Positions 1-64,000 of a DNA stretch of 64,000 bases are shown in pieces. Below the pieces are notes generated by a model. The model was not told the origin of the DNA. It did no database searches and saw only the letters and a list, made by a program, of their open reading frames with translations. The position numbers were made by a program, and so were the translations under genes. Each line of letters begins with the position of its first letter. Positions within the stretch are counted from its first letter, which is position 1. The stretch is from a virus, in IMG/VR virus record IMGVR_UViG_3300024346_000008, positions 1 to 64,000 of that record; one strand, 5' to 3'.

Positions 1-35
1 AATTAAAGCAGAACGTGAATCAACTGAGGACGCAG

Positions 36-452
36 ATGTATGAATACACAATTAAAAAATTATTAAAGGTTGTTGACGGCGATACAATTAAAGTTGAAAT
101 TGATTTAGGATTTGATTTGTGCGTGACGGCAACCATTCGATTGGCGGGAATAGATACTCCAGAAAGTCGTACTAAAGATTTAAAAGAAAAACAATTGGGA
201 CTAGAAGCAAAAAAATGGTTGGAAACTATATTAACTGAAAATCAAAATATTCGCATACATACGGCAAAAGATGCTGACGAAAAATACGGCAGATTATTAG
301 GAACATTATATCTATCAAAGGATGCAAAAAGTATAAATGAATTAATGGTTGAAAATGGTTATGCGTGGAAATACGACGGTGGAACAAAACAAAAAAATCT
401 ACAAGAGCTATTAGATATTCGTAATAGCAGAGGAAATTCCAATGGCATTTAA
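36..452 (+). CDS. Staphylococcal-nuclease-like thermonuclease
   Basis: Predicted Ca-dependent, sugar-nonspecific nuclease of the SNase (thermonuclease) family, about 138 aa. Hallmarks are VVDGDTIKVEID near the N-terminus, RLAGIDTPES (first catalytic Arg), the DEKYGRLLGTLYL segment (Glu-x-x-x-Arg type) and ELMVENGYAWKY at the end. The ATG at 36 is preferred over a GTG at 15 because GAGGA lies 5 nt upstream. No signal peptide is seen, so it probably acts in the cytoplasm, perhaps degrading host DNA. It overlaps the next gene by 11 nt, suggesting co-transcription. Confidence 0.85.
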   Translation: MYEYTIKKLLKVVDGDTIKVEIDLGFDLCVTATIRLAGIDTPESRTKDLKEKQLGLEAKKWLETILTENQNIRIHTAKDADEKYGRLLGTLYLSKDAKSINELMVENGYAWKYDGGTKQKNLQELLDIRNSRGNSNGI

Positions 453-1035
453 CAAAGACCAAATAGAAAAGGCGGTAAAAGCAAAAGGTTATGCGTGGTT
501 TGAGGGAGACAATTTAGATGTAAATATTGTAGGCATACGTAATTCAGCAACGGGAAAGAAAGTCACGAATGTGTTTGATGATACGATGACTCTTTCCTAT
601 AAAGAAAATGGAGTGTGGAAGTTTCATGAATGGGCATGTACGACTGACCCGGGCACCAAGGGTGTTAAGGAATTCCACAATCCAAACGGAGTTGCCCGAT
701 TAGTTCCAGCCCAGTATCGTGGGTCGCACGCAATTGGATTACACCAAGGCAAATATGAAGCATTAAAACAAGCAAAGCCTGTCACGGTGTGGCGTGACAA
801 AAATAAAGATATGACATTCGATGAAACCACAAAAGATACGGGAATTTTTGGTATTAATATTCATCGGTCCAATCCAACTACAGAATCAGAATTTGTGGAA
901 AATTGGAGTGAAGGGTGCCAAGTATTTAAACGGGTAAAAGATTTTAATTTATTTATGAACATTGTCAATAAAGCAGCAAAAATACACGGTAATAGTTTCA
1001 GTTATACCCTATTAGAAAGTAAAGATATAACATAA
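442..1035 (+). CDS. Possible YkuD-like (L,D-transpeptidase-fold) protein
   Basis: 197-aa protein of uncertain function. The C-terminal half contains FGINIHRSNP followed by a spacer and SEGCQVF, which resembles the YkuD catalytic His...Ser-x-Gly-Cys arrangement of L,D-transpeptidases. No signal peptide or membrane segment is seen. If the call is right it could act on peptidoglycan at lysis or in the virion. It overlaps the thermonuclease gene end and is followed by a promoter for the tRNA at 1111. An unrelated phage family with a similar Cys motif is possible. Confidence 0.45.
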   Translation: MAFNKDQIEKAVKAKGYAWFEGDNLDVNIVGIRNSATGKKVTNVFDDTMTLSYKENGVWKFHEWACTTDPGTKGVKEFHNPNGVARLVPAQYRGSHAIGLHQGKYEALKQAKPVTVWRDKNKDMTFDETTKDTGIFGINIHRSNPTTESEFVENWSEGCQVFKRVKDFNLFMNIVNKAAKIHGNSFSYTLLESKDIT

Positions 1036-1049
1036 TTAAATAGACCCCC

Positions 1050-1078
1050 TTGACAAACAACCTCTTGGAGTGTATATT
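1050..1078 (+). promoter_or_regulatory. Promoter for tRNA-Leu(CAA)
   Basis: TTGACA (1050-1055), 17-nt spacer, TATATT (1073-1078), 33 nt before the tRNA. A 9-bp inverted repeat, AACCTCTTG (1059-1067) and CAAGAGGTT (1092-1100), flanks the -10 box and could be an operator or a leader hairpin. Confidence 0.75.
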
Positions 1079-1110
1079 TAATACATGACTTCAAGAGGTT
1101 TGTTGTCAAC

Positions 1111-1184
1111 GCCCGTGTGACGGAATCGGCATACGTACAAGTCTCAAAAACTTGGTTTTGTGGGTTCAAGTCCCACCGCGGGCA
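1111..1184 (+). tRNA. tRNA-Leu(CAA)
   Basis: Acceptor GCCCGTG/CGCGGGC, anticodon stem CAAGT/ACTTG around loop CTCAAAA, T-arm GTGGG/CCCAC. The D-arm is of the Leu/Ser kind, but the variable loop is only 5 nt (1155-1159) instead of the long class II arm, an atypical reduction for tRNA-Leu. Confidence 0.8.
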
Positions 1185-1192
1185 TGTAGTAA

Positions 1193-1230
1193 GGACAGTT
1201 GGCTGAGTGGTCTAAAGCTGTTGTTTTGTG
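1193..1230 (+). pseudogene. 5' half of a Ser/Leu-type tRNA
   Basis: GGACAGT followed by a class II style D-arm (GGCTGAGTGGTCTAAAGC) looks like the 5' half of a tRNA that stops near the anticodon loop. No matching ACTGTCC acceptor strand follows. The truncation point is the upstream boundary of the PD-(D/E)XK endonuclease gene, and a complete tRNA-Ser lies just after that gene. The exact 3' end of the remnant is uncertain because the endonuclease promoter region begins about here. Confidence 0.6.
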
Positions 1231-1272
1231 AACTACTGCTCTATGTATATAGGTACTCATTTGGAGAACTTT

Positions 1273-1692
1273 ATGCACACAAAACAAGTTGGTGATATTG
1301 CAGAAGCAGCAATAATTCTAAGAGCTTTAGAAAAAGGATGGTCAGTATCAAAGCCAATTGGAGAAAATCAACGATATGATCTTATCATTGATGATGGTAG
1401 TACTTTACATAAAGTACAATGTAAATCTGCTAAACTTACGGACAACATAATAGTGGGTTCAATAAGTAGAATCTCCAGAAATGGAGATGTGTTCGTAAGA
1501 CATAAATATACTACCGATGAAATAGATGTATTTGCATTGTATTGCCCAGACGTAAAAGAATGTTACTGGATTTCATGTAAAGATTTAATGGTAGATGATG
1601 GGAATGTACAAAGTAGTATAAAACTTCGAATTAAACAATCTTCTGGTAATAATCAACACAAAACTAGATTAGCAAAAGATTATATTTTATAG
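1273..1692 (+). CDS. PD-(D/E)XK homing endonuclease, I-Ssp6803I-like
   Basis: 139 aa. GDIAEA (helix Glu), RYDLIIDDG (catalytic Asp) and VQCKSAK (Q-x-K) match the PD-(D/E)XK group whose type member I-Ssp6803I is encoded in a cyanobacterial tRNA-fMet intron. Start ATG 1273 has GGAG upstream; the extension to 1228 has no ribosome site. It is bracketed by a truncated tRNA 5' half and a complete tRNA-Ser 5 nt after its stop, so a tRNA target site is likely. No group I intron core fits in the flanks. The upstream sequence CTCTATGTATATAGGTAC is shared with the HNH gene at 8112. Confidence 0.75.
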   Translation: MHTKQVGDIAEAAIILRALEKGWSVSKPIGENQRYDLIIDDGSTLHKVQCKSAKLTDNIIVGSISRISRNGDVFVRHKYTTDEIDVFALYCPDVKECYWISCKDLMVDDGNVQSSIKLRIKQSSGNNQHKTRLAKDYIL

Positions 1693-1697
1693 AATTT

Positions 1698-1782
1698 GGA
1701 AGTGTGGCCGAGTGGTTTAAGGCACCTGCCTACTAAGCAGCCGAACCGAAAGGTTCCGTGAGTTCGAATCTCACCGCTTCCG
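1698..1782 (+). tRNA. tRNA-Ser(ACT)
   Basis: Acceptor GGAAGTG/CGCTTCC, class II variable arm GAACC/GGTTC, T-arm GTGAG/CTCAC. The anticodon loop CTACTAA gives ACT, whereas GCT is the usual form for AGY codons. The outermost anticodon-stem pair is C:C. It directly follows the endonuclease gene and may be the replacement copy of that cassette. Confidence 0.8.
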
Positions 1783-1786
1783 TAAC

Positions 1787-1860
1787 GCCCTTGTGGTCTA
1801 ATTGGATAAGGCAACGCTCTTCTAAAGCGTCCGATGGGGGTTCGAATCTCTCCAAGGGCA
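1787..1860 (+). tRNA. tRNA-Arg(TCT)
   Basis: Canonical cloverleaf: GCCCTTG/CAAGGGC acceptor, ACGCT/AGCGT anticodon stem with loop CTTCTAA, TTCGAAT T-loop. It starts 4 nt after tRNA-Ser, so the two are probably cut from one transcript. It reads AGA. Confidence 0.93.
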
Positions 1861-1902
1861 TCCTACCATACCAAAAACTTACAACAGGAGATACTACCCG
1901 AT

Positions 1903-2076
1903 ATGTTTAATATCAACCAAGAAGTGCAGATTACTGACCATTCGGAAGATATTTATAATAATAAATGGGGTAATATCCGACAAATTGCCGATGTGCGAGG
2001 CAATATCTTTTATACTGTTGAATTGGATAATGGCGTATTAATTCATTGTATTGATGAAGAATTAATGGAAACTTAA
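1903..2076 (+). CDS. Small SH3/KOW-like protein
   Basis: 57-aa protein (MFNINQEVQI...). The pattern of a short strand, W-G-x-I, V-x-G-N-x-x-Y-x-V-x-L-D-N-G resembles a small SH3-like barrel such as KOW or hypothetical phage beta-barrel proteins. The ATG at 1903 is chosen because the longer frame runs back into tRNA-Arg; AGGAG lies 12 nt upstream. Function unknown. Confidence 0.5.
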   Translation: MFNINQEVQITDHSEDIYNNKWGNIRQIADVRGNIFYTVELDNGVLIHCIDEELMET

Positions 2077-2087
2077 TATACGCCCCC

Positions 2088-2116
2088 TTGACTTTTGAAT
2101 TATTCTGTATTATATT
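2088..2116 (+). promoter_or_regulatory. Promoter of the VWA/MoxR operon
   Basis: TTGACT (2088-2093), 17 nt, TATATT (2111-2116). The leader to the ATG at 2159 is about 35 nt, unlike the leaderless arrangement seen after 17.7 kb. Confidence 0.75.
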
Positions 2117-2158
2117 ACATTCTCACGGCAACACAACCAAGGATTTAACTAAAACATC

Positions 2159-4408
2159 ATGTCTATCACGAAACAACACTCTAGTTACTGGCTTGACGAC
2201 GACCTGTTTGATGATATTGTAGACGATAAACCAAAAACAGATTTGCAGCGGATTACTCGCCTTAGCGCTGTCCGCCGTGGTATTGCAAATTTCGTATCCA
2301 TCCTAAGCGGTGAGAATGTACCCGTCCACTTTTCCAGTGGTAAGGATTCGTATACGGATGGTAAGCAGGTTATTATTTCTGCCGATGAAGATGTGGAAAA
2401 GTTCGATGCAATGGTAGGATTGGCGTTGCATGAGGGTAGTCATGTGTTGTTGTCCGATTTCACCCTGCTTCAGGCTCTGCAGAAGTCGGTGGAAAAGCCA
2501 CTCACCACGTATACTCAGCATCCCATGTGGATTACCGAAGCACGGGTAACTCAGGCCGCATCGGGAAATGTCTTTAAGGATATTCTACATCCGACAATTG
2601 CTAATTTGCTCCCAGAGTTTCCGGGTCAAACTGCATATGGGTATCTTGACCCAACGGCTTTGTACTGGGAAACGTCGATGAAGGTGCTGAATGATTTGCG
2701 GTTTATTATGAATATTTTGGAAGACCGTCGTATTGACAACTACGTGTATAATAACGCAGTTGGATATCGCCCATACTACAAGGCATTGTATAACAAGTAT
2801 TTTTATACAAAGGAAATGGGAAAGAATCTTCGGTTTAATCCCAAGTTCCGTGAACTTACGGCAGAAAATTACATCACCAGATTGTTGTATTGCATTCATC
2901 CTGCGGCCAATTGGGACGCCATGCCCGGTTTGCGTTCGCTGATTAATCTGATGGATTTGAATACGATTGAACGTGTGAGTCCGAAATACGATAAACAGAT
3001 TATGTATAATGGTACTCCACGTGCGGCATGGTTGACGGAACCTACGTATGAATCTATGCCCGTGTTGTGGCAGGAAGCAAATGTATTGTACGCACACATT
3101 CTAAAGTATGTGGGTATGGTAACATATGATGAATCGTCTGAGAAGCCGCCGGAAACTTCGATGGATAGTATTGCTCAAAAGAATTCGTCTGCACTGAGCG
3201 ACCTTCCAAATCTCGACGGGGCGCCTGGCATGGGTGACATGGAACCTGTTCCTGTTGAAAAGGATACAAAGGGGTCTGGGAAGAATAAGAAGGAAGTAGA
3301 TGGCACGTTTAATGAGAAAAGTGCTCTCAAAGAAATGGATGGTGCCAAAAAGGTAATGGACGGCAAGGTAAAGAAAAAGAAGTTGTCCAAGAGTGATGCT
3401 GCCGCAGTAACTGCCTTCGAAGAAGCAGATGCTAAGATGGTGGATATTACTGGAGAAGGTGTTCCGTTTGGTAAGTGTATGGTCACCAGAAAACTTACGA
3501 ATGAACTTATGGAACAAGATTGGTTTATCTTTAAGCGGTGGGGATGGAATCGTAATGATACCAATCCGTATGTTGAACAGTCAATTTCGGCAGGTAAGCG
3601 TATGGGACAGATTCTTGTCCATCGTTTGCAAGTTCGTAATGACCCACTGATTACGAAGCAGACTCGACTTCCGCAGGGTGGATTGGATAGACGATTGCTG
3701 GCACAGTTGGGTATGGACATTACCTCAGTATTCCAGAAGTCTCGCACGGATATTCATAAGCCTGCCATGTTGCACTTGACGCTGGATGCATCGGGTTCTA
3801 TGAGTGGTGGTAAGTGGAACAAGGTTCGGTCGGTTGCCATTGCCTTGGCTTATGTGGGTTCAAAGTTGCGGAATGTCGATACGGTCATTTCAATTCGTGG
3901 TGGAAATGATTTGCCTATCGTGTCGGTAGTCTATGATTCACGCCGTGACCAGTTTCCTAAGTTTGTTCAACATATGCGGATGCTAGACCCTGCGGGAGCA
4001 ACGCCGGAGGGGTTGTGTTTCAAGGCAACGATGGATTTGATTCTGGAATGCAAAGATACGCATGATGTATACTTCATTAACTTCAGTGATGGTGAACCGT
4101 CGTTTGGTTACAACAGTGATACCGCACTTGGAAAAGCTGGTAAGCATCGTGGATATAGAGAGTATTTTAGTTATGCTGGAGAGGTAGCAACCAAACATAC
4201 CCGTGCAATGGTACAGCAGTTGCGGGATGCAAATGTAAAAGTATTGAGTTATTTCATTACAGAAACATATAAGCATAGTTATAATGGCCCCAGTGTTGCA
4301 AAAACCGTATTCCAGAAAATGTATGGGGAAGACGCAGTTATGGTTAATGTGGAAAATGCGTCAGAGGTATTAAGAACCCTTAATTCCAGATTGCTGGTTA
4401 GGGGTTGA
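2159..4408 (+). CDS. CobT-like VWA protein with HExxH-like motif
   Basis: 749 aa. An N-terminal zinc-protease-like motif HEGSH (about residues 91-95) is followed about 100 residues later by ILEDRRIDN, a plausible third ligand. A charged Lys-rich linker (about 370-420) precedes a C-terminal von Willebrand A domain whose MIDAS motif is DASGSMSGG (about residue 543). Such proteins work with MoxR/CobS AAA+ ATPases, and one lies directly downstream. The family is named for cobaltochelatase subunits, but phage copies are thought to be chaperone- or remodelling-like; cobalamin synthesis is not implied because no other Cob gene is present. Start ATG 2159 follows a good promoter. Confidence 0.75.
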   Translation: MSITKQHSSYWLDDDLFDDIVDDKPKTDLQRITRLSAVRRGIANFVSILSGENVPVHFSSGKDSYTDGKQVIISADEDVEKFDAMVGLALHEGSHVLLSDFTLLQALQKSVEKPLTTYTQHPMWITEARVTQAASGNVFKDILHPTIANLLPEFPGQTAYGYLDPTALYWETSMKVLNDLRFIMNILEDRRIDNYVYNNAVGYRPYYKALYNKYFYTKEMGKNLRFNPKFRELTAENYITRLLYCIHPAANWDAMPGLRSLINLMDLNTIERVSPKYDKQIMYNGTPRAAWLTEPTYESMPVLWQEANVLYAHILKYVGMVTYDESSEKPPETSMDSIAQKNSSALSDLPNLDGAPGMGDMEPVPVEKDTKGSGKNKKEVDGTFNEKSALKEMDGAKKVMDGKVKKKKLSKSDAAAVTAFEEADAKMVDITGEGVPFGKCMVTRKLTNELMEQDWFIFKRWGWNRNDTNPYVEQSISAGKRMGQILVHRLQVRNDPLITKQTRLPQGGLDRRLLAQLGMDITSVFQKSRTDIHKPAMLHLTLDASGSMSGGKWNKVRSVAIALAYVGSKLRNVDTVISIRGGNDLPIVSVVYDSRRDQFPKFVQHMRMLDPAGATPEGLCFKATMDLILECKDTHDVYFINFSDGEPSFGYNSDTALGKAGKHRGYREYFSYAGEVATKHTRAMVQQLRDANVKVLSYFITETYKHSYNGPSVAKTVFQKMYGEDAVMVNVENASEVLRTLNSRLLVRG

Positions 4409-4433
4409 CAAATAGGTAGGACAGTGTTATATT
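4405..4433 (+). promoter_or_regulatory. Promoter of the MoxR/CobS-like gene
   Basis: TTGACA (4405-4410) overlaps the stop codon of the VWA gene; 17 nt later TATATT (4428-4433). It gives the ATPase its own transcript besides read-through. Confidence 0.75.
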
Positions 4434-4476
4434 ACAGAAGGTTCAATAATCAATCATTTTACGGAGAGTAAACACA

Positions 4477-5667
4477 GTGACTAAGGTCAAGAATACGCAG
4501 GTAGAAATCGTGGTGGCTTTGAATGATGCATCGATGCCAATAAATCAGTTTGGTGATATGGTTGACTTGCCAGGGCCCAAGATTCGTCACCTGCGTAAAA
4601 ATGGTGGGTGTTATCGTATGATTACCACAAAGACGGGATCGACGCAGTTGCGTCACGCAGAAATGAGTGTATTTGATGCACTTGCAAAGAATGCAGTTCC
4701 GTTGGATGTAACCGATAATCGTTCGGACGAAGTGCATGAGGATATTGAAAAGTATCTTACCGACAGTGTTGCTCTTCGTCCTGCAAATCTTATTCTTTCC
4801 GATTTGAAGTGGAAGTATCTGATGCGCTCGGTCGTTCGTGGTAAGAACATTATGATGACAGGCCCTTCGGGATGTGGTAAGACATTGGCTGTGCAGAGTG
4901 TGGCAAAGGCACTAAATGGCCGTCCATTCTTTTACTTCAACCTTGGTGCAACGACTGACCCTCGTTCTACGCTGATTGGTAACACGCATTATAGTAAGGA
5001 AAAGGGAACCTTTGTGGCCGACGCACTGTTCTGTCGGGCCATTCAGTCAGAAAATTCCATTATTCTTATTGACGAGTTGACGCGAGCAAATCCTGATGCG
5101 TGGAATATTCTGATTACGGTTCTTGATGAGAATCAGCGATATCTTCGCATTGATGAAAAGCCGGATACGCCGACGATTAAGGTAGCAAAGGGTGTGACCT
5201 TCATTGCCACGGCAAACATTGGTAGTGAATACACCGCCACCCGTGTCCTTGACCGCGCCATGATGGACCGCTTTACGGCAATCGTTGAGATGGAACCACT
5301 GTCGGTTGAGAACGAACTGAAGCTCATTAACATGACATACCCCAATGTTCCAGAGGCAACCGCGCGAGCCATTGCAGAAATTGCTGGTAACACTCGTTCT
5401 CAAGTTCGTTCGGATGACCCAAAGGTTACTACTTCAATTTCTAGTCGTCTCACGGTAGAAATGGCCGGATTGATTTATGACGGATTTTCTCTGACCGAAG
5501 CAGCAGAAGTGTGTATCTATCCATTCTTCTCGGATGCAGGTGGGGCAGATTCGGAACGGACATACATGAAGCAGTTGGTTCAGAAGTATATTCCCAATGA
5601 TCTGAACGCTGGGAATGTGTGGGACACCGCGGTTGGCGGTAAGGCCACTTTCAACCCGACATTCTAA
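4477..5667 (+). CDS. CobS/MoxR-type AAA+ ATPase
   Basis: 396 aa. Walker A GPSGCGKT (about residue 128), Walker B IILIDEL (about 193), sensor 1 FIATANIGSEYT (about 245), and an arginine-rich DRAMMDRF segment as in MoxR ATPases. An N-terminal DNA- or protein-binding-like domain of about 100 residues precedes it. Start is GTG 4477 with GGAG about 10 nt upstream. It should use ATP to remodel a substrate together with the VWA protein encoded just upstream. Its last base overlaps the next small gene (TAATG). Confidence 0.85.
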   Translation: MTKVKNTQVEIVVALNDASMPINQFGDMVDLPGPKIRHLRKNGGCYRMITTKTGSTQLRHAEMSVFDALAKNAVPLDVTDNRSDEVHEDIEKYLTDSVALRPANLILSDLKWKYLMRSVVRGKNIMMTGPSGCGKTLAVQSVAKALNGRPFFYFNLGATTDPRSTLIGNTHYSKEKGTFVADALFCRAIQSENSIILIDELTRANPDAWNILITVLDENQRYLRIDEKPDTPTIKVAKGVTFIATANIGSEYTATRVLDRAMMDRFTAIVEMEPLSVENELKLINMTYPNVPEATARAIAEIAGNTRSQVRSDDPKVTTSISSRLTVEMAGLIYDGFSLTEAAEVCIYPFFSDAGGADSERTYMKQLVQKYIPNDLNAGNVWDTAVGGKATFNPTF

Positions 5668-5843
5668 TGGGAAAGACATATAAGGACCAGAGAAAGTGGG
5701 ATAAGCGCCGCTCGACCCGCGAAGAGGATGTTCCAAAGGATGAACGCCGGAAGAACGGCAGGCATCGTTCCGTCGAAGATGTTCCATTGGATGAAGAGCC
5801 ATTACATCCCTATGAACATTTAGATTATGAATATGATCTTTAA
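5667..5843 (+). CDS. Small charged protein
   Basis: 58 aa, start ATG overlapping the ATPase stop as TAATG, so translation is probably coupled. The product is very rich in Lys, Arg, Asp and Glu, has the repeated segment EDVP at residues 20-23 and 37-40, and ends with an acidic tail DYEYDL. No family recognised; its position suggests a partner of the VWA/AAA pair. Confidence 0.55.
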   Translation: MGKTYKDQRKWDKRRSTREEDVPKDERRKNGRHRSVEDVPLDEEPLHPYEHLDYEYDL

Positions 5844-5888
5844 TCAGTAAAGTATATAGTTATTAAATGGTTATTAAAAACTGGGGGG

Positions 5889-5917
5889 TTGACAAACGAC
5901 CTACACTAGTGTATATT
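5889..5917 (+). promoter_or_regulatory. Promoter of the main tRNA array
   Basis: TTGACA (5889-5894), 17 nt, TATATT (5912-5917), about 40 nt before the pseudoknotted tRNA-leader element. Confidence 0.75.
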
Positions 5918-5957
5918 ACAAGAGTAGTGAAGAACGACACGTTATTTGACAACTAAA

Positions 5958-6018
5958 GGGGGTTACTTTCCGAGTTCCCTCGCACAAAACTCCGACGTTT
6001 GGTTCACGTAACGAACCA
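5958..6018 (+). ncRNA. tRNA-leader pseudoknot element, copy A
   Basis: Stem GGGGG/CCCTC (5958-5962 with 5977-5981) encloses the 14-nt loop TTACTTTCCGAGTT. GAGTT of this loop (5972-5976) can pair with AACTC (5988-5992) to form a pseudoknot. A second hairpin TGGTTC/GAACCA (6000-6005 with 6013-6018) ends exactly 4 nt before a tRNA-Glu-like 5' half. Copy B at 9335 has the same loop, tail and 4-nt gap with compensatory changes in both stems. No known family recognised. Confidence 0.6.
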
Positions 6019-6022
6019 CTTT

Positions 6023-6058
6023 GCCACCTTCGTCTATCGGTTAGGACGTTTTTTCAAA
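6023..6058 (+). pseudogene. 5' half of a tRNA-Glu
   Basis: GCCACCT, then the D-arm TCGTCTATCGGTTAGGAC typical of tRNA-Glu, then a T-run reaching TTC where the anticodon should be. The 3' half is absent; an endonuclease gene starts 40 nt later and a complete, sequence-divergent tRNA-Glu(TTC) follows that gene. Confidence 0.65.
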
Positions 6059-6098
6059 GTATCATACTATTTATAGTAAATGATTAACTGAGAAATAT

Positions 6099-6701
6099 AT
6101 GTCAAAACTAGGTGGATATAGAGAAGGTTCGGGAAGAAGTAAATCGGGATATTATAACGGTATTTACTGCGGGTCTACTTATGAACTATGTTGGGTGATA
6201 TACGCACTTGACACTCAAGTAAAATTTGATAGATTTAAAGGAATCTTACGAGGTAATAATATATCATATGTTCCTGACTTTCTCTTGAAGGATGGCAAAA
6301 CAATAATAGAATTAAAAGGATATGAATCACAAGATAGAGTTAATGAAAAAACAAAATTGGCAGAAAGTCTTGGATATACCGTGGTTGTCTTACGAAAAGA
6401 CGATTTAAAAGATGTGTTTGCGTATGTTGCTAATAAATTTGGAACTAAAAAGTTTCATACGTTATATGATGGTTATAAACCAAAATATACTTACACTTGT
6501 TCAAATTGTGGTAACTCATTGACCAGAGACAATCAGTTAAAATCAACCAATGTGTTTTGTTCAAGAGTTTGCGCAGGCCTAGGCAATAGACCGCACACGA
6601 TTTTGTCTAAGCAAAAAGTATTAGATAGGGCAAAAAGATTCTACGAAAAAAATAAAGAATTAATTAATAAAAAACGTAGAGAAAAATATAATAGTAAATA
6701 A
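6099..6701 (+). CDS. Homing-type endonuclease with PD-(D/E)XK core and zinc finger
   Basis: 200 aa. N-terminal GYREGSGRSKSGYYNGIYCGSTYE, then YVPDFLLKDGKTIIELKGY, which gives the PD...ExK catalytic pattern with an upstream Glu. A zinc-finger-like CSNCG...CSRVC lies at about residues 138-165, then a Lys-rich tail. This resembles free-standing phage site-specific nucleases. It sits between a truncated tRNA-Glu and a complete tRNA-Glu, implying a tRNA target. A small hairpin TACTATTTATAGTA lies upstream of the start. Confidence 0.7.
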   Translation: MSKLGGYREGSGRSKSGYYNGIYCGSTYELCWVIYALDTQVKFDRFKGILRGNNISYVPDFLLKDGKTIIELKGYESQDRVNEKTKLAESLGYTVVVLRKDDLKDVFAYVANKFGTKKFHTLYDGYKPKYTYTCSNCGNSLTRDNQLKSTNVFCSRVCAGLGNRPHTILSKQKVLDRAKRFYEKNKELINKKRREKYNSK

Positions 6702-6704
6702 TAT

Positions 6705-6776
6705 GGCGCGTTCTTCTAGCGGCTAGGAAGCTTGACTTTCACTCAAGTAAGACGGGTTCGATTCCCGTACGCGCTA
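6705..6776 (+). tRNA. tRNA-Glu(TTC)
   Basis: Acceptor GGCGCGT/ACGCGCT with a G:U first pair, anticodon stem CTTGA/TCAAG with loop CTTTCAC, T-arm ACGGG/CCCGT. It begins 3 nt after the endonuclease stop and is clearly different in sequence from the truncated tRNA-Glu before that gene. Confidence 0.92.
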
Positions 6777-6782
6777 CTTATC

Positions 6783-6964
6783 CCGTCCGTTTCTATATGT
6801 GGTAGACGTTAAACAAAAACATATTCGGTACATGAACTCCGACAATATTCATGAGTGGTTCGCACCAGCTTAGTGGTGGTAAGGGTTGGGAAAAATATTG
6901 AATAGCTAACAATATTTGGGGAACCTACTAGATACTGTGGAAAGTATCTGACAATCCCCACCCA
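6783..6964 (+). ncRNA. Structured spacer RNA between tRNA-Glu and tRNA-Gln
   Basis: No ORF. Successive hairpins can be drawn: CATGAA/TTCATG, CACCA/TGGTG, AATATTG/CAATATT, AGATAC/GTATCT, with GGGG/CCCC enclosing the last. It also contains AACTCCGAC, which is found in both copies of the tRNA-leader element. A non-coding RNA or a complex processing spacer; the fold is hand-drawn. Confidence 0.4.
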
Positions 6965-6968
6965 CTAT

Positions 6969-7040
6969 TGGCCTATCGTATAACGGTTATTACTCTTGGC
7001 TTTGAACCAAGTAATCGGGGTTCGATTCCCTGTAGGCCTA
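6969..7040 (+). tRNA. tRNA-Gln(TTG)
   Basis: Acceptor TGGCCTA/TAGGCCT with a U:U first pair, anticodon loop CTTTGAA between TTGG and CCAA, T-arm CGGGG/CCCTG. It reads CAA. Confidence 0.9.
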
Positions 7041-7097
7041 TTGTAGTACGGACGCTCTACCGATTAGAGTATGATTAATTTTTCTTTGGGTATACAC

Positions 7098-7253
7098 ATG
7101 AAAGTTTTTATGGTTTTCGCAGTGATGGCAATGACAGCATGTTCCAGTGCAAAGACTGAGACGGTTGCTGATACCTCGGCAACTACCACGGTTGATAGTG
7201 CCGGAGTTATTAATGTTACAACTGATTCGGTTCGCACCGATTCCGTCAAGTAA
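7098..7253 (+). CDS. Small phage lipoprotein
   Basis: 51 aa with a short hydrophobic signal ending in the lipobox MTAC (Cys about residue 15), followed by a Ser/Thr/Val-rich polar segment. It should be lipidated and membrane-anchored. Such short phage lipoproteins act as outer-membrane spanins or superinfection-exclusion proteins; no inner-membrane spanin partner is next to it, so the role is open. The ATG at 7098 is preferred over 7071 because it gives a proper signal peptide. Confidence 0.6.
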   Translation: MKVFMVFAVMAMTACSSAKTETVADTSATTTVDSAGVINVTTDSVRTDSVK

Positions 7254-7254
7254 A

Positions 7255-7366
7255 GCATTTCTGATGAGGCTTTAATAGCCGTAATGTTGGAGGCGGTTTG
7301 CGCGTGAGCGGTCACAAACTGTCAGACTTTGGTCGGCCGGTCGCTCGGCTATCCAACATAAAATGC
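7255..7366 (+). ncRNA. Hammerhead-like ribozyme
   Basis: Three-way junction with hammerhead topology: stem I GCATTT (7255-7260) with AAATGC (7361-7366); core CTGATGA (7261-7267); stem II GGC/GCC (7268-7280); then GTA in place of the conserved GAA (7281-7283); stem III ATGTTGG (7284-7290) with CCAACAT (7353-7359); A7360 at the cleavage position. The A-to-U change at the position equivalent to A13 should weaken or abolish cleavage. About 60 nt inside stem III can form a second pseudoknot (GTTTG/CAAAC, GAGCG/CGCTC). Confidence 0.55.
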
Positions 7367-7385
7367 AGTAATTAAATTTTACGAG

Positions 7386-7453
7386 GAGTTGGTCAGTCCC
7401 TCGGTGAAAGAGATCGCAACTCTAAAGACATGATCGATCACCATGTCACTGAC
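7386..7453 (+). ncRNA. Pseudoknot before tRNA-Gly-like RNA
   Basis: GAGTTG (7386-7391) pairs with CAACTC (7417-7422), and GTCAGT (7392-7397) with ACTGAC (7448-7453), in interleaved order. A hairpin GACATG/CATGTC lies in the second loop. It ends 5 nt before the tRNA-Gly-like gene, echoing the tRNA-leader element but without its conserved loop. Confidence 0.35.
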
Positions 7454-7458
7454 TGTAC

Positions 7459-7528
7459 GCGGTTTTGGTGTAACAGTAGCACGGTCGGCGTCCAGCTGAA
7501 CAGTCCGGTGCAAATCCGTGAAACCGCT
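7459..7528 (+). tRNA. tRNA-Gly(TCC)-like with 5-nt anticodon loop
   Basis: Acceptor GCGGTTT/AAACCGC (7 bp), D-arm GTGT/GCAC, anticodon stem TCGGC/GCTGA closing only GTCCA, where a normal tRNA-Gly would have CTTCCAA. The T-loop is TGCAAAT with an imperfect stem TCCGG/CCGTG. Either a decayed tRNA or a deliberate tRNA mimic. Confidence 0.55.
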
Positions 7529-7532
7529 CTTT

Positions 7533-7605
7533 GGGTCTTAGGTGTAAATGGGTGCACGTCTGCTTTGCAAGCAGAAGGTAATCGGTTCGATACCGATAAG
7601 ATCCA
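7533..7605 (+). tRNA. tRNA-Ala(TGC)
   Basis: Acceptor GGGTCTT/AAGATCC, anticodon stem TCTGC/GCAGA with loop TTTGCAA, T-arm ATCGG/CCGAT with loop TTCGATA. It lies 4 nt after the tRNA-Gly-like RNA. Confidence 0.9.
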
Positions 7606-7621
7606 CTTGACAAAATTAATT

Positions 7622-7712
7622 GGGCGAGGTAACGTGCAGAAAGACGTTTCTGTGGGAGTCACCACACGGTAGCCCCGTGTTTAGGAAGCCGGTTCGAATC
7701 CGGCCTCGTCCA
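7622..7712 (+). tRNA. tRNA-like RNA with abnormal centre, isotype unclear
   Basis: Acceptor GGGCGAG/CTCGTCC and T-arm GCCGG/CCGGC with TTCGAAT are perfect. The centre is about 15-20 nt too long: AACGT/ACGTT or CAGAAA/TTTCTG, then TGTGG-GAGTCA-CCACA, then CACGG-TAGCC-CCGTG. It can be read as a class II cloverleaf with a six-nt anticodon loop lacking U33. A degenerate tRNA or tRNA mimic. Confidence 0.5.
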
Positions 7713-7713
7713 C

Positions 7714-7742
7714 TTGACAAATAATGTTTGATAGGTTATATT
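7714..7742 (+). promoter_or_regulatory. Promoter before tRNA-Met
   Basis: TTGACA (7714-7719), 17 nt, TATATT (7737-7742), 18 nt before the tRNA. Confidence 0.75.
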
Positions 7743-7760
7743 AAAAGAGTACGATACTGA

Positions 7761-7832
7761 CGCGGGGTAGAGAAGCAGTAACTCATTTGGCTCATAACCA
7801 AAAGATCGTGGGTGCAATTCCCACCTCCGCCA
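7761..7832 (+). tRNA. tRNA-Met(CAT), initiator-like
   Basis: CGCGGGG/CTCCGCC with a C1:C72 mismatch, the unpaired first position being the hallmark of bacterial initiators. Anticodon loop CTCATAA, T-loop TGCAATT. The anticodon stem TTTGG/CCAAA lacks the three consecutive G:C pairs of true initiators, so the assignment is not certain. Confidence 0.8.
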
Positions 7833-7840
7833 TAAGATAC

Positions 7841-7869
7841 TTGACAAATGAAGGTCACTAGGTTATATT
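7841..7869 (+). promoter_or_regulatory. Promoter before tRNA-Leu(TAA)
   Basis: TTGACA (7841-7846), 17 nt, TATATT (7864-7869), 10 nt before the tRNA 5' end, so transcription would begin almost at the mature end. Confidence 0.75.
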
Positions 7870-7879
7870 AAAAGAATAC

Positions 7880-7962
7880 GCTCCTATGGTGAAATCGGTA
7901 AACACAAGAGACTTAAAATCTCTCGCTCGAAAGGCTTGTCGGTTCGATTCCGACTGGGAGCA
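7880..7962 (+). tRNA. tRNA-Leu(TAA)
   Basis: Acceptor GCTCCTA/TGGGAGC, anticodon stem AGAGA/TCTCT with loop CTTAAAA, class II variable arm, T-loop TTCGATT. It reads UUA. Confidence 0.92.
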
Positions 7963-7968
7963 CTTAAT

Positions 7969-8040
7969 GCACTGCAAGCATTAATGGTGATGCAGGAGGC
8001 TTTTAACCTTCAGAACACGGATCGTTACCGTGGCGGTGCA
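7969..8040 (+). tRNA. tRNA-Lys(TTT) with atypical T-loop
   Basis: Acceptor GCACTGC/GCGGTGC, D-arm GCAT/ATGC, anticodon stem GGAGG/CCTTC with loop CTTTTAA, T-stem CACGG/CCGTG. The T-loop is ATCGTTA rather than TTCxAxT, and position 8 is A. A second, canonical tRNA-Lys(TTT) is at 24782. Confidence 0.7.
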
Positions 8041-8111
8041 CTGATTATATGTAAACCAGTTGTTTGACATTCTTCTACTCTACGTATATACGTACACAAA
8101 AGGAGAATTAT

Positions 8112-8537
8112 ATGAAAAAACTTCCACCAAAATATTGTTTATATTGTAATATTATGTTATCGTCTGCACATGGCCATCGTAGAGGAGCAAAATATTGTAA
8201 CAACCAATGTCAGCAAGATTATCAATACAAAGTTTATATTGATAAATGGAAGCGCAGAGAAATTGACGGGTCTAAAGGACTTGGAGTATCTGCATATGTG
8301 AAACGATATCTCAGACAAAAATATAATAATAAATGTTCTAAATGTGGATGGAGTAAACCAAATCCAATAACTGGCCAAGCAATTTTAGAAGTAGACCATA
8401 TTAACGGAAACTGGAAAGACAATTCAGAAGAAAATCTAGATCTCATTTGCTGCAATTGTCATACTCTTACAATAAATTATAAAGCTTTGAATATAGGAAA
8501 CGGAAGAAATAGTTATTTGAAATCTTTGGAAACGTAG
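8112..8537 (+). CDS. HNH homing endonuclease
   Basis: 141 aa. Two zinc-binding Cys pairs (CLYC near the N-terminus, CNNQC, then CSKCG) and the HNH core LEVDHINGNWKDNSEENLDLICCNCH. It follows a complete tRNA-Lys and precedes tRNA-Ile(TAT), so again it is lodged in tRNA genes. ATG 8112 has AGGAG 8 nt upstream. A TTGACA (8064-8069) and palindrome TACGTATATACGTA upstream may form a promoter and hairpin; the same block precedes the endonuclease at 1273. Confidence 0.85.
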   Translation: MKKLPPKYCLYCNIMLSSAHGHRRGAKYCNNQCQQDYQYKVYIDKWKRREIDGSKGLGVSAYVKRYLRQKYNNKCSKCGWSKPNPITGQAILEVDHINGNWKDNSEENLDLICCNCHTLTINYKALNIGNGRNSYLKSLET

Positions 8538-8545
8538 TACAATTA

Positions 8546-8620
8546 CCGCCACGAGCCAGCTAGGTTGACGGCGCTCGTCTTATATACGAGAGATGCTCGG
8601 TTCAAATCCGAGGTGGCGGA
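8546..8620 (+). tRNA. tRNA-Ile(TAT)
   Basis: Acceptor CCGCCAC/GTGGCGG, anticodon stem CTCGT/ACGAG with loop CTTATAT, T-arm CTCGG/CCGAG. It reads AUA, a codon often poorly served by hosts. Confidence 0.88.
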
Positions 8621-8624
8621 CTTT

Positions 8625-8743
8625 AAAATATTAATCATGCGTAAAAGGAACGGATAGATACTGGACGAGGGTGGCACCTCACCGAAGGGTTTAAAGTAAG
8701 AGCCAGTCCTAATGTTCTGCCACCAGCCTCTGATTAATATTTT
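8625..8743 (+). ncRNA. Structured RNA closed by a perfect 13-bp stem
   Basis: AAAATATTAATCA (8625-8637) pairs perfectly with 8731-8743. Inside, GGTGGCA (8670-8676) pairs with TGCCACC (8718-8724), and ACTGG (8660-8664) can pair with CCAGT (8703-8707) as a pseudoknot. No ORF. It lies 4 nt after tRNA-Ile and ahead of two small genes; it could be a stable ncRNA or a leader controlling them. Confidence 0.5.
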
Positions 8744-8783
8744 AGTTTTGAAGTACACTAAATACTAAACACTAACAGGAAAT

Positions 8784-8951
8784 ATGACTAAGACAAAAAC
8801 TCTGCAAGACGGTGAATTGGTAAAAACTTCTCTTATTGCCCTACGAGATGAATTTATTCAAAAGAGTGGCAATGGAAGATATGATATTCCATTAAATGAA
8901 GTAATCATGAAAATTAACTCTTGCTTATTTTCAAAGTATCCAGTAATTTAG
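8784..8951 (+). CDS. Small hypothetical protein
   Basis: 55 aa (MTKTKTLQDG...), mixed helix-like composition with no membrane segment. AGGAAAT precedes the ATG. The leader TTTAGTTTTGAAGTACACTA (8741-8760) recurs before the next gene, so the two share expression signals. Confidence 0.5.
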   Translation: MTKTKTLQDGELVKTSLIALRDEFIQKSGNGRYDIPLNEVIMKINSCLFSKYPVI

Positions 8952-8985
8952 TTTTGAAGTACACTAAACATTAAAAAGGAATATA

Positions 8986-9201
8986 ATGACGCGAGAATTC
9001 TTGTTGAGTGGCACAGAAATAGCAGAAATGAATAAGATTAGAGAAGCTGTTAAATATTTATTTGGTCAACACTGTATTAAGCTTGAAGAACATATCTTTT
9101 CTTCTGGCGGTGGTATAGGTCCACACTGTATACACTTTCGACTTGTAACTACCGAAGATGTAGAAGTACGAAAGGATGTTACTGATTATGGTAGTTGGTA
9201 A
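8986..9201 (+). CDS. Small hypothetical protein
   Basis: 71 aa (MTREFLLSGTEIAEMNKIREAVKYLF...). Contains a glycine-rich turn SSGGGIGPHC and a strand-like tail. ATG 8986 follows AAAAGGAA. It shares its 20-nt leader repeat with the gene at 8784. No family recognised. Confidence 0.55.
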   Translation: MTREFLLSGTEIAEMNKIREAVKYLFGQHCIKLEEHIFSSGGGIGPHCIHFRLVTTEDVEVRKDVTDYGSW

Positions 9202-9207
9202 ATATAT

Positions 9208-9281
9208 GGTCCTATAGCTCAGTCGGTTAGAGCAGTGCACTCATAATGCAACGGTCGCGGGTTCAATTCCTGCTGGGACCA
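9208..9281 (+). tRNA. tRNA-Met(CAT), elongator or Ile2-type
   Basis: Acceptor GGTCCTA/TGGGACC, D-arm AGCTCAGTCGGTTAGAGC, anticodon loop CTCATAA with stem TGCA/TGCA. Elongator Met and lysidine-modified Ile(CAT) cannot be told apart by eye. Confidence 0.88.
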
Positions 9282-9334
9282 CTTGGTGAGTAGGTAAGAT
9301 GAAGATGGCTAGCTATTTCTTATCGTCGTCACCG

Positions 9335-9396
9335 ACGAGTTTACTTTCCGAGTTCTCGTACGCAAAACTCCGACGAATGATTCACGATAAGAATCA
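9335..9396 (+). ncRNA. tRNA-leader pseudoknot element, copy B
   Basis: Stem ACGAG/CTCGT (9335-9339 with 9355-9359) around the same 14-nt loop TTACTTTCCGAGTT as copy A; GAGTT (9350-9354) pairs with AACTC (9366-9370); hairpin TGATTC/GAATCA (9378-9383 with 9391-9396) ends exactly 4 nt before tRNA-Gly. Stem bases differ from copy A but pairing is kept. An upstream CGTCG/CGACG hairpin could compete with it. Confidence 0.6.
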
Positions 9397-9400
9397 ATCT

Positions 9401-9472
9401 GCATGTGTCATATAACGGTCATTATCCAAGTTTTCCAAACTTGAGACGCGGGTTCGACTCCCGCCACATGCT
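9401..9472 (+). tRNA. tRNA-Gly(TCC)
   Basis: Acceptor GCATGTG/CACATGC, anticodon stem CAAGT/ACTTG with loop TTTCCAA, T-arm GCGGG/CCCGC. This is the intact GGA reader, in contrast to the short-loop version at 7459. Confidence 0.92.
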
Positions 9473-9474
9473 TT

Positions 9475-9592
9475 TGTGGTTAGCAAGAGAGCAGTAACGA
9501 CTAACAGGTCCGGAAGGCACCTAATAGGGACGAACATTGGGTGCAGGTAATTGATGGCCCACAGGCAATTACTGATTGAGTTAGTGACCACA
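9475..9592 (+). ncRNA. Structured spacer RNA
   Basis: Outer pairing TGTGGT (9475-9480) with ACCACA (9587-9592). Inner hairpins GTTAG/CTAAC, CACCTAAT/ATTGGGTG and GTAATTG/CAATTAC. No ORF. It fills the space between tRNA-Gly and the next promoter. Confidence 0.45.
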
Positions 9593-9594
9593 CC

Positions 9595-9623
9595 TTGACA
9601 AACTACATTCAGTGTAGTATATA
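9595..9623 (+). promoter_or_regulatory. Promoter before structured RNA and tRNA-Thr
   Basis: TTGACA (9595-9600), 17 nt, TATATA (9618-9623). Confidence 0.7.
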
Positions 9624-9663
9624 TAAAGAGTTCGGTAAATCAAAGATACGAGGTGTCCTTATT

Positions 9664-9776
9664 CAATAGGAAATTAATTGGTGAAAGTCCAATACTGAAT
9701 TGTAATATTGCAATAATTCCGTAGGAGTGACTACCCACTATGCTTGGTAGTCGATTCGGTGAAACCCCGTCTATTG
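9664..9776 (+). ncRNA. Multi-branched RNA, riboswitch-like in look
   Basis: Closing stem CAATAG/CTATTG (9664-9669 with 9771-9776); hairpins ATTGG-TGAAAGT-CCAAT, GAATT/AATTC and GACTACC/GGTAGTC. The run GGAAATTAATTGGTGAAAGTC followed by CCAATACTG recalls the cobalamin riboswitch core, but the B12 box is missing and a tRNA rather than a metabolic gene follows. Function unknown. Confidence 0.4.
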
Positions 9777-9873
9777 CAAAGTTTTCCCGTGGGCATACAT
9801 GGGTGATAGGTAAATGACATTTTAATGCTCAACATGCCGATTAAAATAAAATAATGAATGGAAGTAATGGTTT

Positions 9874-9946
9874 GCTACCTTAGCTCAGATGGTAGAGCGC
9901 CTCATTTGTAATGAGGATGTCGCGGGTTCGATTCCTGTAGGTAGCT
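9874..9946 (+). tRNA. tRNA-Thr(TGT)
   Basis: Acceptor GCTACCT/AGGTAGC, anticodon stem CCTCA/TGAGG with loop TTTGTAA, T-loop TTCGATT. Canonical. Confidence 0.93.
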
Positions 9947-9948
9947 CT

Positions 9949-10031
9949 GGTGGTGGGTGCGGGTTCGAATCCCGTTACAGCGATGCGACTTTAGCTATGC
10001 TGTATAGCTTAATGGTAGAGTGCCACATTAT
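9949..10031 (+). tRNA. Circularly permuted tRNA arrangement
   Basis: The 3' half comes first: GGTGG (anticodon 3' strand), T-arm GCGGG-TTCGAAT-CCCGT (9959-9975), acceptor 3' strand TACAGCG (9976-9982) and A. After 14 nt (9984-9997) the 5' half follows: TGCTGTA (9998-10004), D-arm GCTT/GAGT, then GCCACATTAT. The two acceptor strands pair at 7 of 7 positions (one G:U), and CCAC can pair with GTGG. The anticodon cannot be assigned. It lies 2 nt after tRNA-Thr and abuts tRNA-Pro, so it could also be two remnants of a tandem duplication. Confidence 0.5.
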
Positions 10032-10106
10032 AGGGGCGTAGCGTAGTCCGGTTATCGCGCTTCGTTTGGGACGAAGAGGTCGGGGGTTCGAATCCCTCCG
10101 CCCCTA
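10032..10106 (+). tRNA. tRNA-Pro(TGG)
   Basis: Acceptor AGGGGCG/CGCCCCT, anticodon stem CTTCG/CGAAG with loop TTTGGGA, T-arm GGGGG/CCCTC. Canonical. Confidence 0.92.
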
Positions 10107-10108
10107 CT

Positions 10109-10237
10109 TTATTAGATGTGTGTGACTAATGGGCATTCACTTGTATGTCGAAGAGGACAACGATACTAAGCAAGATAGTAAACCGCAGACCTCACAAGTA
10201 CAGAAAATCTTGTCAATTTTCTGCGTACATCTAATAA
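10109..10237 (+). ncRNA. Structured RNA closed by a perfect 11-bp stem
   Basis: TTATTAGATGT (10109-10119) pairs with ACATCTAATAA (10227-10237). Inside are ACTTGT/ACAAGT, a TACTA/TAGTA hairpin and CAGAAAAT/ATTTTCTG. It starts 3 nt after tRNA-Pro. Same architecture as the RNAs at 8625 and 10243, different sequence. Confidence 0.5.
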
Positions 10238-10242
10238 CACTT

Positions 10243-10325
10243 TGTGTTGTAGAAGTCATAAACGATGGATAAGGTGGAGGCCATCTTCGTGGAAACACGA
10301 CTCTCTCCGACCCGTCTACAACACA
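10243..10325 (+). ncRNA. Structured RNA closed by a perfect 11-bp stem
   Basis: TGTGTTGTAGA (10243-10253) pairs with TCTACAACACA (10315-10325). Inside: AGTC/GACT enclosing GATGG/CCATC and CGTG-GAAA-CACG with a GNRA tetraloop; GGAG in one loop can pair with CTCC downstream. It ends 3 nt before tRNA-Ser(TGA). Confidence 0.5.
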
Positions 10326-10328
10326 TTT

Positions 10329-10411
10329 GGAAGCGTGGCAGAAAGGCTATTGCATCAGACTTGAAATCTGACGACCGCAAGGTCATGTGGGTTCGAATCC
10401 TACCGCTTCCG
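10329..10411 (+). tRNA. tRNA-Ser(TGA)
   Basis: Acceptor GGAAGCG/CGCTTCC, anticodon stem TCAGA/TCTGA with loop CTTGAAA, class II variable arm, T-loop TTCGAAT. Reads UCA. Confidence 0.92.
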
Positions 10412-10428
10412 TAAATATAATTGTAACG

Positions 10429-10547
10429 AATCATAGTGAGTATTCCGGATAGACGCTATGAATAACGACTTAGGGGGGCGTTGATAGGTGTGCCTAAGCC
10501 TTAACTATCTGCGAGGATAGGTAAAGGGAATCAACGCCGTTATGATT
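10429..10547 (+). ncRNA. Structured spacer RNA with long inner stem
   Basis: AATCATA/TATGATT (10429-10435 with 10541-10547) encloses a perfect 9-bp stem GGCGTTGAT/ATCAACGCC (10477-10485 with 10530-10538) and a CTATC/GATAG hairpin. No ORF. Confidence 0.45.
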
Positions 10548-10560
10548 ATATGAAATAGCC

Positions 10561-10660
10561 GTAGAATGTCTTCCTCTATATTATAGTGGCGAGACTAGCA
10601 TGGTGTTAGGGATGGCCTCTTAACACACGTCGATGAACTGCTGTTAGACAGTCATTCTAC
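10561..10660 (+). ncRNA. Structured spacer RNA
   Basis: GTAGAATG (10561-10568) pairs with CATTCTAC (10653-10660); inside, GTGTTA/TAACAC and a CTG/CAG hairpin. A further CCAGTT/AACTGG stem (10670-10675 with 10703-10708) leads to tRNA-Leu(TAG). Confidence 0.4.
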
Positions 10661-10713
10661 TACTCATTGCCAGTTGAGGAAAGCGCGCGGACTGATCACC
10701 CGAACTGGTACAC

Positions 10714-10794
10714 GCACTTATGGTGGAATGGCAGACACGAACGCCTTAGGAGCGTTTGCTTAACAGCGTGGGGGTTCAAGTCCCTCTAAGTGCA
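10714..10794 (+). tRNA. tRNA-Leu(TAG)
   Basis: Acceptor GCACTTA/TAAGTGC, anticodon stem AACGC/GCGTT with loop CTTAGGA, short class II variable arm, T-loop TTCAAGT. Reads CUA. Confidence 0.92.
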
Positions 10795-10797
10795 TAA

Positions 10798-10871
10798 CAG
10801 GTATGCGGCCCAGATGGCAGGGGCACCCGCCTGTGGAGCGGGGGAAGCAGGTTCGAATCCTGCCTACCTGA
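10798..10871 (+). tRNA. tRNA-His(GTG)
   Basis: Anticodon stem CCCGC/GCGGG with loop CTGTGGA; D-stem GCCC/GGGC; T-arm GCAGG/CCTGC. The acceptor CAGGTA(T)G/CTACCTG needs one bulged U, and no clear G-1 is encoded, both odd for tRNA-His. Confidence 0.8.
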
Positions 10872-11030
10872 TTTTGATGGGACGATTGCCCAAAAAACCG
10901 CTATAACGTGCTATAAGTTTCGACTTAGTTATATGTTTGAGGGGATGGCGGACTTCGAAGACGCCCATCCACGGCCTGAACCTGCCGGATTGAAGATGTG
11001 AAAAGATAAAGTCATCTATGGTTCATTTAT
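10872..11030 (+). other. Spacer with a stable hairpin
   Basis: No gene. GGATGGCG (10943-10950) pairs with CGCCCATCC (10962-10970) around GACTTCGAAGA. The rest has no convincing fold by eye. Confidence 0.4.
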
Positions 11031-11102
11031 TCCCAGATAGCTCAGCGGTAGAGCTAGCGGCTGTTAACCGCTCGGTCGGGGGTTCAAATCCCTCTCTGGG
11101 AG
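11031..11102 (+). tRNA. tRNA-Asn(GTT)
   Basis: Acceptor TCCCAGA/TCTGGGA, D-arm GCTC/GAGC, anticodon stem AGCGG/CCGCT with loop CTGTTAA, T-loop TTCAAAT. Canonical. Confidence 0.93.
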
Positions 11103-11132
11103 CTAGCTGAACACTCTGTTCAGTGGTAGGAC

Positions 11133-11160
11133 AATCTCATAAAATGTGAGATTGCGTTTT
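11133..11160 (+). terminator. Probable terminator or attenuator
   Basis: Hairpin AATCTCA/TGAGATT followed by GCGTTTT, between tRNA-Asn and the lipoprotein gene; it would end the tRNA transcript. Confidence 0.5.
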
Positions 11161-11179
11161 CATTTTAAAGGAGTACAAC

Positions 11180-12304
11180 ATGAAGAGAGTTTTGTTTGCA
11201 GCAGTTGCAATGCTTAGTCTCGCGGCATGTGATAATGCAGTGGTTGCCCCAACGCTAGTTGCACCGGCGGTTACAACGGTATCCATTAATGTTACAGCCG
11301 CACAGATTGAAGTTGGTCGTACTATTACCATTACCCCAACGGTTAAGGACCAGCGGGATTCAGTGATGACAGGGCGCACGGTTATCTGGTCATCATCCAA
11401 TACAGCAGTGGCTACCGTATCGAACGGCGTGGTCACGGGCGTATCAAAAGGTCAGGTAACAATTCAGGCCACGGTTGAAGGAAAGATTGCTTCGGCAACA
11501 ATCTTTGTGACCGACGCGTCAGTTGCCACGGTTACATTGAACGCCCTTGTTCCATCCACATTTTTTGTAGGACAGTCAGTACAGGCCACCGCAACATCAC
11601 GCGATATTGCGAACAATGTGTTGACTAACTACGCAGTGGTATGGACTTCCAGCAATCCTGCCGTCGCTAGTGTTGGTCCAGCCGGATTGATTACCGCAGT
11701 ATCGGCCGGTGTGTCTACGATTACGGCAACCACGGGCGGCAAGTCGGCAACCTTGGTGGTTACGACCTCGTTAGTTCCTGTGTCTACCGTGACCGTGGCG
11801 GCATTGAAGCCTGCACAGATTGGTCGCAGTATTCAGTTGTCGAATGTCTTGAAGAATGCAAGTGGAGCAACATTAACTACGGATCAGCGCATTCTTTCGT
11901 GGGCTAGTACGGACAATACCATCGCTACCGTATCGTCCACCGGTGTTCTTACGGGCATTTCCGCCGGCACGACTATCGTTACATGTGTCGTTGAAGGTAA
12001 GGTTGGGTTGCTCAATGTGACCGTGAGTGAAACGGGTATTGAGTATCTTAGAGTACTTCCCGATAGTGCAAATATCAAAGTGGGTAACACGCGGCAGTTC
12101 TTCGTACAGGCGTTCGATGTAGATAGTGTAATGTTGACTACAGCAGCATTGAACGGTCGGTTACCTACATGGACTTCTTCGGATTTGTCGAAGGCGGTTA
12201 TTACTACTGATGGGTTGGTAACAGCAGTATCGGTTGGTACCTCCGACATTATTGCAACCATTGGTACAGTAAGTAAGTCAGCAAAGGCAGTCATCGTTCC
12301 GTAA
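11180..12304 (+). CDS. Lipoprotein with four Ig-like (Big_2) repeats
   Basis: 374 aa. Signal peptide MKRVLFAAVAMLSLAAC with a lipobox (Cys 17), then four bacterial Ig-like group 2 repeats of about 85 residues, each with the pattern ...W(S/A)S(S/T)(N/D)...V(A/T)...G(L/V)(V/I/L)(T)(A/G)VS.G...I.A.... Exported and lipid-anchored, presumably displayed on the infected cell or used in adhesion. Big_2 domains are common in phage tail proteins, but a lipobox form is unusual. The style, with segments such as VIWSSSNTAVATVS, is common in Gemmatimonadota. It lies inside the tRNA array with AAAGGAG before the ATG. Confidence 0.8.
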   Translation: MKRVLFAAVAMLSLAACDNAVVAPTLVAPAVTTVSINVTAAQIEVGRTITITPTVKDQRDSVMTGRTVIWSSSNTAVATVSNGVVTGVSKGQVTIQATVEGKIASATIFVTDASVATVTLNALVPSTFFVGQSVQATATSRDIANNVLTNYAVVWTSSNPAVASVGPAGLITAVSAGVSTITATTGGKSATLVVTTSLVPVSTVTVAALKPAQIGRSIQLSNVLKNASGATLTTDQRILSWASTDNTIATVSSTGVLTGISAGTTIVTCVVEGKVGLLNVTVSETGIEYLRVLPDSANIKVGNTRQFFVQAFDVDSVMLTTAALNGRLPTWTSSDLSKAVITTDGLVTAVSVGTSDIIATIGTVSKSAKAVIVP

Positions 12305-12319
12305 GGACGATGGCTGGTT

Positions 12320-12391
12320 GGTCCCATAGTTCATCGGTTAGAATAACGCACTGTCACTGCGTAGAGACGAGTTCGATTCTCGTTGGGACCG
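12320..12391 (+). tRNA. tRNA-Asp(GTC)
   Basis: Acceptor GGTCCCA/TGGGACC, anticodon stem ACGCA/TGCGT with loop CTGTCAC, T-loop TTCGATT. Canonical. Confidence 0.93.
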
Positions 12392-12418
12392 TTTACATAA
12401 TGCAAGGATATAAAAACT

Positions 12419-12667
12419 ATGCGTGAATCGTTAACGAGAGTAGAAGAGTTGCCATCAGGTAAGCGAGTGTTCTATATTGATGTTGGTAATATACCAACTG
12501 ATCAAGTTGAGGAGTATATGAAGCGTATGAGGATCGCCCTTCATGAACCAGATTCATATGTACTCCCAGTACGGTCGCACAACCGGACATTTGATTTGGA
12601 ACAACACTTGATGACAATAGTAATTTTTATACAAGTATTTATATTGGGATTAACATTAATTAAATAA
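12419..12667 (+). CDS. Short ORF resembling a segment of T4-type portal protein
   Basis: 82 aa. The segment RVFYIDVGNIPTDQVEEYMKRMR resembles the RVFYIDVGNLP region of T4-like portal (gp20) proteins, from memory. The C-terminus (LMTIVIFIQVFILGLTLI) is a membrane helix, not portal-like. It could be a relic or chimera of a portal gene fragment captured between tRNA-Asp and tRNA-Val, or an unrelated small membrane protein. Confidence 0.45.
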   Translation: MRESLTRVEELPSGKRVFYIDVGNIPTDQVEEYMKRMRIALHEPDSYVLPVRSHNRTFDLEQHLMTIVIFIQVFILGLTLIK

Positions 12668-12730
12668 AGATTGGCTTGATGTGTCCTTAAGTGAAGGGAA
12701 CTGGTAGACTAGACTTCACAACATCATTTC

Positions 12731-12803
12731 GGGCAATTAGCTCAGCGGTTAGAGTCCTCGGTTTACATCCGAGTTGTCGGGGGTTCGAATCCCTCATTGC
12801 CCA
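12731..12803 (+). tRNA. tRNA-Val(TAC)
   Basis: Acceptor GGGCAAT/ATTGCCC, anticodon stem CTCGG/CCGAG with loop TTTACAT, T-arm GGGGG/CCCTC. Last tRNA of the main array. Confidence 0.93.
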
Positions 12804-12819
12804 CTTACCTTTTAACCAA

Positions 12820-13425
12820 ATGTATATGACAAGTTTCTTACAGAAGTTACATCGTACAGTATATCCTCACAATACGCTTCACATTCCAACCCTTAAACGC
12901 GGCCAATGGTATGATGTCGATACCAAAATGTTTGAAGCTATGTTTACGCTATTATGTGAGTATGTCGAGAACGAATGCGCACATATGGAATTAATGGATA
13001 CTAAAAAATATAGCAGATGGACACGGTTGCAACATCGATGGATTCCGAGAAAGTTTCGCAAAGCTCTTTCCCGTGAACTTGGATTAGCAAATTTAGATTG
13101 GATGGCAAATGTTGAAAATGCGCCTCAACATCAAGTCGATATGAGTCAAATGACCAAAGAGCTATATCTATGGTACAACGATGAATATCCACAGATGAAA
13201 GACCCCTATGAAACCGTTATTGATCCACAGTTCTTATTTGTTGATGAAAACAATAATCCCACCAATGATTTTGCCTCACCAACTTCAGACCGTGCAATGA
13301 ATCGTTTCCATCCCGATTACCGTGATATGTTGGATACCTTAAATGCAATGGAAGAAGCCCAGCAAAAAACAATCGATATGAAGTTAGAAGACCTTTTAGC
13401 CGTTCGACGGAGTTTGTGGACTTAA
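12820..13425 (+). CDS. Conserved-looking phage protein, unknown
   Basis: 201 aa (MYMTSFLQKLHRTVYPHNTL...). Rich in Trp, Tyr, His, with WYDVDTKMFEAMFTLLCEYVENE and a C-terminal helical, charged segment. No signal or membrane helix. The long upstream reading frame overlaps tRNA-Val, so the ATG at 12820 (or 12826) is used. Function not recognised. Confidence 0.6.
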   Translation: MYMTSFLQKLHRTVYPHNTLHIPTLKRGQWYDVDTKMFEAMFTLLCEYVENECAHMELMDTKKYSRWTRLQHRWIPRKFRKALSRELGLANLDWMANVENAPQHQVDMSQMTKELYLWYNDEYPQMKDPYETVIDPQFLFVDENNNPTNDFASPTSDRAMNRFHPDYRDMLDTLNAMEEAQQKTIDMKLEDLLAVRRSLWT

Positions 13426-13493
13426 CTGGAATTAAATATAAATAAAGGAAATTTTTTAATATATAATATTTAATAGAAACTTTTATATACCCC

Positions 13494-13522
13494 TTGACAA
13501 TTGTGGATATATGTGTTATATT
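13494..13522 (+). promoter_or_regulatory. Promoter of the ParB-like operon
   Basis: TTGACA (13494-13499), 17 nt, TATATT (13517-13522), about 45 nt before the gene at 13571. Confidence 0.75.
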
Positions 13523-13570
13523 TATAATATAAGGTAATAAACACTAAACTCTAAACACCAAGGAATTACA

Positions 13571-14668
13571 ATGTTTACAAAGAATCTCCCGCCAATTCGT
13601 TCTAAGCAGTGCGGCAAGGCAATGGAGTTTGTTCGATATGAATTCGTCAATCTGTCTGATATTGCCCCCGAAAGTGAAGACGCTCACAATTCTGCACGGG
13701 CAAACGGAATTGACCAGAAAAGAGTGTCTATGTGGATGGACATGATCACCGCAGGAGACTATACCCCAGCAGACGGCGGTAAGATTACGCCACCAACGGT
13801 CACCGAACTGTCGGATAATCCAGAAGGATATTTGTATCAAATGGCGGACGGTCACACCCGCCGGCAAGCAATGGCGCAACTTAATAGCACGGAACCGTTT
13901 CTTGTTGCGATTGTAAGGTTTCATGATCTTGCGCCTTATACGGCGGCAGAATGGAAAATTATTTTTATGTCAGAAGCCAATAATACAAAAGCTCGTGGTT
14001 GGATGAGTACCGATGGAACTGATGCCGATACGTTGAAGCTGATGGAGAATCTTGCACAGGGGATGGGAAAGAATTTTACCTCCGCCATGTCCGCAGAAGA
14101 AACGCAAGCTATGGTAACGGAGTGTGTAGATGAGTTGCTGAAGCGCGCTATGGAGACTGCGGCAAAGTTTCGAACCGCTGCACGTGACTATGTGCTAAAG
14201 GTCGCTACTGCCAATGGTTCACCTGATCTTAAAAAGCTTATCGTACGGCGCCATCTTGCGCCTGCCACGAATGCCTACATCAACGAAGTGTGTGAGCCTC
14301 TAGAAATTCCGCAATCAAATGCAATGCACCGCACATTTAGCGTGGGTGATTCGTTGGGCAACGAATATGATTTTCGAGCCGCACTGCAGGTGGTGCCCGA
14401 GGCAGCAATTGATCTTAGCTCGCTAAGTACTAAATTCGTAATAGGTGAAATTACTAAGAAAAACTCAGCCGGTACACCTCTATCACCCGCCGAGGTGCGA
14501 ATTGAACGGGTTCGCGCTACGCAAGGGCCACGAGTTTTCGTTGAACGTATTATGGAGTTGGCTAGCTTTTTCAGTGTAAGGGAACAGCGTGAGCAGTACA
14601 TTGTGGCGATGACTCCGATGTTTAAGCCACAAGTACAGGGCGATCCAGACCACGCATTTTATGTATAA
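13571..14668 (+). CDS. ParB/Srx-like nuclease-fold protein
   Basis: 365 aa. An N-terminal ParB-like domain is suggested by YQMADGHTRRQAM (about residues 95-107), corresponding to the DGxHR box of ParB/sulfiredoxin-like NTP-binding proteins. The rest is helical with no recognised domain. Phage members are DNA-binding or nicking proteins or transcription regulators. Start ATG with AAGGAA upstream; its end overlaps the next gene. Confidence 0.6.
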   Translation: MFTKNLPPIRSKQCGKAMEFVRYEFVNLSDIAPESEDAHNSARANGIDQKRVSMWMDMITAGDYTPADGGKITPPTVTELSDNPEGYLYQMADGHTRRQAMAQLNSTEPFLVAIVRFHDLAPYTAAEWKIIFMSEANNTKARGWMSTDGTDADTLKLMENLAQGMGKNFTSAMSAEETQAMVTECVDELLKRAMETAAKFRTAARDYVLKVATANGSPDLKKLIVRRHLAPATNAYINEVCEPLEIPQSNAMHRTFSVGDSLGNEYDFRAALQVVPEAAIDLSSLSTKFVIGEITKKNSAGTPLSPAEVRIERVRATQGPRVFVERIMELASFFSVREQREQYIVAMTPMFKPQVQGDPDHAFYV

Positions 14669-15206
14669 TTCCATGACTACGGTAGTTCGTGATCTTGAAA
14701 CATACAACACAATCTACAAACTTACGCTTATTGGAGCCGCAGAATGGGACAATCCAAAGCAACGAGAGATATACACTAATGTTTTTTATCAATGTATCCG
14801 CACACTCCGCAAGGATAGAACTCCATATCAAACGCTCGACGCAGCACGTACAGGAAAAGTAACACACGATCATTGGGTTGCGCCTCGCTTGGTACTACGG
14901 GCGCTCATGGAAGAATGCCCCGAGATATTGTTGGATCGTGACGAGTTCTATAACGTTATTGATTTGTGTTGTAGCACCGTAGGAGTTACCAGTGCCCAGA
15001 ATTTGCTCGTTCGATTTACACCCAACAAAAATAAGTTTGGATTGCCTATCATCCGAGTGCTCACCCGTGATAAGTACGATGCTTTTACATGGACGCATAA
15101 AAAGACTGGCCTACTGCAGCACAAAAATGTATTTCCATTAAAGCACCTTATTCCAGATTGGTTTACCGCATTTGAAATGAAGTGTATGAAGGAGCATGGA
15201 TACTAA
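14661..15206 (+). CDS. Hypothetical protein
   Basis: 181 aa, start overlapping the ParB-like gene stop by 8 nt (ATG 14673 is an alternative). Soluble, mixed alpha/beta composition, with several Cys and Trp residues late in the chain; no motif recognised. Probably expressed with its neighbours. Confidence 0.55.
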   Translation: MYNSMTTVVRDLETYNTIYKLTLIGAAEWDNPKQREIYTNVFYQCIRTLRKDRTPYQTLDAARTGKVTHDHWVAPRLVLRALMEECPEILLDRDEFYNVIDLCCSTVGVTSAQNLLVRFTPNKNKFGLPIIRVLTRDKYDAFTWTHKKTGLLQHKNVFPLKHLIPDWFTAFEMKCMKEHGY

Positions 15207-15207
15207 T

Positions 15208-16125
15208 ATGTCAAAAATATTTGTGGTCAGTGATACGCATACGGTACTTCCGTGGGTACGTGTAGATACCAAATCAAATTATTTTTTTAGTAAAGGACTA
15301 TCAAAAAAAGATTTGGAACAAATACAGACGATGAATCTACATGATATCAACACGTTCCGTACCAAACTAGCTACGATTTCAGATCCATATGATGTAACGC
15401 TTTGGGCAGAATATAAAAACTTTACCAATGTTATGTGCGATAGAATTTTATCCATTAATGCCGAATACGAACAATATCTTAATACCACGTTTGAAAATGC
15501 TCTTAGTACTCGTAGCGTCAAAGACTTTATTGCAATCTGGAACGGCACGGTAAGTCCAAATGATACAGTTATTCATCTAGGTGATGTGGTACACCAGACT
15601 CCTACCGCATCCATATTCAATCAACTCAATGGAAAAAAAATTCTCGTTGCAGGAAATCACGATATGTATAAGGGCAAATGTGATGTAGAGTTGCACAAAT
15701 ATTTTGATGAGGTGCATGAATCTACATATAGTATCGATGATATTATTTTCAGTCACGAACCGATTTGCCCCGACGTTCCAAAGTTTGCATTAGAAAAGTT
15801 TAAGAATATTAATTTAGATTTATATAATGTAAATATTCACGGTCACTTTCACCGTGTCGGCGTAACAAAAGAATTTTTGTTGAAGCGTCTAGAAAAGCCT
15901 ATACAACGTATTTTCGGTATCGGCACCGAACCACCCACGTTGTCCTATGAACCAGATGGCACAAATGATTACGGGTATATCACCGACGTACCGGTTTTAC
16001 ATTACTGCGTTTATGCAGGTCTTAAAAATCTTACAGACATACAGCAAGATATTCGTTCATTCAAACAAACGAGCAGTAACGTCCCGACCAGATGGTATAA
16101 TAAAATTTCTAAGCAAAAAATGTAG
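15208..16125 (+). CDS. Calcineurin-like metallophosphoesterase
   Basis: 305 aa. The metal-binding motifs of the family are in order: FVVSDTH, VIHLGDVVH, VAGNHD, IFSHEP, NIHGHFH. There is an insertion of about 85 residues between the first two motifs. Likely a phosphodiesterase or phosphatase on nucleotides or RNA ends; substrate unknown. ATG 15208 is chosen, with AAGGAG 13 nt upstream; ATG 15196 lies too close to that site. A strong terminator follows. Confidence 0.8.
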   Translation: MSKIFVVSDTHTVLPWVRVDTKSNYFFSKGLSKKDLEQIQTMNLHDINTFRTKLATISDPYDVTLWAEYKNFTNVMCDRILSINAEYEQYLNTTFENALSTRSVKDFIAIWNGTVSPNDTVIHLGDVVHQTPTASIFNQLNGKKILVAGNHDMYKGKCDVELHKYFDEVHESTYSIDDIIFSHEPICPDVPKFALEKFKNINLDLYNVNIHGHFHRVGVTKEFLLKRLEKPIQRIFGIGTEPPTLSYEPDGTNDYGYITDVPVLHYCVYAGLKNLTDIQQDIRSFKQTSSNVPTRWYNKISKQKM

Positions 16126-16141
16126 CTCGCTATTTTTTGCG

Positions 16142-16182
16142 AAAACCCCGTAGCCAAGATATTTTTTAGCTACGGGGTTTTT
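16142..16182. terminator. Bidirectional intrinsic terminator
   Basis: AACCCCGTAGC and GCTACGGGGTT form an 11-bp stem flanked by A-rich and T-rich runs, between convergent genes ending at 16125 (+) and 16182 (-). Confidence 0.85.
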
Positions 16183-16442
16183 TAGCTTTCACGTATATCA
16201 TAGCCTTGCTTATAATCAATAGGATCTTTTTTCTTAGAATGCTGCACATCGTGGGGATGATGGGTGTGCGCATGAGTAAAGGCAACTGCTTTGTCTCGGT
16301 CTACGAAGTATCGCACATCCCCAAAGGTATTTTTTGCCCCAAAATGGCCAGAATGTTTAATTACCCAGATACTTCCGTTTGCATGCATGTCGGTTTCGGC
16401 ACCAACATTTTCAATGCTTAATAAATCTTTTAATTTAATCAT
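16182..16442 (-). CDS. Small hypothetical protein, His-rich
   Basis: 86 aa from ATG 16442 (MIKLKDLLSIENVG...), with AGGAGG 9 nt upstream. Contains THAHTHHPHDVQH, a His cluster that could bind metal. It is the only minus-strand gene in the left half. No family recognised. Confidence 0.55.
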   Translation of the reverse strand: MIKLKDLLSIENVGAETDMHANGSIWVIKHSGHFGAKNTFGDVRYFVDRDKAVAFTHAHTHHPHDVQHSKKKDPIDYKQGYDIRES

Positions 16443-16463
16443 ATACAAGTTCCTCCTACGCAA

Positions 16464-16713
16464 TAAGTACGCATAGTATATATAGATAATTATTGTATAA
16501 CAAAAATGATTTTCGCAAGAAAAAAATGTCAGCGGAATATTTACCGGTTACCCGCGGATGCGCGTACGCAGAATTCTTCCAGTTACGTGAAACCTTCTTC
16601 ATGAAGAACATTTAATAAAAAAACTGTTGACACCCGTCCGGGGCAGATTAGATTACCATTCAAGTGAACGATGAACGTCGGTCACCAACCAACCCCTCTC
16701 GGAGATTACCACC
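16464..16713 (+). other. Intergenic region before the accessory block
   Basis: No gene. Contains the palindrome TTCTTCATGAAGAA (16596-16609) within the conserved upstream box ATGAAGAACATTTAAT (16601-16616), then promoter 16627-16654 and a repeated 5' leader. Confidence 0.6.
16627..16654 (+). promoter_or_regulatory. Promoter of membrane protein gene 16714
   Basis: TTGACA (16627-16632), 16 nt, TAGATT (16649-16654), an off-consensus -10 that is shared with the promoter at 16914. Confidence 0.65.
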
Positions 16714-16716
16714 ATG
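16670..16716 (+). repeat. Repeated 5' leader, copy 1
   Basis: About 44 nt ending in the ATG (GAACGTCGGTCACCAACCAA, then ACCCCTCTCGGAGATTACCA) is repeated at 16960-17003, and its second half before 17259. It contains the ribosome site CGGAG. Confidence 0.75.
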
Positions 16717-16908
16717 TCCAACGTCGAACAGGCCGCTCATCTCTACATCGTCGGTGTCTATATCAAGGGAATCTTTGCCGCCGTCGTTCTCGGAGGCTTG
16801 ATCATCATGGGCATGGTGGATTACTACCGTGAACGTCGATTCGTAAAAGAGTACGAAGCACGGAAAGCGGCACGGAAGGCCGCACGGACACAAAAGAAAT
16901 CGAAGTAA
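16714..16908 (+). CDS. Single-pass membrane protein
   Basis: 64 aa. A transmembrane helix (YIVGVYIKGIFAAVVLGGLI, about residues 11-33) is followed by a strongly basic cytoplasmic tail with repeats of KAAR. Start follows CGGAG. Possible roles are membrane disturbance or holin-like; unproven. Confidence 0.6.
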   Translation: MSNVEQAAHLYIVGVYIKGIFAAVVLGGLIIMGMVDYYRERRFVKEYEARKAARKAARTQKKSK

Positions 16909-16913
16909 TACCC

Positions 16914-16941
16914 TTGACAATCGTTTCACCCTCGTTAGATT
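16914..16941 (+). promoter_or_regulatory. Promoter of gene 17001
   Basis: TTGACA (16914-16919), 16 nt, TAGATT (16936-16941). Confidence 0.65.
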
Positions 16942-16959
16942 GTAGGAACGGTGATCGAC

Positions 16960-17003
16960 GAACGTCGGTCACCAACCAACCCCTCTCGGAGATTACCACC
17001 ATG
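16960..17003 (+). repeat. Repeated 5' leader, copy 2
   Basis: Near-identical copy of 16673-16716. With two downstream proteins of unrelated sequence, the leader seems to be the unit that is duplicated. Confidence 0.75.
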
Positions 17004-17201
17004 CCCAAGCACACCGGAACCTTGACTGTTGGAATGTTGATCGACGTTCTTTCCCGTTACGGTCGCGACCTTCCCATCGTCATCACCATGAACGGGGAGT
17101 ATGAAATGAACATCACTGAAAATGATGTATTGGGCGCCAATGGTAATCTGTTCATCGGTGATGTCGATGTGTTCGGAGAAATTACCCCCGATCCCATGTA
17201 A
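17001..17201 (+). CDS. Small hypothetical protein
   Basis: 66 aa (MPKHTGTLTVGMLIDVLSRYGRDLPIVI...). The pattern T-V-G-x-L-I-x-x-L-S-x-Y-x-x-D-x-P-V-x-I is like small phage proteins that begin with a helix and a DxPVxI strand; a similar protein is encoded at 58862 (-). The ATG at 17001 follows the repeated leader. Confidence 0.6.
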   Translation: MPKHTGTLTVGMLIDVLSRYGRDLPIVITMNGEYEMNITENDVLGANGNLFIGDVDVFGEITPDPM

Positions 17202-17258
17202 CCCCTCCGGGGACGGTACTTCCACCGTCCCCACCCAACCCCTCTCGGAGATACAACC

Positions 17259-17480
17259 ATGATCGTTTACAAAGTGTACGAAGATACGACTGCCACGCCG
17301 ACGAAGTGCTTCCGTGGTTGGAACCGTATGACCGACGCGATCCAGTTTGCTTCCTCTCTATTGAAGGCATCTCCCGTATCAAAGAATGTATCAGTCTATG
17401 AAGTAATCGACAATACAACGGACATCATGGTATACTTTGAAGCAATGCCTTACGAAGTGCCGCCGACGTACTCTCGGTAA
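17259..17480 (+). CDS. Small hypothetical protein
   Basis: 73 aa (MIVYKVYEDTTATPTKCFRG...). Soluble; no motif. CTCTCGGAGATA precedes the ATG as part of the third partial leader repeat. Confidence 0.55.
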   Translation: MIVYKVYEDTTATPTKCFRGWNRMTDAIQFASSLLKASPVSKNVSVYEVIDNTTDIMVYFEAMPYEVPPTYSR

Positions 17481-17535
17481 CCAATCACTGTGCATGGTGG
17501 TGTCCTTCGGGATACCACCATCATTTATGATAAAA

Positions 17536-17660
17536 CACCCGAACAAACACCGAAGCATTTGTAACAATTGTGTAACGATTTGCGCACCCGAACAAACACC
17601 GAAGCATTTGTAACAATTGTGTAACGATTTGCGCACCCGAAGAAACACCGAAGATGAAGC
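17536..17660 (+). repeat. 49-bp tandem repeat
   Basis: Two perfect 49-bp units (17536-17584, 17585-17633) plus a partial third from 17634. Each holds CCCGAACAAACACCGAAG and TTGTAACAATTGTGTAACGA, the two motifs that recur before most promoters of this block. Confidence 0.85.
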
Positions 17661-17704
17661 AATGTTCATGAAGAACATTTCATCAAATATTTTTCGATTG
17701 TCCC

Positions 17705-17732
17705 TTGACTTTGGTTTTTAATAGGGTATATT
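17705..17732 (+). promoter_or_regulatory. Promoter, near-leaderless gene 17740
   Basis: TTGACT (17705-17710), 16 nt, TATATT (17727-17732); ATG 7 nt later. Upstream box at 17668-17684. Confidence 0.7.
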
Positions 17733-17739
17733 ACACTAT

Positions 17740-17835
17740 ATGACCAACGCAATCGACTTCCGCGCGGTACTCTCGGTGACCATCTTCTCCACATTCACGC
17801 TGTTTGCGTCACTTCTCGCATGGACCCTCAACTAA
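17740..17835 (+). CDS. 31-aa membrane peptide
   Basis: MTNAIDFRAV then a hydrophobic helix LSVTIFSTFTLFASLLAWTL. The ATG is 7 nt after the -10 box, so the mRNA should be leaderless. Role unknown. Confidence 0.5.
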   Translation: MTNAIDFRAVLSVTIFSTFTLFASLLAWTLN

Positions 17836-17863
17836 GATGAAGAACATTTAATCTATCAGACCC

Positions 17864-17892
17864 TTGACAATCTGGTAGTAGTAGGGTATCTT
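17864..17892 (+). promoter_or_regulatory. Promoter of gene 17920
   Basis: TTGACA (17864-17869), 17 nt, TATCTT (17887-17892); an ordinary leader with CGGAG follows. Upstream box ATGAAGAACATTTAAT at 17837-17852. Confidence 0.6.
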
Positions 17893-17919
17893 TCAGTATA
17901 CACTTAAACGGAGTTCAAC

Positions 17920-18006
17920 ATGGCAGTGATCGTCGCAGGTGGTGTGTTCTTCACGCTCATGGTGGTGTACGGTATCCTTGAATCATTCTTCGGATGGGGA
18001 AAGTAA
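17920..18006 (+). CDS. 28-aa membrane peptide
   Basis: MAVIVAGGVFFTLMVVYGIL is almost wholly hydrophobic and ends SFFGWGK. ACGGAG lies 7 nt before the ATG. Next gene starts 2 nt after the stop. Confidence 0.5.
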   Translation: MAVIVAGGVFFTLMVVYGILESFFGWGK

Positions 18007-18007
18007 T

Positions 18008-18220
18008 ATGGGTATGTTGATTTATAAGTTCCAGTGGCCTACCGGTTGGACTGCTGGAAATACGATGTCGGATGAGCAGTATGAAGCAGCCTGTAAGGTT
18101 GCCCATCGGTTCAACCTTGAAAGTCCCGTGACGGTACATGATGGGCCTGATAACTGTGTATTGATGGAAGCAGGTGGCATGTGGATTGGTATTGAGAAGG
18201 ATGGGTATGCACATACTTAA
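18008..18220 (+). CDS. Small hypothetical protein
   Basis: 70 aa (MGMLIYKFQWPTGWTAGNTM...). Soluble, Trp- and Gly-containing; no family recognised. Start ATG 18008 directly follows the stop of 17920. Confidence 0.55.
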   Translation: MGMLIYKFQWPTGWTAGNTMSDEQYEAACKVAHRFNLESPVTVHDGPDNCVLMEAGGMWIGIEKDGYAHT

Positions 18221-18335
18221 TACATTGATTTACTTGGTTGGTAGTGTGGTGGTGCTCGCCGCCCTTATGTTGGGTGTCAGTGAGATTACCGCGTTTCTTC
18301 TGCTGGCCTACCACGACCGGAAAAACCGAAGATAA
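18207..18335 (+). CDS. 42-aa membrane protein
   Basis: Starts inside the end of the previous gene (ATG 18207). One long hydrophobic stretch (residues 4-35) ending with the basic tail HDRKNRR. Third tiny membrane protein in a row. Role unknown. Confidence 0.5.
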   Translation: MHILNTLIYLVGSVVVLAALMLGVSEITAFLLLAYHDRKNRR

Positions 18336-18367
18336 CCCGAAGGAATTGTAACGATTCTCAGAAGCCC

Positions 18368-18396
18368 TTGACTTTCCTCTCCCACTAGTGTATATT
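18368..18396 (+). promoter_or_regulatory. Promoter, near-leaderless gene 18402
   Basis: TTGACT (18368-18373), 17 nt, TATATT (18391-18396); ATG 5 nt later. Confidence 0.75.
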
Positions 18397-18401
18397 TAGG
18401 T

Positions 18402-18566
18402 ATGATGAAAAACGAAACGAAGTCAACGAAGAAGTGCCGCTACTGTCGGTGTGTGGTGGATTCCACCGACGAACAACTAAAGCAGTGGGGGTTCTGCAGC
18501 TGGTCCTGTGTCCAGACTTGGGACGATGAGTGTGATTACCTTGAATATAACGGAATCCATCGGTAA
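18402..18566 (+). CDS. Small zinc-ribbon-like protein
   Basis: 54 aa. CRYCRC at residues 12-17 and CSWSC at 32-36 form a C-x2-C...C-x3-C metal site. N-terminus MMKNET and the leaderless promoter recur in several genes of this block. Possibly a DNA- or protein-binding adaptor. Confidence 0.6.
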   Translation: MMKNETKSTKKCRYCRCVVDSTDEQLKQWGFCSWSCVQTWDDECDYLEYNGIHR

Positions 18567-18567
18567 T

Positions 18568-18822
18568 ATGACTAATCCAAATAGTATCGCCCGCACGATT
18601 GTGAACGGCTATGTGATCTCTACCGTGAAGTTGGCCGGTGCAGAAAATTATCCGGATTTGTTCGCTGATCATATGTACGAAACGATGGTGTTTCATGCGG
18701 ACAGTGACGGCACCGTGACGGACTGGCTAGAAGTGGATGGCCTGCGTTACGCCACAGAGGAGGCTGCTCACGCCGGTCACGCCTCGCTGGTGGCAATGTG
18801 GAAGACGACAGTACTGTCGTGA
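18568..18822 (+). CDS. Small hypothetical protein
   Basis: 84 aa (MTNPNSIARTIVNGYVISTVK...). Soluble alpha/beta, ends ...ASLVAMWKTTVLS. Start is 2 nt after the previous stop (TAATATG). No family recognised. Confidence 0.55.
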   Translation: MTNPNSIARTIVNGYVISTVKLAGAENYPDLFADHMYETMVFHADSDGTVTDWLEVDGLRYATEEAAHAGHASLVAMWKTTVLS

Positions 18823-18867
18823 TGGTGACCCAATTGTAACAGGCTTGTAACGACGGGTCGCAGGCAC

Positions 18868-18896
18868 TTCCCTTTCCCACTAGACTAGGTTATATT
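18868..18896 (+). promoter_or_regulatory. Promoter with variant -35 TTCCCT
   Basis: TTCCCT (18868-18873), 17 nt, TATATT (18891-18896); ATG 6 nt later. The context CACTTCCCTTT recurs in seven promoters. Confidence 0.6.
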
Positions 18897-18902
18897 TAGT
18901 AT

Positions 18903-19103
18903 ATGACTAAAAAAGACTACGCAACCATCGCCGCATTGATCTCCTACACGCAGGACGCCTACCTTAAGGGCCGGATTGACGCCGACCTTATCCTGCCTCG
19001 CCTCGCACAGTTCATCGCCGAGGATGCGAAGCTTGACCATCCTCGCTTTGACTTCGAAGGGTTTCTGAAGGCCGCAGTTCCCTCTGCATACTTTAACGTT
19101 TAA
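18903..19103 (+). CDS. Small phage protein, MTKKDY family style
   Basis: 66 aa. MTKKDYATIAALISYTQDAY resembles short proteins found in many actinophages and environmental phages that begin MTKKDY and are of unknown role. Leaderless by promoter position. Confidence 0.6.
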   Translation: MTKKDYATIAALISYTQDAYLKGRIDADLILPRLAQFIAEDAKLDHPRFDFEGFLKAAVPSAYFNV

Positions 19104-19110
19104 TAATAAT

Positions 19111-19275
19111 ATGACTCCCGCTCTTTCGACCTACGATTTGCTCATGATGGAAGCCCAGTTCGAATACCTTTCAGCGATGGATGAGAAGAAAGGACTGTGG
19201 CACGCGAACAAGCAGAAGGGCCGTGACATCTTCAAGGCCCAGCTCAAAGCACTCAAACTGAAGGGGAAGAAGTAA
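19111..19275 (+). CDS. Small basic protein
   Basis: 54 aa (MTPALSTYDLLMMEAQFEYL...), ending in the Lys-rich KAQLKALKLKGKK. Helical. Stop overlaps the next start (TAATG). Confidence 0.5.
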   Translation: MTPALSTYDLLMMEAQFEYLSAMDEKKGLWHANKQKGRDIFKAQLKALKLKGKK

Positions 19276-19523
19276 TGCGTATTCGTATGAAGGCATGGGA
19301 AGGTGTGACCATCGATCCCAAGTATATTTCAAAGATGGTGCGTGAATGTATTACGCAGGTGACTACGGACGAAGGTAGTGAGCCATTGTCCTACATGCTC
19401 ACGGGCGATACCTTGGTGTTCGCTGTCAATGAAGTGATTGCCGGCGAAAGTTTTCCCGAAGTGTATGTGTGTAAGATTGTTCGATATGGTTGCCCCGATA
19501 ACGAAGTTGAGATTATTGATTAA
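19275..19523 (+). CDS. Small hypothetical protein
   Basis: 82 aa (MRIRMKAWEGVTIDPKYISK...). Beta-rich C-terminal half. Translationally coupled on both sides by TAATG overlaps (19275 and 19523). Confidence 0.55.
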   Translation: MRIRMKAWEGVTIDPKYISKMVRECITQVTTDEGSEPLSYMLTGDTLVFAVNEVIAGESFPEVYVCKIVRYGCPDNEVEIID

Positions 19524-19846
19524 TGTATAAAATCTGGTCCACCTATCCGCCCGCAGTCTACGAAATACCCCGTGGCGTTGTCAGGATCGCTGCTGGGACC
19601 GTGCATAAAGTCATGTGGGGTGATACCATTGTGGACCATACTAAACCGTTCCCAGTGGGCACCAGGCCCACGCACTTTGAATGGATGCAACCAGAGGTTG
19701 TGTCAGCGGGACCATTGACCGCCGAATATGCGTATGGCAGCAAGGGTGATATCTACATCGTGGAAACATGGGCAGGCAAACGTCCGACCTGTACATGTGC
19801 TGGATTTTCTTTTCGCAAACAGTGTAAACATACTAACGGAGTATAA
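19523..19846 (+). CDS. SWIM zinc-finger protein
   Basis: 107 aa. The C-terminus PTCTCAGFSFRKQCKH matches the SWIM pattern C-x-C...C-x-H. SWIM fingers bind DNA or proteins, for example in Sws1 and MuDR. The N-terminal 80 residues are beta-rich and unassigned. Coupled to the gene before it. Confidence 0.65.
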   Translation: MYKIWSTYPPAVYEIPRGVVRIAAGTVHKVMWGDTIVDHTKPFPVGTRPTHFEWMQPEVVSAGPLTAEYAYGSKGDIYIVETWAGKRPTCTCAGFSFRKQCKHTNGV

Positions 19847-19847
19847 C

Positions 19848-19994
19848 ATGCATAGCAATGAAGAGTTTTTGAAGAAGTGTTCGCCCGCCGAGCTGTTCAC
19901 GCTTGAAGTGGAAGCAGAAGCACGTGGCAAGGCATACCTGCAGGCATACCGTGAGCAGCTGCGTCGGCTTGAGATCGGGAGCATCAATGCTTAA
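19848..19994 (+). CDS. Small helical protein
   Basis: 48 aa (MHSNEEFLKKCSPAELFTLE...), amphipathic. Overlaps the next start by 8 nt. Confidence 0.5.
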   Translation: MHSNEEFLKKCSPAELFTLEVEAEARGKAYLQAYREQLRRLEIGSINA

Positions 19995-20124
19995 GATTAT
20001 TGGGATTGTTGCCGTCAGTTGGGCGGTGCTCTCAGTATTGTTCGTGGCAGTTATCTGGCCACGGCTGATCCGCCGTATCGATAAGGCATACCCACTAATC
20101 GAAAAGGACCGCCACCTTTGGTGA
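19987..20124 (+). CDS. Single-pass membrane protein
   Basis: 45 aa: hydrophobic helix IIGIVAVSWAVLSVLFVAVIW then a basic, polar tail RLIRRIDKAY. Role unknown. Confidence 0.5.
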   Translation: MLKIIGIVAVSWAVLSVLFVAVIWPRLIRRIDKAYPLIEKDRHLW

Positions 20125-20205
20125 CGGCGCCTTCGGCGTGATAAAACGCACCCGAAGAAACCCCGAAGGGCAGGCAACATGAAGAAGATTTAATGTTCTA
20201 GGCAC

Positions 20206-20234
20206 TTGACTGCGGCCCGTAATAGGGTTATTAT
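20206..20234 (+). promoter_or_regulatory. Promoter, near-leaderless ORF 20241
   Basis: TTGACT (20206-20211), 17 nt, TATTAT (20229-20234). Preceded by the box ATGAAGAAGATTTAAT at 20179-20194. Confidence 0.7.
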
Positions 20235-20240
20235 TATAAT

Positions 20241-20372
20241 ATGGAATATATCTACTACCGCCCCCGCCGTGGGTTCACGCACCGCCTGGTGCTGCTGGTT
20301 CGTGCGCTGACCCGAAAAGAAACCGAAGGAAATGTAACGATGTTCGATTGCCCCTTCCCTTCTGCCAGTTAA
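20241..20372 (+). CDS. Possible 43-aa peptide
   Basis: ATG 6 nt after the -10 box. The first 23 residues (MEYIYYRPRRGFTHRLVLLV...) look like a peptide; the rest reads through the CCGAAG/TGTAACG module and the next promoter, so the true product is doubtful. Confidence 0.35.
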   Translation: MEYIYYRPRRGFTHRLVLLVRALTRKETEGNVTMFDCPFPSAS

Positions 20373-20383
20373 TAGGTTATATT
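20355..20383 (+). promoter_or_regulatory. Promoter with variant -35 TTCCCT
   Basis: TTCCCT (20355-20360), 17 nt, TATATT (20378-20383); ATG 20391 follows 7 nt later. Confidence 0.6.
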
Positions 20384-20390
20384 AAGGTAT

Positions 20391-20615
20391 ATGAAAAACT
20401 TCACTATGTTTGAATCCCGCACGGGCCGCAATCTCCGCCCGTTGCCCTTCCATACCTTTTCTGGCCAGAAGTGGGAAGTACTTGAGAGCGATGGCCAGGA
20501 TATGCAGTTCTTTGTTTACTTGACCGACGCACTTATGTACGCCGAGAAGGTGGACCGCCTTGACAACCTTAGCCGTGAGGCCCGCCAGTATTGGAATCTG
20601 GTGGCGATGTCCTAA
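20391..20615 (+). CDS. Small protein, paralogue 1
   Basis: 74 aa. YLTDALMYAEKVDRLDNLSREARQYWNLVAMS is shared in pattern with the next gene. No known family. Leaderless by promoter position. Confidence 0.6.
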   Translation: MKNFTMFESRTGRNLRPLPFHTFSGQKWEVLESDGQDMQFFVYLTDALMYAEKVDRLDNLSREARQYWNLVAMS

Positions 20616-20616
20616 T

Positions 20617-20835
20617 ATGAACGCCTTTACTACGCAGCACTTCGAAGTCCGCCCACTGGGCAACGTCCCTGTTGGATATGGTTTGGCCAAGTGGGAAGCA
20701 CAACGGCTGGTTGACGGTAGTTCCCGATTCTTCCAGTACTTGACAGATGCGCTCATGTATGTTGAGGGCGTCACGTATTGGGACGCACTATCCGACTCCG
20801 CCCGTGAATTCTGGGACATGGCGGCAAACTCCTAA
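20617..20835 (+). CDS. Small protein, paralogue 2
   Basis: 72 aa. FQYLTDALMYVEGVTYWDAL and SDSAREFWDMAANS align with the gene at 20391, so this is a tandem duplication that has diverged at the N-terminus. Overlaps the next start (TAATG). Confidence 0.6.
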   Translation: MNAFTTQHFEVRPLGNVPVGYGLAKWEAQRLVDGSSRFFQYLTDALMYVEGVTYWDALSDSAREFWDMAANS

Positions 20836-21038
20836 TGGAATACGAAATGACTAACAGCGAGTGGCGCCACGCCGCACTCCACCAGTACGCCGAAGCATAT
20901 GGCGAGGAACGGCCCGATGTGGAGTATATTCTTTCGCCGTATGATACATGGCATCGCAATCCGTTCTATACGGGCGAACCGGGTCCGCACCCAGACTTTG
21001 ATCAGCCGGCCGAGGATGAAGAAGATTTAATGTTCTAG
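20835..21038 (+). CDS. Small acidic protein
   Basis: 67 aa (MEYEMTNSEWRHAALHQYAE...), ending in an acidic run PAEDEEDLMF that is encoded by the conserved upstream box of the next promoter. Confidence 0.5.
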   Translation: MEYEMTNSEWRHAALHQYAEAYGEERPDVEYILSPYDTWHRNPFYTGEPGPHPDFDQPAEDEEDLMF

Positions 21039-21042
21039 GCAC

Positions 21043-21071
21043 TTGACTTCTCTCTCTTAATAGGTTATAAT
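21043..21071 (+). promoter_or_regulatory. Promoter, near-leaderless gene 21077
   Basis: TTGACT (21043-21048), 17 nt, TATAAT (21066-21071); ATG 5 nt later. Upstream box at 21016-21031. Confidence 0.75.
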
Positions 21072-21076
21072 ACAAT

Positions 21077-21307
21077 ATGACTAAAAACACTGTTTTTGTG
21101 GTGATGGGCGAAGGCGATAATAACGGCACCCTGCCGGAGCACACGATGCGTGTGTTTGCCTCTCGCGATCAGGCGCACGAATATGCGCAGGAGCTGTATG
21201 ATGAATTCTTCAGCCGCATCGTAATCCTTGAGCGGAATGTACGGGACCGGCGAGTAGCCGACCGAAGGAAAACCGAACGAAATGTAACGTTTTACGGCAC
21301 CCCTTGA
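21077..21307 (+). CDS. Small hypothetical protein
   Basis: 76 aa (MTKNTVFVVMGEGDNNGTLP...). VFASRDQAHEYAQELYDEFF suggests a small alpha/beta fold of the kind in many phage proteins that report on a value then a helix. The C-terminus RRVADRRKTERNV is basic. Confidence 0.55.
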   Translation: MTKNTVFVVMGEGDNNGTLPEHTMRVFASRDQAHEYAQELYDEFFSRIVILERNVRDRRVADRRKTERNVTFYGTP

Positions 21308-21332
21308 CTTCTCCCAGTTAATAGGTTATATT
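21304..21332 (+). promoter_or_regulatory. Promoter, near-leaderless gene 21338
   Basis: TTGACT (21304-21309), 17 nt, TATATT (21327-21332); ATG 5 nt later. Confidence 0.78.
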
Positions 21333-21337
21333 ACAGT

Positions 21338-21685
21338 ATGAATCAAAACAACATCACTTCGACGGTTGAAGCTACGGCTCCCAAAACCTTTAAGATTGTA
21401 ATTAACACCTGCTTCGGCGGGTTCGGCCTGTCGGACGAAGCCATTGCCATGTATCGTGAGCGAAAGGGCATTGCTGCCGATGAACGCACCACCTACGCCG
21501 ATGAGCTTGCGCGGGATGACGCTGACTTAATTGCAGTTGTGGAAGCGTTGCGTGAAAACGCAAACACCCACTATTCGGAGCTGAAGGTAGTGAAGGTACC
21601 GATGTGGCTGCAGGAAAAGGGTTGGACTATTGAGGAATATGACGGCGCGGAGCATATTGCTGAAGACCACCGCACGTGGCGTTAA
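21338..21685 (+). CDS. Phage protein of the INTCFGGFGLS type
   Basis: 115 aa. FKIVINTCFGGFGLSDEAIAMY is a pattern I know from many uncharacterised phage and bacterial proteins; WLQEKGWTIEEYDGAEHIAEDHRTW is its usual ending. Function unknown. Leaderless. Confidence 0.65.
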   Translation: MNQNNITSTVEATAPKTFKIVINTCFGGFGLSDEAIAMYRERKGIAADERTTYADELARDDADLIAVVEALRENANTHYSELKVVKVPMWLQEKGWTIEEYDGAEHIAEDHRTWR

Positions 21686-21706
21686 GAAGATTTAATCTTC
21701 TACCCC

Positions 21707-21735
21707 TTGACTTTCTCCCGTTAATAGGTTATATT
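21707..21735 (+). promoter_or_regulatory. Promoter, near-leaderless gene 21743
   Basis: TTGACT (21707-21712), 17 nt, TATATT (21730-21735); ATG 7 nt later. Confidence 0.78.
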
Positions 21736-21742
21736 ACAGTAT

Positions 21743-21955
21743 ATGACAAATACACAGAACACCTACCGCGAAGCAGCACTCGTAATGTCGATGCTTGAAC
21801 TGGCTGCCGAGCTTGACAAGGGCATCAACGCCGACCTCAACTGGCTCAAGTATATGGGTCCACTGGTGCGTGAAGCCGCAGCCATCATTCATCACAATTA
21901 CAGTGATGCCCCGATGCCGAAATATTCCGATGGCCCCTTGACTTCCGCCAGTTAA
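21743..21955 (+). CDS. Small hypothetical protein
   Basis: 70 aa, helical (YREAALVMSMLELAAELDKG). Its last six codons lie in the next promoter. Confidence 0.55.
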   Translation: MTNTQNTYREAALVMSMLELAAELDKGINADLNWLKYMGPLVREAAAIIHHNYSDAPMPKYSDGPLTSAS

Positions 21956-21966
21956 TAGGTTATATT
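21938..21966 (+). promoter_or_regulatory. Promoter, near-leaderless gene 21974
   Basis: TTGACT (21938-21943), 17 nt, TATATT (21961-21966); ATG 7 nt later. Confidence 0.78.
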
Positions 21967-21973
21967 ACAGTAT

Positions 21974-22270
21974 ATGAAAAACATCAACCTCACCGCAGCA
22001 ATCGCCCACTATCTGGGCCACCTGCAGACGCTCACGGACGAAACCGTTGAGTTCATTCCTGGCCGGAAGTATGGCAAGGTTGTCTTCACCTCTAAGCCCC
22101 CGCGTATCGGGCGCTCGGTGCACAGCTTCGTGGACCTTTCCACTGGCGACTTGCTGAAGGCAGCAGGTTGGAACGCACCTGCGAAGGACGCACGGTTTAA
22201 CTTGTTGCGCGAGTTGGATAAGGTGACGGCGGTTGCCGATCCCTATGGAAGTTATCTTTACAAACGGTAA
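21974..22270 (+). CDS. Small phage protein
   Basis: 98 aa. FIPGRKYGKVVFTSKPPRIGRSVHSFVDLSTGDLLKAAGW suggests a small beta-rich fold; proteins with ...R.VHSFVD..TGD..K.A.W... occur in many phages without a known role. First gene of a four-gene coupled set (to 23188). Confidence 0.6.
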   Translation: MKNINLTAAIAHYLGHLQTLTDETVEFIPGRKYGKVVFTSKPPRIGRSVHSFVDLSTGDLLKAAGWNAPAKDARFNLLRELDKVTAVADPYGSYLYKR

Positions 22271-22275
22271 TCAAT

Positions 22276-22452
22276 ATGACTAGAGACGAACTGATCAGCG
22301 AGTATGTGACTCGCATCGTGGATGGCATGGATATGGATACGCTCGTAACCTACGCACATGACTGTCTGGCCAGTGTGTTGGAGACATACAGTGAAGAAGA
22401 TTTGCGTGCTGAGATTGCTGATTTTTACCCTGACTTGCTGGAGGAAGTATGA
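22276..22452 (+). CDS. Small acidic helical protein
   Basis: 58 aa (MTRDELISEYVTRIVDGMDM...). Overlaps the next start by ATGA (22449). Confidence 0.55.
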   Translation: MTRDELISEYVTRIVDGMDMDTLVTYAHDCLASVLETYSEEDLRAEIADFYPDLLEEV

Positions 22453-22634
22453 AAAACGCATACGACATGACCACTGACGAACTGTACGCCGAACTTGCCG
22501 AAGCATACGAGAACGCCCCAAGCATGGGCAAGATGCGTTCAAGCCGTGAACCTCAGGTGAATAACAGAATGGCTACCCTCAAGCGCACCGAGGATAAGCT
22601 CAATCGTTACCGTAACAATGGAGTGATTCGATGA
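22449..22634 (+). CDS. Small helical protein
   Basis: 61 aa (MKNAYDMTTDELYAELAEAY...). Overlaps both neighbours by 4 nt; the ATG at 22631 is shared with its stop. Confidence 0.55.
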   Translation: MKNAYDMTTDELYAELAEAYENAPSMGKMRSSREPQVNNRMATLKRTEDKLNRYRNNGVIR

Positions 22635-23188
22635 AGTCGAAGGTGCTGAGTGATCGGTCGTTCGAAATTGCGAGTGGTATTGCCTTGCTCTTGGAGTCGG
22701 GTAGCAGTTATGTGGATGGTCGCATTAATACGCACGATGCGCTGTGTGATACCTTCAAGCGTAAGGTGCAGATTGAATCGGGTGCCTATCGTACTGCGGT
22801 AATCTTCGATGACTTTGTAATTAAGTTCTCGCAGCATGAGTCTACCATGCAAAGCCTTGCTGACGAAGCAGACTTTATTGGAGAGATGCGGGCTAATCCA
22901 AAGTATGCCCGCCATTTTCCCGAAACGCATTTCTTTGCAATCTGTGATACTGCCGTGCTTATTCAGGAAAAGATCGACATGAAGCGTTCGAAGTGGATTA
23001 GCGTACGCCTTGAGGAACATGCCCGTGCTCTTGGTGAAGCACTTGGTATCGATGATGTCCATACGGGCAACTATGGCTGGAAGGGTAAGCGTGGTGAGGA
23101 ATATCCCGTGTTCATCGATGTTGACTTGCGATTGAATCGAACGAATGTCGGCAAGGCTGAACGCATTAGGTCATGGATGGTGGCCTAA
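22631..23188 (+). CDS. Protein-kinase-like protein
   Basis: 185 aa. Features in order: SGAYRTAVIFDDFVIKF (Lys in a VxK-like strand), an EADFI helix Glu, AVLIQEKIDM hinge, a catalytic-loop-like DDVHTGNYGW (cf. HxDxxxxN), and FIDVDLR resembling the DFG position. This is a minimal kinase-like lobe set, about two thirds of normal length. It could phosphorylate host proteins or be an inactive relative. Coupled to 22449. Confidence 0.5.
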   Translation: MKSKVLSDRSFEIASGIALLLESGSSYVDGRINTHDALCDTFKRKVQIESGAYRTAVIFDDFVIKFSQHESTMQSLADEADFIGEMRANPKYARHFPETHFFAICDTAVLIQEKIDMKRSKWISVRLEEHARALGEALGIDDVHTGNYGWKGKRGEEYPVFIDVDLRLNRTNVGKAERIRSWMVA

Positions 23189-23210
23189 GGCGTATCAGCG
23201 TGATAAAACG

Positions 23211-23263
23211 CACCCGAAGAAACCCCGAAGCCCGCAATTGTAACAATTGTGTAACAATCCCGC
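23211..23263 (+). repeat. CCGAAG / TGTAAC intergenic module
   Basis: CCCGAAGAAACCCCGAAG then TTGTAACAATTGTGTAACAA. Examples of the same module are at 17536, 18333, 20150, 20311, 23612, 23984, 24195, 25333, 26695 and 29509. Confidence 0.7.
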
Positions 23264-23320
23264 GCGATCCCTTGACAGCGAACATGAAGGAGATTTAATC
23301 ATTTATTTTCAGCTAGGCAC

Positions 23321-23349
23321 TTCCCTTTGGGTAGTAATAGGGTTATTAT
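23321..23349 (+). promoter_or_regulatory. Promoter with variant -35 TTCCCT
   Basis: TTCCCT (23321-23326), 17 nt, TATTAT (23344-23349); ATG 7 nt later. Upstream box at 23284-23299. Confidence 0.62.
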
Positions 23350-23356
23350 ACAGTAT

Positions 23357-23614
23357 ATGACAAACACAACGAAAATCTCCGAAGTTAAGAAGGGCGCACG
23401 AGTCGAACTGCGCAACGGTTTCCTCGCCACTGTGCAGGACAATCTCGTAAACGGGCAGACCCGCCTCTGCACCGTTGAAGGTTTCGTTACCGAAATGGGT
23501 AGCGTATACAGCTCGGACATGTTGAACGTGCTCACGCCGTCGGGCTGGTCGCAGATCCAGCACACGCCCAAGCAGTTGGCGGGCCGGAAAGCCCGTCAGC
23601 AGATGGGCTGGTAA
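23357..23614 (+). CDS. Small hypothetical protein
   Basis: 85 aa. ISEVKKGARVELRNGFLATVQDN and TRLCTVEGFVTEMGSVYSSD suggest a small SH3-like barrel of a type often seen in phages. Leaderless. Confidence 0.6.
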   Translation: MTNTTKISEVKKGARVELRNGFLATVQDNLVNGQTRLCTVEGFVTEMGSVYSSDMLNVLTPSGWSQIQHTPKQLAGRKARQQMGW

Positions 23615-23658
23615 CCCGAAGGTTTCCCGAAGGAATTGTAACGATTTCCGCTAGGCAC

Positions 23659-23687
23659 TTCCCTTTCGTCCATAATAGGGTTATTAT
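23659..23687 (+). promoter_or_regulatory. Promoter with variant -35 TTCCCT
   Basis: TTCCCT (23659-23664), 17 nt, TATTAT (23682-23687); ATG 7 nt later. Confidence 0.62.
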
Positions 23688-23694
23688 ACAGTAT

Positions 23695-23985
23695 ATGAAA
23701 AACACTACGAAAACCACCGCAGCACCCGTCGAGCTGAACGAGGCGTTCATCTCCGCAATCTATGATTCTTGCATGGCAGTTTGGTACCAGTGTGGCGAGG
23801 AAGTCGTCATGCTGGCCGAGTCGGAAGGCTACGAAGTCACCAGCGAAGCCTGTTGGGAAGTCATCCTAGACGCCGGTCGTCTGGGTGAGATCGATCCGAA
23901 GGCTGAAAAGCTGGTCGATGATGCCTGCGATCAGCACGGGTACCGTAAGGTGCTCCAGTTTCTCAGCCGGAAGGTTCGGCTCTAA
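23695..23985 (+). CDS. Small hypothetical protein
   Basis: 96 aa, helical and acidic (ELNEAFISAIYDSCMAVWYQ...). No family recognised. Leaderless. Confidence 0.55.
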   Translation: MKNTTKTTAAPVELNEAFISAIYDSCMAVWYQCGEEVVMLAESEGYEVTSEACWEVILDAGRLGEIDPKAEKLVDDACDQHGYRKVLQFLSRKVRL

Positions 23986-24029
23986 AACCGAAGGGAACCC
24001 GAAGGAATTGTAACGATTTCTTACGCCCC

Positions 24030-24058
24030 TTGACTTTCCCCGTTATATAGGATATATT
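24030..24058 (+). promoter_or_regulatory. Promoter, near-leaderless gene 24064
   Basis: TTGACT (24030-24035), 17 nt, TATATT (24053-24058); ATG 5 nt later. Confidence 0.75.
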
Positions 24059-24063
24059 ACAGT

Positions 24064-24195
24064 ATGATGAAAAACGAGACGACTCCGATGATGGTGCAGT
24101 GCAAGACGACCGGCGTGTGGTATGACGCCATGGCGATGCTCGACGCATTGCTCGACGCCAACCGCGATGTACTGGTTCGGCTCAAGTACCGCTGA
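24064..24195 (+). CDS. Small hypothetical protein
   Basis: 43 aa (MMKNETTPMMVQCKTTGVWY...). Shares its MMKNET start with gene 18402. Helical C-terminus. Confidence 0.5.
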   Translation: MMKNETTPMMVQCKTTGVWYDAMAMLDALLDANRDVLVRLKYR

Positions 24196-24238
24196 ACCGA
24201 AGGGAACCCGAAGGAATTGTAACGATTTCTGAAAAGGG

Positions 24239-24267
24239 TTGACTTCCACAGCAAAACGGTGTATATT
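24239..24267 (+). promoter_or_regulatory. Promoter feeding a structured leader
   Basis: TTGACT (24239-24244), 17 nt, TATATT (24262-24267). The ATG at the leaderless position opens only a two-codon ORF (ATGAATTAA, 24273-24281). Confidence 0.7.
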
Positions 24268-24272
24268 ACAGT

Positions 24273-24444
24273 ATGAATTAAAACGAGATCATTTCGATGA
24301 CCGCGAGAGAGGCCGACCGAAGACGGCAAACCTCGCAACCCTTAACTGGTGGAGCGCACCATAAGACGCTCGGACCCTGCACCATGCATGTAGGGCGGCA
24401 CTTTCTCCCGCAGTACCCATACCAATTCCAAAAAGGAAAAAAAG
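24273..24444 (+). promoter_or_regulatory. Structured 5' leader of gene 24445
   Basis: About 170 nt with pairings GAGG/CCTC, GCCG/CGGC, GAGCG/CGCTC, CCCTGCA/TGTAGGG and GCGG/CCGC. It begins with a two-codon ORF. This is a possible translational control region or riboswitch-like leader; no known class recognised. Confidence 0.4.
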
Positions 24445-24717
24445 ATGACCAAGATTGCTAAGACCGCCGCTGCTTCTGCTACCATCCGTAAGGCCGCCAC
24501 TCGTAAGGCACTCACCAAGGAGATTCGCGCTCTGGAACGCATCCGTGTCTCCATCGAAAAGGCCGCCGATGTGATTTCGGTGCACGGTGAGGATGTGACC
24601 GGCGATGCCGGAAACCAGATCGCTGACATGCTGTACAAGATGGGCGTGAGCGTGTCGGTGGTGAACGCAAGCATCAACGAAAAGGCGGGGTTCCTCGCCG
24701 CAACGTACATCAAGTAA
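24445..24717 (+). CDS. Small Ala/Lys-rich helical protein
   Basis: 90 aa. N-terminus KIAKTAAASATIRKAATRKALTKE is basic, histone- or DNA-binding-like; the rest is helical. AAAAAGGAAAAAAAG precedes the ATG, so unlike its neighbours it uses a ribosome site after a long leader. Confidence 0.55.
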   Translation: MTKIAKTAAASATIRKAATRKALTKEIRALERIRVSIEKAADVISVHGEDVTGDAGNQIADMLYKMGVSVSVVNASINEKAGFLAATYIK

Positions 24718-24781
24718 CATCGTCGGCGGGTGGTATTATACGGAGTAGTGAATGCCGGTTGACCATCCGCTCGACAAATAC

Positions 24782-24854
24782 GCTCCGGTAGCTCAGTTGG
24801 TAGAGCAGTGGCCTTTTAAGCCATAGGTCGTGGGTTCGAGTCCCTCCCGGGGCA
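24782..24854 (+). tRNA. tRNA-Lys(TTT)
   Basis: Acceptor GCTCCGG/CCGGGGC, D-arm GCTC/GAGC, anticodon stem GTGGC/GCCAT with loop CTTTTAA, T-loop TTCGAGT with one T:T mismatch in the stem. Second tRNA-Lys, 12 kb from the main array. Confidence 0.88.
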
Positions 24855-25313
24855 CTGGCAGTTACCAATCTGCATTTAGCGCAACACCAGAATGCCATGC
24901 CCTAGTGGTGTGTATAACTGGACAAGCGGAATAATCAATAATTGGCGGGATGAGCAACCCCGATAAACGGCTCACACATATTTGGTTTAGTCAACGCGCT
25001 AGTGGATGGTAACATCCAAGTCACCTGCAAAGGTATTCCGTATTCCGACCTGAGATATAGCCAAAGCCGTACTATGATGGGCGGCTCAAGAATGCTTAGC
25101 TCTTGAAAGGTTACTCAGCAACGGCGTGTCCCATATAGTGGGCACGGACAACTAGACCACCAAACGGATCGCTTGCGAGGAACAACGGGTTAATCGCCGT
25201 CAAGTCTCGCCACCGGCAAGGTGCAAGAATGATAATCTTGAGCGTGAAGGCCCCTGCACCGCAATGGTCAGGAGCCGAGCAATCCCCTCTATATTCCTAG
25301 AGGGGATTTTTGC
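24855..25313 (+). ncRNA. Large structured RNA after tRNA-Lys
   Basis: About 430 nt with no ORF on either strand and many clear hairpins: CACCA/TGGTG, GGATG-GTAA-CATCC, TCAAGA/TCTTGA, CCCA/TGGG, CACC/GGTG, CAAGA/TCTTG, ending in a strong terminator. Position next to a tRNA and size recall the ornate phage RNAs GOLLD and ROOL, but no conserved motif of either could be confirmed by eye. Confidence 0.5.
25281..25313 (+). terminator. Intrinsic terminator of the large RNA
   Basis: AATCCCCTCT pairs with AGAGGGGATT, followed by TTT. Confidence 0.85.
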
Positions 25314-25397
25314 TGCCGCCGTGATAAAACATCCCGAAGAAACCCCGAAGATTGCCGAACATGAAGAAAACTTAATGAAGTATTTTCAGCTGGGCAC

Positions 25398-25426
25398 TTC
25401 CATTCGGTCTATAATAGGGTTATTAT
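25398..25426 (+). promoter_or_regulatory. Promoter with variant -35 TTCCAT
   Basis: TTCCAT (25398-25403), 17 nt, TATTAT (25421-25426); ATG 5 nt later. Upstream box ATGAAGAAAACTTAAT at 25361-25376. Confidence 0.58.
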
Positions 25427-25431
25427 TAAGT

Positions 25432-25635
25432 ATGCCCAATAACGATACGACTTCACGCATGATGACGGTTGCCGACCTTCGGGCCATCATCGCAGATCTT
25501 CCCGCCACCACGCAGTTGTGGGCGTACGACACGGCCCAGGGCACCTTCACGCCCGTCGAATTCCTCACGCATGACAAGCGGGCAAACGGCCTGAACTTCT
25601 GGATCAATACCGAAGAGAACCCGAACGGTTTGTAA
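25432..25635 (+). CDS. Small hypothetical protein
   Basis: 67 aa. MTVADLRAIIADLPATTQLWAYDTAQGTFTPVEFLTHD resembles the common phage type ...TV.EL...L..LP.D..V.....G.......V....; function unknown. The ATG at 25432 is set by the leaderless promoter. Confidence 0.58.
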   Translation: MPNNDTTSRMMTVADLRAIIADLPATTQLWAYDTAQGTFTPVEFLTHDKRANGLNFWINTEENPNGL

Positions 25636-25652
25636 CGATTTCAGTTTGCCAC

Positions 25653-25681
25653 TTCCCTTTCGACCATTAATAGTGTATATT
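25653..25681 (+). promoter_or_regulatory. Promoter with variant -35 TTCCCT
   Basis: TTCCCT (25653-25658), 17 nt, TATATT (25676-25681); ATG 5 nt later. Confidence 0.62.
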
Positions 25682-25686
25682 ACAGT

Positions 25687-26004
25687 ATGATCAAAAACAC
25701 CAACAACAACAAACGAAACACCATGAGCATCGAAACGTATAACGGCTGGACCAACTACGAAACGTGGCGCATTCAGCTGGAAGTTATCGACGGCATGACG
25801 CTCGAAGATTTCGGCTTCGATTTGCACGAAGTCGATACGGACGATGTTGCCGATGTTGAACGGCTCGCCGGAACGCTCGAGATGTTCACCTGCGAGCTGA
25901 TCGAAGGACAGTCTAGTGGGTTTGCACTGGATCTCGCCCACAGTTTCCTCGCCCGAGTCGATTGGGCAGAGATCGCCGAACACCTTATTGCCGACGCACG
26001 GTAA
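25687..26004 (+). CDS. GWTNYETW-family phage protein (DUF7249-like)
   Basis: 105 aa. YNGWTNYETWRIQLE is the signature of a small family frequent in phages and plasmids, role unknown. Either the leaderless ATG at 25687 or ATG 25723 (MSIETYNGW) could be the start; the stretch between is Asn/Lys-rich and unlike the family. Confidence 0.7.
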   Translation: MIKNTNNNKRNTMSIETYNGWTNYETWRIQLEVIDGMTLEDFGFDLHEVDTDDVADVERLAGTLEMFTCELIEGQSSGFALDLAHSFLARVDWAEIAEHLIADAR

Positions 26005-26014
26005 AGGAATCAAT

Positions 26015-26242
26015 ATGCTTTTCAATATGCTTTTAGTAGAACGCAAGTGCCCGTTTACTGGTACACTCAATACCATGCAGTTGCCGATGACTGCTGCTGA
26101 GTATAACCGTGCGTTTGCCAAATGGGAAGATGGTGCATTGATTCAGGTTGCTTTCCCGATGCTCAACGCCGAGCAGCGTGAGTTTGTCAAGACGGGCACA
26201 ACGCCTGAGATGTGGACTAAAATTTTTGGAGAGGATGAATAA
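26015..26242 (+). CDS. Small hypothetical protein
   Basis: 75 aa. FTGTLNTMQLPMTAAEYNRAFAKWEDGALIQVAFPMLNAEQREFVKTG matches a phage family in which the last part (L.A.EREFL.TG....W...FG) is conserved; role unknown. Start ATG 26015 with AAAGGA. Confidence 0.62.
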   Translation: MLFNMLLVERKCPFTGTLNTMQLPMTAAEYNRAFAKWEDGALIQVAFPMLNAEQREFVKTGTTPEMWTKIFGEDE

Positions 26243-26461
26243 ATGTATATTCTACTAGAGCTCATTGAAGGTGAACCAACGCAGTTGCAAGTTTTTCCTG
26301 CCGCATGGGTAGACGCAGCAAACGAAGCCTTCGACATGATTGCAGAGGAAAATCTTCTCACCGAACTGCATCCGGATGAGCTAAAAAACGAAATTGTCGG
26401 CACCTTGCGATTTGCTGGTGACGATGTATGCTCGGTTACCCTTTACTGGAAGGCTATCTAA
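26243..26461 (+). CDS. Small acidic protein
   Basis: 72 aa (MYILLELIEGEPTQLQVFPA...). Begins right after the previous stop and overlaps the next start (TAATG). Confidence 0.55.
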   Translation: MYILLELIEGEPTQLQVFPAAWVDAANEAFDMIAEENLLTELHPDELKNEIVGTLRFAGDDVCSVTLYWKAI

Positions 26462-26637
26462 TGCAGTCACTGCGCAATGTACGCCTCACGGTTCGTTTTC
26501 TTTCTGGTCACATACTTGCCGGCATCGAACATACCAGCGAGATTGCCCATTGCTCGCCGAGTACGGTGCGTGACTTTCTTGCGCTCGTCGGTACCGTACG
26601 CAACGGCGTCGAATTTATTCGGGCAGAGGAATTCTAA
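26461..26637 (+). CDS. Small hypothetical protein
   Basis: 58 aa (MQSLRNVRLTVRFLSGHILA...). Contains a strand-turn start and a helix-turn-helix-like STVRDFLALVGTVRNG. Coupled to the previous gene. Confidence 0.52.
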   Translation: MQSLRNVRLTVRFLSGHILAGIEHTSEIAHCSPSTVRDFLALVGTVRNGVEFIRAEEF

Positions 26638-26787
26638 GATATTCCCTTCGGGGAATATGCCAGCTGCGTGATAAAACCCGATGATAAAACCGACCCGAAG
26701 GGCCCCCGAAGAGCGTGCGCCGGCGTTTGTAACGATTGTGTAACAATATCCAATTGTAACAGGCGTGTAACGGTGGTCGTTAGCCAC

Positions 26788-26816
26788 TTCCCTTTGCCCT
26801 ATAATAAGGTTATTAT
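26788..26816 (+). promoter_or_regulatory. Promoter with variant -35 TTCCCT
   Basis: TTCCCT (26788-26793), 17 nt, TATTAT (26811-26816); ATG 5 nt later. Two GATAAAAC sequences and a CCGAAG/TGTAAC module lie upstream. Confidence 0.62.
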
Positions 26817-26821
26817 TAAGT

Positions 26822-27040
26822 ATGATGAAAAACACGATGAAGTACTCAGAGAAGGTCCTGGTCGCCGCAGTCAAGAACTGCGCAGCACGTGCGCAGGACA
26901 GTTACAACGCCCTCGGCTCCGCCGACGCGTGTGATAACGATAACGAAGTCTGGGAGCGTTTCCTCGATGACGCCTGCAATATGGGCGCCCTGTCCAACGA
27001 TTGGGCCGCCGAGCTTACTCGCACCTACGGAGCAAACTAA
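26822..27040 (+). CDS. Small hypothetical protein
   Basis: 72 aa (MMKNTMKYSEKVLVAAVKNC...), helical. Starts leaderless with MMKNT as other genes of the block; the next gene begins 1 nt after the stop. Confidence 0.55.
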   Translation: MMKNTMKYSEKVLVAAVKNCAARAQDSYNALGSADACDNDNEVWERFLDDACNMGALSNDWAAELTRTYGAN

Positions 27041-27041
27041 T

Positions 27042-27749
27042 ATGATGTTTACCGATATGAATCCGAAGCTCATGAAGGGCCAAGCCTTTGGGTATCATTC
27101 TGCTGGACTGCACCTTGCTCCCGCCCGTATCAGCGGATATCAGGTCTGTGCCTCGGCGTCGACCGGATGCACGACGGCGTGCCTCTATACGTCGGGCAAA
27201 GGTGCAATGACTTATGTGCAGACGGCCCGTATTGCGAAGACGCAGCGGCTGTTCGAAGATGCCGATAACTTCCTGCGGGACATGGTGAAGGATATCGAAG
27301 CTACCGTGCGTAAGGCAGCACGTGCTCGACTGACTCCCGCTGTTCGTCTGAATCTGACCAGCGATGTGCGCTGGGAGAACATCGAAGTCGAAGTGCGTGG
27401 TGTCATGTATCCGAATCTGATGACTGCGTTTCCTACCGTGCAATTCTATGACTACACGAAGCATACGAATCGCAAGAACATTCCGGCTAACTATCACTTG
27501 ACTTTCAGCCGTAGCGAAAGCAACGATCATATGATTGCTGAAATGATCGAAAAAGGTTTTAATGTTGCCGTAGTGTTCGACACGAAGAAGGGTGCCGATC
27601 TTCCCGCAACGTGGAACGGCTATACCGTTATCGACGGCGATATCAGCGACCTGCGTTTCCTTGATCCGCGTGGCGTGATTGTCGGGTTGCGTGGGAAGGG
27701 CAAGGCCCGCAAGGGTGCCCATAACGGTTTCGTGATTTCCACGAAATAA
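27042..27749 (+). CDS. Phage protein with Cys motif (CSASTGCTTACLYTSGKG type)
   Basis: 235 aa. VCASASTGCTTACLYTSGKG (about residues 30-49) places three Cys as in a family of phage proteins near gp88-like ones that are suspected to bind metal. A conserved-looking end, GYTVIDGDISDLRFLDPRGVIVGLRGKGKAR, follows. No reaction is known. ATG 27042 follows TAATATG overlap with gene 26822. Confidence 0.62.
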   Translation: MMFTDMNPKLMKGQAFGYHSAGLHLAPARISGYQVCASASTGCTTACLYTSGKGAMTYVQTARIAKTQRLFEDADNFLRDMVKDIEATVRKAARARLTPAVRLNLTSDVRWENIEVEVRGVMYPNLMTAFPTVQFYDYTKHTNRKNIPANYHLTFSRSESNDHMIAEMIEKGFNVAVVFDTKKGADLPATWNGYTVIDGDISDLRFLDPRGVIVGLRGKGKARKGAHNGFVISTK

Positions 27750-27766
27750 TCGTTACAATTGGGCAC

Positions 27767-27795
27767 TTGACAACGCCCTATTAATAGGTTATAAT
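27767..27795 (+). promoter_or_regulatory. Promoter of the AAA+ gene
   Basis: TTGACA (27767-27772), 17 nt, TATAAT (27790-27795), a near-consensus sigma70 promoter and probably the strongest of the set; ATG 27801 follows 5 nt later. Confidence 0.8.
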
Positions 27796-27800
27796 ACAGT

Positions 27801-28667
27801 ATGATCAAAAACACCAAACAAAAGGAAAAAGACATGACCGTAGTTTTGAAGAAGCGTGGCCGTCCGAGCAAGGCCGATGTGGCAGCACGTAGTGTCAAGA
27901 GTGTGCCCGTCCGTCCAGACGCCGAGATCCTGACCGATCTTAAGGAACGGTTTAGTATTCTTTCGATTCTCACGAAGGGTGCCGTTGCGAAGAATGTTCG
28001 TGCGGTAACCGTCACGGGTGCCCCCGGCGTCGGCAAGTCCTATACCGTTGAGCAGATTCTTGGATCGGGCAATACGCCGCACGAGATTATCAAGGGTGCG
28101 ATCAGCGCGGTCAATCTGTACAAGACGGCCTACCGGATGCGCAAGGCTGGTTCGGTAATCGTCCTTGATGACGCCGACAGTCTCTTCAATGATGAAGATG
28201 CACTCAACATCTTGAAGGTGCTCTGCGATTCTTCCGAGACTCGCAAGGTGTCGTGGATGAAGGAAAGCAACGCACTCATCGCTGACGATGTTCCACAGTC
28301 GTTCGAATTCTGTGGTGCAATGATCTTTATTTCGAATCTTGACTTCCAGCGTTTCGTTGACGAAGGCAAGAACAAGTATGCGCAGCACTTCGAAGCACTG
28401 ATGTCTCGCAGTCTGTATCTTGATCTCCGTCTGCATTCCCGCAACGAGTTGGGTGTCTGGATCGAACACGTTGCGAGTGCTGGTAAAATCTTTGAACGGG
28501 AAGGACTGACGACTGCGCAGGGCAAGGCAGTGTTGTCGTTCCTGAAGAAGCACCGTGACGATCTGCGTGAGCTGTCGTTGCGTACGCTGTTGAAGGCAGC
28601 ACAGTTGGTCAAGACCAATACCAATTGGGAAAACATGGCACGAGTTCTTCTCCTGAAGACTCGATAA
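27801..28667 (+). CDS. AAA+ ATPase with AT-hook
   Basis: 288 aa. KKRGRPSK AT-hook near the N-terminus, Walker A GAPGVGKS (about residue 73), Walker B SVIVLDDAD (about 118), sensor-like FISNL. Resembles phage ATPases that load or remodel DNA-bound proteins. The start could be the leaderless ATG 27801 or, with AAAAGGAAAAAGAC before it, ATG 27834 (MTVVLKKRGRPSK). The next gene also carries an AT-hook, so the two may work together on DNA. Confidence 0.75.
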   Translation: MIKNTKQKEKDMTVVLKKRGRPSKADVAARSVKSVPVRPDAEILTDLKERFSILSILTKGAVAKNVRAVTVTGAPGVGKSYTVEQILGSGNTPHEIIKGAISAVNLYKTAYRMRKAGSVIVLDDADSLFNDEDALNILKVLCDSSETRKVSWMKESNALIADDVPQSFEFCGAMIFISNLDFQRFVDEGKNKYAQHFEALMSRSLYLDLRLHSRNELGVWIEHVASAGKIFEREGLTTAQGKAVLSFLKKHRDDLRELSLRTLLKAAQLVKTNTNWENMARVLLLKTR

Positions 28668-28691
28668 ACTCTAAACTAAAAGGAAACACAC

Positions 28692-29087
28692 ATGGAAAAC
28701 GCTATTAAGTATGTTGAACAGATGAATGCCTTTACTACCCTACTGCGCAAGGTACTGCTGAAGAATACTGATGCAGTCGATGTTCTTGCCGGCAGAAAGT
28801 TTGATCGCATCCTCATTGATGATTATACCGAATTTTTTGTAGACAAGCAGACGAGTATTATCTATGGTGCAAAGTCTCCCTTGCAGTATAATCCCCGCCG
28901 CAGTTATGGCACACTTGCTACCGTCGAGCAATTCGATTGGACCACGAACCTGCCGCTTGAAGGCACAGCAATGGAAGCCGAATATACTGCCCGTGAAGAT
29001 GCCATTCAGGCTGGATATAAGAAGCGTGGTCGTCCTCGTAAGGTTGTACATACACAGCCTACCTCTATTCCAAAGGAGAGTGTATAA
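28692..29087 (+). CDS. Hypothetical protein with C-terminal AT-hook
   Basis: 131 aa. An alpha/beta N-terminal part with FDRILIDDYTEFFVD, then KKRGRPRK AT-hook at about residues 110-117, nearly identical to that of the AAA+ protein upstream. AAAGGAA precedes the ATG. Overlaps the next start (TAATG). Confidence 0.6.
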   Translation: MENAIKYVEQMNAFTTLLRKVLLKNTDAVDVLAGRKFDRILIDDYTEFFVDKQTSIIYGAKSPLQYNPRRSYGTLATVEQFDWTTNLPLEGTAMEAEYTAREDAIQAGYKKRGRPRKVVHTQPTSIPKESV

Positions 29088-29458
29088 TGGCCGGACCAGG
29101 CTGGATCAGTTTGAATAAGCGTCTTTCCCCAAAAACTTCTCCCATCCCTTCCACACACATGCACACTGACGAATACGCCACCCCAACTTTCACTGCTGCC
29201 TTGCCGCAGTCATTTGGAAATGATTTTAATTTGATTCGTGCCGTTGAAGAATATGGCCCACAGCGTGTGGAGTCTATCCGAAAGGAACTTGCGCAGATGA
29301 CTGATCGGATTACATTGCTCTCTAAGGAAATGGACACCCTGCAGCGGCTCATTGCCGTCACCAAGCCTAGTGATCAGGACATGGCGTGGGCAATGGCCGA
29401 AGGGCATCCAGATGCCTATACTAGCGATGACTTCCCTCGCGCGGTCTGGCCGGTGTAA
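29087..29458 (+). CDS. Hypothetical protein with coiled-coil
   Basis: 123 aa. Pro/Ser/Thr-rich N-terminus, then a coiled-coil-like helix VESIRKELAQMTDRITLLSK (about residues 65-95). Coupled to the AT-hook gene. Confidence 0.55.
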   Translation: MAGPGWISLNKRLSPKTSPIPSTHMHTDEYATPTFTAALPQSFGNDFNLIRAVEEYGPQRVESIRKELAQMTDRITLLSKEMDTLQRLIAVTKPSDQDMAWAMAEGHPDAYTSDDFPRAVWPV

Positions 29459-29610
29459 ACTACCGGCGGGGAATATGCCTCCCCGCCGTGATAAAACAGT
29501 GATAAAACCGACCCGAAGAAAACCCGAAGAGCGCCGCGATTGTAACAATTGTGTAACGATTTCAGGCGGCAACATGAAGAAAACTTAATCAAATATCTTT
29601 GGCTAGGCAC

Positions 29611-29639
29611 TTCCCTTTGCCCTATAATAGGTTTATATT
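29611..29639 (+). promoter_or_regulatory. Promoter of a structured RNA
   Basis: TTCCCT (29611-29616), 17 nt, TATATT (29634-29639). Same architecture as the leaderless promoters, but the expected ATG is ATA, so no protein begins here. Upstream box at 29574-29589. Confidence 0.62.
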
Positions 29640-29640
29640 A

Positions 29641-29965
29641 CAGTATAAGGTTAATGAGTCAGTTAACCGATGGTTGTTTGACAATCGAAGCAGGTTGGTC
29701 GCCCCGCAGGGTCGGGGCCGCAGGATCCGTAGGCGAATCGGAAATGTCACGCCAAGTACGCACTTGAGATGCGCACCACGCCTACTAGACGGCCGTCGGC
29801 ACATTATAGGATAGGAAACGATCACTTCAAGCTTCGACCTTCGGGCAACAGCTTAGTGACGTAGAGCCAGAGAGAGCCCCGAAACGCGCAGTACTGCGGG
29901 TGAGCATGTCAACGGACGGTATCTATCCTCAATGTTTCACACTATGCAAAAGTCATTCCGATTTT
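29641..29965 (+). ncRNA. Large structured non-coding RNA
   Basis: About 325 nt with its own promoter and no ORF of weight. Pairings: GGTTAA/TTAACC, GCCCC/GGGGC, GTAGGCG/CGCCTAC inside CCGT/ACGG, a long-range AGGATAG/CTATCCT, AAGCT/AGCTT, CGCAG-TA-CTGCG, and a final GCAAAA/TTTTTGC hairpin that may act as a weak terminator. No known class recognised. Confidence 0.55.
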
Positions 29966-29993
29966 TGCTTTCACTCCTATTAGGAGCTTTACC

Positions 29994-30203
29994 ATGACGA
30001 AAAATCGTTATGTGGTTGTCACCGGATTTGCGAATCCGTTTTTTCAGTCCAACACTCGCATGCCGAGTGAACGCGTGCAGGACGCGTGGACGACCGATAA
30101 CCGCGCTGAAGCGGATCGGGTTGCAAACGCCCTCAACGGGCGGACCCTGAACCAGTGGATGCCCGTCTATCGGGTTGAAACGGTTTCCTCATTCATGGAG
30201 TAA
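29994..30203 (+). CDS. Small hypothetical protein
   Basis: 69 aa (MTKNRYVVVTGFANPFFQSN...). The ribosome site AGGAG lies inside the hairpin CTCCTA/TAGGAG just upstream, so translation may be gated. Function unknown. Confidence 0.58.
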   Translation: MTKNRYVVVTGFANPFFQSNTRMPSERVQDAWTTDNRAEADRVANALNGRTLNQWMPVYRVETVSSFME

Positions 30204-30204
30204 T

Positions 30205-30414
30205 ATGATTACCCGCAACGATATTGGCAAGCAGTTTTTCTCTACCTGCATCGGCACTGGCTTTGGTCGCATCGTGACTCTCAATGCCATCGATACGGTC
30301 GGCGATGTACTGATGGCAAACGTGTTCGATGCAACCATGCCGAATCCGTCGAACATTCCTGGCTTGGGCTCGTATTGGCTCAACGCAAACAACCTTATGC
30401 CTGCACGGGGTTAA
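30205..30414 (+). CDS. Small hypothetical protein
   Basis: 69 aa (MITRNDIGKQFFSTCIGTGF...). Beta-rich. ATG 1 nt after the previous stop; no own ribosome site evident. Confidence 0.55.
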   Translation: MITRNDIGKQFFSTCIGTGFGRIVTLNAIDTVGDVLMANVFDATMPNPSNIPGLGSYWLNANNLMPARG

Positions 30415-30415
30415 C

Positions 30416-30577
30416 ATGATTAAACGAATACGTGCCCGCAAGGCGTATTCATCCCTCGGGTTTTCCCGCTGGGGCATTTTCACGAACGTATTACACAAGC
30501 AGGATCGCAAGACGCTTGGTTGCTGGTACTTCAACGTGCACACTCCGTGGACGATCTTAGAAGTTATCGGCCAATAA
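30416..30577 (+). CDS. Small basic protein
   Basis: 53 aa (MIKRIRARKAYSSLGFSRWG...), strongly basic at the N-terminus. Follows the previous stop by 1 nt. Confidence 0.5.
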   Translation: MIKRIRARKAYSSLGFSRWGIFTNVLHKQDRKTLGCWYFNVHTPWTILEVIGQ

Positions 30578-30594
30578 CACACACAGGAGATATT

Positions 30595-30780
30595 ATGTAC
30601 GACGATAATTTCGGCCATTGGAACGACGGCGATGAAGATAACCGCCAGTTCTACCGGCAGGTGCAACGTGCTTCCGTATCGAAGCGTTGCAAGGGTTGTG
30701 GACGCACGGTGCGTATCATGCCGCAGTACGCCTACTGTAACGGTTGCGCCGACGCCATTGAACGTGGCGGCGAGTTTTAA
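30595..30780 (+). CDS. Small zinc-ribbon protein
   Basis: 61 aa. CKGCG and CNGCA (C-x2-C...C-x2-C) in the last 30 residues. AGGAGA 7 nt before the ATG. Confidence 0.62.
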   Translation: MYDDNFGHWNDGDEDNRQFYRQVQRASVSKRCKGCGRTVRIMPQYAYCNGCADAIERGGEF

Positions 30781-30823
30781 TCGTATACACCTGTTTTTCC
30801 TTTCCTCCCTATAGGTACTTACT

Positions 30824-31021
30824 ATGACTAAATCAAACGAAACCAGCACTGCCACCTTCGCCACCCGTGGCGAAGCCCTTGTCTACCGCGACAGCATTGC
30901 GCTGTTGGCCACCATGCACCCCGCCCGTGGTCTGCGCACCTGCGGCCCGTGGGAGTCCGGCCTCCCTGGCACGCCAAACGCGTGGGCCGTCGCCGTCGCA
31001 TGGGACGGGCAACCGTTCTAG
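30824..31021 (+). CDS. Small hypothetical protein
   Basis: 65 aa (MTKSNETSTATFATRGEALV...), last plus-strand gene before the convergent region. GC-rich. Function unknown. Confidence 0.52.
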   Translation: MTKSNETSTATFATRGEALVYRDSIALLATMHPARGLRTCGPWESGLPGTPNAWAVAVAWDGQPF

Positions 31022-31812
31022 TACGCCGGGGCGAGTGATAAAACATCTCAGCAATGAGATATACAGTGCTATACTACTGCGCTGTTAGTTTACATAATCA
31101 CTATTATACGCAGTCAGCGCAATGTAACAATATGGTAAATATCACATTTTTGCACTTGACAAGCGTTATCCACAACGGTGATAAAACATCTCAGCACTAA
31201 GACTCTCAGCACTAAAACATTAATTCGGAATATGCGATCTTCGGTATTTGTTCGGGTTATGAGTATATCGGTATATGGATATATGCTCTGCGCACTTCGG
31301 GATCTGTTCGGGTTATGAGTATATCGACATATACACATATCAATATATCTCTTTTCGGTATTTATTCGGAATGTATCAGCGTCGGCGCAGCAGATCACAT
31401 TACCATATTGACATATAGTAATGTGATAAAACGGGCCCCCCCCCCTAGCGTAGCGTAGCGTAACGCATTACGAGCAACGTCACGCAGAATCATTCACTTT
31501 CCCGGGCGTCCGGATAGAATGTCTGCGTGTGTAGTACAGCAAGTACATGATGCGTTGCTTACGTAAGTAGCGTAGCGTAACGTTGAGGAACGCATGATGA
31601 ACAAAATGAGGGTTGCAATGTACTAAAAACATAGGGCATCGCAGTCCGCTACGGGGGCAAGAGCGCTGTTACATAAAAAAGTTGGACCGAGGTATGAGAA
31701 CACTTGCGCAACCCCCTCTTGCGATCACGTTCTTACGTCATTATATATCATGTACTATAGTATCATGCTATTAATATCCTATCAGACTGTTATCATGGTG
31801 ATATCATAGTGA
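31022..31812. other. Non-coding convergent region
   Basis: No convincing gene. Contains three GATAAAAC sequences, a 22-nt direct repeat (31249 and 31305, starting TGTTCGGGTTATGAGTATAT), a run of ten or more C at 31437, and AGCGT repeats near 31450 and 31570. Sense transcription enters from both sides. Confidence 0.6.
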
Positions 31813-32035
31813 TTCACGATATTACATGGGTGTTTCAAGATACTGTAGGGGGTCTTCAAGATATTGGCGACTGCATTCAAGATACTAGATATACGATTCA
31901 AGATACTAACATCATCATTCAAGATATTAGCGTGATGGTTCAAGATATTAGGGATATCCTTCACGATAATACTCTTCACGATACTGTATAGGATGCTTCA
32001 AGATACTATATTCATCATATATCCTTCAAGATATT
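31813..32035. repeat. 21-bp iteron array
   Basis: Eleven copies of TTCAAGATACT or close variants; the first eight start at 31813, 31834, 31855, 31876, 31897, 31918, 31939 and 31960, exactly 21 bp apart, with variable 10-bp linkers. Later copies start at 31975, 31997 and 32025. Equal phase on the helix suggests cooperative protein binding, as at replication origins or partition sites. Confidence 0.8.
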
Positions 32036-32693
32036 ATGTTTCCTCTATTTCCCGCAATTCATCGTCTGTTAATACCATATCGATGTCTGCTAACTGTATA
32101 TCTTCCGTATCATAGTAATCTGAAGTAACAATAGGAATTTGTTGATTCTTTGGTATCTTCTGTGGCTCTAGAAAACTTTTTTCAATATATATTTTGTTTA
32201 CCACGTTAGGACTACCGGTTGTTAAAAACATACAGTTATAACAATACAATGCTAAATTCGATAAACTATAGTTACTATGGTTGCCGTCCAAAAAGGTGAG
32301 CATTAATGGAACCTTCTTATCGGTGATCCTTCGTTCATTGAATCCGCAACTTGCACATTGCTCGACAATCTTCTTCCGTGCGATCAATCGATTCTTTAAT
32401 CGTGCCATACTATACTTCGGATGTTTGCCCGCAAGAATATCACGTAAGGGAATGGTCGATGCCCTCTTTGCCCATCCTTTATCTAATCCAATTCCTTCTT
32501 GATTACAATGACTATCAAACAGGTTATAAAGCATTGCATACTTACGATAACGTCTATAACTAACTTGCATATATCGTGCTGCCGCCTTATTGCTTCGGGT
32601 ATGCAATTGTGCTTCTTCTATCTCTGATCGTAGGATTGGACGTTTCGGTGGGGCACCAGTATTCTTTTTAAAGTTTGGATTCTCAATACTCAT
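32034..32693 (-). CDS. HNH-like DNA-binding nuclease
   Basis: 219 aa. A helix-turn-helix-like N-terminus (NKAAARYMQVSYRRYRKYA) is followed by CASCG and LTFLDGNHSNYSLSNLALYCYNC, an HNH-type core in which the first His position is less clear; the Cys pairs would bind zinc. Possibly a homing endonuclease or repressor-like protein. ATGA overlap with the upstream gene. Confidence 0.6.
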   Translation of the reverse strand: MSIENPNFKKNTGAPPKRPILRSEIEEAQLHTRSNKAAARYMQVSYRRYRKYAMLYNLFDSHCNQEGIGLDKGWAKRASTIPLRDILAGKHPKYSMARLKNRLIARKKIVEQCASCGFNERRITDKKVPLMLTFLDGNHSNYSLSNLALYCYNCMFLTTGSPNVVNKIYIEKSFLEPQKIPKNQQIPIVTSDYYDTEDIQLADIDMVLTDDELREIEET

Positions 32694-32818
32694 ATATCCC
32701 CTTTGACTATTCTATAACATATATTATATATTGCCGCCGCAAAGAATGCCAGTAAGAGTATCATACTCATTACAACAATACCCATACCAAACATTGCGGT
32801 TGTGAAAAACGTTTTCAT
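32690..32818 (-). CDS. 42-aa membrane protein
   Basis: MKTFFTTAMFGMGIVVMSMI followed by LLLAFFAAAIYNICYRIVKG: one or two hydrophobic helices with a basic end. It starts 1 nt after the ThyX stop and overlaps the next start as ATGA. Confidence 0.5.
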   Translation of the reverse strand: MKTFFTTAMFGMGIVVMSMILLLAFFAAAIYNICYRIVKGDI

Positions 32819-33637
32819 TTATACCTTGCGATGGGTTGGCGTCCATACGGGAATGTTATCATAGACTTCACTGATTGAGAAGTCTTGGAAGTAAATAGGT
32901 GCCTGCTCGCGTAAGGTAAGTAACAGTAAGTCTGCCAAGCGACGAATCTCTGGTTCGGCGTGCTTATCGGATCGACTTTCGATAAACCATCTCCATGCCC
33001 GTAGGTTACCCGTGTACGTAATACGAGTCTCAAGCGCATGAGGAAGCAAATTGCGTGCCTTACCACGTGCCCATTTGCGAAGGTCAAAGCCTTCAAGCTT
33101 ATTCGGATTCATTTTCATTAACCATACCACATCACGTTCATATGCATCAAAGGCAGTTTCCAGTGAGGCAATGTGAGAGGCAAGTAGGTTTAGTTCGTCA
33201 AGATTAAAGTTATCAATTTCGCCGAAATCATCGAGCGCAGGATTAACCAAAAGTGATTCGTATTTTTCATATAGACTTGCGTAATAAGGTTCAAGGACCA
33301 CAGAGGCATCTTCTTCTGCGGTATATCGGGTAGACCGTTGTGACACGGCGAGTTGACGGTGGCGATTACTTTCTAATGAAAGTCCGCGAGTAATACCTTC
33401 AATGAATAATGTAAAGGTAATATGTTCAAGTACACTACCGTGCTGATGTTCAAGGATTGCCAATTGGTTTGCTTCATTTGCTCGTCCCTTGGCTCCAAAG
33501 CTATCATAACATCCCTTGGCGGCAAACGCACCAATCTTCGTGGCGTCATCGCCATCGGATGGAATAAGATATTCGGGGTGCTCAATAAATACTTGTTTAG
33601 CAACAACTGTAACTTTTGGCTGAGTAATAATCTTCAT
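32819..33637 (-). CDS. thyX: Flavin-dependent thymidylate synthase ThyX
   Basis: 272 aa. Makes dTMP from dUMP using FAD/NADPH and methylene-tetrahydrofolate. The ThyX signature RHRxxSxSxxSxR is present in variant form as NRHRQLAVSQRSTRY (about residues 91-105), preceded by EHQHGSVLEHITFTLFIEG. Supplies thymidine for phage DNA. Its own promoter is at 33668-33695. Confidence 0.9.
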   Translation of the reverse strand: MKIITQPKVTVVAKQVFIEHPEYLIPSDGDDATKIGAFAAKGCYDSFGAKGRANEANQLAILEHQHGSVLEHITFTLFIEGITRGLSLESNRHRQLAVSQRSTRYTAEEDASVVLEPYYASLYEKYESLLVNPALDDFGEIDNFNLDELNLLASHIASLETAFDAYERDVVWLMKMNPNKLEGFDLRKWARGKARNLLPHALETRITYTGNLRAWRWFIESRSDKHAEPEIRRLADLLLLTLREQAPIYFQDFSISEVYDNIPVWTPTHRKV

Positions 33638-33667
33638 ATGTAACCTATTGATAATGGTAGATTCTGT

Positions 33668-33695
33668 AATATAACTATTGGAAACGATTTGTCAA
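33668..33695 (-). promoter_or_regulatory. Promoter of thyX
   Basis: On the minus strand TTGACA (33695-33690), 16 nt, TATATT (33673-33668), about 30 nt before the ATG. Confidence 0.75.
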
Positions 33696-33698
33696 GGG

Positions 33699-33938
33699 CT
33701 AATAATCATCCCCGTAAATACTAAATTGTTTAATAGGAATTACTGGATCGGGTTGTTCCATAATAGTATATAATAATCCCGCACCGGCGTCGATATAATA
33801 TTGACGGGCACCAACCTTTTGAAAGTAATGTTCTAATGCTTCGGTGAGTGAGGTATAAACTCGGGCGTCTTCTAATCCAATTTCCACCCATCTATCACCT
33901 GGTGGTAATCGTTTGAATATTTCTTTTTTGATTTCCAT
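33699..33938 (-). CDS. Small hypothetical protein
   Basis: 79 aa (MEIKKEIFKRLPPGDRWVEI...). Mixed alpha/beta. Its ATG overlaps the stop of the large gene upstream by 1 nt. Confidence 0.55.
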   Translation of the reverse strand: MEIKKEIFKRLPPGDRWVEIGLEDARVYTSLTEALEHYFQKVGARQYYIDAGAGLLYTIMEQPDPVIPIKQFSIYGDDY

Positions 33939-36196
33939 TATTTTGTTGGTTTAGTTGCTTGTTTTTTGGTGGCTTGTTTTTGGCACCGATCTACTATTTT
34001 AGCATTGGTATTATTATTCATGTTCATTTTAACATTTGCTGCTGCAGCTGCGCATTCAAATTCGACAGTTGCTTTAAACTCCAATCCAATAGTTCCTTGA
34101 TAACCACTTCCTTTCTGTCTCGCACCAACAAGTGCGATAGGTATTTGTATACCATTTGCTTCTGCTCGGAATATTAACAATCGTTGTCCGGTATCCTTGT
34201 CCGTGATAACAGTAAGTCCATTACGAATGTCATCTAAATTATCCGTCCCGAACATCGCAGTCAGAGTTTTTCTAGATACGGCAACTCCACCCAAACACAT
34301 AGATTCCTCTCCAGAAGCTATGACACGGATTGGAAAGGTTTCTTGCAATTTATACATTAATCCATTCAACATATCAGCATTTGATACTGCAGCATCAACT
34401 GCAGCATTTCCAGCCTCAACTGCTAATTTATAATGTGCATCTAAGTTTGGTTTAAATGTGGAGTCACGATTCGATTCAAGTTCTGATGCAAGAACTACTG
34501 CTTTTAAAAATCTATCTTGCGGTCTGGATAACACGCCTGCTACTTCTAATGCTTGTTTCATCTCATCTTCGGTTGCACCAGTAGGCAACGATGACAATGC
34601 CTTGTGTGCAGCAACTGCAGTTTTTACTTCATCTTCATCCCACTGTTTTGGTGTTTTTTGAGCCGCCATTTTTTGTGCTGCGGCGCTCATATCTCCATCT
34701 TTACCAGATAGTTGTTGAACTAGAGTAACTCCACTTGCATATTGTCTATCTGAAAATGTTCTTACTAATTCTACCTTTTCCCGAACATCTTTCGGTAGTT
34801 TGTTCAATGCCTCTTCTTCCAGTTGTGCAATTCGTTCTCTTGCCATTTTCTTTGCTTTTTCTTTTGAACTGATCTTAAATAATGCTTGCAATTGCTCTTC
34901 GGCGGACTTTCGATCTTCAGCAGTTGATGACTTGCTAACTGCTTGCGATAGTAAAGAATCTAAATTATTATATTCTTCACGTTCTGCGGTATCTAATGCC
35001 TGTACAGCAAATACTACCACATCGGAAGTAGATCCATTTAATAAGAAAATTTTACCATCTTTTTTCAGACTTATTCTTGCAACCCTCGCCTGTGCTTGGC
35101 CGGCAACTTTAACTCTTAATGCAATATCCGTTGAAAATCCTTTATTTTTAGCTTCCAATCCAATACCCGCAATGTCTTGTGGGGTATCCCATGCAAACCC
35201 ATCGACTTCCCAATTACCCTCGCCGTATTCTGCATCCATTATAGAATTAAATGCTTCTGACTGGTTTAATGCGGCTTCAATCCACGACCTATCAAGTATT
35301 GCAGTTCCTACTTGAGATTCCGTATTTTCAACCATCTGATTTAATAATAACGCCACTTTTATTCGATCATCGGGGTCATGAATTGTCATTAATACCCCTG
35401 CTACAAGTTCACCCGCTTGTGCAGGAGGCTTTCCAGCGCCGGCAGCACCACCAGTTAATTCAGTAAACGGTGGTACATCACCCTTTAATTTTGTATTAGC
35501 TGCACGTTCAAGCAATTCTACATGGTGATCTGAAACTCCGTTATCTCTTAGAATCTGTCTGGTTTCTTCGTCAAAAACTTGTATAGATTCTGGTGCCAAT
35601 TTACGTTCTTGCATACGTGAGTAGTAATCATCCGATGCCTCTGGAAGTTCTCGTCTGTGATGTATTTCAATGTCTACGTCTGCTAATTCATCCGTAGTTG
35701 CACGGTCTGCGTCCACTCTGGCATTAACTGCGTCCGATGTAGGTTTTAATTGTTCGGGGGTTATGAATGCGTTTACCTCATTTCCTTGAGGAGTTTTAAT
35801 TGGTTCATCAAGAATGATAGCTCCCGTAGAATCAGATTTAGAAATCTTTCTTGGTTTAGTGTCTGATGTGGGTTTCGATTTACCCATCATTACTGCCCGT
35901 TTTTCAGGATCTTCTAAGTCTTTCTTTAACTGAGTGCTAATACCAGCAGCAGGATCTTTACCCATAGAACCAATCTTACCGGCAGGTTCCTTTTCTAACT
36001 TACCATCGGTTGCTGGATTATACGGACGATAGGTAGCACCGTCTTTTGATGGTGCGGCAATAGCTTGGTCCATACTTTCTTTAGAACCAAATGGTATTAC
36101 ACGTTCTTTGCCGTCTTTTCCTTTTCTAACGGCTTTAAATTCTCGACCAGCTTCTTTTAATATAGTACTAAGAAATTCAAGTAATAATTCTTTCAT
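33938..36196 (-). CDS. Large phage protein, unknown (possibly virion-associated)
   Basis: 752 aa. The N-terminus LLLEFLSTILKEAGREFKAVRKGKDGKERVIPFGSKESMDQAI follows a pattern seen at the start of several large T4-like and jumbo phage proteins. The middle is coiled-coil rich (KEKAKKMARERIAQLEEEAL) and the C-terminus is Lys-rich. No catalytic motif recognised. Isolated from known structural genes. Confidence 0.5.
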   Translation of the reverse strand: MKELLLEFLSTILKEAGREFKAVRKGKDGKERVIPFGSKESMDQAIAAPSKDGATYRPYNPATDGKLEKEPAGKIGSMGKDPAAGISTQLKKDLEDPEKRAVMMGKSKPTSDTKPRKISKSDSTGAIILDEPIKTPQGNEVNAFITPEQLKPTSDAVNARVDADRATTDELADVDIEIHHRRELPEASDDYYSRMQERKLAPESIQVFDEETRQILRDNGVSDHHVELLERAANTKLKGDVPPFTELTGGAAGAGKPPAQAGELVAGVLMTIHDPDDRIKVALLLNQMVENTESQVGTAILDRSWIEAALNQSEAFNSIMDAEYGEGNWEVDGFAWDTPQDIAGIGLEAKNKGFSTDIALRVKVAGQAQARVARISLKKDGKIFLLNGSTSDVVVFAVQALDTAEREEYNNLDSLLSQAVSKSSTAEDRKSAEEQLQALFKISSKEKAKKMARERIAQLEEEALNKLPKDVREKVELVRTFSDRQYASGVTLVQQLSGKDGDMSAAAQKMAAQKTPKQWDEDEVKTAVAAHKALSSLPTGATEDEMKQALEVAGVLSRPQDRFLKAVVLASELESNRDSTFKPNLDAHYKLAVEAGNAAVDAAVSNADMLNGLMYKLQETFPIRVIASGEESMCLGGVAVSRKTLTAMFGTDNLDDIRNGLTVITDKDTGQRLLIFRAEANGIQIPIALVGARQKGSGYQGTIGLEFKATVEFECAAAAANVKMNMNNNTNAKIVDRCQKQATKKQATKPTK

Positions 36197-36240
36197 AGAG
36201 TATCCAAGTGAGGTGACTTATATAAATAGAAGTTATTATT

Positions 36241-37017
36241 CTATTTCTGTAAATTTGTGACCGCCTTACTCAGCGCAATTTTCACATCGCTCATACCTTC
36301 ATATGCGGGAATCGTGCAGGTTGACCGATCTGCGAGGGTTACTGCTTTAAACTCTTCATCAGTGAACCATTCAACCGACATACCAAACATATCCATTAAT
36401 TCATGCATTGTAATTGAACCACTGTTCACTAAGTTATAGTAACCATTGGGCTTACCCGTTTCAATTAAATCACAAGCAACACGAACTGCTTCATCTAAAT
36501 CCGTGAGAGAGTTATGTCCAGAGTCAATTAACTTACCCGTTCTTGCATACTTAAGCACCTTCGTTAAGTAATTCTTTGGTTCATCGATTCCAGTAAACGG
36601 CATACGAATACGATAAACTTGTGCCTTATCTTTGAGGTGTACATCGGAAATACCTTTGCTAATAGAATAGGTACTACCAAAAAAATTTGGTGTAGCATCG
36701 ACGGAATCAATGTTACCTTGATAGATACATCCACTAGAAAAATGTGAGAATCGTATGTGTCTACGCTCACAGATATCATGTAATAACGCAGGATAAATAG
36801 CATTCCCACTAATAGTATTTTGCTGGTCGAGTTCACATGCATCAACATTGGGAACACCTGTGACTCCTGCACAATTTACTACCCAATCAACATGAATGCT
36901 TCCCAATATATCAATTGCTGCATCATGAGAACTAGTAAATACTCTATGCCCACGGGAAGATAGTTCGGTACTCATTTTATTTCCCGTCCATCCTCTACCC
37001 ACTACAAGTATACGCAT
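36241..37017 (-). CDS. RmlD-like dTDP-sugar reductase
   Basis: 258 aa. Rossmann start MRILVVGRGWTGNKM, then SSGCIYQG (Ser/Thr of SDR), a YSISK-like YxxxK (STYSISKGISD) and NLVNSGSITMHELM. Resembles dTDP-4-dehydrorhamnose reductase and other NAD(P)-sugar reductases. Last gene of the sugar cluster, after rmlA and rmlB-like genes; no RmlC is present, so the sugar need not be rhamnose. Confidence 0.65.
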   Translation of the reverse strand: MRILVVGRGWTGNKMSTELSSRGHRVFTSSHDAAIDILGSIHVDWVVNCAGVTGVPNVDACELDQQNTISGNAIYPALLHDICERRHIRFSHFSSGCIYQGNIDSVDATPNFFGSTYSISKGISDVHLKDKAQVYRIRMPFTGIDEPKNYLTKVLKYARTGKLIDSGHNSLTDLDEAVRVACDLIETGKPNGYYNLVNSGSITMHELMDMFGMSVEWFTDEEFKAVTLADRSTCTIPAYEGMSDVKIALSKAVTNLQK

Positions 37018-37021
37018 AACG

Positions 37022-37903
37022 TTATCCGATTAAATTTTGTAAATACATACCATACTTCGTCTTACTACATTTATCAATGAACGGTTGTATGTCTTCATCA
37101 CATACCCAATTATTATTTATAGCAATTTCATGCGGACTACCGATAAGATAATCTTGATGTTTTTGTATTGTTTGCACAAAATTTGATGCTTCTAACATAG
37201 AGTCGGGGTTACCCGTATCGAACCAGACGGTACCTCTTGGTAATGTAATTGCATTCAATGCTTTGTTCTTAAGGTATAATGCATTTAAATCTGTTATCTC
37301 CAACTCTCCACGTTTCGATGGAACCAGTTGCCTTACATAAAGATATACGCTTGGGGGGTAAAAGTAAAGACCCGTGACTGCCAAATTACTCTTTGGATAT
37401 GTGGGTTTCTCTTCCAGTGAGATAACTCTCAATGAACTATCCAGTTCGGCGACACCAAAGTCGGATGGATTCTGTACGGGATATAAGAATATATTTGCGT
37501 GAGAGTGCATAACAGACTTTAATAATCCAGTGAGTCCACCAGAGTAAAAGATGTTATCGCCAAGAATAAGAGCATGGTTATCGTAATCAAATACTAATTC
37601 ACCTAAGTAATTTTTGACAATATTAAACGCATCGGCAATACCAGTAGGATCATGTTGAACTAATACGGTAACATCAATTCCCAGTTCCGTTTGAGCGTTA
37701 TTAAATAACGAGACGATACTCCACTTTTCAGTAGGGGTAGTAATGACAATAAAATCTCTGATACCCGCCAGCATTAACGTGCTCAGAGAATAATATAATA
37801 ATGGCTTATCATAAATGGGTAATAACTGTTTTGTTGTGACCAACGTCGATGGATATAATCTGGACGATGTTCCACCCGCTAAAATAATTCCTAATGTTCG
37901 CAT
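37022..37903 (-). CDS. rmlA: Glucose-1-phosphate thymidylyltransferase (RmlA)
   Basis: 293 aa. Makes dTDP-glucose. Signature MRTLGIILAGGTSSRLYPST (usually GGxGTRLxP), KQLLPIYDKPLLYYSL, HALILGDNIFYSGG, and EEKPTYPKSNLAVTGLYFYP. ATG 37903 overlaps the end of rmlB by 13 nt. Confidence 0.9.
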   Translation of the reverse strand: MRTLGIILAGGTSSRLYPSTLVTTKQLLPIYDKPLLYYSLSTLMLAGIRDFIVITTPTEKWSIVSLFNNAQTELGIDVTVLVQHDPTGIADAFNIVKNYLGELVFDYDNHALILGDNIFYSGGLTGLLKSVMHSHANIFLYPVQNPSDFGVAELDSSLRVISLEEKPTYPKSNLAVTGLYFYPPSVYLYVRQLVPSKRGELEITDLNALYLKNKALNAITLPRGTVWFDTGNPDSMLEASNFVQTIQKHQDYLIGSPHEIAINNNWVCDEDIQPFIDKCSKTKYGMYLQNLIG

Positions 37904-38862
37904 TGCTTTACCCATTCCATATTGTTCATATACCACTCAACTGTCTGTTGTAATCCTTGTTCAAAGGAAACGGTTGGTGTCCATCCGAGTTCCGCTTCGA
38001 TGTGTGAACTATCAATTGCATATCGGAAGTCATGTCCTTTTCTATCTTCAACGTATTCAATTAATGATCTAGGTTTGTTTAATAGATAAAGAATTGACAA
38101 TGCCACCGTTAAATTCGTGCGTTCAGCATCTCCACCAATATTATATTTATCACCAATCGTTCCCTTTGTCAAGACTAAATACAATGCTTCACAATGATCT
38201 TTCACGTACAACCAATCCCGAATGTTCATTCCTGTTCCGTAGATAGGAATCCTTTTATTATCCAGTGCTTGTTTAATAATCACGGGAATTAACTTCTCTG
38301 GATATTGCCGTGGTCCATAGTTGTTTGAGCAATTTGTAATTATTGCCGGCAGCCCATAGGTATGATGGAATGCTCGCACCAAATGGTCCCCAGCCGCTTT
38401 CGTAGCAGAGTACGGACTGTTTGGAGCGTATGGCGTAGTTTCCGTAAACGCGGAATCAATCGATGAGAGTTGCCCATACACTTCATCAGTAGATACATGT
38501 ACAAATCTAACGGAGTTATTCTTTTCAAAATAATTCTGTACTGATTGAATAAAATTATATGTGCTTAATACATTCGTCTTAACAAACGACGATGGATTAC
38601 TAATAGATTTATCTACGTGCGTTTCTGCGGCAAAGTTTATAATATAATCCGGAGCGTGGTAGTTCAGGATACTATTGATTGCATCACTACCGATATCCAC
38701 TTGATAGAATGTATATCTATCATTGAATGATTCATCTATTACCGATTTACCGGCATAGGTAAGTATATCAATGTTGATAACATCGTAACATGTATTGTGT
38801 AATATATACTCAATAAAATTACTACCAATAAATCCCGAACCACCAGTGACCAGTATTTTCAT
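37891..38862 (-). CDS. rmlB: dTDP-glucose 4,6-dehydratase (RmlB)
   Basis: 323 aa. GGSGFIGSNFIEYIL glycine motif, HVDKSISNP, STDEVYG, YSATKAAGDHLV (YxxxK) and NCSNNYGPRQYPEKLIP as in RmlB. It makes dTDP-4-keto-6-deoxyglucose from the RmlA product. ATG 38862 is preferred; the longer frame has no ribosome site. Confidence 0.92.
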   Translation of the reverse strand: MKILVTGGSGFIGSNFIEYILHNTCYDVINIDILTYAGKSVIDESFNDRYTFYQVDIGSDAINSILNYHAPDYIINFAAETHVDKSISNPSSFVKTNVLSTYNFIQSVQNYFEKNNSVRFVHVSTDEVYGQLSSIDSAFTETTPYAPNSPYSATKAAGDHLVRAFHHTYGLPAIITNCSNNYGPRQYPEKLIPVIIKQALDNKRIPIYGTGMNIRDWLYVKDHCEALYLVLTKGTIGDKYNIGGDAERTNLTVALSILYLLNKPRSLIEYVEDRKGHDFRYAIDSSHIEAELGWTPTVSFEQGLQQTVEWYMNNMEWVKQCEH

Positions 38863-38863
38863 A

Positions 38864-39226
38864 CTACTTTGCCCACTTCCCACGTTTTACCAACTGTGCA
38901 ATAATACCATATACTGACAGGTCTTGAAACGTGTCATCGATGGCTTCTCCTACGTTGTCCTTCTTCCCCAATACAACGAGTTGCTTAAATCGTTGGACCT
39001 TATCATTGATTCGAAAGAAAAGTCCCGTGAGCGACAATTGTACGTCATCTGGCGTGGATAATGAGGTACCTACTGCCACATTTCCTGTCCCATAATTTGA
39101 ATTCTTCAAACAAAAGGTTTCATATTGTTCGTGACAGATTTTCCAAAACTCTTCCGTCATCTGAGGATAGCTTTCCTCTGTTTGCTGAATTACATCTGGG
39201 TATTTGTATTGATAACCTTTGTCCAT
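38864..39226 (-). CDS. Nucleotide-modification-associated domain 1 (Nmad1/DUF1599)-like
   Basis: 120 aa. KNSNYGTGNVAVGTSL, GLFFRINDKVQRFKQLV and EAIDDTFQDLSVYGIIAQL match the small Nmad1 family found in phages and sometimes near modified-base genes. Activity unproven; it may act in nucleotide metabolism. Confidence 0.7.
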   Translation of the reverse strand: MDKGYQYKYPDVIQQTEESYPQMTEEFWKICHEQYETFCLKNSNYGTGNVAVGTSLSTPDDVQLSLTGLFFRINDKVQRFKQLVVLGKKDNVGEAIDDTFQDLSVYGIIAQLVKRGKWAK

Positions 39227-39234
39227 ATTATATC

Positions 39235-39870
39235 CTATTGGTCGTAGTATTGTAAAATTTTATACATTTCACTGTATTGAAATGATCTTTTTTTATTAAT
39301 GAAATCTTCGTGAAACTGAGTAAGTTCCGGTGTCTGAAAATATGCAGAATCCATCTGACTAATGAATGCCCGTTGTAGACAATCAATTTTATTATAGAGT
39401 AATTTCTCATCCATTGCAACAAATAAATTCGGCACCCATTCTCTGAGAGTACTTACCGCTTTATACTCTACTAATGTTAATGGTTTACTTCGTGACAATG
39501 GATATAGAAAAGAATTTGTTATTTGATGTTCGTAATGAGAATCTATATTACTTGGCGAAAATACTAAATCAGTATCATCTAAAAATTGTTTTTCTAACAT
39601 GGTTACCCACGAAGAAATCGGAGTTGAATCAAATGTACACCCGTCAATAAAATGTAACTCTACATTTTTAACATCTAATAAATTCCAAAATAAGATATCT
39701 TCGTCAAATCTATTTGGTCCACTGGTACTATCGGTTGCGGTACCAGTGGACAGATATATCATATGAAACATAGTATCTGTATACTTTTTTACAAGGCCAC
39801 TCATGGATAACGCAGTATCGTCTGGGTGCGGACAGAGACACATTGCTCTATTCTTATTTAGGAATTTCAT
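39235..39870 (-). CDS. PIG-L-type deacetylase
   Basis: 211 aa. CPHPDDTALSMSG (zinc His-x-x-Asp-Asp) and SNIDSHYEH (third His) match the GlcNAc-PI deacetylase/LmbE family. Probably removes an acetyl from an amino-sugar in this pathway. Confidence 0.8.
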   Translation of the reverse strand: MKFLNKNRAMCLCPHPDDTALSMSGLVKKYTDTMFHMIYLSTGTATDSTSGPNRFDEDILFWNLLDVKNVELHFIDGCTFDSTPISSWVTMLEKQFLDDTDLVFSPSNIDSHYEHQITNSFLYPLSRSKPLTLVEYKAVSTLREWVPNLFVAMDEKLLYNKIDCLQRAFISQMDSAYFQTPELTQFHEDFINKKRSFQYSEMYKILQYYDQ

Positions 39871-39871
39871 T

Positions 39872-40720
39872 TTATTTTCTAGTTAGATTGAATCCAAACC
39901 TTCTTCCTTTAACAAAAAATCGAATACCATATCGTCGCATAAAATCTCTAAACGCATCAGTAACTATATCATGGGTTCCTTGGCACTGGAATGTGGTGGT
40001 ATCTAAAGTCAATCCATTTAATATAATCATCGGATAGGAATTGTCAAGTCGTATTATCGGTTCGTTGTAATAACTCATTAATTCTGTAAACTCTGTACAA
40101 ATCTTTTCTAATAGTTGAACCTTCTGAACCCTTGTGGGTTCGGTAATGGTCTTTATAAGTTTTGCGGGAGTCCCAGCGTAAATTCCTTTCTCAACTTCCA
40201 GAGATTTAACGACGGTTGAATGAGTACCAATAACCACATTGTCAGTAATATTCACTCCCCCCATGATAACGCTTTTCCACCCAACAATAACATTGTTACC
40301 AATCTTAACTTCTTCAAACATATAGGGATAGCCTTCCAACACCGACGCCCAAAACCCATGTGTAATAATGTCTACATCATGTGATAACCCCACATCATCA
40401 CCAATAGTAACGGGACGTGCGAGATTGATATGTCCCGTGTGACACACCATTCGTTTCCCAATTTTTAAATTGGCATATGGAAAGTTTGCAGACCCCCCAC
40501 CGATAATCATACCTCGACTATCGGTGGGCATGTTAAAAAAGAAATCACCAATTTCTATATTTTCGCCAGTAGCAGTAAATCTGTCGCCTATGTAGGAATC
40601 GTCGCCAATTGAAAAAGTTCCCCGTACTTTGATTTGTACATTTTTTCCGAATACAACATTCTCACCAATAATTATTTTGTTTGCTTCAATGAAACCATTG
40701 TTTGGTAATTCCATTCTCAT
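39872..40720 (-). CDS. Hexapeptide-repeat (LbetaH) acyltransferase
   Basis: 282 aa with about ten (I/V)G-x(4) turns (IGENVVFGKNV, IGDDSYIGDR, IGNNVIVGWKSVIMGG, AGTPAKLIK), a left-handed beta helix as in sugar O- or N-acetyltransferases. The C-terminal about 90 residues are unassigned. Confidence 0.8.
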   Translation of the reverse strand: MRMELPNNGFIEANKIIIGENVVFGKNVQIKVRGTFSIGDDSYIGDRFTATGENIEIGDFFFNMPTDSRGMIIGGGSANFPYANLKIGKRMVCHTGHINLARPVTIGDDVGLSHDVDIITHGFWASVLEGYPYMFEEVKIGNNVIVGWKSVIMGGVNITDNVVIGTHSTVVKSLEVEKGIYAGTPAKLIKTITEPTRVQKVQLLEKICTEFTELMSYYNEPIIRLDNSYPMIILNGLTLDTTTFQCQGTHDIVTDAFRDFMRRYGIRFFVKGRRFGFNLTRK

Positions 40721-41370
40721 ACCAAACCACCGCTAATTGTGATATTCTGGCCAGTAACATACTCAGTCTTGACCAAATATTCAATCGTCTGATACAATTC
40801 TTGGATAGACCCCCATCGTTTTAATCCAATGGTATTCTTAATACCGTCTGCAATTGTTGGATTAATTCGATGGCACATTCCGGCGTCAAAATACCCAAGT
40901 CTAATAGAATTACAAGTAATACCCTTTGAAATGTTTTCTGCGCTTGTAACTCGTACTAATGTATCTACAAAAGATTTTGATGCGCTATAGACAGCCGTAC
41001 TAGGAACTATTTTTTCAGACAGTACTGATGATATCAACACTATTCTTCCGAAATTGTTTTTGCGCATCATAGGTAAACAAGCAGACACTATATTAATATT
41101 ACCATTAATCGTAACATCAATAACTTTATTAACCTCGTTTCTATTACCGACAGTTATTTTGTGCATGAATGAGTCATAATTACAACCAGACAAGTTAACC
41201 ACAATATCAAACGAATTTTGTTCAAAGAAATTATATACTTGTGCCGCATCAGTAATATCAATATCTTTTGAACTTATCGTTGTAACATCATAGTCTTGTT
41301 CAAGAAGGGGTAGTATACCAGTTCCCAATCCACCAGACGCACCAAACAATATTAACTTACGCTTAGTCAT
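40717..41370 (-). CDS. Short-chain dehydrogenase/reductase
   Basis: 217 aa from ATG 41370. LILFGASGGLGTGIL, NLSGCN (NNAG position), ISSVL (Ser) and YSASKSF (YxxxK). Probably reduces a keto-sugar. Overlaps both neighbours by 4 nt. Confidence 0.8.
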   Translation of the reverse strand: MTKRKLILFGASGGLGTGILPLLEQDYDVTTISSKDIDITDAAQVYNFFEQNSFDIVVNLSGCNYDSFMHKITVGNRNEVNKVIDVTINGNINIVSACLPMMRKNNFGRIVLISSVLSEKIVPSTAVYSASKSFVDTLVRVTSAENISKGITCNSIRLGYFDAGMCHRINPTIADGIKNTIGLKRWGSIQELYQTIEYLVKTEYVTGQNITISGGLV

Positions 41371-42089
41371 TTTAGTAATCCATTGTTTCTGAGTACTTCT
41401 TGTACCCACATAGAAACTACTGGTCCTCGGTTTGGTTTTAGTGTCGTAATATAATGTAACTCATCGGCGGGAAGATTTTGCACATCATAATAAAATGGAT
41501 AATGGCGTGCCATATGATTTCCACCCATACGAATACTGTTGTCTCCCCACAAAGCCGGTGAGTTGGGTGCGTATACAGCAAACGAAGTATCAACTGGTGC
41601 TTTGTATAATTCAAATTTTTCGTGTGGAATTCTATTCTCTAAAAATTTACTTTCGATTTCTATTGCCTTTGCGGTTTGCCAAGAACCGTTTTGAGGAAGA
41701 TCATCTATTTTTATTCCAAGTCCAACTTTATGTAGGTTGAATTGGGCACATACTTCAATCATATTTTCAATGAAATTTTCTGGATTTTCATCAATAGGAA
41801 CCACATCAGAGTCCGTGTATACATAATATCCCTTGGTTATATCCGCAAATAATGGATGTTGTAATTGAACCAAGGTATATAATGTACTATTATCAAACCG
41901 TGTTTCCGGTACATCGTTCATGAATACGGTGACATTCGTTTGCTTATACCAATCCAGTAGTGGTTGATAGGTGGATTCATTATCAATGATAATTATATTA
42001 TTATAATTTCTCTTTTGTAATGAATTCACCAAATCTATGAGCGGTGGTAGTCTATCTTTATTTAAAATTACAATGGGAATATTTTTCAT
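41367..42089 (-). CDS. GT-A glycosyltransferase
   Basis: 240 aa. IPIVILNKDRLPPLIDLVNSL, IIIIDNESTY and a DxD-like YTDSDVVP. The reading frame beyond ATG 42089 belongs to the upstream gene. Confidence 0.7.
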   Translation of the reverse strand: MKNIPIVILNKDRLPPLIDLVNSLQKRNYNNIIIIDNESTYQPLLDWYKQTNVTVFMNDVPETRFDNSTLYTLVQLQHPLFADITKGYYVYTDSDVVPIDENPENFIENMIEVCAQFNLHKVGLGIKIDDLPQNGSWQTAKAIEIESKFLENRIPHEKFELYKAPVDTSFAVYAPNSPALWGDNSIRMGGNHMARHYPFYYDVQNLPADELHYITTLKPNRGPVVSMWVQEVLRNNGLLK

Positions 42090-42949
42090 CGTACCGATTC
42101 CTTTATCTGGCGTATCCAATTCTCTAATGTCATTTCTGCCTTCCACCCAAGTGTAGATAATGTCTTATCAACATCGGCTTTTCCATATCGTCTGTCGCCG
42201 CGGCGCGCTTCGATGAATTTAATCTCTGTATCAAACATACCCGCAACTTCCAATATACTATAATCCTTACCGGAACCTAACTGGTATTCTTCATTTTTTA
42301 TTTGAAGAGATGCGGCAATTAAACCATTTACAATGTCACCTGCGTATGTGAAATCTCTACGTTGTAGTCCATCACCTACAATAGTTAATGGTTGCTTATT
42401 TCGATATTGACTTTCGAAAATACCCATCACGGTCTGCCACTCATTATCCCACGTAGTTTGGTATTCGCCATAGACGTTGAAGAAATAACAAATACTATAC
42501 TTGATTCCGTACCAATCCGCATAATTTTTTAACATCTGTACTACTAATGCTTTGAAAAATGTATATGGTGAGTGATTCTCTCCTTCTAATGCCAACCGTG
42601 TGGACGATGCTGCATAGACAATAGGTATATTCTCTTCTTTTACGTATTCAAGAACTTCGAAACTACCTTTAATATTAAAATCAAATACGTTTTTAATTTC
42701 TTCATATGATGGCGTAATCTTTGAATACTCACCGAGATGATATATAATTTCCGGTACAAAGTCTATGTCTGTAAGTGTTTTACGTATATTCTTTGTGTGG
42801 CTATTTACATATTGTACTCCATCAATATGATTCTCCTTTTTTCCTGCACTATAATTATCAATGACAACCACAGTGTGTCCATCCAAATGTAACTTCTTTA
42901 CTAGATTCGTACCCACGAATCCTGCGCCACCGGTGACTAATACTTTCAT
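42086..42949 (-). CDS. NAD-dependent epimerase/dehydratase
   Basis: 287 aa. GGAGFVGTNLVKKL Rossmann motif, AASSTRLAL, a YTFFK variant of YxxxK, and YFFNVYGEYQ. GalE- or WbpP-like, likely making a UDP- or dTDP-sugar. Confidence 0.82.
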   Translation of the reverse strand: MKVLVTGGAGFVGTNLVKKLHLDGHTVVVIDNYSAGKKENHIDGVQYVNSHTKNIRKTLTDIDFVPEIIYHLGEYSKITPSYEEIKNVFDFNIKGSFEVLEYVKEENIPIVYAASSTRLALEGENHSPYTFFKALVVQMLKNYADWYGIKYSICYFFNVYGEYQTTWDNEWQTVMGIFESQYRNKQPLTIVGDGLQRRDFTYAGDIVNGLIAASLQIKNEEYQLGSGKDYSILEVAGMFDTEIKFIEARRGDRRYGKADVDKTLSTLGWKAEMTLENWIRQIKESVR

Positions 42950-42970
42950 AAGTTATGTATCCTATTAATT

Positions 42971-43543
42971 TTATATTACCGGCGGAGTAAGTTCCCACGG
43001 CATTCCCGTCTTATTGAAAATCTTTTTAGCAATAGTAAGACCAGGGTTAAACGGAAGTGTTACAATCTCCCACTCATGGCCGAAGTTCTCACGTACAGCA
43101 ATTGCGGTCTTATACACACTACTACATAACGCAGGTATTGCCAATTCTTTTACTGGATATGTATCATGGAAAAATACAAATCCGTCTTCCACTACTAAGT
43201 CTTTTACATTTAAAAAGTCAATGTAAGATTGTTCAAATGTATGGTCGGCATCAATAAACACCATATCAAACTTCAGTGATTGTCCTTCAATACTTTTAAA
43301 ATAATCATCGGTTAACATTTGATGATACACCGCGTTCGGCGGAAGATTGAATTGTAACGGTGCAGAATCCACCGCAATTGCTTCTGTGCAATATGGGGCA
43401 ACTTCAACGAATGATTCTCCCGTTCTAACCCCGAGTTCTAAATAACGAACAGGACGAACCCAACCAGCCAAAAACTGCAATAGATTAACGTGGTCAAATG
43501 TTTCTGACGGTGGTGGAACGTTTCTTAGATAAATCGGCTTCAT
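42971..43543 (-). CDS. Class I SAM methyltransferase
   Basis: 190 aa. YLELGVRTGESF (motif I) and FDMVFIDADHTFEQSYIDF, as in the Methyltransf_24 group near polysaccharide genes. Probably O-methylates a sugar. Confidence 0.78.
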   Translation of the reverse strand: MKPIYLRNVPPPSETFDHVNLLQFLAGWVRPVRYLELGVRTGESFVEVAPYCTEAIAVDSAPLQFNLPPNAVYHQMLTDDYFKSIEGQSLKFDMVFIDADHTFEQSYIDFLNVKDLVVEDGFVFFHDTYPVKELAIPALCSSVYKTAIAVRENFGHEWEIVTLPFNPGLTIAKKIFNKTGMPWELTPPVI

Positions 43544-43570
43544 GTTACTACTCTCCTTGTTATAAAATTA

Positions 43571-44371
43571 TTAGTATTTTACGGGTGCTCCCCAGTTTGA
43601 TTGCATTACTACACCGAAATACACTGACGAAAAATCTTGTTCAGTATATCCCATTTGCTTATACATCTGATATTGCTGTGCGAAGTGAAAGAATTTAAAT
43701 ATCGGTTCGATGGGAATAATGTCGATTGACCTAGCGTGTAATAAATACTCACCATACCAAGTAAATTCAGAAGGACAAAATTCAATAAGTTTGGCAAATG
43801 TAAGTTCGTTTGGTTCGATATAGTTTGTTTCTAAATCTCTCCAAACTTTAGATGACCAAACAATTGGACCGGGGCCAAAATCATATACTCTACTCGTGCG
43901 ATCAAAAACTTCCATGATCTTTTTACGATCCTCAGTAAATGAACCGTATGGATCAAACCCCAATATGGATTTGAATTTAGCTGTCCATCCAAACAAATCC
44001 TTTTGTTCGTGCATAACAGTGTATGGAGTTGTCTCATCATACATAAAGTCTGTTACTCTGAAATCTTTGATGAAGTACGAATCGGAATCCAACATGACAT
44101 AATTTTCGCACAGACCAAGTTTCCAAAAACTACTCTTCACAATTTGCTGCGTTTTCCAACTTTGACCATCAACCGAATAAATGTCATCATCCGATAAAAT
44201 ATTTACATATGATGAGTCTAGTGCATTTTTAAACAGTGACACCTCATTACTAGGAACCGATATGTAATATGGTATGTTGTCTTTATTATATTTTTTGATG
44301 GATTCTACGCTTACTTTTAATCGTTCCAAATCATTACTATATGATTTAGTATATAACACTATTTTATTCAT
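43571..44371 (-). CDS. DUF6492-like glycosyltransferase
   Basis: 266 aa. SWKTQQIVKSSFWKLG followed by YVMLDSDSYFIKDF (DxD), then HEQKDLFGW. Matches a family common in cyanophage and capsule clusters. Confidence 0.7.
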   Translation of the reverse strand: MNKIVLYTKSYSNDLERLKVSVESIKKYNKDNIPYYISVPSNEVSLFKNALDSSYVNILSDDDIYSVDGQSWKTQQIVKSSFWKLGLCENYVMLDSDSYFIKDFRVTDFMYDETTPYTVMHEQKDLFGWTAKFKSILGFDPYGSFTEDRKKIMEVFDRTSRVYDFGPGPIVWSSKVWRDLETNYIEPNELTFAKLIEFCPSEFTWYGEYLLHARSIDIIPIEPIFKFFHFAQQYQMYKQMGYTEQDFSSVYFGVVMQSNWGAPVKY

Positions 44372-44374
44372 AAA

Positions 44375-45283
44375 TTAACCATTTCCTAAAAATGTATATT
44401 TTATTGAGGGTAAGTAATGTTCATTTATTTCACTTTCATTTCGTGCTCCACTTATAACATCTACATGAGTATATCTAGAACACATATCATATAGTCCAGT
44501 TTGCATACCAGTGGCTACTTTAGAATGACAAACTAAATACATTAATAACCGCACATTCATCCCATCTGTACTGAGTACTTTATTTGCTTTGAACTCATGA
44601 TCCATATTACAATAATACATAAATGGGAGATCTTGATACTTGCTAAGTTTTTCCTCTACACCTTCTATCCACCCACTCATATTCATTCCCTCTACATGGC
44701 GGATAGAGAATGCCCCATACTCATTGTCTCCAAAATATTGTGTTTTTATCTTTTCAAATGACTCAACTTCTTCCTCTGAGAAATATACCTCTGGTATATA
44801 GTCGCTGTCAAGGTCTAAATTGATTTTATGGAATCTTGCCATCTGTAAAACCAACGGATCATTTAAAAATAAATGATTTTTAATTCTAAAATGGTCGTGA
44901 TATATCTCACCATCAAATGAGTCTACAAAAGCATCTACATATGGATTACTATTAAAACAATTTCTAACATTTAAATATGGATTTGCCCAAATTCCCCACA
45001 CATTTTGTGGATTTTGACTAGGTGGTCCATATAAATGTTCTATAAACTTCTCCGAAGTAACATACACCTTACATCCAGGATAATGTTCTTTTAACAGTCT
45101 AGGGAGTGCGGTGATAATTCCCCAATCACCAATACTGTGACATCCTCTATGAATAACAAACTCGCCGCGATCAAAGTATTCATCGGGTGGATGGAATACC
45201 TCTCCATCGGTTGACCAACCCAACCTATCAACCGATTGTATTGGATACATTTGATTATTAAATATTCTATGAAACAATGGCAT
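44375..45283 (-). CDS. Glycosyltransferase of GT9-like appearance
   Basis: 302 aa. GDWGIITALPRLLKEHYPGCKVYVTSEKF resembles the N-terminal GDxxxxTPAL...YP motif of heptosyltransferases. The C-terminal half is less clear. Confidence 0.55.
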   Translation of the reverse strand: MPLFHRIFNNQMYPIQSVDRLGWSTDGEVFHPPDEYFDRGEFVIHRGCHSIGDWGIITALPRLLKEHYPGCKVYVTSEKFIEHLYGPPSQNPQNVWGIWANPYLNVRNCFNSNPYVDAFVDSFDGEIYHDHFRIKNHLFLNDPLVLQMARFHKINLDLDSDYIPEVYFSEEEVESFEKIKTQYFGDNEYGAFSIRHVEGMNMSGWIEGVEEKLSKYQDLPFMYYCNMDHEFKANKVLSTDGMNVRLLMYLVCHSKVATGMQTGLYDMCSRYTHVDVISGARNESEINEHYLPSIKYTFLGNG

Positions 45284-45310
45284 ATATTACTCTTGATAAC
45301 ATGTGATTTA

Positions 45311-46246
45311 TTAGTAACCTTCTTCTACACCCATTTGAAAATTATTAGCGTCAAGAATTAATGGCGTATTTGCATTTATTCTTACTGCTATGAATTGTAT
45401 TGGCAATCCATGTAGTGCCCCTTTAGAAAACCCCGTGGATGATAATACTTCTTTATATTTTCCAGTTTCCGAGCACCAAACATTAATCTCTTCCCACCCA
45501 TGCTTCTTCGACAAAACAATTACACCGTCGAGAAGAGTACGAACGTTGTCTACATCACCAGACATATTTACAATATGACAAAAATTACCGTATGGTTTTA
45601 AAACAATAAACGCACTATTATAGGAATAACAAAGATATTGATGATCGGGGTGTCGAATCCAACGTAAATTTAAATATTTGTCATCTTCGTTGAATCCTAA
45701 ATTCGGTTCCAACATCTTAAAATTAGTTATGAAATTTAATTTTAATTTTGATTGATACTGATATTCAAGTTTGTTACTTCGACTGTAAATGTCTATATCA
45801 GAAACCACTTCCCAACCTGCCTTCAAATGTCCTCCCACAACCGCTCTACCTTGTTGTGGGAACCCTAAAATATATTCGAACTCTTTAATTCTTCTTTCTT
45901 CTTTTATTGCAAATTGACTTAGTAATACAAATAAATTTTGTCTTCTATAATCAGGATGTATTCCAACTGCAAAACATCGGCCGACTTTGATATGCTGATT
46001 CTTTAGTGTTAATGTTTTGGGTTCAACACTCCAAATCCCAATTAATTTTTCGTTATCAAAAACTCCCCACGTTCTTGTACCAATTGACCATGTTTCTAAC
46101 TTACCAATATCGTTGTGGTACCAATCAATCCATTCTTCCGTGGCAGAGGCACCTTTAAATAATAAATTATGTAGTTCTTTATATGATTGACGATGTGTGG
46201 ATAGTGGATCAATCTGCTTAAATACAAAATTATTATTGTTTTCCAT
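45311..46246 (-). CDS. GNAT-family acetyltransferase
   Basis: 311 aa. CFAVGIHPDYRRQNLFVLLSQFAI is the acetyl-CoA loop (R/Q-x-x-G/N position altered). The start ATG 46246 overlaps the stop of the aminotransferase gene as TGATG. Possibly acylates an amino-sugar. Confidence 0.7.
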   Translation of the reverse strand: MENNNNFVFKQIDPLSTHRQSYKELHNLLFKGASATEEWIDWYHNDIGKLETWSIGTRTWGVFDNEKLIGIWSVEPKTLTLKNQHIKVGRCFAVGIHPDYRRQNLFVLLSQFAIKEERRIKEFEYILGFPQQGRAVVGGHLKAGWEVVSDIDIYSRSNKLEYQYQSKLKLNFITNFKMLEPNLGFNEDDKYLNLRWIRHPDHQYLCYSYNSAFIVLKPYGNFCHIVNMSGDVDNVRTLLDGVIVLSKKHGWEEINVWCSETGKYKEVLSSTGFSKGALHGLPIQFIAVRINANTPLILDANNFQMGVEEGY

Positions 46247-47376
46247 CAATTACCAACGACCTCTAAAAATTTATTTGCGATGAAATGTACATCGTCGGAA
46301 GTTAACCACCAACCGCATGGCAAAGAAATTTGGTGATTGGCAAACCGATTAGTTTCGGGTAGGTCACACATACTTTCTGCAAAACATGTATAGTTGTGAT
46401 TTGGTGTATGAACAAGTCCAGCATCAATTCCATGTGACTTCAGTTCAAGGATAACCGTATCTCTATCTAATGATTCATCTAGTAAACACGTAAATACCCA
46501 ATGCGACGGATCGGTCCCATCAACTACTGTCATGGGCGTAATCAACTTACTCGTAAGTAGTTCAGTATATAATGCGGCGTTTTGTTTGTGACCATTTACA
46601 ATACGATCAATGTGTGGTAACTGTGACAGTCCAATCGCCGCAGAGATATTATTCATATGATACTTATATCCTGCTTCCTTAATATCAACTTCCCAACGTT
46701 GTCCCTTCCATTCACCATTTACATCCTTTGTAGCTTCTCGGTCTAACCCAAACCACTTCAGTTTCTTAGCACGAGCAAAGTCATCGGCATCCTTACACAC
46801 AAGAATACCACCATCTCCCGTGGTAATATGCTTAATTGCCTGCAGACTATAGCATGTGTAGTCAGCAAAATGACATACATGCTTACCGTCTACCGTTGAA
46901 CCAAACCCATGTGCGGCGTCTTGAATAAGTTTAATGTTATGTTGTTTACAGATTTCACTTAATCGCTTTAAATCACAGGGTAAACCGGCCCAATTAACAC
47001 ACAGAACCGCCTTTGTCTTTGAAGTAATCTTTTCCAAAACCTTTTCGGGGTCTATATTACCCGTGGTACTATTAATATCTGCCCAAACAATCTTTGCCCC
47101 AATATCATAGATTGGTGTGTTTGATGCCACACAAGTCATGGAAGTGGTAATAACTTCATCACCCGCAGTAACTCCAGCAAGTCGCAGTGACAATGTAAGT
47201 GCCGATGTACAACTATTAAGAGCAATAACATGATTGTGTTGAAATCGTTCAGATAATGCTTTTGTTAACTGTGTAACTTGCATTCCTTCATTTAAAAATC
47301 CACTAGTTAATACAGTTTCTAATTCTTTGAGTGCCGCCGGAGCGTCTACGTGTACTTTAAACATTGGATACTTCAT
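46246..47376 (-). CDS. DegT/DnrJ/EryC1-type sugar aminotransferase
   Basis: 376 aa PLP enzyme. IALNSCTSALTLSLRL, LIQDAAHGFGSTVDG and SLQAIKHITTGDGGILV with the Schiff-base Lys. It aminates a 4-keto-sugar such as the product of RmlB or the PseB-like enzyme encoded next to it. Confidence 0.9.
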   Translation of the reverse strand: MKYPMFKVHVDAPAALKELETVLTSGFLNEGMQVTQLTKALSERFQHNHVIALNSCTSALTLSLRLAGVTAGDEVITTSMTCVASNTPIYDIGAKIVWADINSTTGNIDPEKVLEKITSKTKAVLCVNWAGLPCDLKRLSEICKQHNIKLIQDAAHGFGSTVDGKHVCHFADYTCYSLQAIKHITTGDGGILVCKDADDFARAKKLKWFGLDREATKDVNGEWKGQRWEVDIKEAGYKYHMNNISAAIGLSQLPHIDRIVNGHKQNAALYTELLTSKLITPMTVVDGTDPSHWVFTCLLDESLDRDTVILELKSHGIDAGLVHTPNHNYTCFAESMCDLPETNRFANHQISLPCGWWLTSDDVHFIANKFLEVVGN

Positions 47377-47379
47377 ATA

Positions 47380-48429
47380 TTACCTCGTCATTTGTCGAAT
47401 GTCATCTTGGCTAATTTTTCTAATAACATCAATTGTAGTGTCATTAAATTCTGATAAATCTTTTGATAAATATCCCAAAGATTCTAAGTATTCTTCAAGC
47501 ACATTTATCTCTAATACATCCATTGAACTATCAAACTGAAAAATATTTTGGTTATAAATTGTTGTGTCGTATATTGGCTTTACCACGAATCGATTATTAC
47601 GTTCTATAGTTCTTAACGATTCGGTTTCATTAATCATTGCCTCATGAATCTTTTCTCCACTACGAATTCCTACTATCTGAACGGGTTTGTTATATCTTTT
47701 AGAAAAGATATTAGCTAAGTCTATGATTCTCATGGACTTTAACTTAGGTATATACAACTCACCATTTTCTGCGTTCTGAATACAATCTAAAATAAGATCA
47801 ACGCTATCGTTTAGTGTCATAAGAAACCGTGTCATATCCTCCCGAGTTACCGTAAGACATTCATTATTCTTTGCTTGATATAAAAACAACGGTATGATAC
47901 TTCCTCTCGACTCTAGAACATTTCCATAACGAACAGCACAGAACTTAATGTTATTGTTCTCCACGTTTCTTGCCTTTTCCAGTACTACACGTTCAGCAAT
48001 AGCTTTACACATTCCGTATACATTAATTGGAGCGCACGCCTTGTCCGTACTAACCATCAATACTGTTTCAAGAAATTTTGAATAGAGATGCGAATTTTCT
48101 TCCACAACATTTGCTATGTTTTGTGGACCGATGATATTTGTCTTAATACTTTCTTCTGGCGATAGTTCACATATATCTACGTGTTTTAATGCGGATGCAA
48201 TTATAATAACGTTTGGTTTAAATCTAGATATTACTTCCGCAACTCTATCTTTGTCACGGATGTCACCAATCATAAAAGATATATTTTTTCCACTAAACTT
48301 ATTCTTTAACGCCCAGTGTTTAGATTCATCGCGTGAATATATACATACATCATTGTCGATGCATAATCTTTTTATAAGAGATGTACCTAAAGAACCAGAG
48401 CCACCGAATATTAAATATCGTTTCTTCAT
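47380..48429 (-). CDS. PseB/CapD-like UDP-sugar 4,6-dehydratase
   Basis: 349 aa. LIFGGSGSLGTSL, GDIRDKDRV, ASALKHVD, STDKACAPINVYGMCK, and RYGNVLESRGSIIPLF are diagnostic of UDP-GlcNAc inverting 4,6-dehydratases. With the adjacent aminotransferase it could make a pseudaminic- or bacillosamine-like sugar. Confidence 0.88.
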   Translation of the reverse strand: MKKRYLIFGGSGSLGTSLIKRLCIDNDVCIYSRDESKHWALKNKFSGKNISFMIGDIRDKDRVAEVISRFKPNVIIIASALKHVDICELSPEESIKTNIIGPQNIANVVEENSHLYSKFLETVLMVSTDKACAPINVYGMCKAIAERVVLEKARNVENNNIKFCAVRYGNVLESRGSIIPLFLYQAKNNECLTVTREDMTRFLMTLNDSVDLILDCIQNAENGELYIPKLKSMRIIDLANIFSKRYNKPVQIVGIRSGEKIHEAMINETESLRTIERNNRFVVKPIYDTTIYNQNIFQFDSSMDVLEINVLEEYLESLGYLSKDLSEFNDTTIDVIRKISQDDIRQMTR

Positions 48430-49277
48430 TATGCTACACCCGATATCATTCCGAACATGTCATGTTGTGGCATTCCACCCCACTTTTCTAAAAACCTACT
48501 GGCACTTCGTTGTTCATAAAATGCTTGACGAGGTGATCTGCCACCCAATGCATCATTAGCAAAATGTCCATTAAAACTTCTACTTCCAAAGTGATAAACA
48601 ACGGACTTACTTGTAAGAACAAATTTAAAATCTGACTGCTTCATTCGTAAAAATAAATCCATATCATCGAACGATAGTGGATTAAACCGTGGATCATTTC
48701 CACCAATCTCATCCCAATCTTGTTTACGAATCAGAAAAGAAACTCCTTCTCCTTTTGGAATTTCAAAATTATTTAATGAAGAAAATTCTGTTGCCCACAT
48801 ATCAAAATATTCTTGATTAAATGTATTGTGTACATCCCCAAACAAATCATTATCAACAATCACAGTTCCAGGTCTACCTACGTCACCCTTAAATACCTGT
48901 GGCTGAATTCTATGTGATGATACTACTAACTTTTCATTGGGATACTTGTCAAATACTTTTAATAATTCTAAGTCTTGATTGGGAGCAACGTACATATCAG
49001 CGTGAATAAAGTTAATATATTCCGTTTGTACTGCATCAGCCATTAAATTCATACCACCACCAATTCCAATTTCATCATCGGTATCAGTTTTAATGATCAT
49101 TGGCGTAATATTATAAACTTCTTTGTTTGCTTCCAACCACTCATCAGTCCCATCGGTGCAATTTTCTGCACAGACAATCAATGGACTATCTATAATAGCA
49201 TGATTTTTTCGGATGGACTGTACAGCAAGTTGTAAGTACGGAAGGGAATTGTTAGTGCCTATGCAAGTAGTAATCAT
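48429..49277 (-). CDS. Family 2 glycosyltransferase
   Basis: 282 aa. ITTCIGTNNSLPYLQLAVQS, FIHADMYVAP and a C-terminal DDMDLFLRMKQ acidic motif. ATG 49277 overlaps the upstream stop (ATGA). Confidence 0.78.
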   Translation of the reverse strand: MITTCIGTNNSLPYLQLAVQSIRKNHAIIDSPLIVCAENCTDGTDEWLEANKEVYNITPMIIKTDTDDEIGIGGGMNLMADAVQTEYINFIHADMYVAPNQDLELLKVFDKYPNEKLVVSSHRIQPQVFKGDVGRPGTVIVDNDLFGDVHNTFNQEYFDMWATEFSSLNNFEIPKGEGVSFLIRKQDWDEIGGNDPRFNPLSFDDMDLFLRMKQSDFKFVLTSKSVVYHFGSRSFNGHFANDALGGRSPRQAFYEQRSASRFLEKWGGMPQHDMFGMISGVA

Positions 49278-49990
49278 TTTGGTATCCACACTGTTCTATT
49301 TGAATCGCTCGTTTCGTTTTCTAAATGTAACTTATAATCAACTATTGTGTCACCATTACAGTCAACTATGTTATAATCCAATTCATCTGCAATGTTAATA
49401 ATATCATAGATGTTATTACCATAATACCCTAAGAATTTAGGATGTACTTCCATAAACAAAGTGGGTCTATACATCTTCATAGATTCTTTTGCTCCTAGTA
49501 GTACCCGATAATCAAATCCTTCAACATCAACTTTTATACAGTCTGGTTTAACTTCATTGATTGCACAAAAAGTATCGATGGTTAACATTATATCTTGCAT
49601 ACTAGATTGCTGATTAATTAATGATTGATGTGTATCATAAGTTACTCCCATCAATTTATTTTCGTCACCAATCAACATTCTATTATATCGAATATTATAT
49701 AATTTATTTAACTCTATAGTTTGTGTCAGTGCTATTAGCACGGACAGTGACCCATCAAAACAATATGCGGTGCCACCTGTTTTTTTAGTAAATGCGATAC
49801 CAAACATTCCATATGAACATCCAACATCTAATAAAGTTGATTTGCCGTCTATATGGTTTAGGAAAGAATTAAATTCATTTCGCTGATTAACATCAACGTT
49901 AAACGCGTTGACCATATCAATGCGTTCATCAAGTTCCATTTCGGAACCATATAAAAATTCTATACCTTGTATATTTGCTATTTTATTCAT
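49274..49990 (-). CDS. FkbM-family methyltransferase
   Basis: 238 aa. LLDVGCSYGMFGIAF (SAM motif), CIKVDVEGFDYRVLLGA and LFMEVHP are FkbM hallmarks. Probably sugar O-methylation. Confidence 0.85.
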   Translation of the reverse strand: MNKIANIQGIEFLYGSEMELDERIDMVNAFNVDVNQRNEFNSFLNHIDGKSTLLDVGCSYGMFGIAFTKKTGGTAYCFDGSLSVLIALTQTIELNKLYNIRYNRMLIGDENKLMGVTYDTHQSLINQQSSMQDIMLTIDTFCAINEVKPDCIKVDVEGFDYRVLLGAKESMKMYRPTLFMEVHPKFLGYYGNNIYDIINIADELDYNIVDCNGDTIVDYKLHLENETSDSNRTVWIPK

Positions 49991-50337
49991 CACTCACTGC
50001 CGTGATTTACTTTGATATCCTTAAATCCTTCATTAAACTTTTCTACCATTTCATTTTTATATCCGACACGAATCTTATTCAATCCACGAATAGCAATAGC
50101 CCTCCGACCAACTTCTTCTAGTCCAAGTTCGGCTTCCTTTCCTTGACGAATGTCAGCTTCTAAGTCCCAAATTTTTCCATTGATTTCAACTAACTTATCG
50201 ATAAATTCTTCTACATTATATGAGGAAAGTTCCGAGCTATACACGTTAATTTCATCGGTCATATCATTGTCAGTACGTTGATTCTTTAAGATAGCGATAG
50301 ATAATCTATCCGCCATTTCTGATGCTGGCATTTTCAT
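49990..50337 (-). CDS. DUF6165-like protein of polysaccharide clusters
   Basis: 115 aa. KLVEINGKIWDLEADIRQGKEAELGLEEVGRRAIAIRGLNKIRVGYKNEM is a pattern seen in small proteins next to phage and capsule glycosyltransferases; function unknown. ATG 50337 just inside the upstream gene end. Confidence 0.62.
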   Translation of the reverse strand: MKMPASEMADRLSIAILKNQRTDNDMTDEINVYSSELSSYNVEEFIDKLVEINGKIWDLEADIRQGKEAELGLEEVGRRAIAIRGLNKIRVGYKNEMVEKFNEGFKDIKVNHGSE

Positions 50338-50338
50338 A

Positions 50339-51091
50339 TTACACTCCGTAACTATAGTTGGCTGCATTATACCTAAATTTATTAAACATTTCCCATCGGT
50401 TGGTTCTTTGCATATAATCCATCATACGACTATCTGCTCGTCTACAAAATTCTGGATTATCAAGAACCGTTCCATCTAAATCTATTATTCCACCCTTTTC
50501 AATTGTCTGTGAATTAAGATGCCCGATACATACTTTATCGGTAACGCCCGACTTCAACCCATGTTCATGAGCAATCATACCCGTTAATATATCATTGCCC
50601 CATCCGTAAATCAAGTCGATAGGATATTCCCCAACGATTTCACAAATGTCTCTACGGAGTAATGGTGCTTGAAAATCCAACCATTCTACAGGACGAGTGG
50701 TACCTGACATCCAATTATGCATTTGCTTCCAGTAGCATTGTGCTATAGAAGAATTGATAACGGCCGGTGACAACTGACACATATCATGTTGTTCTGCTTC
50801 ACTCAGCATCACCGATAAAAAGTTTGCCCCGTGAATTAACAAATCATTATTTAATACCATCAACCAATCATGTTTGGTTTCATTTAGATAGTAATCGAAT
50901 ATTAAATTCAATCCACCACCAAAGAAATAGTTTGTTTCTGAAATATGTGTTGAATAACTGGAACGTTCTGTTGCGCCATTTTCCAATACCATTATTTCAA
51001 AGTCAACACGTTTGTCTCTAGAAACCTGTTCAACTAGATTATTTGTTAACTCTGGTTGATTTACATTCATCGTAGCAATTAATATGGACAT
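50339..51091 (-). CDS. Family 2 glycosyltransferase
   Basis: 250 aa. SILIATMNVNQPELTNNLVEQ, WLMVLNNDLLIHG (DxD-like NDD position) and YGWGNDILTGMIAHEHG. Confidence 0.75.
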   Translation of the reverse strand: MSILIATMNVNQPELTNNLVEQVSRDKRVDFEIMVLENGATERSSYSTHISETNYFFGGGLNLIFDYYLNETKHDWLMVLNNDLLIHGANFLSVMLSEAEQHDMCQLSPAVINSSIAQCYWKQMHNWMSGTTRPVEWLDFQAPLLRRDICEIVGEYPIDLIYGWGNDILTGMIAHEHGLKSGVTDKVCIGHLNSQTIEKGGIIDLDGTVLDNPEFCRRADSRMMDYMQRTNRWEMFNKFRYNAANYSYGV

Positions 51092-52299
51092 TATATATTA
51101 CTCCTGTTACAGTATACTAATTCAACCACTGTATTTTTTAATCTATTAATCACCAACCTAAGATTACCCATCTCGTATTCAACGCCAGATTCAAATTCAA
51201 GGTTTTCGTAATCTTTTAATAGATTATTTAAATTTTGTATTGTAACATAATCTTCACTAGTAATTGTGTCAACATTAATTATAACATACACATCCCACGT
51301 TGTCAAGTCTTCATCATCAAGTTCACACGAAATTCTTTCTGACATATCAAATAAAGTATTTGGTTGTTCTTTTTTTATGTGCTCTTCAACCAATAGTTTA
51401 TTACTAACTATTACTTTATTGAACCACGGCTCAAATACATTTACTTCCATTAGATTACTAGCGTTTTCAAGTATACCACATATGTTATACTTTGCTGGTA
51501 TTATTGGATGGTGGTATTCATCATTCTTAATCCACGAATTCCATTTGCGGATATAATTTTTTCTTGCAGTTAACTCTGCCAATTCAAACGAATTATCCAC
51601 CTTACCGATCACCGTGTTATCTGTCCACTTATGACCACGACACGTTAAATGATATACCAAGGAATCTCTAGATTGAATGATTTGGTATCCAGCTAATACA
51701 AACCGTTGGAAAATATCACTGTCTTCGTATGGGAATGGGGCAAATAATGGATCGTGTCCACCGATAGAAACAAAATCTTCCTTGTAAATAAACCACGGGG
51801 CAAATATTCCATTGGTTATTCCTCCCCTACGTTCAAGTTGTTCTTGTGCCACAAACTCTATAAATGCATCTTCGTCAAACGTTTCTGGCCACATACCAAA
51901 ATCCTTAACGATTTTTTCTTTACCTTCTGGATGTAAGGGTGGTTCAATACGGGTGGCAGATACTACTACGCCCTTCTTCATGTGCTTTAATGCATTTTCT
52001 ACATAGTTTGGACCAACAAACATATCAGCATGTAGAATGGAAAATATTTCATTGTTTGCAAGATTGCCACCAATGTTATACGTAATGGTGTGACCCAATC
52101 GTTTACCGGTAGTATTTTCCCATATAACTAAATTTGAATCCGTCAATGAACGTAGCCACTCGACGGTGCCATCTGTACTGGCATCATCAAGTACTATTAT
52201 TTCGTGGCCGTGTCCCGCATATTTACGAATTGATGTGTATGCATTTTTTAGATATCGTAAATTGTTATACGAAGGTACTATAAAACTTATTAGATTCAT
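51091..52299 (-). CDS. Family 2 glycosyltransferase
   Basis: 402 aa. SFIVPSYNNLRYLKNAYTSI, IVLDDASTDGT, ILHADMFVG (DxD) and FPYEDSDIFQRF. A longer C-terminal tail than normal, rich in acidic residues. Confidence 0.85.
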   Translation of the reverse strand: MNLISFIVPSYNNLRYLKNAYTSIRKYAGHGHEIIVLDDASTDGTVEWLRSLTDSNLVIWENTTGKRLGHTITYNIGGNLANNEIFSILHADMFVGPNYVENALKHMKKGVVVSATRIEPPLHPEGKEKIVKDFGMWPETFDEDAFIEFVAQEQLERRGGITNGIFAPWFIYKEDFVSIGGHDPLFAPFPYEDSDIFQRFVLAGYQIIQSRDSLVYHLTCRGHKWTDNTVIGKVDNSFELAELTARKNYIRKWNSWIKNDEYHHPIIPAKYNICGILENASNLMEVNVFEPWFNKVIVSNKLLVEEHIKKEQPNTLFDMSERISCELDDEDLTTWDVYVIINVDTITSEDYVTIQNLNNLLKDYENLEFESGVEYEMGNLRLVINRLKNTVVELVYCNRSNI

Positions 52300-52302
52300 A
52301 TA

Positions 52303-52593
52303 TCACCATTTATCCACTGGACATTTTGTTTTTATAAACTTACTTTTTGTTTCCATAAAACAACCGCACTTACCACACCGTTTATCTTCTTTAATAAAGA
52401 ACTCACAACCACCGCACACTTTCATGCGGTGATTGTAAACTTCGTCAGAAGCAATAAGACCCTCTCCTGCAACAACTCCGGAGATAATATCTTTTGCACT
52501 CCCAACGAATCCTTTTGCCATATCAGTTAACGATGGTAACTTTGGTTCATCGTGACATTCCGGTTCTAAACATACTCCAAATGGATCAGTCAT
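52303..52593 (-). CDS. Zinc-ribbon protein of sugar clusters
   Basis: 96 aa. CGGCEFFIKEDKRCGKCGCFM and TKCP form two Cys pairs. Short proteins of this pattern frequently accompany phage glycosyltransferases; role unknown. Confidence 0.65.
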   Translation of the reverse strand: MTDPFGVCLEPECHDEPKLPSLTDMAKGFVGSAKDIISGVVAGEGLIASDEVYNHRMKVCGGCEFFIKEDKRCGKCGCFMETKSKFIKTKCPVDKW

Positions 52594-52991
52594 TCAAGTT
52601 CTCCGATTAAAATCTGTCGTAAGTTAGAGATATTATTTACTATAAAGGTTCTATATCGACGATCATTTTTTATAGTTGATGCGGTATATCGAGCGTAAGC
52701 CTCATCGGATTGTAAATTTGTTATTGGATTCGACCTGTCATCTGCGGCATAGTTAAATACTTGCCCAAACTCCGTTGATATCCTAACAAGATCCATGTCC
52801 GACAAATCATCTACCAATAATCCGTGCAATTGTTCGTTAGTCGTTGATTCATTTTTTTTAGCAGGATCAATCACTAACACCATATAACTTCCGGCATTCC
52901 CATCTTTAATTTTCTTATACGAAAATTCTACAAGCATACCAGATTTTATATTATTTTTTGATATAAATCGACGTTCACTCCGTAATGCCAT
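52590..52991 (-). CDS. Hypothetical protein
   Basis: 133 aa. Beta-rich N-terminus (GMLVEFSYKKIKDGNAGSYM) with a VLVIDP strand. Coupled by ATGA-type overlaps to its neighbours; possibly a structural adaptor. No family recognised. Confidence 0.5.
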   Translation of the reverse strand: MALRSERRFISKNNIKSGMLVEFSYKKIKDGNAGSYMVLVIDPAKKNESTTNEQLHGLLVDDLSDMDLVRISTEFGQVFNYAADDRSNPITNLQSDEAYARYTASTIKNDRRYRTFIVNNISNLRQILIGELE

Positions 52992-54316
52992 TATTCAACC
53001 TTATTGAGTTTAGGGAGTTCAACCTTCTTCAGTTTAGGTAACGTTAACGCAACTTGTTTTGGAAACTCTGGAACATATTTGTCCAATAATTCCCACGTTC
53101 TTTTTTGAATACTTTCATACGAGAACTGCTTACGATTTCTATCCGCAGTAGCATACGCTTTATTCTTAAAAGTGGTATAATCCATGAATACTGCACCCAT
53201 TGCGTTTACACATTGCTGCGGGTCTGCGGCAAACCATTGTGATTCTGCCATAATCACATTTTCCCACACAGAACTAGGATGAACGTTCTTTAGTTCTCCG
53301 CCCACCAATACCGCCTCATCTTGTCGTAGGAAGTCCATATGACCGCTCCAACCACTTGCAATCACAGGTTTACCACTGACACTTGCTTCCAAGAGTGGAC
53401 GACCAAATCCTTCACCCTTTGTAAAACTTACATGTGCCTTAACCTTCGGATGATTATACAACGTATTCATTTCCTTTTCCGTCAATTCACCATGTAGTAA
53501 GTATACATTCGGAAGTTTCTGTGTACCGGTTAACGTAACAGAATCCTTTAACTGTTGAATTTTGGTAAGAATTTCTTCACGGTCTAAGATAGAAAATCCT
53601 GCACTACTGGTCTTAAGAATAAGAGCGGGTAATGGACGGTCTGTAATTTGCTTGAATGTTTCCAAGAACAGTTTAATCAATACCCCTACATTCTTTCTAT
53701 CTTCGCCGTACTCACCACGGAGCCAATGTCCAACGAACGCAAAGCAGAATGCCTCTGGGATACTGTCTAACGTCTTTGTAAATTCGTTATCTGTAGGTGC
53801 TTTTTTTCCAAAGATATTCGTATCAATACAATTGTGTAGTACCTCAATCGGTTTTGATAGTTGCATCGTTCCTTGTTGTCCCTGCTGAGTTTGGTAATTA
53901 TATTTACTATTTTCAAATACATTCTTGGAATGTTCGGAAATTGTAAAGATTGTATTCATACGATTACATCCTTCAATCCACTGAGGCGATGCTGCCGTCG
54001 TTTCAATACCTGCTGTAATACCAATGTTATACTTTCCAATCGGTTCAAATTCATTGGGAACCGTAATAGAAACAAACAATTCTGGTTGTTTGTTAATATT
54101 GGAACGAATAATTCTATCAAGAATCATTTTATCCTTTGGGTCATTTTCATCCAAGGCATTCATGGGCGTATCACCCCAATTCACGCTATGAACTTTTACG
54201 TCAAATTTATCATATTCAATAAGATGCCGAATAATATCTCGGCTCATATCCCCGTACCCCGAGCGGGTTGCACAGGGAGCACGAACTACACATAGTGGTT
54301 TAATTTCAGTTGTCAT
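52991..54316 (-). CDS. GT4-type glycosyltransferase
   Basis: 441 aa. GT-B fold: N-terminal RAPCATRSGYGDMSRDIIRH and C-terminal HVSFTKGEGFGRPLLEASVSGKPVIASGWSGHMDF, the ExxxxxG/P-type donor motif. Lys/Leu repeats at the very end (LPKLKKVELPKLNKVE). Confidence 0.85.
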   Translation of the reverse strand: MTTEIKPLCVVRAPCATRSGYGDMSRDIIRHLIEYDKFDVKVHSVNWGDTPMNALDENDPKDKMILDRIIRSNINKQPELFVSITVPNEFEPIGKYNIGITAGIETTAASPQWIEGCNRMNTIFTISEHSKNVFENSKYNYQTQQGQQGTMQLSKPIEVLHNCIDTNIFGKKAPTDNEFTKTLDSIPEAFCFAFVGHWLRGEYGEDRKNVGVLIKLFLETFKQITDRPLPALILKTSSAGFSILDREEILTKIQQLKDSVTLTGTQKLPNVYLLHGELTEKEMNTLYNHPKVKAHVSFTKGEGFGRPLLEASVSGKPVIASGWSGHMDFLRQDEAVLVGGELKNVHPSSVWENVIMAESQWFAADPQQCVNAMGAVFMDYTTFKNKAYATADRNRKQFSYESIQKRTWELLDKYVPEFPKQVALTLPKLKKVELPKLNKVE

Positions 54317-54320
54317 AATA

Positions 54321-55724
54321 TTACGCCTTCACTAAAGTATAACGTTCCCGTGGAGTAAAATTCTCCAACGTGGTATTAATATGTTCTACAAATAACTCTC
54401 CCATCTTTTCTGCCGTCATCATACCCGGACCCATTGCATATTCACGGCCTGACATACCTCGACGTTTCCGTTCTTTGCGTGTCATGTTGTATAGTTCAAG
54501 AATTTGATTGCCCGCATCTTTCCAATCACAACGGTCATCAAAGATGTATGGAGTCAACGGACTTCCTTGCAATGCTCTTGACGTTGGGAATACAGGGAAC
54601 GCCCATTCACCATGATTACGGAATCGTCCGTCATGATTACTGCCCCACTCAAACGTGAAGTCTTTTTCTGGGTCGAGGTATTCACCGTCATCATTCGTAA
54701 ACCCACACTGGTCTTGCAACCCACCTGTAACGTTCACAACGATAGGCGTTCCTGCCAACATACTTTCACATGTACCCAATCCAAATCCTTCGTTACTTGC
54801 AAGGTTAATTGTTACGTCTGCAATGTTATACAATGCGTTCAAAACACTTGCATCAACTTGCTGATTACTGAAAATTGCCTTAACATTTGGTACCACATCA
54901 CGGATGACTACAGGTAAATCTGTTCCGTTTTCATCTACTGGTGCGGTATGCATTACGATACGGCAGCGGTCTGCCTTTTCCTTTGGAAGTTGTGACAAGA
55001 AATGGTCATAAGCAAGTAATACATCTGAAGTCATCTTACGACGAAGATTGCGTGCGTTGTAGAACACCACGAAATCGACTTCTTGATTGTTCATAATCCC
55101 TTCTTTAACCGACTTCAGTAACGTCTGTCCTTCGGTATTATCGGCTGTAATAGGATAGAACTTCTTCACATGATCGATGCCGTGCGGGAGATACGTAATC
55201 GTTTTATCACGTGCGTCGGTGCCCAACACTTGCTTCACAATGTTATACGTTTGCTTACTAATACAAAACAATCCGTCATCAGACTTATAGAAATTCTTAT
55301 TGTACTTGGGGTACGGCAAATCATCCCAAATAGTATAGAACAACATAGGAATCTTCTGACGAATTTCATGTTCAATCTGGTACAACCAAATCCAATATCG
55401 AGGATCTGTGAAGTGGAGAATGGCATCGGGCTTTTCCATTTCCAATAATTGCCGAACGACCATACTATTACCATATCCGTTCTGTGGGTAGATACGGACT
55501 GATGGGTCAGTAACGCCCGTAACATTTGCTACGTCGGTACTAATGTCAATTTGCTTTCCTGCTTCTGGGTGGTTCACTGCGGCACCCACTTGAATCCAAT
55601 TAAAAATGCCACAGGTTTGTTCTACAATTTCTCTGGACATGACGCCAATGCCCGAATGTACTCGGATGTCATCGGACATTAACATAATTTTCTTACGTTG
55701 TTCTTTTGGTAACCATTGTTTCAT
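54321..55724 (-). CDS. GT4-type glycosyltransferase
   Basis: 467 aa. MSDDIRVHSGIGVMSREIVEQ, LPHGIDHVKKFYPI, and NEGFGLGTCESMLAGTPIVVNVTGGLQDQ. First gene of the glycan cluster transcript. Confidence 0.85.
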   Translation of the reverse strand: MKQWLPKEQRKKIMLMSDDIRVHSGIGVMSREIVEQTCGIFNWIQVGAAVNHPEAGKQIDISTDVANVTGVTDPSVRIYPQNGYGNSMVVRQLLEMEKPDAILHFTDPRYWIWLYQIEHEIRQKIPMLFYTIWDDLPYPKYNKNFYKSDDGLFCISKQTYNIVKQVLGTDARDKTITYLPHGIDHVKKFYPITADNTEGQTLLKSVKEGIMNNQEVDFVVFYNARNLRRKMTSDVLLAYDHFLSQLPKEKADRCRIVMHTAPVDENGTDLPVVIRDVVPNVKAIFSNQQVDASVLNALYNIADVTINLASNEGFGLGTCESMLAGTPIVVNVTGGLQDQCGFTNDDGEYLDPEKDFTFEWGSNHDGRFRNHGEWAFPVFPTSRALQGSPLTPYIFDDRCDWKDAGNQILELYNMTRKERKRRGMSGREYAMGPGMMTAEKMGELFVEHINTTLENFTPRERYTLVKA

Positions 55725-55738
55725 TTATAAATCCTCTT

Positions 55739-56041
55739 TTATGGTGCTGTTAAATTATACTGTGGAATGTTTGAATGTACATGCAGATAATTTTGACTAT
55801 CTGGAGCTTGTAGAGTTGGTTCATTTATTGTTTTAACGGTCTGAAGTAAATATTGTTGAACCCCTCTGGATACGCCATTAGAAATTGCATTTGCCAATCT
55901 GTTTGCAAATTGTCGCTGGGCCTCACATTGGTCAGTTGGTCCTTTGTAATCGAATCCACATCCGTAAAAATTTAATGCATTGAAAATTTCATTTTCTAAT
56001 TGTCCTACATTTAAAATATCACCTTTTAAAATAGTTGACAT
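55739..56041 (-). CDS. Small hypothetical protein
   Basis: 100 aa. QLENEIFNALNFYGCGFDYKGPTDQCEAQRQFANRLANAISNGV resembles small phage proteins in which FANALA.AI..GV is repeated and which may be structural (e.g. tail or neck associated). Low certainty. Confidence 0.5.
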   Translation of the reverse strand: MSTILKGDILNVGQLENEIFNALNFYGCGFDYKGPTDQCEAQRQFANRLANAISNGVSRGVQQYLLQTVKTINEPTLQAPDSQNYLHVHSNIPQYNLTAP

Positions 56042-56052
56042 AATATTTCCCG

Positions 56053-56211
56053 TTAAACTGTTAAACTACCAGACATACTTGCAGAAATCATGCCCAGCCA
56101 ATAATTCTCTGTGAACGTGGAGGCTAACCATCCATGTTCTTTACAGAGTTTTCGGACATGTTCATTAATTTCTCTACGAATTTGTATGGTTGTATATTTT
56201 GATTTGTTCAT
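56053..56211 (-). CDS. Ribbon-helix-helix-like protein
   Basis: 52 aa. TIQIRREINEHVRKLCKEHGW, then STFTENYWLG: a strand followed by two helices like Arc/MetJ repressors. May regulate neighbouring genes. Confidence 0.55.
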   Translation of the reverse strand: MNKSKYTTIQIRREINEHVRKLCKEHGWLASTFTENYWLGMISASMSGSLTV

Positions 56212-56273
56212 AATAATCTCGTTCTAGTGACTTCTATAGAATATATAGTATCCTACTTCACCAAACGTTCATT

Positions 56274-57302
56274 TTAAATGCCATCTGGAGTTTGTGACCA
56301 TGTAATTTTTAATCCACGATTATTTGAATCATACATACGTGCGCTAATATATCGGTTGAAGTCGTGATAATTAGCAAAGTTTCGAATCATACCATCATCA
56401 ATAACGGCAAATTTATTTACTTCACGTAAAATATCTACCTTATTAATAATCAAATCGGTTACTCCATTAATATGCATTGCCTTGATTACATTATCCAGAT
56501 TTGCCCAATTAACTTGACGGGGACGACCAGTAGTTGCGCCTACTTCCTGCCCAACCAATTGAATAGTCTTTAACACTTCATCGTCTTGGTTTGTAAAGTT
56601 TTTATTGTTCCCAACATACGTTTCATATGCCTTCATGACACCATATACTTTACGAATCTTATGCGGTGGAATGCCGTTCAAGCACACGGACCCAACTGTA
56701 CAGTGTGATGAGGTAACATACGGATATTCTCCCCAATCAATATCTAAATGAAATCCCTGTGCCCCTTCGCACAAAATATTATACTTGTCATCATGAACAA
56801 ACAAATAATCATAGATATCAATTACTTCAAACAAATGATGATATTGAGACATATCCATGTGACCGATAGGAATACCAATCCGATTATACTTATCACGATA
56901 CGCAGGACCAATACCTTGTCCAGTTGTTCCAATAATACTGTCTTGTGTATCCTCGTGGATATGTTGGTCTGTGACCACATGTGCTCGTTTATCAATCTTA
57001 ATCAAGCCTTTGGTATCAATACCAGCAGAGTTTAACGCACGAATTTCCTCAATTAATTTACTAACATTTACCACACACCCACGGCCAATAATGCTGGTAA
57101 TTCCATGAAGAACTCCAACAGGAACCTGATGTGTTACAATTACTTCACCGTTATGATATACGGTATGCCCTGCATTGCTGCCGCCATTATATCGCAATAC
57201 AATATCATAAAAACCAGATTTGGCAAGGTGATGGGCAATTTTCCCTTTTCCGGTATCGCCATACTGCAAATCTACGATAACATCTACACTTTGAATTCCC
57301 AT
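56274..57302 (-). CDS. Adenylosuccinate synthetase, phage PurA/PurZ-type
   Basis: 342 aa, shorter than bacterial PurA (about 430). LQYGDTGKGKIAHHL (GTP loop, catalytic Asp retained), GGSNAGHTVYHNG, GTTGQGIGPAYRDK, GATTGRPRQVNW. Phage homologues (PurZ) make 2-aminoadenylosuccinate from dGMP for Z-genomes, and typically have Ser/Thr where this has Asp. Keeping Asp suggests PurA-like (IMP) chemistry or an intermediate type. No recognisable DatZ, MazZ or DpoZ is in the window. Confidence 0.8.
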   Translation of the reverse strand: MGIQSVDVIVDLQYGDTGKGKIAHHLAKSGFYDIVLRYNGGSNAGHTVYHNGEVIVTHQVPVGVLHGITSIIGRGCVVNVSKLIEEIRALNSAGIDTKGLIKIDKRAHVVTDQHIHEDTQDSIIGTTGQGIGPAYRDKYNRIGIPIGHMDMSQYHHLFEVIDIYDYLFVHDDKYNILCEGAQGFHLDIDWGEYPYVTSSHCTVGSVCLNGIPPHKIRKVYGVMKAYETYVGNNKNFTNQDDEVLKTIQLVGQEVGATTGRPRQVNWANLDNVIKAMHINGVTDLIINKVDILREVNKFAVIDDGMIRNFANYHDFNRYISARMYDSNNRGLKITWSQTPDGI

Positions 57303-57303
57303 G

Positions 57304-57981
57304 TTATACCGCCAATAGTTCGTTAATATCCAAAATACGATACGTCATTCCCACTACTCTCTTATGCATATGACCGGAATATACATTCGGGGTTCCAATA
57401 GCATGCCAAATGTTTTCAATGATATCTTGATTGTGGTCATGCCAATCCAATCCTACACCGAATTGCAATTTTGCTCTAGGGTCAAAGTGTTCTTCAATAA
57501 CACTATGTGGAGGACAATGGGTAATAAACAAATCAATCTGTTTGTCCTTGGCATTATCCATCATACGCAATACTTCGTATGGACTGATATTTTCCTTTTC
57601 ATCCCAGTGCCATCCTTCCTGTAGTCGCATGTTCTTATCAATACTTCCCGCACCGCCCATGAAGGCAACTGTACGATTATCAATTTCCATGACCGTGCCA
57701 CGGGGAACATAATATAATGGAAGCTCTGGATATACCTGTGATACTTCCGTATATGTTGTCCAACGTGTACAGTCATCATGGTTACCATCAATAAAATACA
57801 CAGGACACTTTGACGAATATACTACATTTTTAAACTGCTCTTCACTGTTCATGCCAAATGAACGGAACAATCCAAAGTCACCAACTTGAATTAATGCCGC
57901 AGCACCAACCTCGTTAGCCTTATCAATGGCTCGTTGAAGAGTTCTATAATCGCCATGAATATCACCCAATAGTAAAATCAT
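57304..57981 (-). CDS. Metallophosphoesterase
   Basis: 225 aa. LLGDIHGDYRTL, LIQVGDFG, FIDGNHDD, LFITHCPPH, SGHMHKR: all five calcineurin-like motifs. Resembles phage serine/threonine or RNA-end phosphatases and diadenosine tetraphosphatases; substrate open. ATG 57981 chosen. Confidence 0.82.
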   Translation of the reverse strand: MILLLGDIHGDYRTLQRAIDKANEVGAAALIQVGDFGLFRSFGMNSEEQFKNVVYSSKCPVYFIDGNHDDCTRWTTYTEVSQVYPELPLYYVPRGTVMEIDNRTVAFMGGAGSIDKNMRLQEGWHWDEKENISPYEVLRMMDNAKDKQIDLFITHCPPHSVIEEHFDPRAKLQFGVGLDWHDHNQDIIENIWHAIGTPNVYSGHMHKRVVGMTYRILDINELLAV

Positions 57982-57982
57982 A

Positions 57983-58312
57983 TCACCCACCTAAAAATGT
58001 TGACGACACCCAAATACCTAAATAACTACCAATTACACTTCCCAGTGCATATCCTGCCCACTGGTGAATTGCATCCGTGCTTTGTGCAATTTTCCGAATA
58101 ACAAAGAAACTCATAGACGCAATAAGAAAATCACTAAGAGCAGCCGTGTGATAATGTGCGTCAGCAACTGCACGATAATTTACACAGAGAATACTATACG
58201 ATGTAATTTGAATAAAGAACAATGTAAAGAATTCTTTAATTTTAATACTCGTAATATTTGCGGGAGTCAACATATTAAATTCCTTTGTCCACGAATCATC
58301 ATGAATTGCCAT
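57983..58312 (-). CDS. Membrane protein
   Basis: 109 aa with two or three hydrophobic helices (FFTLFFIQITSYSILCVN, LSDFLIASMSFFVIR, YALGSVIGSYLGIWVSS). GTG 58321 is an alternative start. Possibly holin-like. Confidence 0.5.
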   Translation of the reverse strand: MAIHDDSWTKEFNMLTPANITSIKIKEFFTLFFIQITSYSILCVNYRAVADAHYHTAALSDFLIASMSFFVIRKIAQSTDAIHQWAGYALGSVIGSYLGIWVSSTFLGG

Positions 58313-58317
58313 AAAAC

Positions 58318-58524
58318 TCACCCATCCTTGTCTAATCCCTGTTCGTAAAAATATTGCGTAACGGCATGGTCAAAGGTTTTTTCAGCAAATGTCATTCCTA
58401 CCATCAATGCTTTAAATGCGTCAAATACTTCGTGCCCGTCGCTGTCTACTGGAAGTTCAATGCTAAGTTTTCTATTATAACTACTTGCAGTAAGCGTTAG
58501 CTTATCATATTTGTATTGCTGCAT
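58318..58524 (-). CDS. Small hypothetical protein
   Basis: 68 aa. LSIELPVDSDGHEVFDAFKALMVGMTF is a short beta-alpha segment seen in phage proteins of unknown role. Confidence 0.55.
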   Translation of the reverse strand: MQQYKYDKLTLTASSYNRKLSIELPVDSDGHEVFDAFKALMVGMTFAEKTFDHAVTQYFYEQGLDKDG

Positions 58525-58527
58525 GTT

Positions 58528-58800
58528 TTATACTTCCTCAGATATAGGCTTCAAGTTATTAATGAAGTCGTCGGCAACAATAACTTCTACATTGTTACTA
58601 CCGACTTCAACTCGGATTCCCACTGGAGTCTCACCAGAATCAACAATCTTTTGAAGAAAGTTTCCTAGCCCAACTGCCCGATAGAAATATCCACCACGAC
58701 CACCACCGGCATCATTTGCCCAAAATACATAATCTACACCAGTAGCTTCTGTAGTGTCTTCTGCTGTCATATCTTCCTCGCTTCCGTAAAATTCACTCAT
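58528..58800 (-). CDS. Small hypothetical protein
   Basis: 90 aa, acidic N-terminus (YGSEEDMTAEDTTEATG), then a Gly-rich loop NDAGGGRGGYF. AGGAGA before the ATG; promoter at 58815. Confidence 0.55.
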   Translation of the reverse strand: MSEFYGSEEDMTAEDTTEATGVDYVFWANDAGGGRGGYFYRAVGLGNFLQKIVDSGETPVGIRVEVGSNNVEVIVADDFINNLKPISEEV

Positions 58801-58814
58801 ATGTTCTCCTATTA

Positions 58815-58843
58815 AGTATAAACTATTGTACTGTATTTGTCAA
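58815..58843 (-). promoter_or_regulatory. Consensus-like sigma70 promoter
   Basis: Minus strand TTGACA (58843-58838), 17 nt, TATACT (58820-58815), 15 nt before the ATG of gene 58528. Confidence 0.8.
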
Positions 58844-58861
58844 GAGTCTTATTTGTATTTC

Positions 58862-59086
58862 CTAAGATTCTAAGATGTAAGCGTTCCATTCACCTTCTAC
58901 ATATTCTTTATTATATGGGTGTTTGTAATCATGTTTACCGTAATACCATTCTGTATTTACATCCAGCTTAATATTTGCTTTTGCTAACGAGGCAGGAAAA
59001 TCACATCCTCCTTCATACCCACTAATCACAATCATTTTATCTTGGTCTAACTCTTGGAGTTTTGTAATCAGTTCGCTAACTTTCAT
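58862..59086 (-). CDS. Small hypothetical protein
   Basis: 74 aa. MKVSELITKLQELDQDKMIVISGYEGGCD is the common phage/plasmid pattern (KV.EL...L..LP.D..V.....G...); role unknown. Ribosome site AGGAGAA. Confidence 0.65.
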   Translation of the reverse strand: MKVSELITKLQELDQDKMIVISGYEGGCDFPASLAKANIKLDVNTEWYYGKHDYKHPYNKEYVEGEWNAYILES

Positions 59087-59240
59087 GTGTATTCTCCTTT
59101 ATTTCACAAATGTAAAATCCTTCTTCGCCCAGCGACGGAGGAACAAAATGTCCTTCTCTAGTAAGAATTTCATTGCACTGTGGGCATGTTCTCTTACTCT
59201 CATGCCACCCGTCTTTTTTAGTATAGATTAATTTTTTCAT
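59076..59240 (-). CDS. Small zinc-finger protein
   Basis: 54 aa (MKKLIYTKKDGWHESKRTCP...) with CPQC and a further Cys late. Overlaps the next gene by 11 nt. Confidence 0.5.
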   Translation of the reverse strand: MKKLIYTKKDGWHESKRTCPQCNEILTREGHFVPPSLGEEGFYICEIKENTHES

Positions 59241-59572
59241 TTAATATACGTGCTTCTCAGAAATGTCATTGCTGCCTCCAAATCTTTTTCGGAACAAATA
59301 TTATAAGGTTTACTCGCTGCTGAAATGTTTGTCTGAAGTAACGAATTGTTTGTTGAGTATAATTTACTGTGGATGTTCATCAATTCCCTTGCCATCATGT
59401 TGTATCCGTTGTTCAACTTATCTATTGCCGCAGATGTTTCTTCTTTATATACTTCAAAATTATTTTCCAGTATATCATAACTTTCTTGAAGATTATTCAA
59501 ATTAGTTTCAAGCGTTTCTATTACTTCTGTAAGATATTCTTCGTCTTCGTTAGTATGCATTGGTTTTTTCAT
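59237..59572 (-). CDS. Coiled-coil protein
   Basis: 111 aa. YLTEVIETLETNLNNLQESYDILENNFEVYKEE is a heptad-type coil. Possibly a scaffold or regulator; no family. Confidence 0.55.
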   Translation of the reverse strand: MKKPMHTNEDEEYLTEVIETLETNLNNLQESYDILENNFEVYKEETSAAIDKLNNGYNMMARELMNIHSKLYSTNNSLLQTNISAASKPYNICSEKDLEAAMTFLRSTYIK

Positions 59573-60225
59573 TTTCGTGACGGTAAGTGTATGATTGTAT
59601 TGTTGTACATTGTTTGACAGGTATCACTCCACGATTCTCCGCTTTTAATAACTGATGCGAAGAACGCTACTGTTTTGCATAATTCTGTGCGCTCTTCTAC
59701 CAGTTCACGCAGTTGTCGTTCACCTGCTGCATCTAACCTTGTGCCTCGTGCGGCAGCAATTGTTTGTTCGGCGGACATTGCCTGCTCTTCGTAACGCCGT
59801 GCGTAAATGTCCGCGTTGCGTCGAGCATCATAGGCCGCATCCTTCCGCAGCGCATCGCGTTCGGCAACAACCTGTATGCGCTCATCATCAATCCTTTGCA
59901 GCTCTCTGACGGCGTCAGACCACAGCTTGTCTAGCGAGTCGCGCTGGGCGCGAACAGCTTCAAGCTCTTTCCGCATAGCTGCCCTGAATGCGTTGCCATC
60001 GCCGATATGTCGCGCTGCCTCTGCCAAGTCGAGCTTCGCACCATACAACTCCGCTTCCGCCGCCTCCAGCACCGCCGCCTGCGCGGGCGTGAGCAGCGTT
60101 TCGCGGGTGACGTGAAGAAGCCCGTCGCCAATCCACCTGTGCGTCCACCTTACTGCGGCCCGCTCTGTCGGGAATGCCGCTTGGACTTCATCCAGCGCAT
60201 CCCGCACCACCCACACCGCGCTCAC
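59569..60225 (-). CDS. GC-rich coiled-coil protein (island gene 1)
   Basis: 218 aa. Ala/Arg/Glu-rich coils (AELYGAKLDLAEAARH, ELQRIDDERIQVVAERDALRKD). Visibly GC-richer than both flanks; looks like an acquisition from a GC-rich phage, of the Eaa/Ead-like type of early accessory proteins. Confidence 0.55.
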   Translation of the reverse strand: MSAVWVVRDALDEVQAAFPTERAAVRWTHRWIGDGLLHVTRETLLTPAQAAVLEAAEAELYGAKLDLAEAARHIGDGNAFRAAMRKELEAVRAQRDSLDKLWSDAVRELQRIDDERIQVVAERDALRKDAAYDARRNADIYARRYEEQAMSAEQTIAAARGTRLDAAGERQLRELVEERTELCKTVAFFASVIKSGESWSDTCQTMYNNTIIHLPSRK

Positions 60226-60572
60226 GGCTGCACCTTTGATGCGCGTAGAGTCCGAACGGCGGCTTCTCGCGTTTTCTTTGCTGCGTGATATTTACGGAAT
60301 GCAGGTACGCTTTCTGGGTTGCCTATGCCGCAGTTGCTCCACGCCTCAAATGCTTCCGCTTCTTCAATACACGCGTCCAACAGAGCCAACGACTCAGGTG
60401 TTTCCGTTGCGGCGCGGATGAACAGAGGAACCACACGCTCCAGATCAGAGTGGCCCCACTTTTCGCGAAGCCTGAACTCAGCGTTGTCGCTCGTTGATAC
60501 ATCCACGATGCGGTTACTGGCAAGGTTCACTAAAGCCCACGCAACAGGCTTCGCAGCAATATCGGCACTCAC
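60222..60572 (-). CDS. GC-rich hypothetical protein (island gene 2)
   Basis: 116 aa. KPVAWALVNLASNRIVDVSTSDNAEFRL and ERVVPLFIRA are typical of a phage accessory domain that starts (P/E)VAW and has VxPLY; role unknown. Coupled with its neighbours. Confidence 0.6.
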   Translation of the reverse strand: MSADIAAKPVAWALVNLASNRIVDVSTSDNAEFRLREKWGHSDLERVVPLFIRAATETPESLALLDACIEEAEAFEAWSNCGIGNPESVPAFRKYHAAKKTREAAVRTLRASKVQP

Positions 60573-60901
60573 AACCCCTCCGTGGTCGGCTGCACCGGCA
60601 GCGCGGCGTCTATCATTACGCGCACGGCATGGTTACCATCGACGTGATCGTCACACGCCACGCACCAGTGCGTATGCTCGGAGCCGTCGCGCTCTTTCCC
60701 ACCCAACTCAATGCGTGCGAACTCCAGCACTTCACGCATAGCCGCCACATCCTTCAGCAGCGCATCACGTTCGGCGCGAAGATTGAATATCTCACGGGCC
60801 ATCGCAAAGAAGTCAGGTGCGATAAACCCCTCGTCTTCTGTCATGCTCTGTCCATAAAATTCTTGCACTATCTTTTCTACTGTATACTTTTCGTTTTTCA
60901 T
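60569..60901 (-). CDS. GC-rich hypothetical protein (island gene 3)
   Basis: 110 aa from ATG 60901. AREIFNLRAERDALLKDVAAMREVLEFAR coil, then a Cys pair WCVACDD. The first 35 codons are AT-rich, so the GC-rich part seems fused onto a resident start. Confidence 0.55.
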   Translation of the reverse strand: MKNEKYTVEKIVQEFYGQSMTEDEGFIAPDFFAMAREIFNLRAERDALLKDVAAMREVLEFARIELGGKERDGSEHTHWCVACDDHVDGNHAVRVMIDAALPVQPTTEGL

Positions 60902-61248
60902 GAGCACCTCGCTCTGGTATCTTCCCATGTATCTTCAATATGCTGATATGTTTTACGCACTCTATTGACCGCATAGATATCATGATAACTGTTATTCAAC
61001 TCTTTTGCGGCTTCAACCAATGGAGTGATGCGTTCAATAAACTGAATGAGTGTATCTTCATCCTTATGAATTTGCTTGATAAGAGTTCGTTGTATATCAA
61101 GCATATGTTCTGCTTGAGCCAACTTACACTTGGTATCCGCAAGTTCTTCCTTCATCTTATGATATTCTTCCCACACACGGTCAATGTAATACTTGCTTGT
61201 TGGGTCTACATACCCTTGTGGGTTCATATATGGTTTACTTTCATTCAT
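60898..61248 (-). CDS. Coiled-coil protein
   Basis: 116 aa, AT-rich again. KMKEELADTKCKLAQAEHML coil. ATGA overlap with island gene 3. Confidence 0.55.
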   Translation of the reverse strand: MNESKPYMNPQGYVDPTSKYYIDRVWEEYHKMKEELADTKCKLAQAEHMLDIQRTLIKQIHKDEDTLIQFIERITPLVEAAKELNNSYHDIYAVNRVRKTYQHIEDTWEDTRARCS

Positions 61249-61249
61249 A

Positions 61250-61588
61250 TTAAATTAGATTAGTGTTAAACCCACGATTGTTCAGTTCTTCAATTAATCT
61301 CTTACTGGAGCACCCTTGCAGTAAATCAGAAAACCGCCGAAAATATTCAGCATTCAATTCTTCGTCTGTGACATTTTGCAGAATATCTTTATACTCTACA
61401 TCTTCATATGGTGCATTCTTCAATTCCATGAGAGGAATGAAATCATCGTCTGTGAGTCTTACTTCATACTTGGTATTATTTCCAGAAAATGTTATCAACT
61501 CGGCAAGGTTTCTGTGAGTAATATCACGAAGATGCCACATATTATTTTTGTAAGTTACGCCTTTATATTCTTTCAATTTCGTTATCAT
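61250..61588 (-). CDS. Hypothetical protein
   Basis: 112 aa (MITKLKEYKGVTYKNNMWHL...). Beta then helical; no motif. Overlaps the next gene by 4 nt. Confidence 0.55.
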   Translation of the reverse strand: MITKLKEYKGVTYKNNMWHLRDITHRNLAELITFSGNNTKYEVRLTDDDFIPLMELKNAPYEDVEYKDILQNVTDEELNAEYFRRFSDLLQGCSSKRLIEELNNRGFNTNLI

Positions 61589-61788
61589 AGTTCACCAAAC
61601 ACTTTATCTAATTGTTGATTGAGTTTATTATTTTCTTCTTCTTTCATGGCTCTGGGGGATTTATAGAATGGATTACCGGTCACAATCAATCCACTCACTT
61701 GAAATGTATATCCAAAGAACAATTTAATCAAGTCCCATTTGGAAAGAGTTAGTTCATCTGGATAAAATGCGGAGGTTCTATACTTCAT
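61585..61788 (-). CDS. Small hypothetical protein
   Basis: 67 aa. LSKWDLIKLFFGYTFQVSGL could be a surface or membrane-associated helix. ATG 61788 lies inside the end of the upstream gene; a longer frame lacks a ribosome site. Confidence 0.5.
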   Translation of the reverse strand: MKYRTSAFYPDELTLSKWDLIKLFFGYTFQVSGLIVTGNPFYKSPRAMKEEENNKLNQQLDKVFGEL

Positions 61789-62098
61789 AACCAGCACTCC
61801 TATTCTGTTCGTCACCCTTTGCCAATATCTTTTCAAGACTAGTATCAATTATACTAAACAATTCATCTGCCAGTTGTTTACACTTATCATGTTCTTCTTG
61901 TGTCAACAAACCTTCCTCTAACATACTATTAATCATTCTCTTGTTCACCATTTCATTATGGTATTTACTAGCTTCCGAAACAAAGACTACCCATTCTCTT
62001 GGCATCCCATAGTATGTGTGTCCGTATATTCCACCGCCGTGGGGATTTTGGATTTCACCTTTCATAGATATACAATTAACTGACTTACCCTGCGTCAT
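61778..62098 (-). CDS. Hypothetical protein
   Basis: 106 aa from ATG 62098 with GGAG 8 nt upstream. Charged helices; no motif. Confidence 0.52.
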   Translation of the reverse strand: MTQGKSVNCISMKGEIQNPHGGGIYGHTYYGMPREWVVFVSEASKYHNEMVNKRMINSMLEEGLLTQEEHDKCKQLADELFSIIDTSLEKILAKGDEQNRSAGYEV

Positions 62099-62273
62099 AA
62101 ACAATTCTCCTTCGCTGTGTTTGTTCGTATACCATTTCTTCGTAGATTAACATATGCCCCTCGCATGTAGTAGTGACCCAATGATTAACTGATGCTCGTT
62201 CTAAACATATAGAACAATAAAGTTCGTTTTTTTCGTAATAATGTTTTAAGTATTCAAGTATACTAGTTGTCAT
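62085..62273 (-). CDS. Small Cys/His protein
   Basis: 62 aa. YCSICLERASVNH and TTCEGH may form a zinc site. Overlaps both neighbours. Confidence 0.5.
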   Translation of the reverse strand: MTTSILEYLKHYYEKNELYCSICLERASVNHWVTTTCEGHMLIYEEMVYEQTQRRRIVYDAG

Positions 62274-62538
62274 ACACAGCGTTTGTTGTTTCCTGTGAAC
62301 GTCGGTATTCCTTAATAGCGTCCTTCAATGCCACTACTGAATCTTTGTCATCGGTCCTACCGAAGTACCAGCCGTCTGCTGCCTCGGCCAGTAAACTCAA
62401 CGCGGTATTGTATGTACGTAGTTTAATAATTTCATCGGCCATTTTATGAATATCAACTGAGCCAACGTGTCCATTCCAATCACGGTCATGTCCTTGCAGC
62501 CAGAATTCTTGAAATATGTTTTCTTGGTCTTCGTTCAT
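62263..62538 (-). CDS. Hypothetical protein
   Basis: 91 aa. EFWLQGHDRDWNGHVGSVDIHKMADEIIKLR; acidic with several Trp. No family recognised. Confidence 0.52.
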   Translation of the reverse strand: MNEDQENIFQEFWLQGHDRDWNGHVGSVDIHKMADEIIKLRTYNTALSLLAEAADGWYFGRTDDKDSVVALKDAIKEYRRSQETTNAVYDN

Positions 62539-62678
62539 AGATGCTTCTCCTTTTCTATTTTCATGATTATCTTACCTAACCATTCTTTTATTTCTGGACT
62601 GAGATTCCATTGGTCAGGTGGAGTATGATGAGCATATTCTAAACAGTATGCGTATGCCGTCGCTTCTTCTTCTGTCAT
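62535..62678 (-). CDS. Small hypothetical protein
   Basis: 47 aa (MTEEEATAYAYCLEYAHHTP...). Stop overlaps the next start as ATGA, start overlaps the methyltransferase stop. Confidence 0.5.
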   Translation of the reverse strand: MTEEEATAYAYCLEYAHHTPPDQWNLSPEIKEWLGKIIMKIEKEKHL

Positions 62679-63307
62679 AGTCCCATATCCTTGATGTAAT
62701 CCCAGCACACTATCGCCATTGCCGCACTCACATTAAAACTCCGAAGAACACCACGCTGGGGAATACTAATTCTTTCAAACTCATATTCTGGATATCCGTC
62801 ACTTGCTACTTGGTCAGTAATAAGTTTTGGAATACCGTGGCTTTCACTACCAAAGATAAACAAAGGTGACGGGCGTTCTTCATATGCCCAACCGAAATCG
62901 TTTTCACCGAGCATATACCCACCGTGTTCACACAAAATAACAGAATGTGTTTTATTCAATTCCCGAAGTTCGGCAAGAATGTGTTCGTCAGCGGTCATCG
63001 GGTCATCATAACTATATTGAACGATATTAATATAATTCTCAGCCCCAACCGTGGAACGAGCATCAAACTTTTTGCGTCCAAAGATATAAAAGTTTTCTGC
63101 CCCCAACAAACACGCCGACCGTAGAGCCATTCCTATGTTGAGACATCCGGTTACATTAATCATTCCTACCGAAAATGGAAGTCTATCTACCTTACAAATC
63201 TGCTGATTCTGTTCTAGTGTATTTTCTTTGTATTCATCCCTGACGTTAAACATCCTACTATTGGTATCGGCAATAATTTTCTTATAATTCACCATTGGGT
63301 TTTCCAT
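62675..63307 (-). CDS. TrmH/SpoU-type RNA 2'-O-methyltransferase
   Basis: 210 aa. SPOUT signatures LFIFGSESHGIP and ISIPQRGVLRSFNVSAAMAI (usually SLNVSxAxxI). Methylates ribose in tRNA or rRNA. In a phage with a large tRNA array it may act on its own tRNAs, for example against anticodon-loop nucleases; that link is inference. Confidence 0.85.
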   Translation of the reverse strand: MENPMVNYKKIIADTNSRMFNVRDEYKENTLEQNQQICKVDRLPFSVGMINVTGCLNIGMALRSACLLGAENFYIFGRKKFDARSTVGAENYINIVQYSYDDPMTADEHILAELRELNKTHSVILCEHGGYMLGENDFGWAYEERPSPLFIFGSESHGIPKLITDQVASDGYPEYEFERISIPQRGVLRSFNVSAAMAIVCWDYIKDMGL

Positions 63308-63308
63308 A

Positions 63309-63629
63309 CTAATTCTCCGTTAATACTTTAAATTTATAATGCCCACCACGGTTACTTTGCTCCCAACAACACATCCAAAACAATCTGTTATCTTGAAGGG
63401 CATTAATAATACTTTCGTTACCAGACCATCCACCTGTAGAAATGTCGTATGTAATTTCATCACGCCCACGAAAATCTTTGGTATTATACTCCATCCATCC
63501 CCAATCCGCCGCCCACCAAATATCCTTTGCAAATTCCATTAAATGAACAAACTTATCCGTGTGCGGCCAAGTCGTAATTTTATCTAATGCGGCATCAGTC
63601 GGATAACCATCATCATCAAGATTTTCCAT
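63309..63629 (-). CDS. Hypothetical protein
   Basis: 106 aa. Trp-rich: KDIWWAADWGW, ISTGGWSGNESIINAL, FWMCCWEQSNRGGHYKF. This pattern recurs in small actinophage and environmental phage proteins of unknown function. Confidence 0.6.
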   Translation of the reverse strand: MENLDDDGYPTDAALDKITTWPHTDKFVHLMEFAKDIWWAADWGWMEYNTKDFRGRDEITYDISTGGWSGNESIINALQDNRLFWMCCWEQSNRGGHYKFKVLTEN

Positions 63630-63802
63630 TATTCCTCCTTGGCAGGTTCTCGTACTTCAATCACCTGCTTTACAGAAATTTTTCCATATCGCGGGGTAAT
63701 GTAGTAACTGTAGTTATCGTTATATGGGTCTTCCTCAAACTTAATACAAATATCAACAACTACTTGACCTTGATTATAAAACATAATCCACGGAGTATTC
63801 AT
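63629..63802 (-). CDS. Small hypothetical protein
   Basis: 57 aa (MNTPWIMFYNQGQVVVDICI...), beta-rich. Stop overlaps the next start by 1 nt; AAGGAGG inside its 3' end serves that gene. Confidence 0.55.
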   Translation of the reverse strand: MNTPWIMFYNQGQVVVDICIKFEEDPYNDNYSYYITPRYGKISVKQVIEVREPAKEE

Positions 63803-63807
63803 ATTAA

Positions 63808-64000
63808 TTAGTATTCTTTAGTAAAGGTTCCAGTATCCAACAAGTCATCCACACAATCTAAACAAAAGTTACTGCCGTTCCACCAATGCCAACAAAATGT
63901 AATAATATGTTTGGTATCTCTATTATAATGATGCCCGATAACGGCGGCGTTCGGTTTCTCACACAACGTGCAATGTCTAATCGGCAAATCTAATTGGTGA
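63808..64000 (-). CDS. Zinc-binding protein, 5' end outside the window
   Basis: At least 63 residues, open at the window edge. CTLCEK and CLDC pairs with CWHWW between suggest a zinc ribbon. Confidence 0.5.
   Translation of the reverse strand, partial: HQLDLPIRHCTLCEKPNAAVIGHHYNRDTKHIITFCWHWWNGSNFCLDCVDDLLDTGTFTKEY

Follow-up and report, generated by a model that had tools for sequence, protein, structure and literature searches.

Structured RNAs beside phage tRNA genes

Structured RNAs encoded beside the tRNA islands of phages, namely ROOL, GOLLD and the theta ribozymes, present a recurring puzzle, to which the element described here adds a compact, testable family on the 5' side of the tRNA. 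The theta ribozymes are HDV-like, phage tRNA-associated RNAs, which lie 3' of the tRNA, adopt a nested double pseudoknot and possess a defined cleavage site (PMC10879173). Our element resembles them in its small size, its structured nature and its position right next to phage tRNA genes; however, it differs in its topology and in the absence of conservation at its junction with the tRNA. A theta/HDV-like identity was rejected, since all members lie 5' of the tRNA, in contrast to the 3' position of theta (PMC10879173), and no HDV-type Rfam match was obtained. ROOL and GOLLD (PMC12286853) are likewise structured phage RNAs found near tRNA islands and likewise lack an assigned function, but they span 600-800 nt, are unrelated to the element in sequence and fold, and are not tied to the tRNA 5' end; their Rfam models did not match the element.

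The pistol ribozyme (PMC4604425), which is short and occurs in phages, has an order of parts that the element recalls: the loop of a hairpin forms a pseudoknot with a junction downstream, and another hairpin comes next. The element lacks a convincing P2 and any match in Rfam. The candidate pistol-type pairing of loop and downstream stretch (GAGUU/AACUC) can form in all members, but is invariant, with no consistent P2 (partly by inspection), and the pistol model (RF02679), with its 10 highly conserved nucleotides, matched neither copy up to E 10, nor the array up to E 5. Further, the conserved loop 1 of the element (9-11 nt) is presumably absent from the env25 pistol sequence.

The type III antitoxin RNAs (ToxI, CptI, TenpI) are compact pseudoknots, a fold that the element may share; unlike the element, they are tandem repeats beside a toxin gene, neither of which is found at the element loci. 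A type III antitoxin locus was thus discarded: there are no tandem repeats upstream of a ToxN-like gene, and the element occurs as single copies with tRNA and endonuclease neighbors. In E. coli, 3'ETS-leuZ is a tRNA-spacer sRNA, a 3' trailer freed by tRNA processing with a possible role in trans. In the model proposed below, the element would similarly be freed from a tRNA precursor by processing; in contrast, it is a 5' leader encoded by a phage, whereas 3'ETS-leuZ is a trailer without such a fold.

The claim that the element is undescribed held up: Rfam 15 has no family above the gathering threshold for it, the element alone searched up to E 10 recovered only chance-level snoRNA fragments, and a literature search, with coverage of subscription journals mostly lacking, returned no description of it.

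Two copies of the element in the window

The window, i.e., the whole stretch of DNA that was analyzed, is the opening 64 kb of an uncultivated phage record of 164 kb, with a tRNA array at about 6.7 to 12.8 kb. The two copies reported in the original prediction, together with their shared blocks, were recovered at exactly the predicted positions, both on the + strand and 3.4 kb apart as single copies. The pattern ACTTTCCGAGTT-N8-CAAAACTCCGACG occurs twice in the window, the expectation from shuffles being 0.00 even when 3 mismatches are allowed, and the whole 164 kb record has only these two occurrences. The features of the two loci are as follows:

5889..5917, +, promoter-like site (TTGACA, 17 nt, TATATT), 11/12 match to consensus, by consensus match only
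5958..6018, +, copy 1 of the element
5958-5962 / 5977-5981, +, copy 1 stem 1 (GGGGG / CCCTC)
5963-5976, +, copy 1 loop TTACTTTCCGAGTT (L1 = 5963-5971)
5972-5976 / 5988-5992, +, copy 1 candidate pseudoknot strands, the second being AACTC
5993-5997, +, copy 1 conserved CGACG
6000-6005 / 6013-6018, +, copy 1 3' hairpin (TGGTTC / GAACCA, loop ACGTAAC)
6019..6022, +, copy 1 linker CTTT, 4 nt, followed by the tRNA 5' base G6023
6023..6055, +, tRNA-Glu pseudogene, 5' part behind copy 1, cut near the anticodon loop
6099..6701, +, homing-endonuclease-like gene (DUF559) interrupting tRNA-Glu
6705-6777, intact tRNA-Glu after the homing-endonuclease-like gene
9285..9333, +, hairpin domain upstream of copy 2 (GGTGA 9285-9289 / TCACC 9329-9333, inner TAAGA/TCTTA), by inspection
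9335..9396, +, copy 2 of the element
9335-9339 / 9355-9359, +, copy 2 stem 1 (ACGAG / CTCGT)
9341-9354, +, copy 2 loop, with one extra T at 9340 (L1 = 9341-9349)
9350-9354 / 9366-9370, +, copy 2 candidate pseudoknot strands, the second being AACTC
9371-9375, +, copy 2 conserved CGACG
9378-9383 / 9391-9396, +, copy 2 3' hairpin (TGATTC / GAATCA, loop ACGATAA)
9397..9400, +, copy 2 linker ATCT, 4 nt, followed by the tRNA 5' base G9401
9401..9472, +, tRNA-Gly (TCC) behind copy 2, Rfam tRNA start at 9401

Thus, each copy indeed ends 4 nt before a tRNA 5' end (G6023 and G9401), and one of these tRNAs is, as had been noted, truncated: copy 1 precedes the 5' half of a tRNA-Glu that is cut by the homing-endonuclease gene. 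The neighbors of both copies are tRNAs and endonuclease genes. Copy 1 starts about 40 nt downstream of the promoter-like site, and its orthologue in a related contig (L121) has the same promoter and an intact tRNA-Glu (7288-7212) in place of the broken one. The hairpin domain upstream of copy 2 has a parallel in L047 and L055 (CGGTAG/CTACCG, by inspection); it varies and is probably a peripheral feature. A hammerhead-like core is present elsewhere in the same tRNA array (7258-7366). Within the truncated tRNA-Glu, a hairpin resembling a terminator (6031-6048) was set aside, as chance alone would account for it.

Relatives and distribution

The search for homologues that had been set beforehand as a test of the prediction came out in its favor: homologues were found, all of which lie close to the 5' side of a tRNA and have stems that co-vary. 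The distinct members number six, from at least four phages, and four of them are additional to the two window copies: a relaxed-pattern search retrieved L037/L045 (a near-identical contig pair), L047 and L055, and a pattern with loop 1 left free, screened for tRNA proximity, added L121/L123. All members are in the tRNA sense orientation just upstream of either tRNA-Glu(TTC) (copy 1, L037 and L121) or tRNA-Gly(TCC) (copy 2, L047 and L055). The linkers read CTTT, ATCT, CTTT, CTCTAC and ACCAC (4, 4, 4, 6 and 5 nt), conserving neither bases nor length; L055 lies directly upstream of its tRNA without the usual hairpin.

The covariance model, built from five members, returned these with E-values of 1e-18 to 1e-8 and nothing else below 1e-8; the next matches (E 0.017 and 0.12) are both antisense to tRNAs. 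The element is present in 6/34 related records, and the family is narrow. In viral contigs, the exact pattern TTACTTTCCGAGTT..CAAAACTCCGACG and the pattern TTTCCGAGTTN{2,14}AAAACTCCGA had zero matches each. In bacterial and archaeal genomes, the exact-pattern search found no member, and the 9 matches of TTTCCGAGTTN{2,14}AAAACTCCGA among 84,980 genomes were judged to be chance, with no tRNA gene in any of the loci. A blastn search of INPHARED gave no match for copy 1 and, for copy 2, only E 8 matches over a 33-base stretch, mostly in helicase genes, which we do not count as members. Similarly, a pattern with a variable pseudoknot strand yielded zero new members: its tRNA-bearing matches (L060, L066 and L073) are antisense to the tRNAs and were rejected.

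Fold and covariation

Across the members, the invariant core reads UUACUUYCCGAGUU ... AACUCCGACG. In the five-member alignment 91% of the cells pair, with two-sided changes in five pairs and one-sided changes in none. The cells with two-sided changes exceed those in all 500 shuffles and in every slid register, and sliding the register by at least one column lowers the pairing to 50% or less. This bears out the proposal that conserved loops combined with changing but paired stems reflect a selected RNA fold. Hence, from the comparison of sequences, the presence of a real and selected small structured RNA before the two tRNA genes looks well founded.

The support is unevenly spread over the parts of the fold. 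The 3' hairpin is strongly supported, with 6 bp, a conserved 7-nt loop (ACGWNAM), two doubly changed pairs and a single mismatch in one member (L047). For stem 1 the support is divided. Copy 1, copy 2 and L047/L055 form it with 5 bp, at a chance probability of about 0.03 each; in L037 and L121 it is weak, with no more than 2 contiguous pairs (P about 0.4). The predicted GAGTT/AACTC pseudoknot has fared less clearly. The pairing can form in every member, but shows zero variation; hence, covariation speaks neither for nor against it. Moreover, as MFE folding shows no excess stability (z about -1) and folds copy 1 preferentially into a nested alternative, the evidence for the pseudoknot is comparative rather than thermodynamic; MFE folding alone has no discriminating power here, and the conserved blocks can also pair otherwise. 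An H-type pseudoknot formed by stem 1 and GAGUU/AACUC, with a pyrimidine-rich loop 1 and an A-rich loop 3, is a plausible form for the core. Two further helices were considered: a closing helix around the pseudoknot (CGTC/GACG) was dropped, as copy 2 and L047 can form it and L037 cannot; and a P2 of the pistol kind, pairing loop 3 with the start of the tRNA, is not claimed, having 3 bp in most members and being absent in L121 (by inspection).

Exchange of leader modules

The slots occupied by the element hold a variety of other contents in the related phages. Before tRNA-Glu, the alternatives to the element are a three-way junction in L006 and L012, module B in L055 and module D in L185/L190; L188, L193 and L202 have just a promoter with a short leader. 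Before tRNA-Gly, the element alternates with module C in L183 and L209 and with module E in L185, and in L006 and L010-L013 there is no more than a 4-8 nt gap. L055 does not differ from L047 up to the last base of CGACG, beyond which it has the 3' hairpin of the L183 module C; it is thus a clean chimera, with a 3' hairpin derived from a different leader module. The variety of slot contents, together with this switch, indicates that the leaders are optional and interchangeable and that the core is separable from its hairpin. Sharing of modules between different tRNA neighbors is widespread in these arrays. There is evidence, then, of competition and recombination among several unrelated RNA modules within shared leader slots, and the question of whether phage tRNA operons double as small-RNA expression platforms can now be put directly. 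More generally, the last helix of a spacer tends to stop about 4 nt short of the tRNA: 19% have a tail of exactly 4 nt, as against 8% in shuffles, and the mean folding z of the spacers is -0.9; the members behind both figures are not independent.

This context, along with the preservation of a well-formed copy 1 ahead of a dead tRNA, speaks against a dedicated tRNA-processing device. Indeed, the suggestion that the element guides or replaces 5' processing of the tRNA finds no support, in view of the unconserved junction, the relatives with the same tRNAs but without a leader or with unrelated ones, and the dead tRNA behind copy 1.

Proposed function and its alternatives

Taken together, these observations lead us to favor, tentatively and with somewhat less than even confidence, the following explanation: the element would represent a new, narrowly distributed family of structured RNAs of ~60 nt, which serve as a 5' leader or spacer on phage tRNA transcripts, have their 3' end set by RNase P and act via a partner. 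Briefly, the element might be transcribed from a tRNA promoter or by read-through, whereupon the RNase P cut at the tRNA 5' end would generate its 3' end a few nucleotides past the last hairpin. The freed or still-precursor RNA could then bind a partner (protein, RNA or ligand) via its invariant loops. The tRNA would thus be the vehicle and processing signal rather than the target, and the leader slot an exchangeable cassette site, in which unrelated structured modules of related phages share the position and recombine with the element. The element is probably a passenger RNA on a tRNA transcript rather than a tRNA-cutting machine.

Consistent with this proposal are: (i) the placement of all six members in the sense orientation at tRNA-Glu or tRNA-Gly; (ii) the two-sided changes; (iii) the promoter-like site ~40 nt upstream of copy 1; (iv) the optional and replaceable nature of the leader, including the L055 switch; (v) the unconserved junction bases; and (vi) the helices ending ~4 nt before tRNAs. 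Against it, copy 1 stands before half a tRNA, which RNase P would not be expected to recognize, and therefore another route to its 3' end would be needed; the confinement to the slots of tRNA-Glu and tRNA-Gly may point to a role specific to the tRNA; and the pseudoknot pairing is invariant and stem 1 weak in L037 and L121. With respect to a possible partner, a search for antisense pairing of the conserved loops to phage translation starts found neither complementarity nor enrichment.

The restriction to two slots would fit a possible, if doubtful, alternative, akin to the control of tRNA output named in the original prediction, wherein the element is a cis-acting leader that adjusts how much of its tRNA is made or how that tRNA is processed: the hairpin, lying 4-6 nt away from the tRNA 5' end, might hinder the RNase P protein in reaching the leader, or the pseudoknot might slow degradation or respond to a ligand. 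The spacing of 4-6 nt, which is fixed in all members with the hairpin, and the commonness in these arrays of helices ending about 4 nt upstream of tRNAs would fit such a role. However, relatives carry the same tRNAs without the leader or with other folds, copy 1 is intact ahead of a dead tRNA and there is no sequence link between the element and the tRNA.

A broader version of the favored passenger-RNA model, which we regard as unlikely, would treat the tRNA-leader slots in general as an exchangeable cassette site for unrelated small RNA folds including the pseudoknot, with ends set by the host tRNA-processing enzymes and the phage using the RNAs in trans against the host or its defenses.

The interchangeable leader, co-transcribed with the tRNA and given its 3' end by RNase P, is also what we infer in preference to a new small ribozyme that would cleave itself and so form the tRNA 5' end or assist in forming it, much as the theta ribozymes do at tRNA 3' ends. 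Such a ribozyme would be in keeping with the conserved loops and variable stems, a pistol-like order (stem 1 loop paired to the downstream junction, hairpin, then tRNA start), the use of ribozymes by phage tRNA arrays (theta, PMC10879173) and the hammerhead-like core in the same array. Nevertheless, it is improbable: the linker at the presumed cut is conserved neither in sequence nor in length (4-6 nt); L055 retains the core but loses the junction-side hairpin; the element alone has zero Rfam ribozyme matches, even at E 10; and the pistol-like helix that would hold the tRNA start is a mere 3 bp and missing from L121 (by inspection). The self-cleavage at the tRNA junction envisaged in the original prediction accordingly finds neither conserved junction bases nor a known ribozyme to match.

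Still less probable is a decoy or antitoxin-like RNA directed against host defense, for instance a mimic of a type III antitoxin pseudoknot in the manner of the PhiTE pseudo-ToxI; phage RNA mimics have precedent (PMC5449768) and the element is plausibly a pseudoknotted RNA within a phage tRNA region, but it lacks tandem repeats, a nearby toxin gene and any known antitoxin match in Rfam, and is always tied to tRNAs. Finally, a DNA-level or neutral feature with incidental RNA structure, such as a recombination hot spot or endonuclease target near tRNAs, would suit the homing endonucleases and module swapping at these spots, but is already unlikely, and the least probable of these readings, given the compensatory changes with invariant loops and the fixed orientation and spacing.

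Interrupted tRNA genes and further structured RNAs

At window positions 6023-6701, the 5' half of a tRNA-Glu precedes a DUF559 endonuclease gene, after which comes a complete replacement tRNA-Glu, an order that is a signature of tRNA-gene homing. Further along, the tRNA-Leu at 7880 is uninterrupted, whereas tRNA-Leu genes in two related uncultivated phage records hold group I introns (Rfam RF00028; L011, 12162-12354; L121, 5959-6149).

Between tRNA-Glu and tRNA-Gln lies a structured RNA of ~180 nt (window 6780-6965), with a conserved GACGTTAAAC and a closing helix that ends 4-5 nt upstream of tRNA-Gln. Rfam has no family for this RNA, which is also present in L011, L121 and four other related phage records (L006, L012, L037 and L055), its stems changed at many positions. 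Two further elements are as follows:

Window 7258-7366: hammerhead-like core, GCATTT-CTGATGAG-GCT..AGC-C-GTAA-TGTTGGA...TCCAACATA-AAATGC
L055 8778-8830 and L037 2104-2164: module B, a structured RNA module; CCGAAGCRCAGTCGAGG, ACGTGCAAAA loop

The first, a three-way core downstream of a small lipoprotein gene, is without a match in Rfam; the canonical GAAA position reads GCAA in L121 and GAAA in L037. Relative to tRNA-Glu, module B is upstream in L055 and downstream in L037. Another module, ATGCGTAAAAGGAACGGATAGATA...TTCTGCCACCAGCCTCT (window 8636-8740), is flanked by tRNA-Ile and tRNA-Met, and copies of ~90% identity stand 5' of tRNA-Gly in L055 and a further related record, L047.

ARAGORN called no tRNA at either of two tRNA-like stretches of the window. 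One (7462-7530; GCGGTTTTGGTGTAA...TCCGTGAAACCGCT) is kept in L055 (9553-9615) and L037 (3051-3120); the other (7629-7716; GGGCGAGG...CCTCGTCCA), tRNA-like in its acceptor and T arm with an odd middle, has a counterpart of 99% identity in L121.
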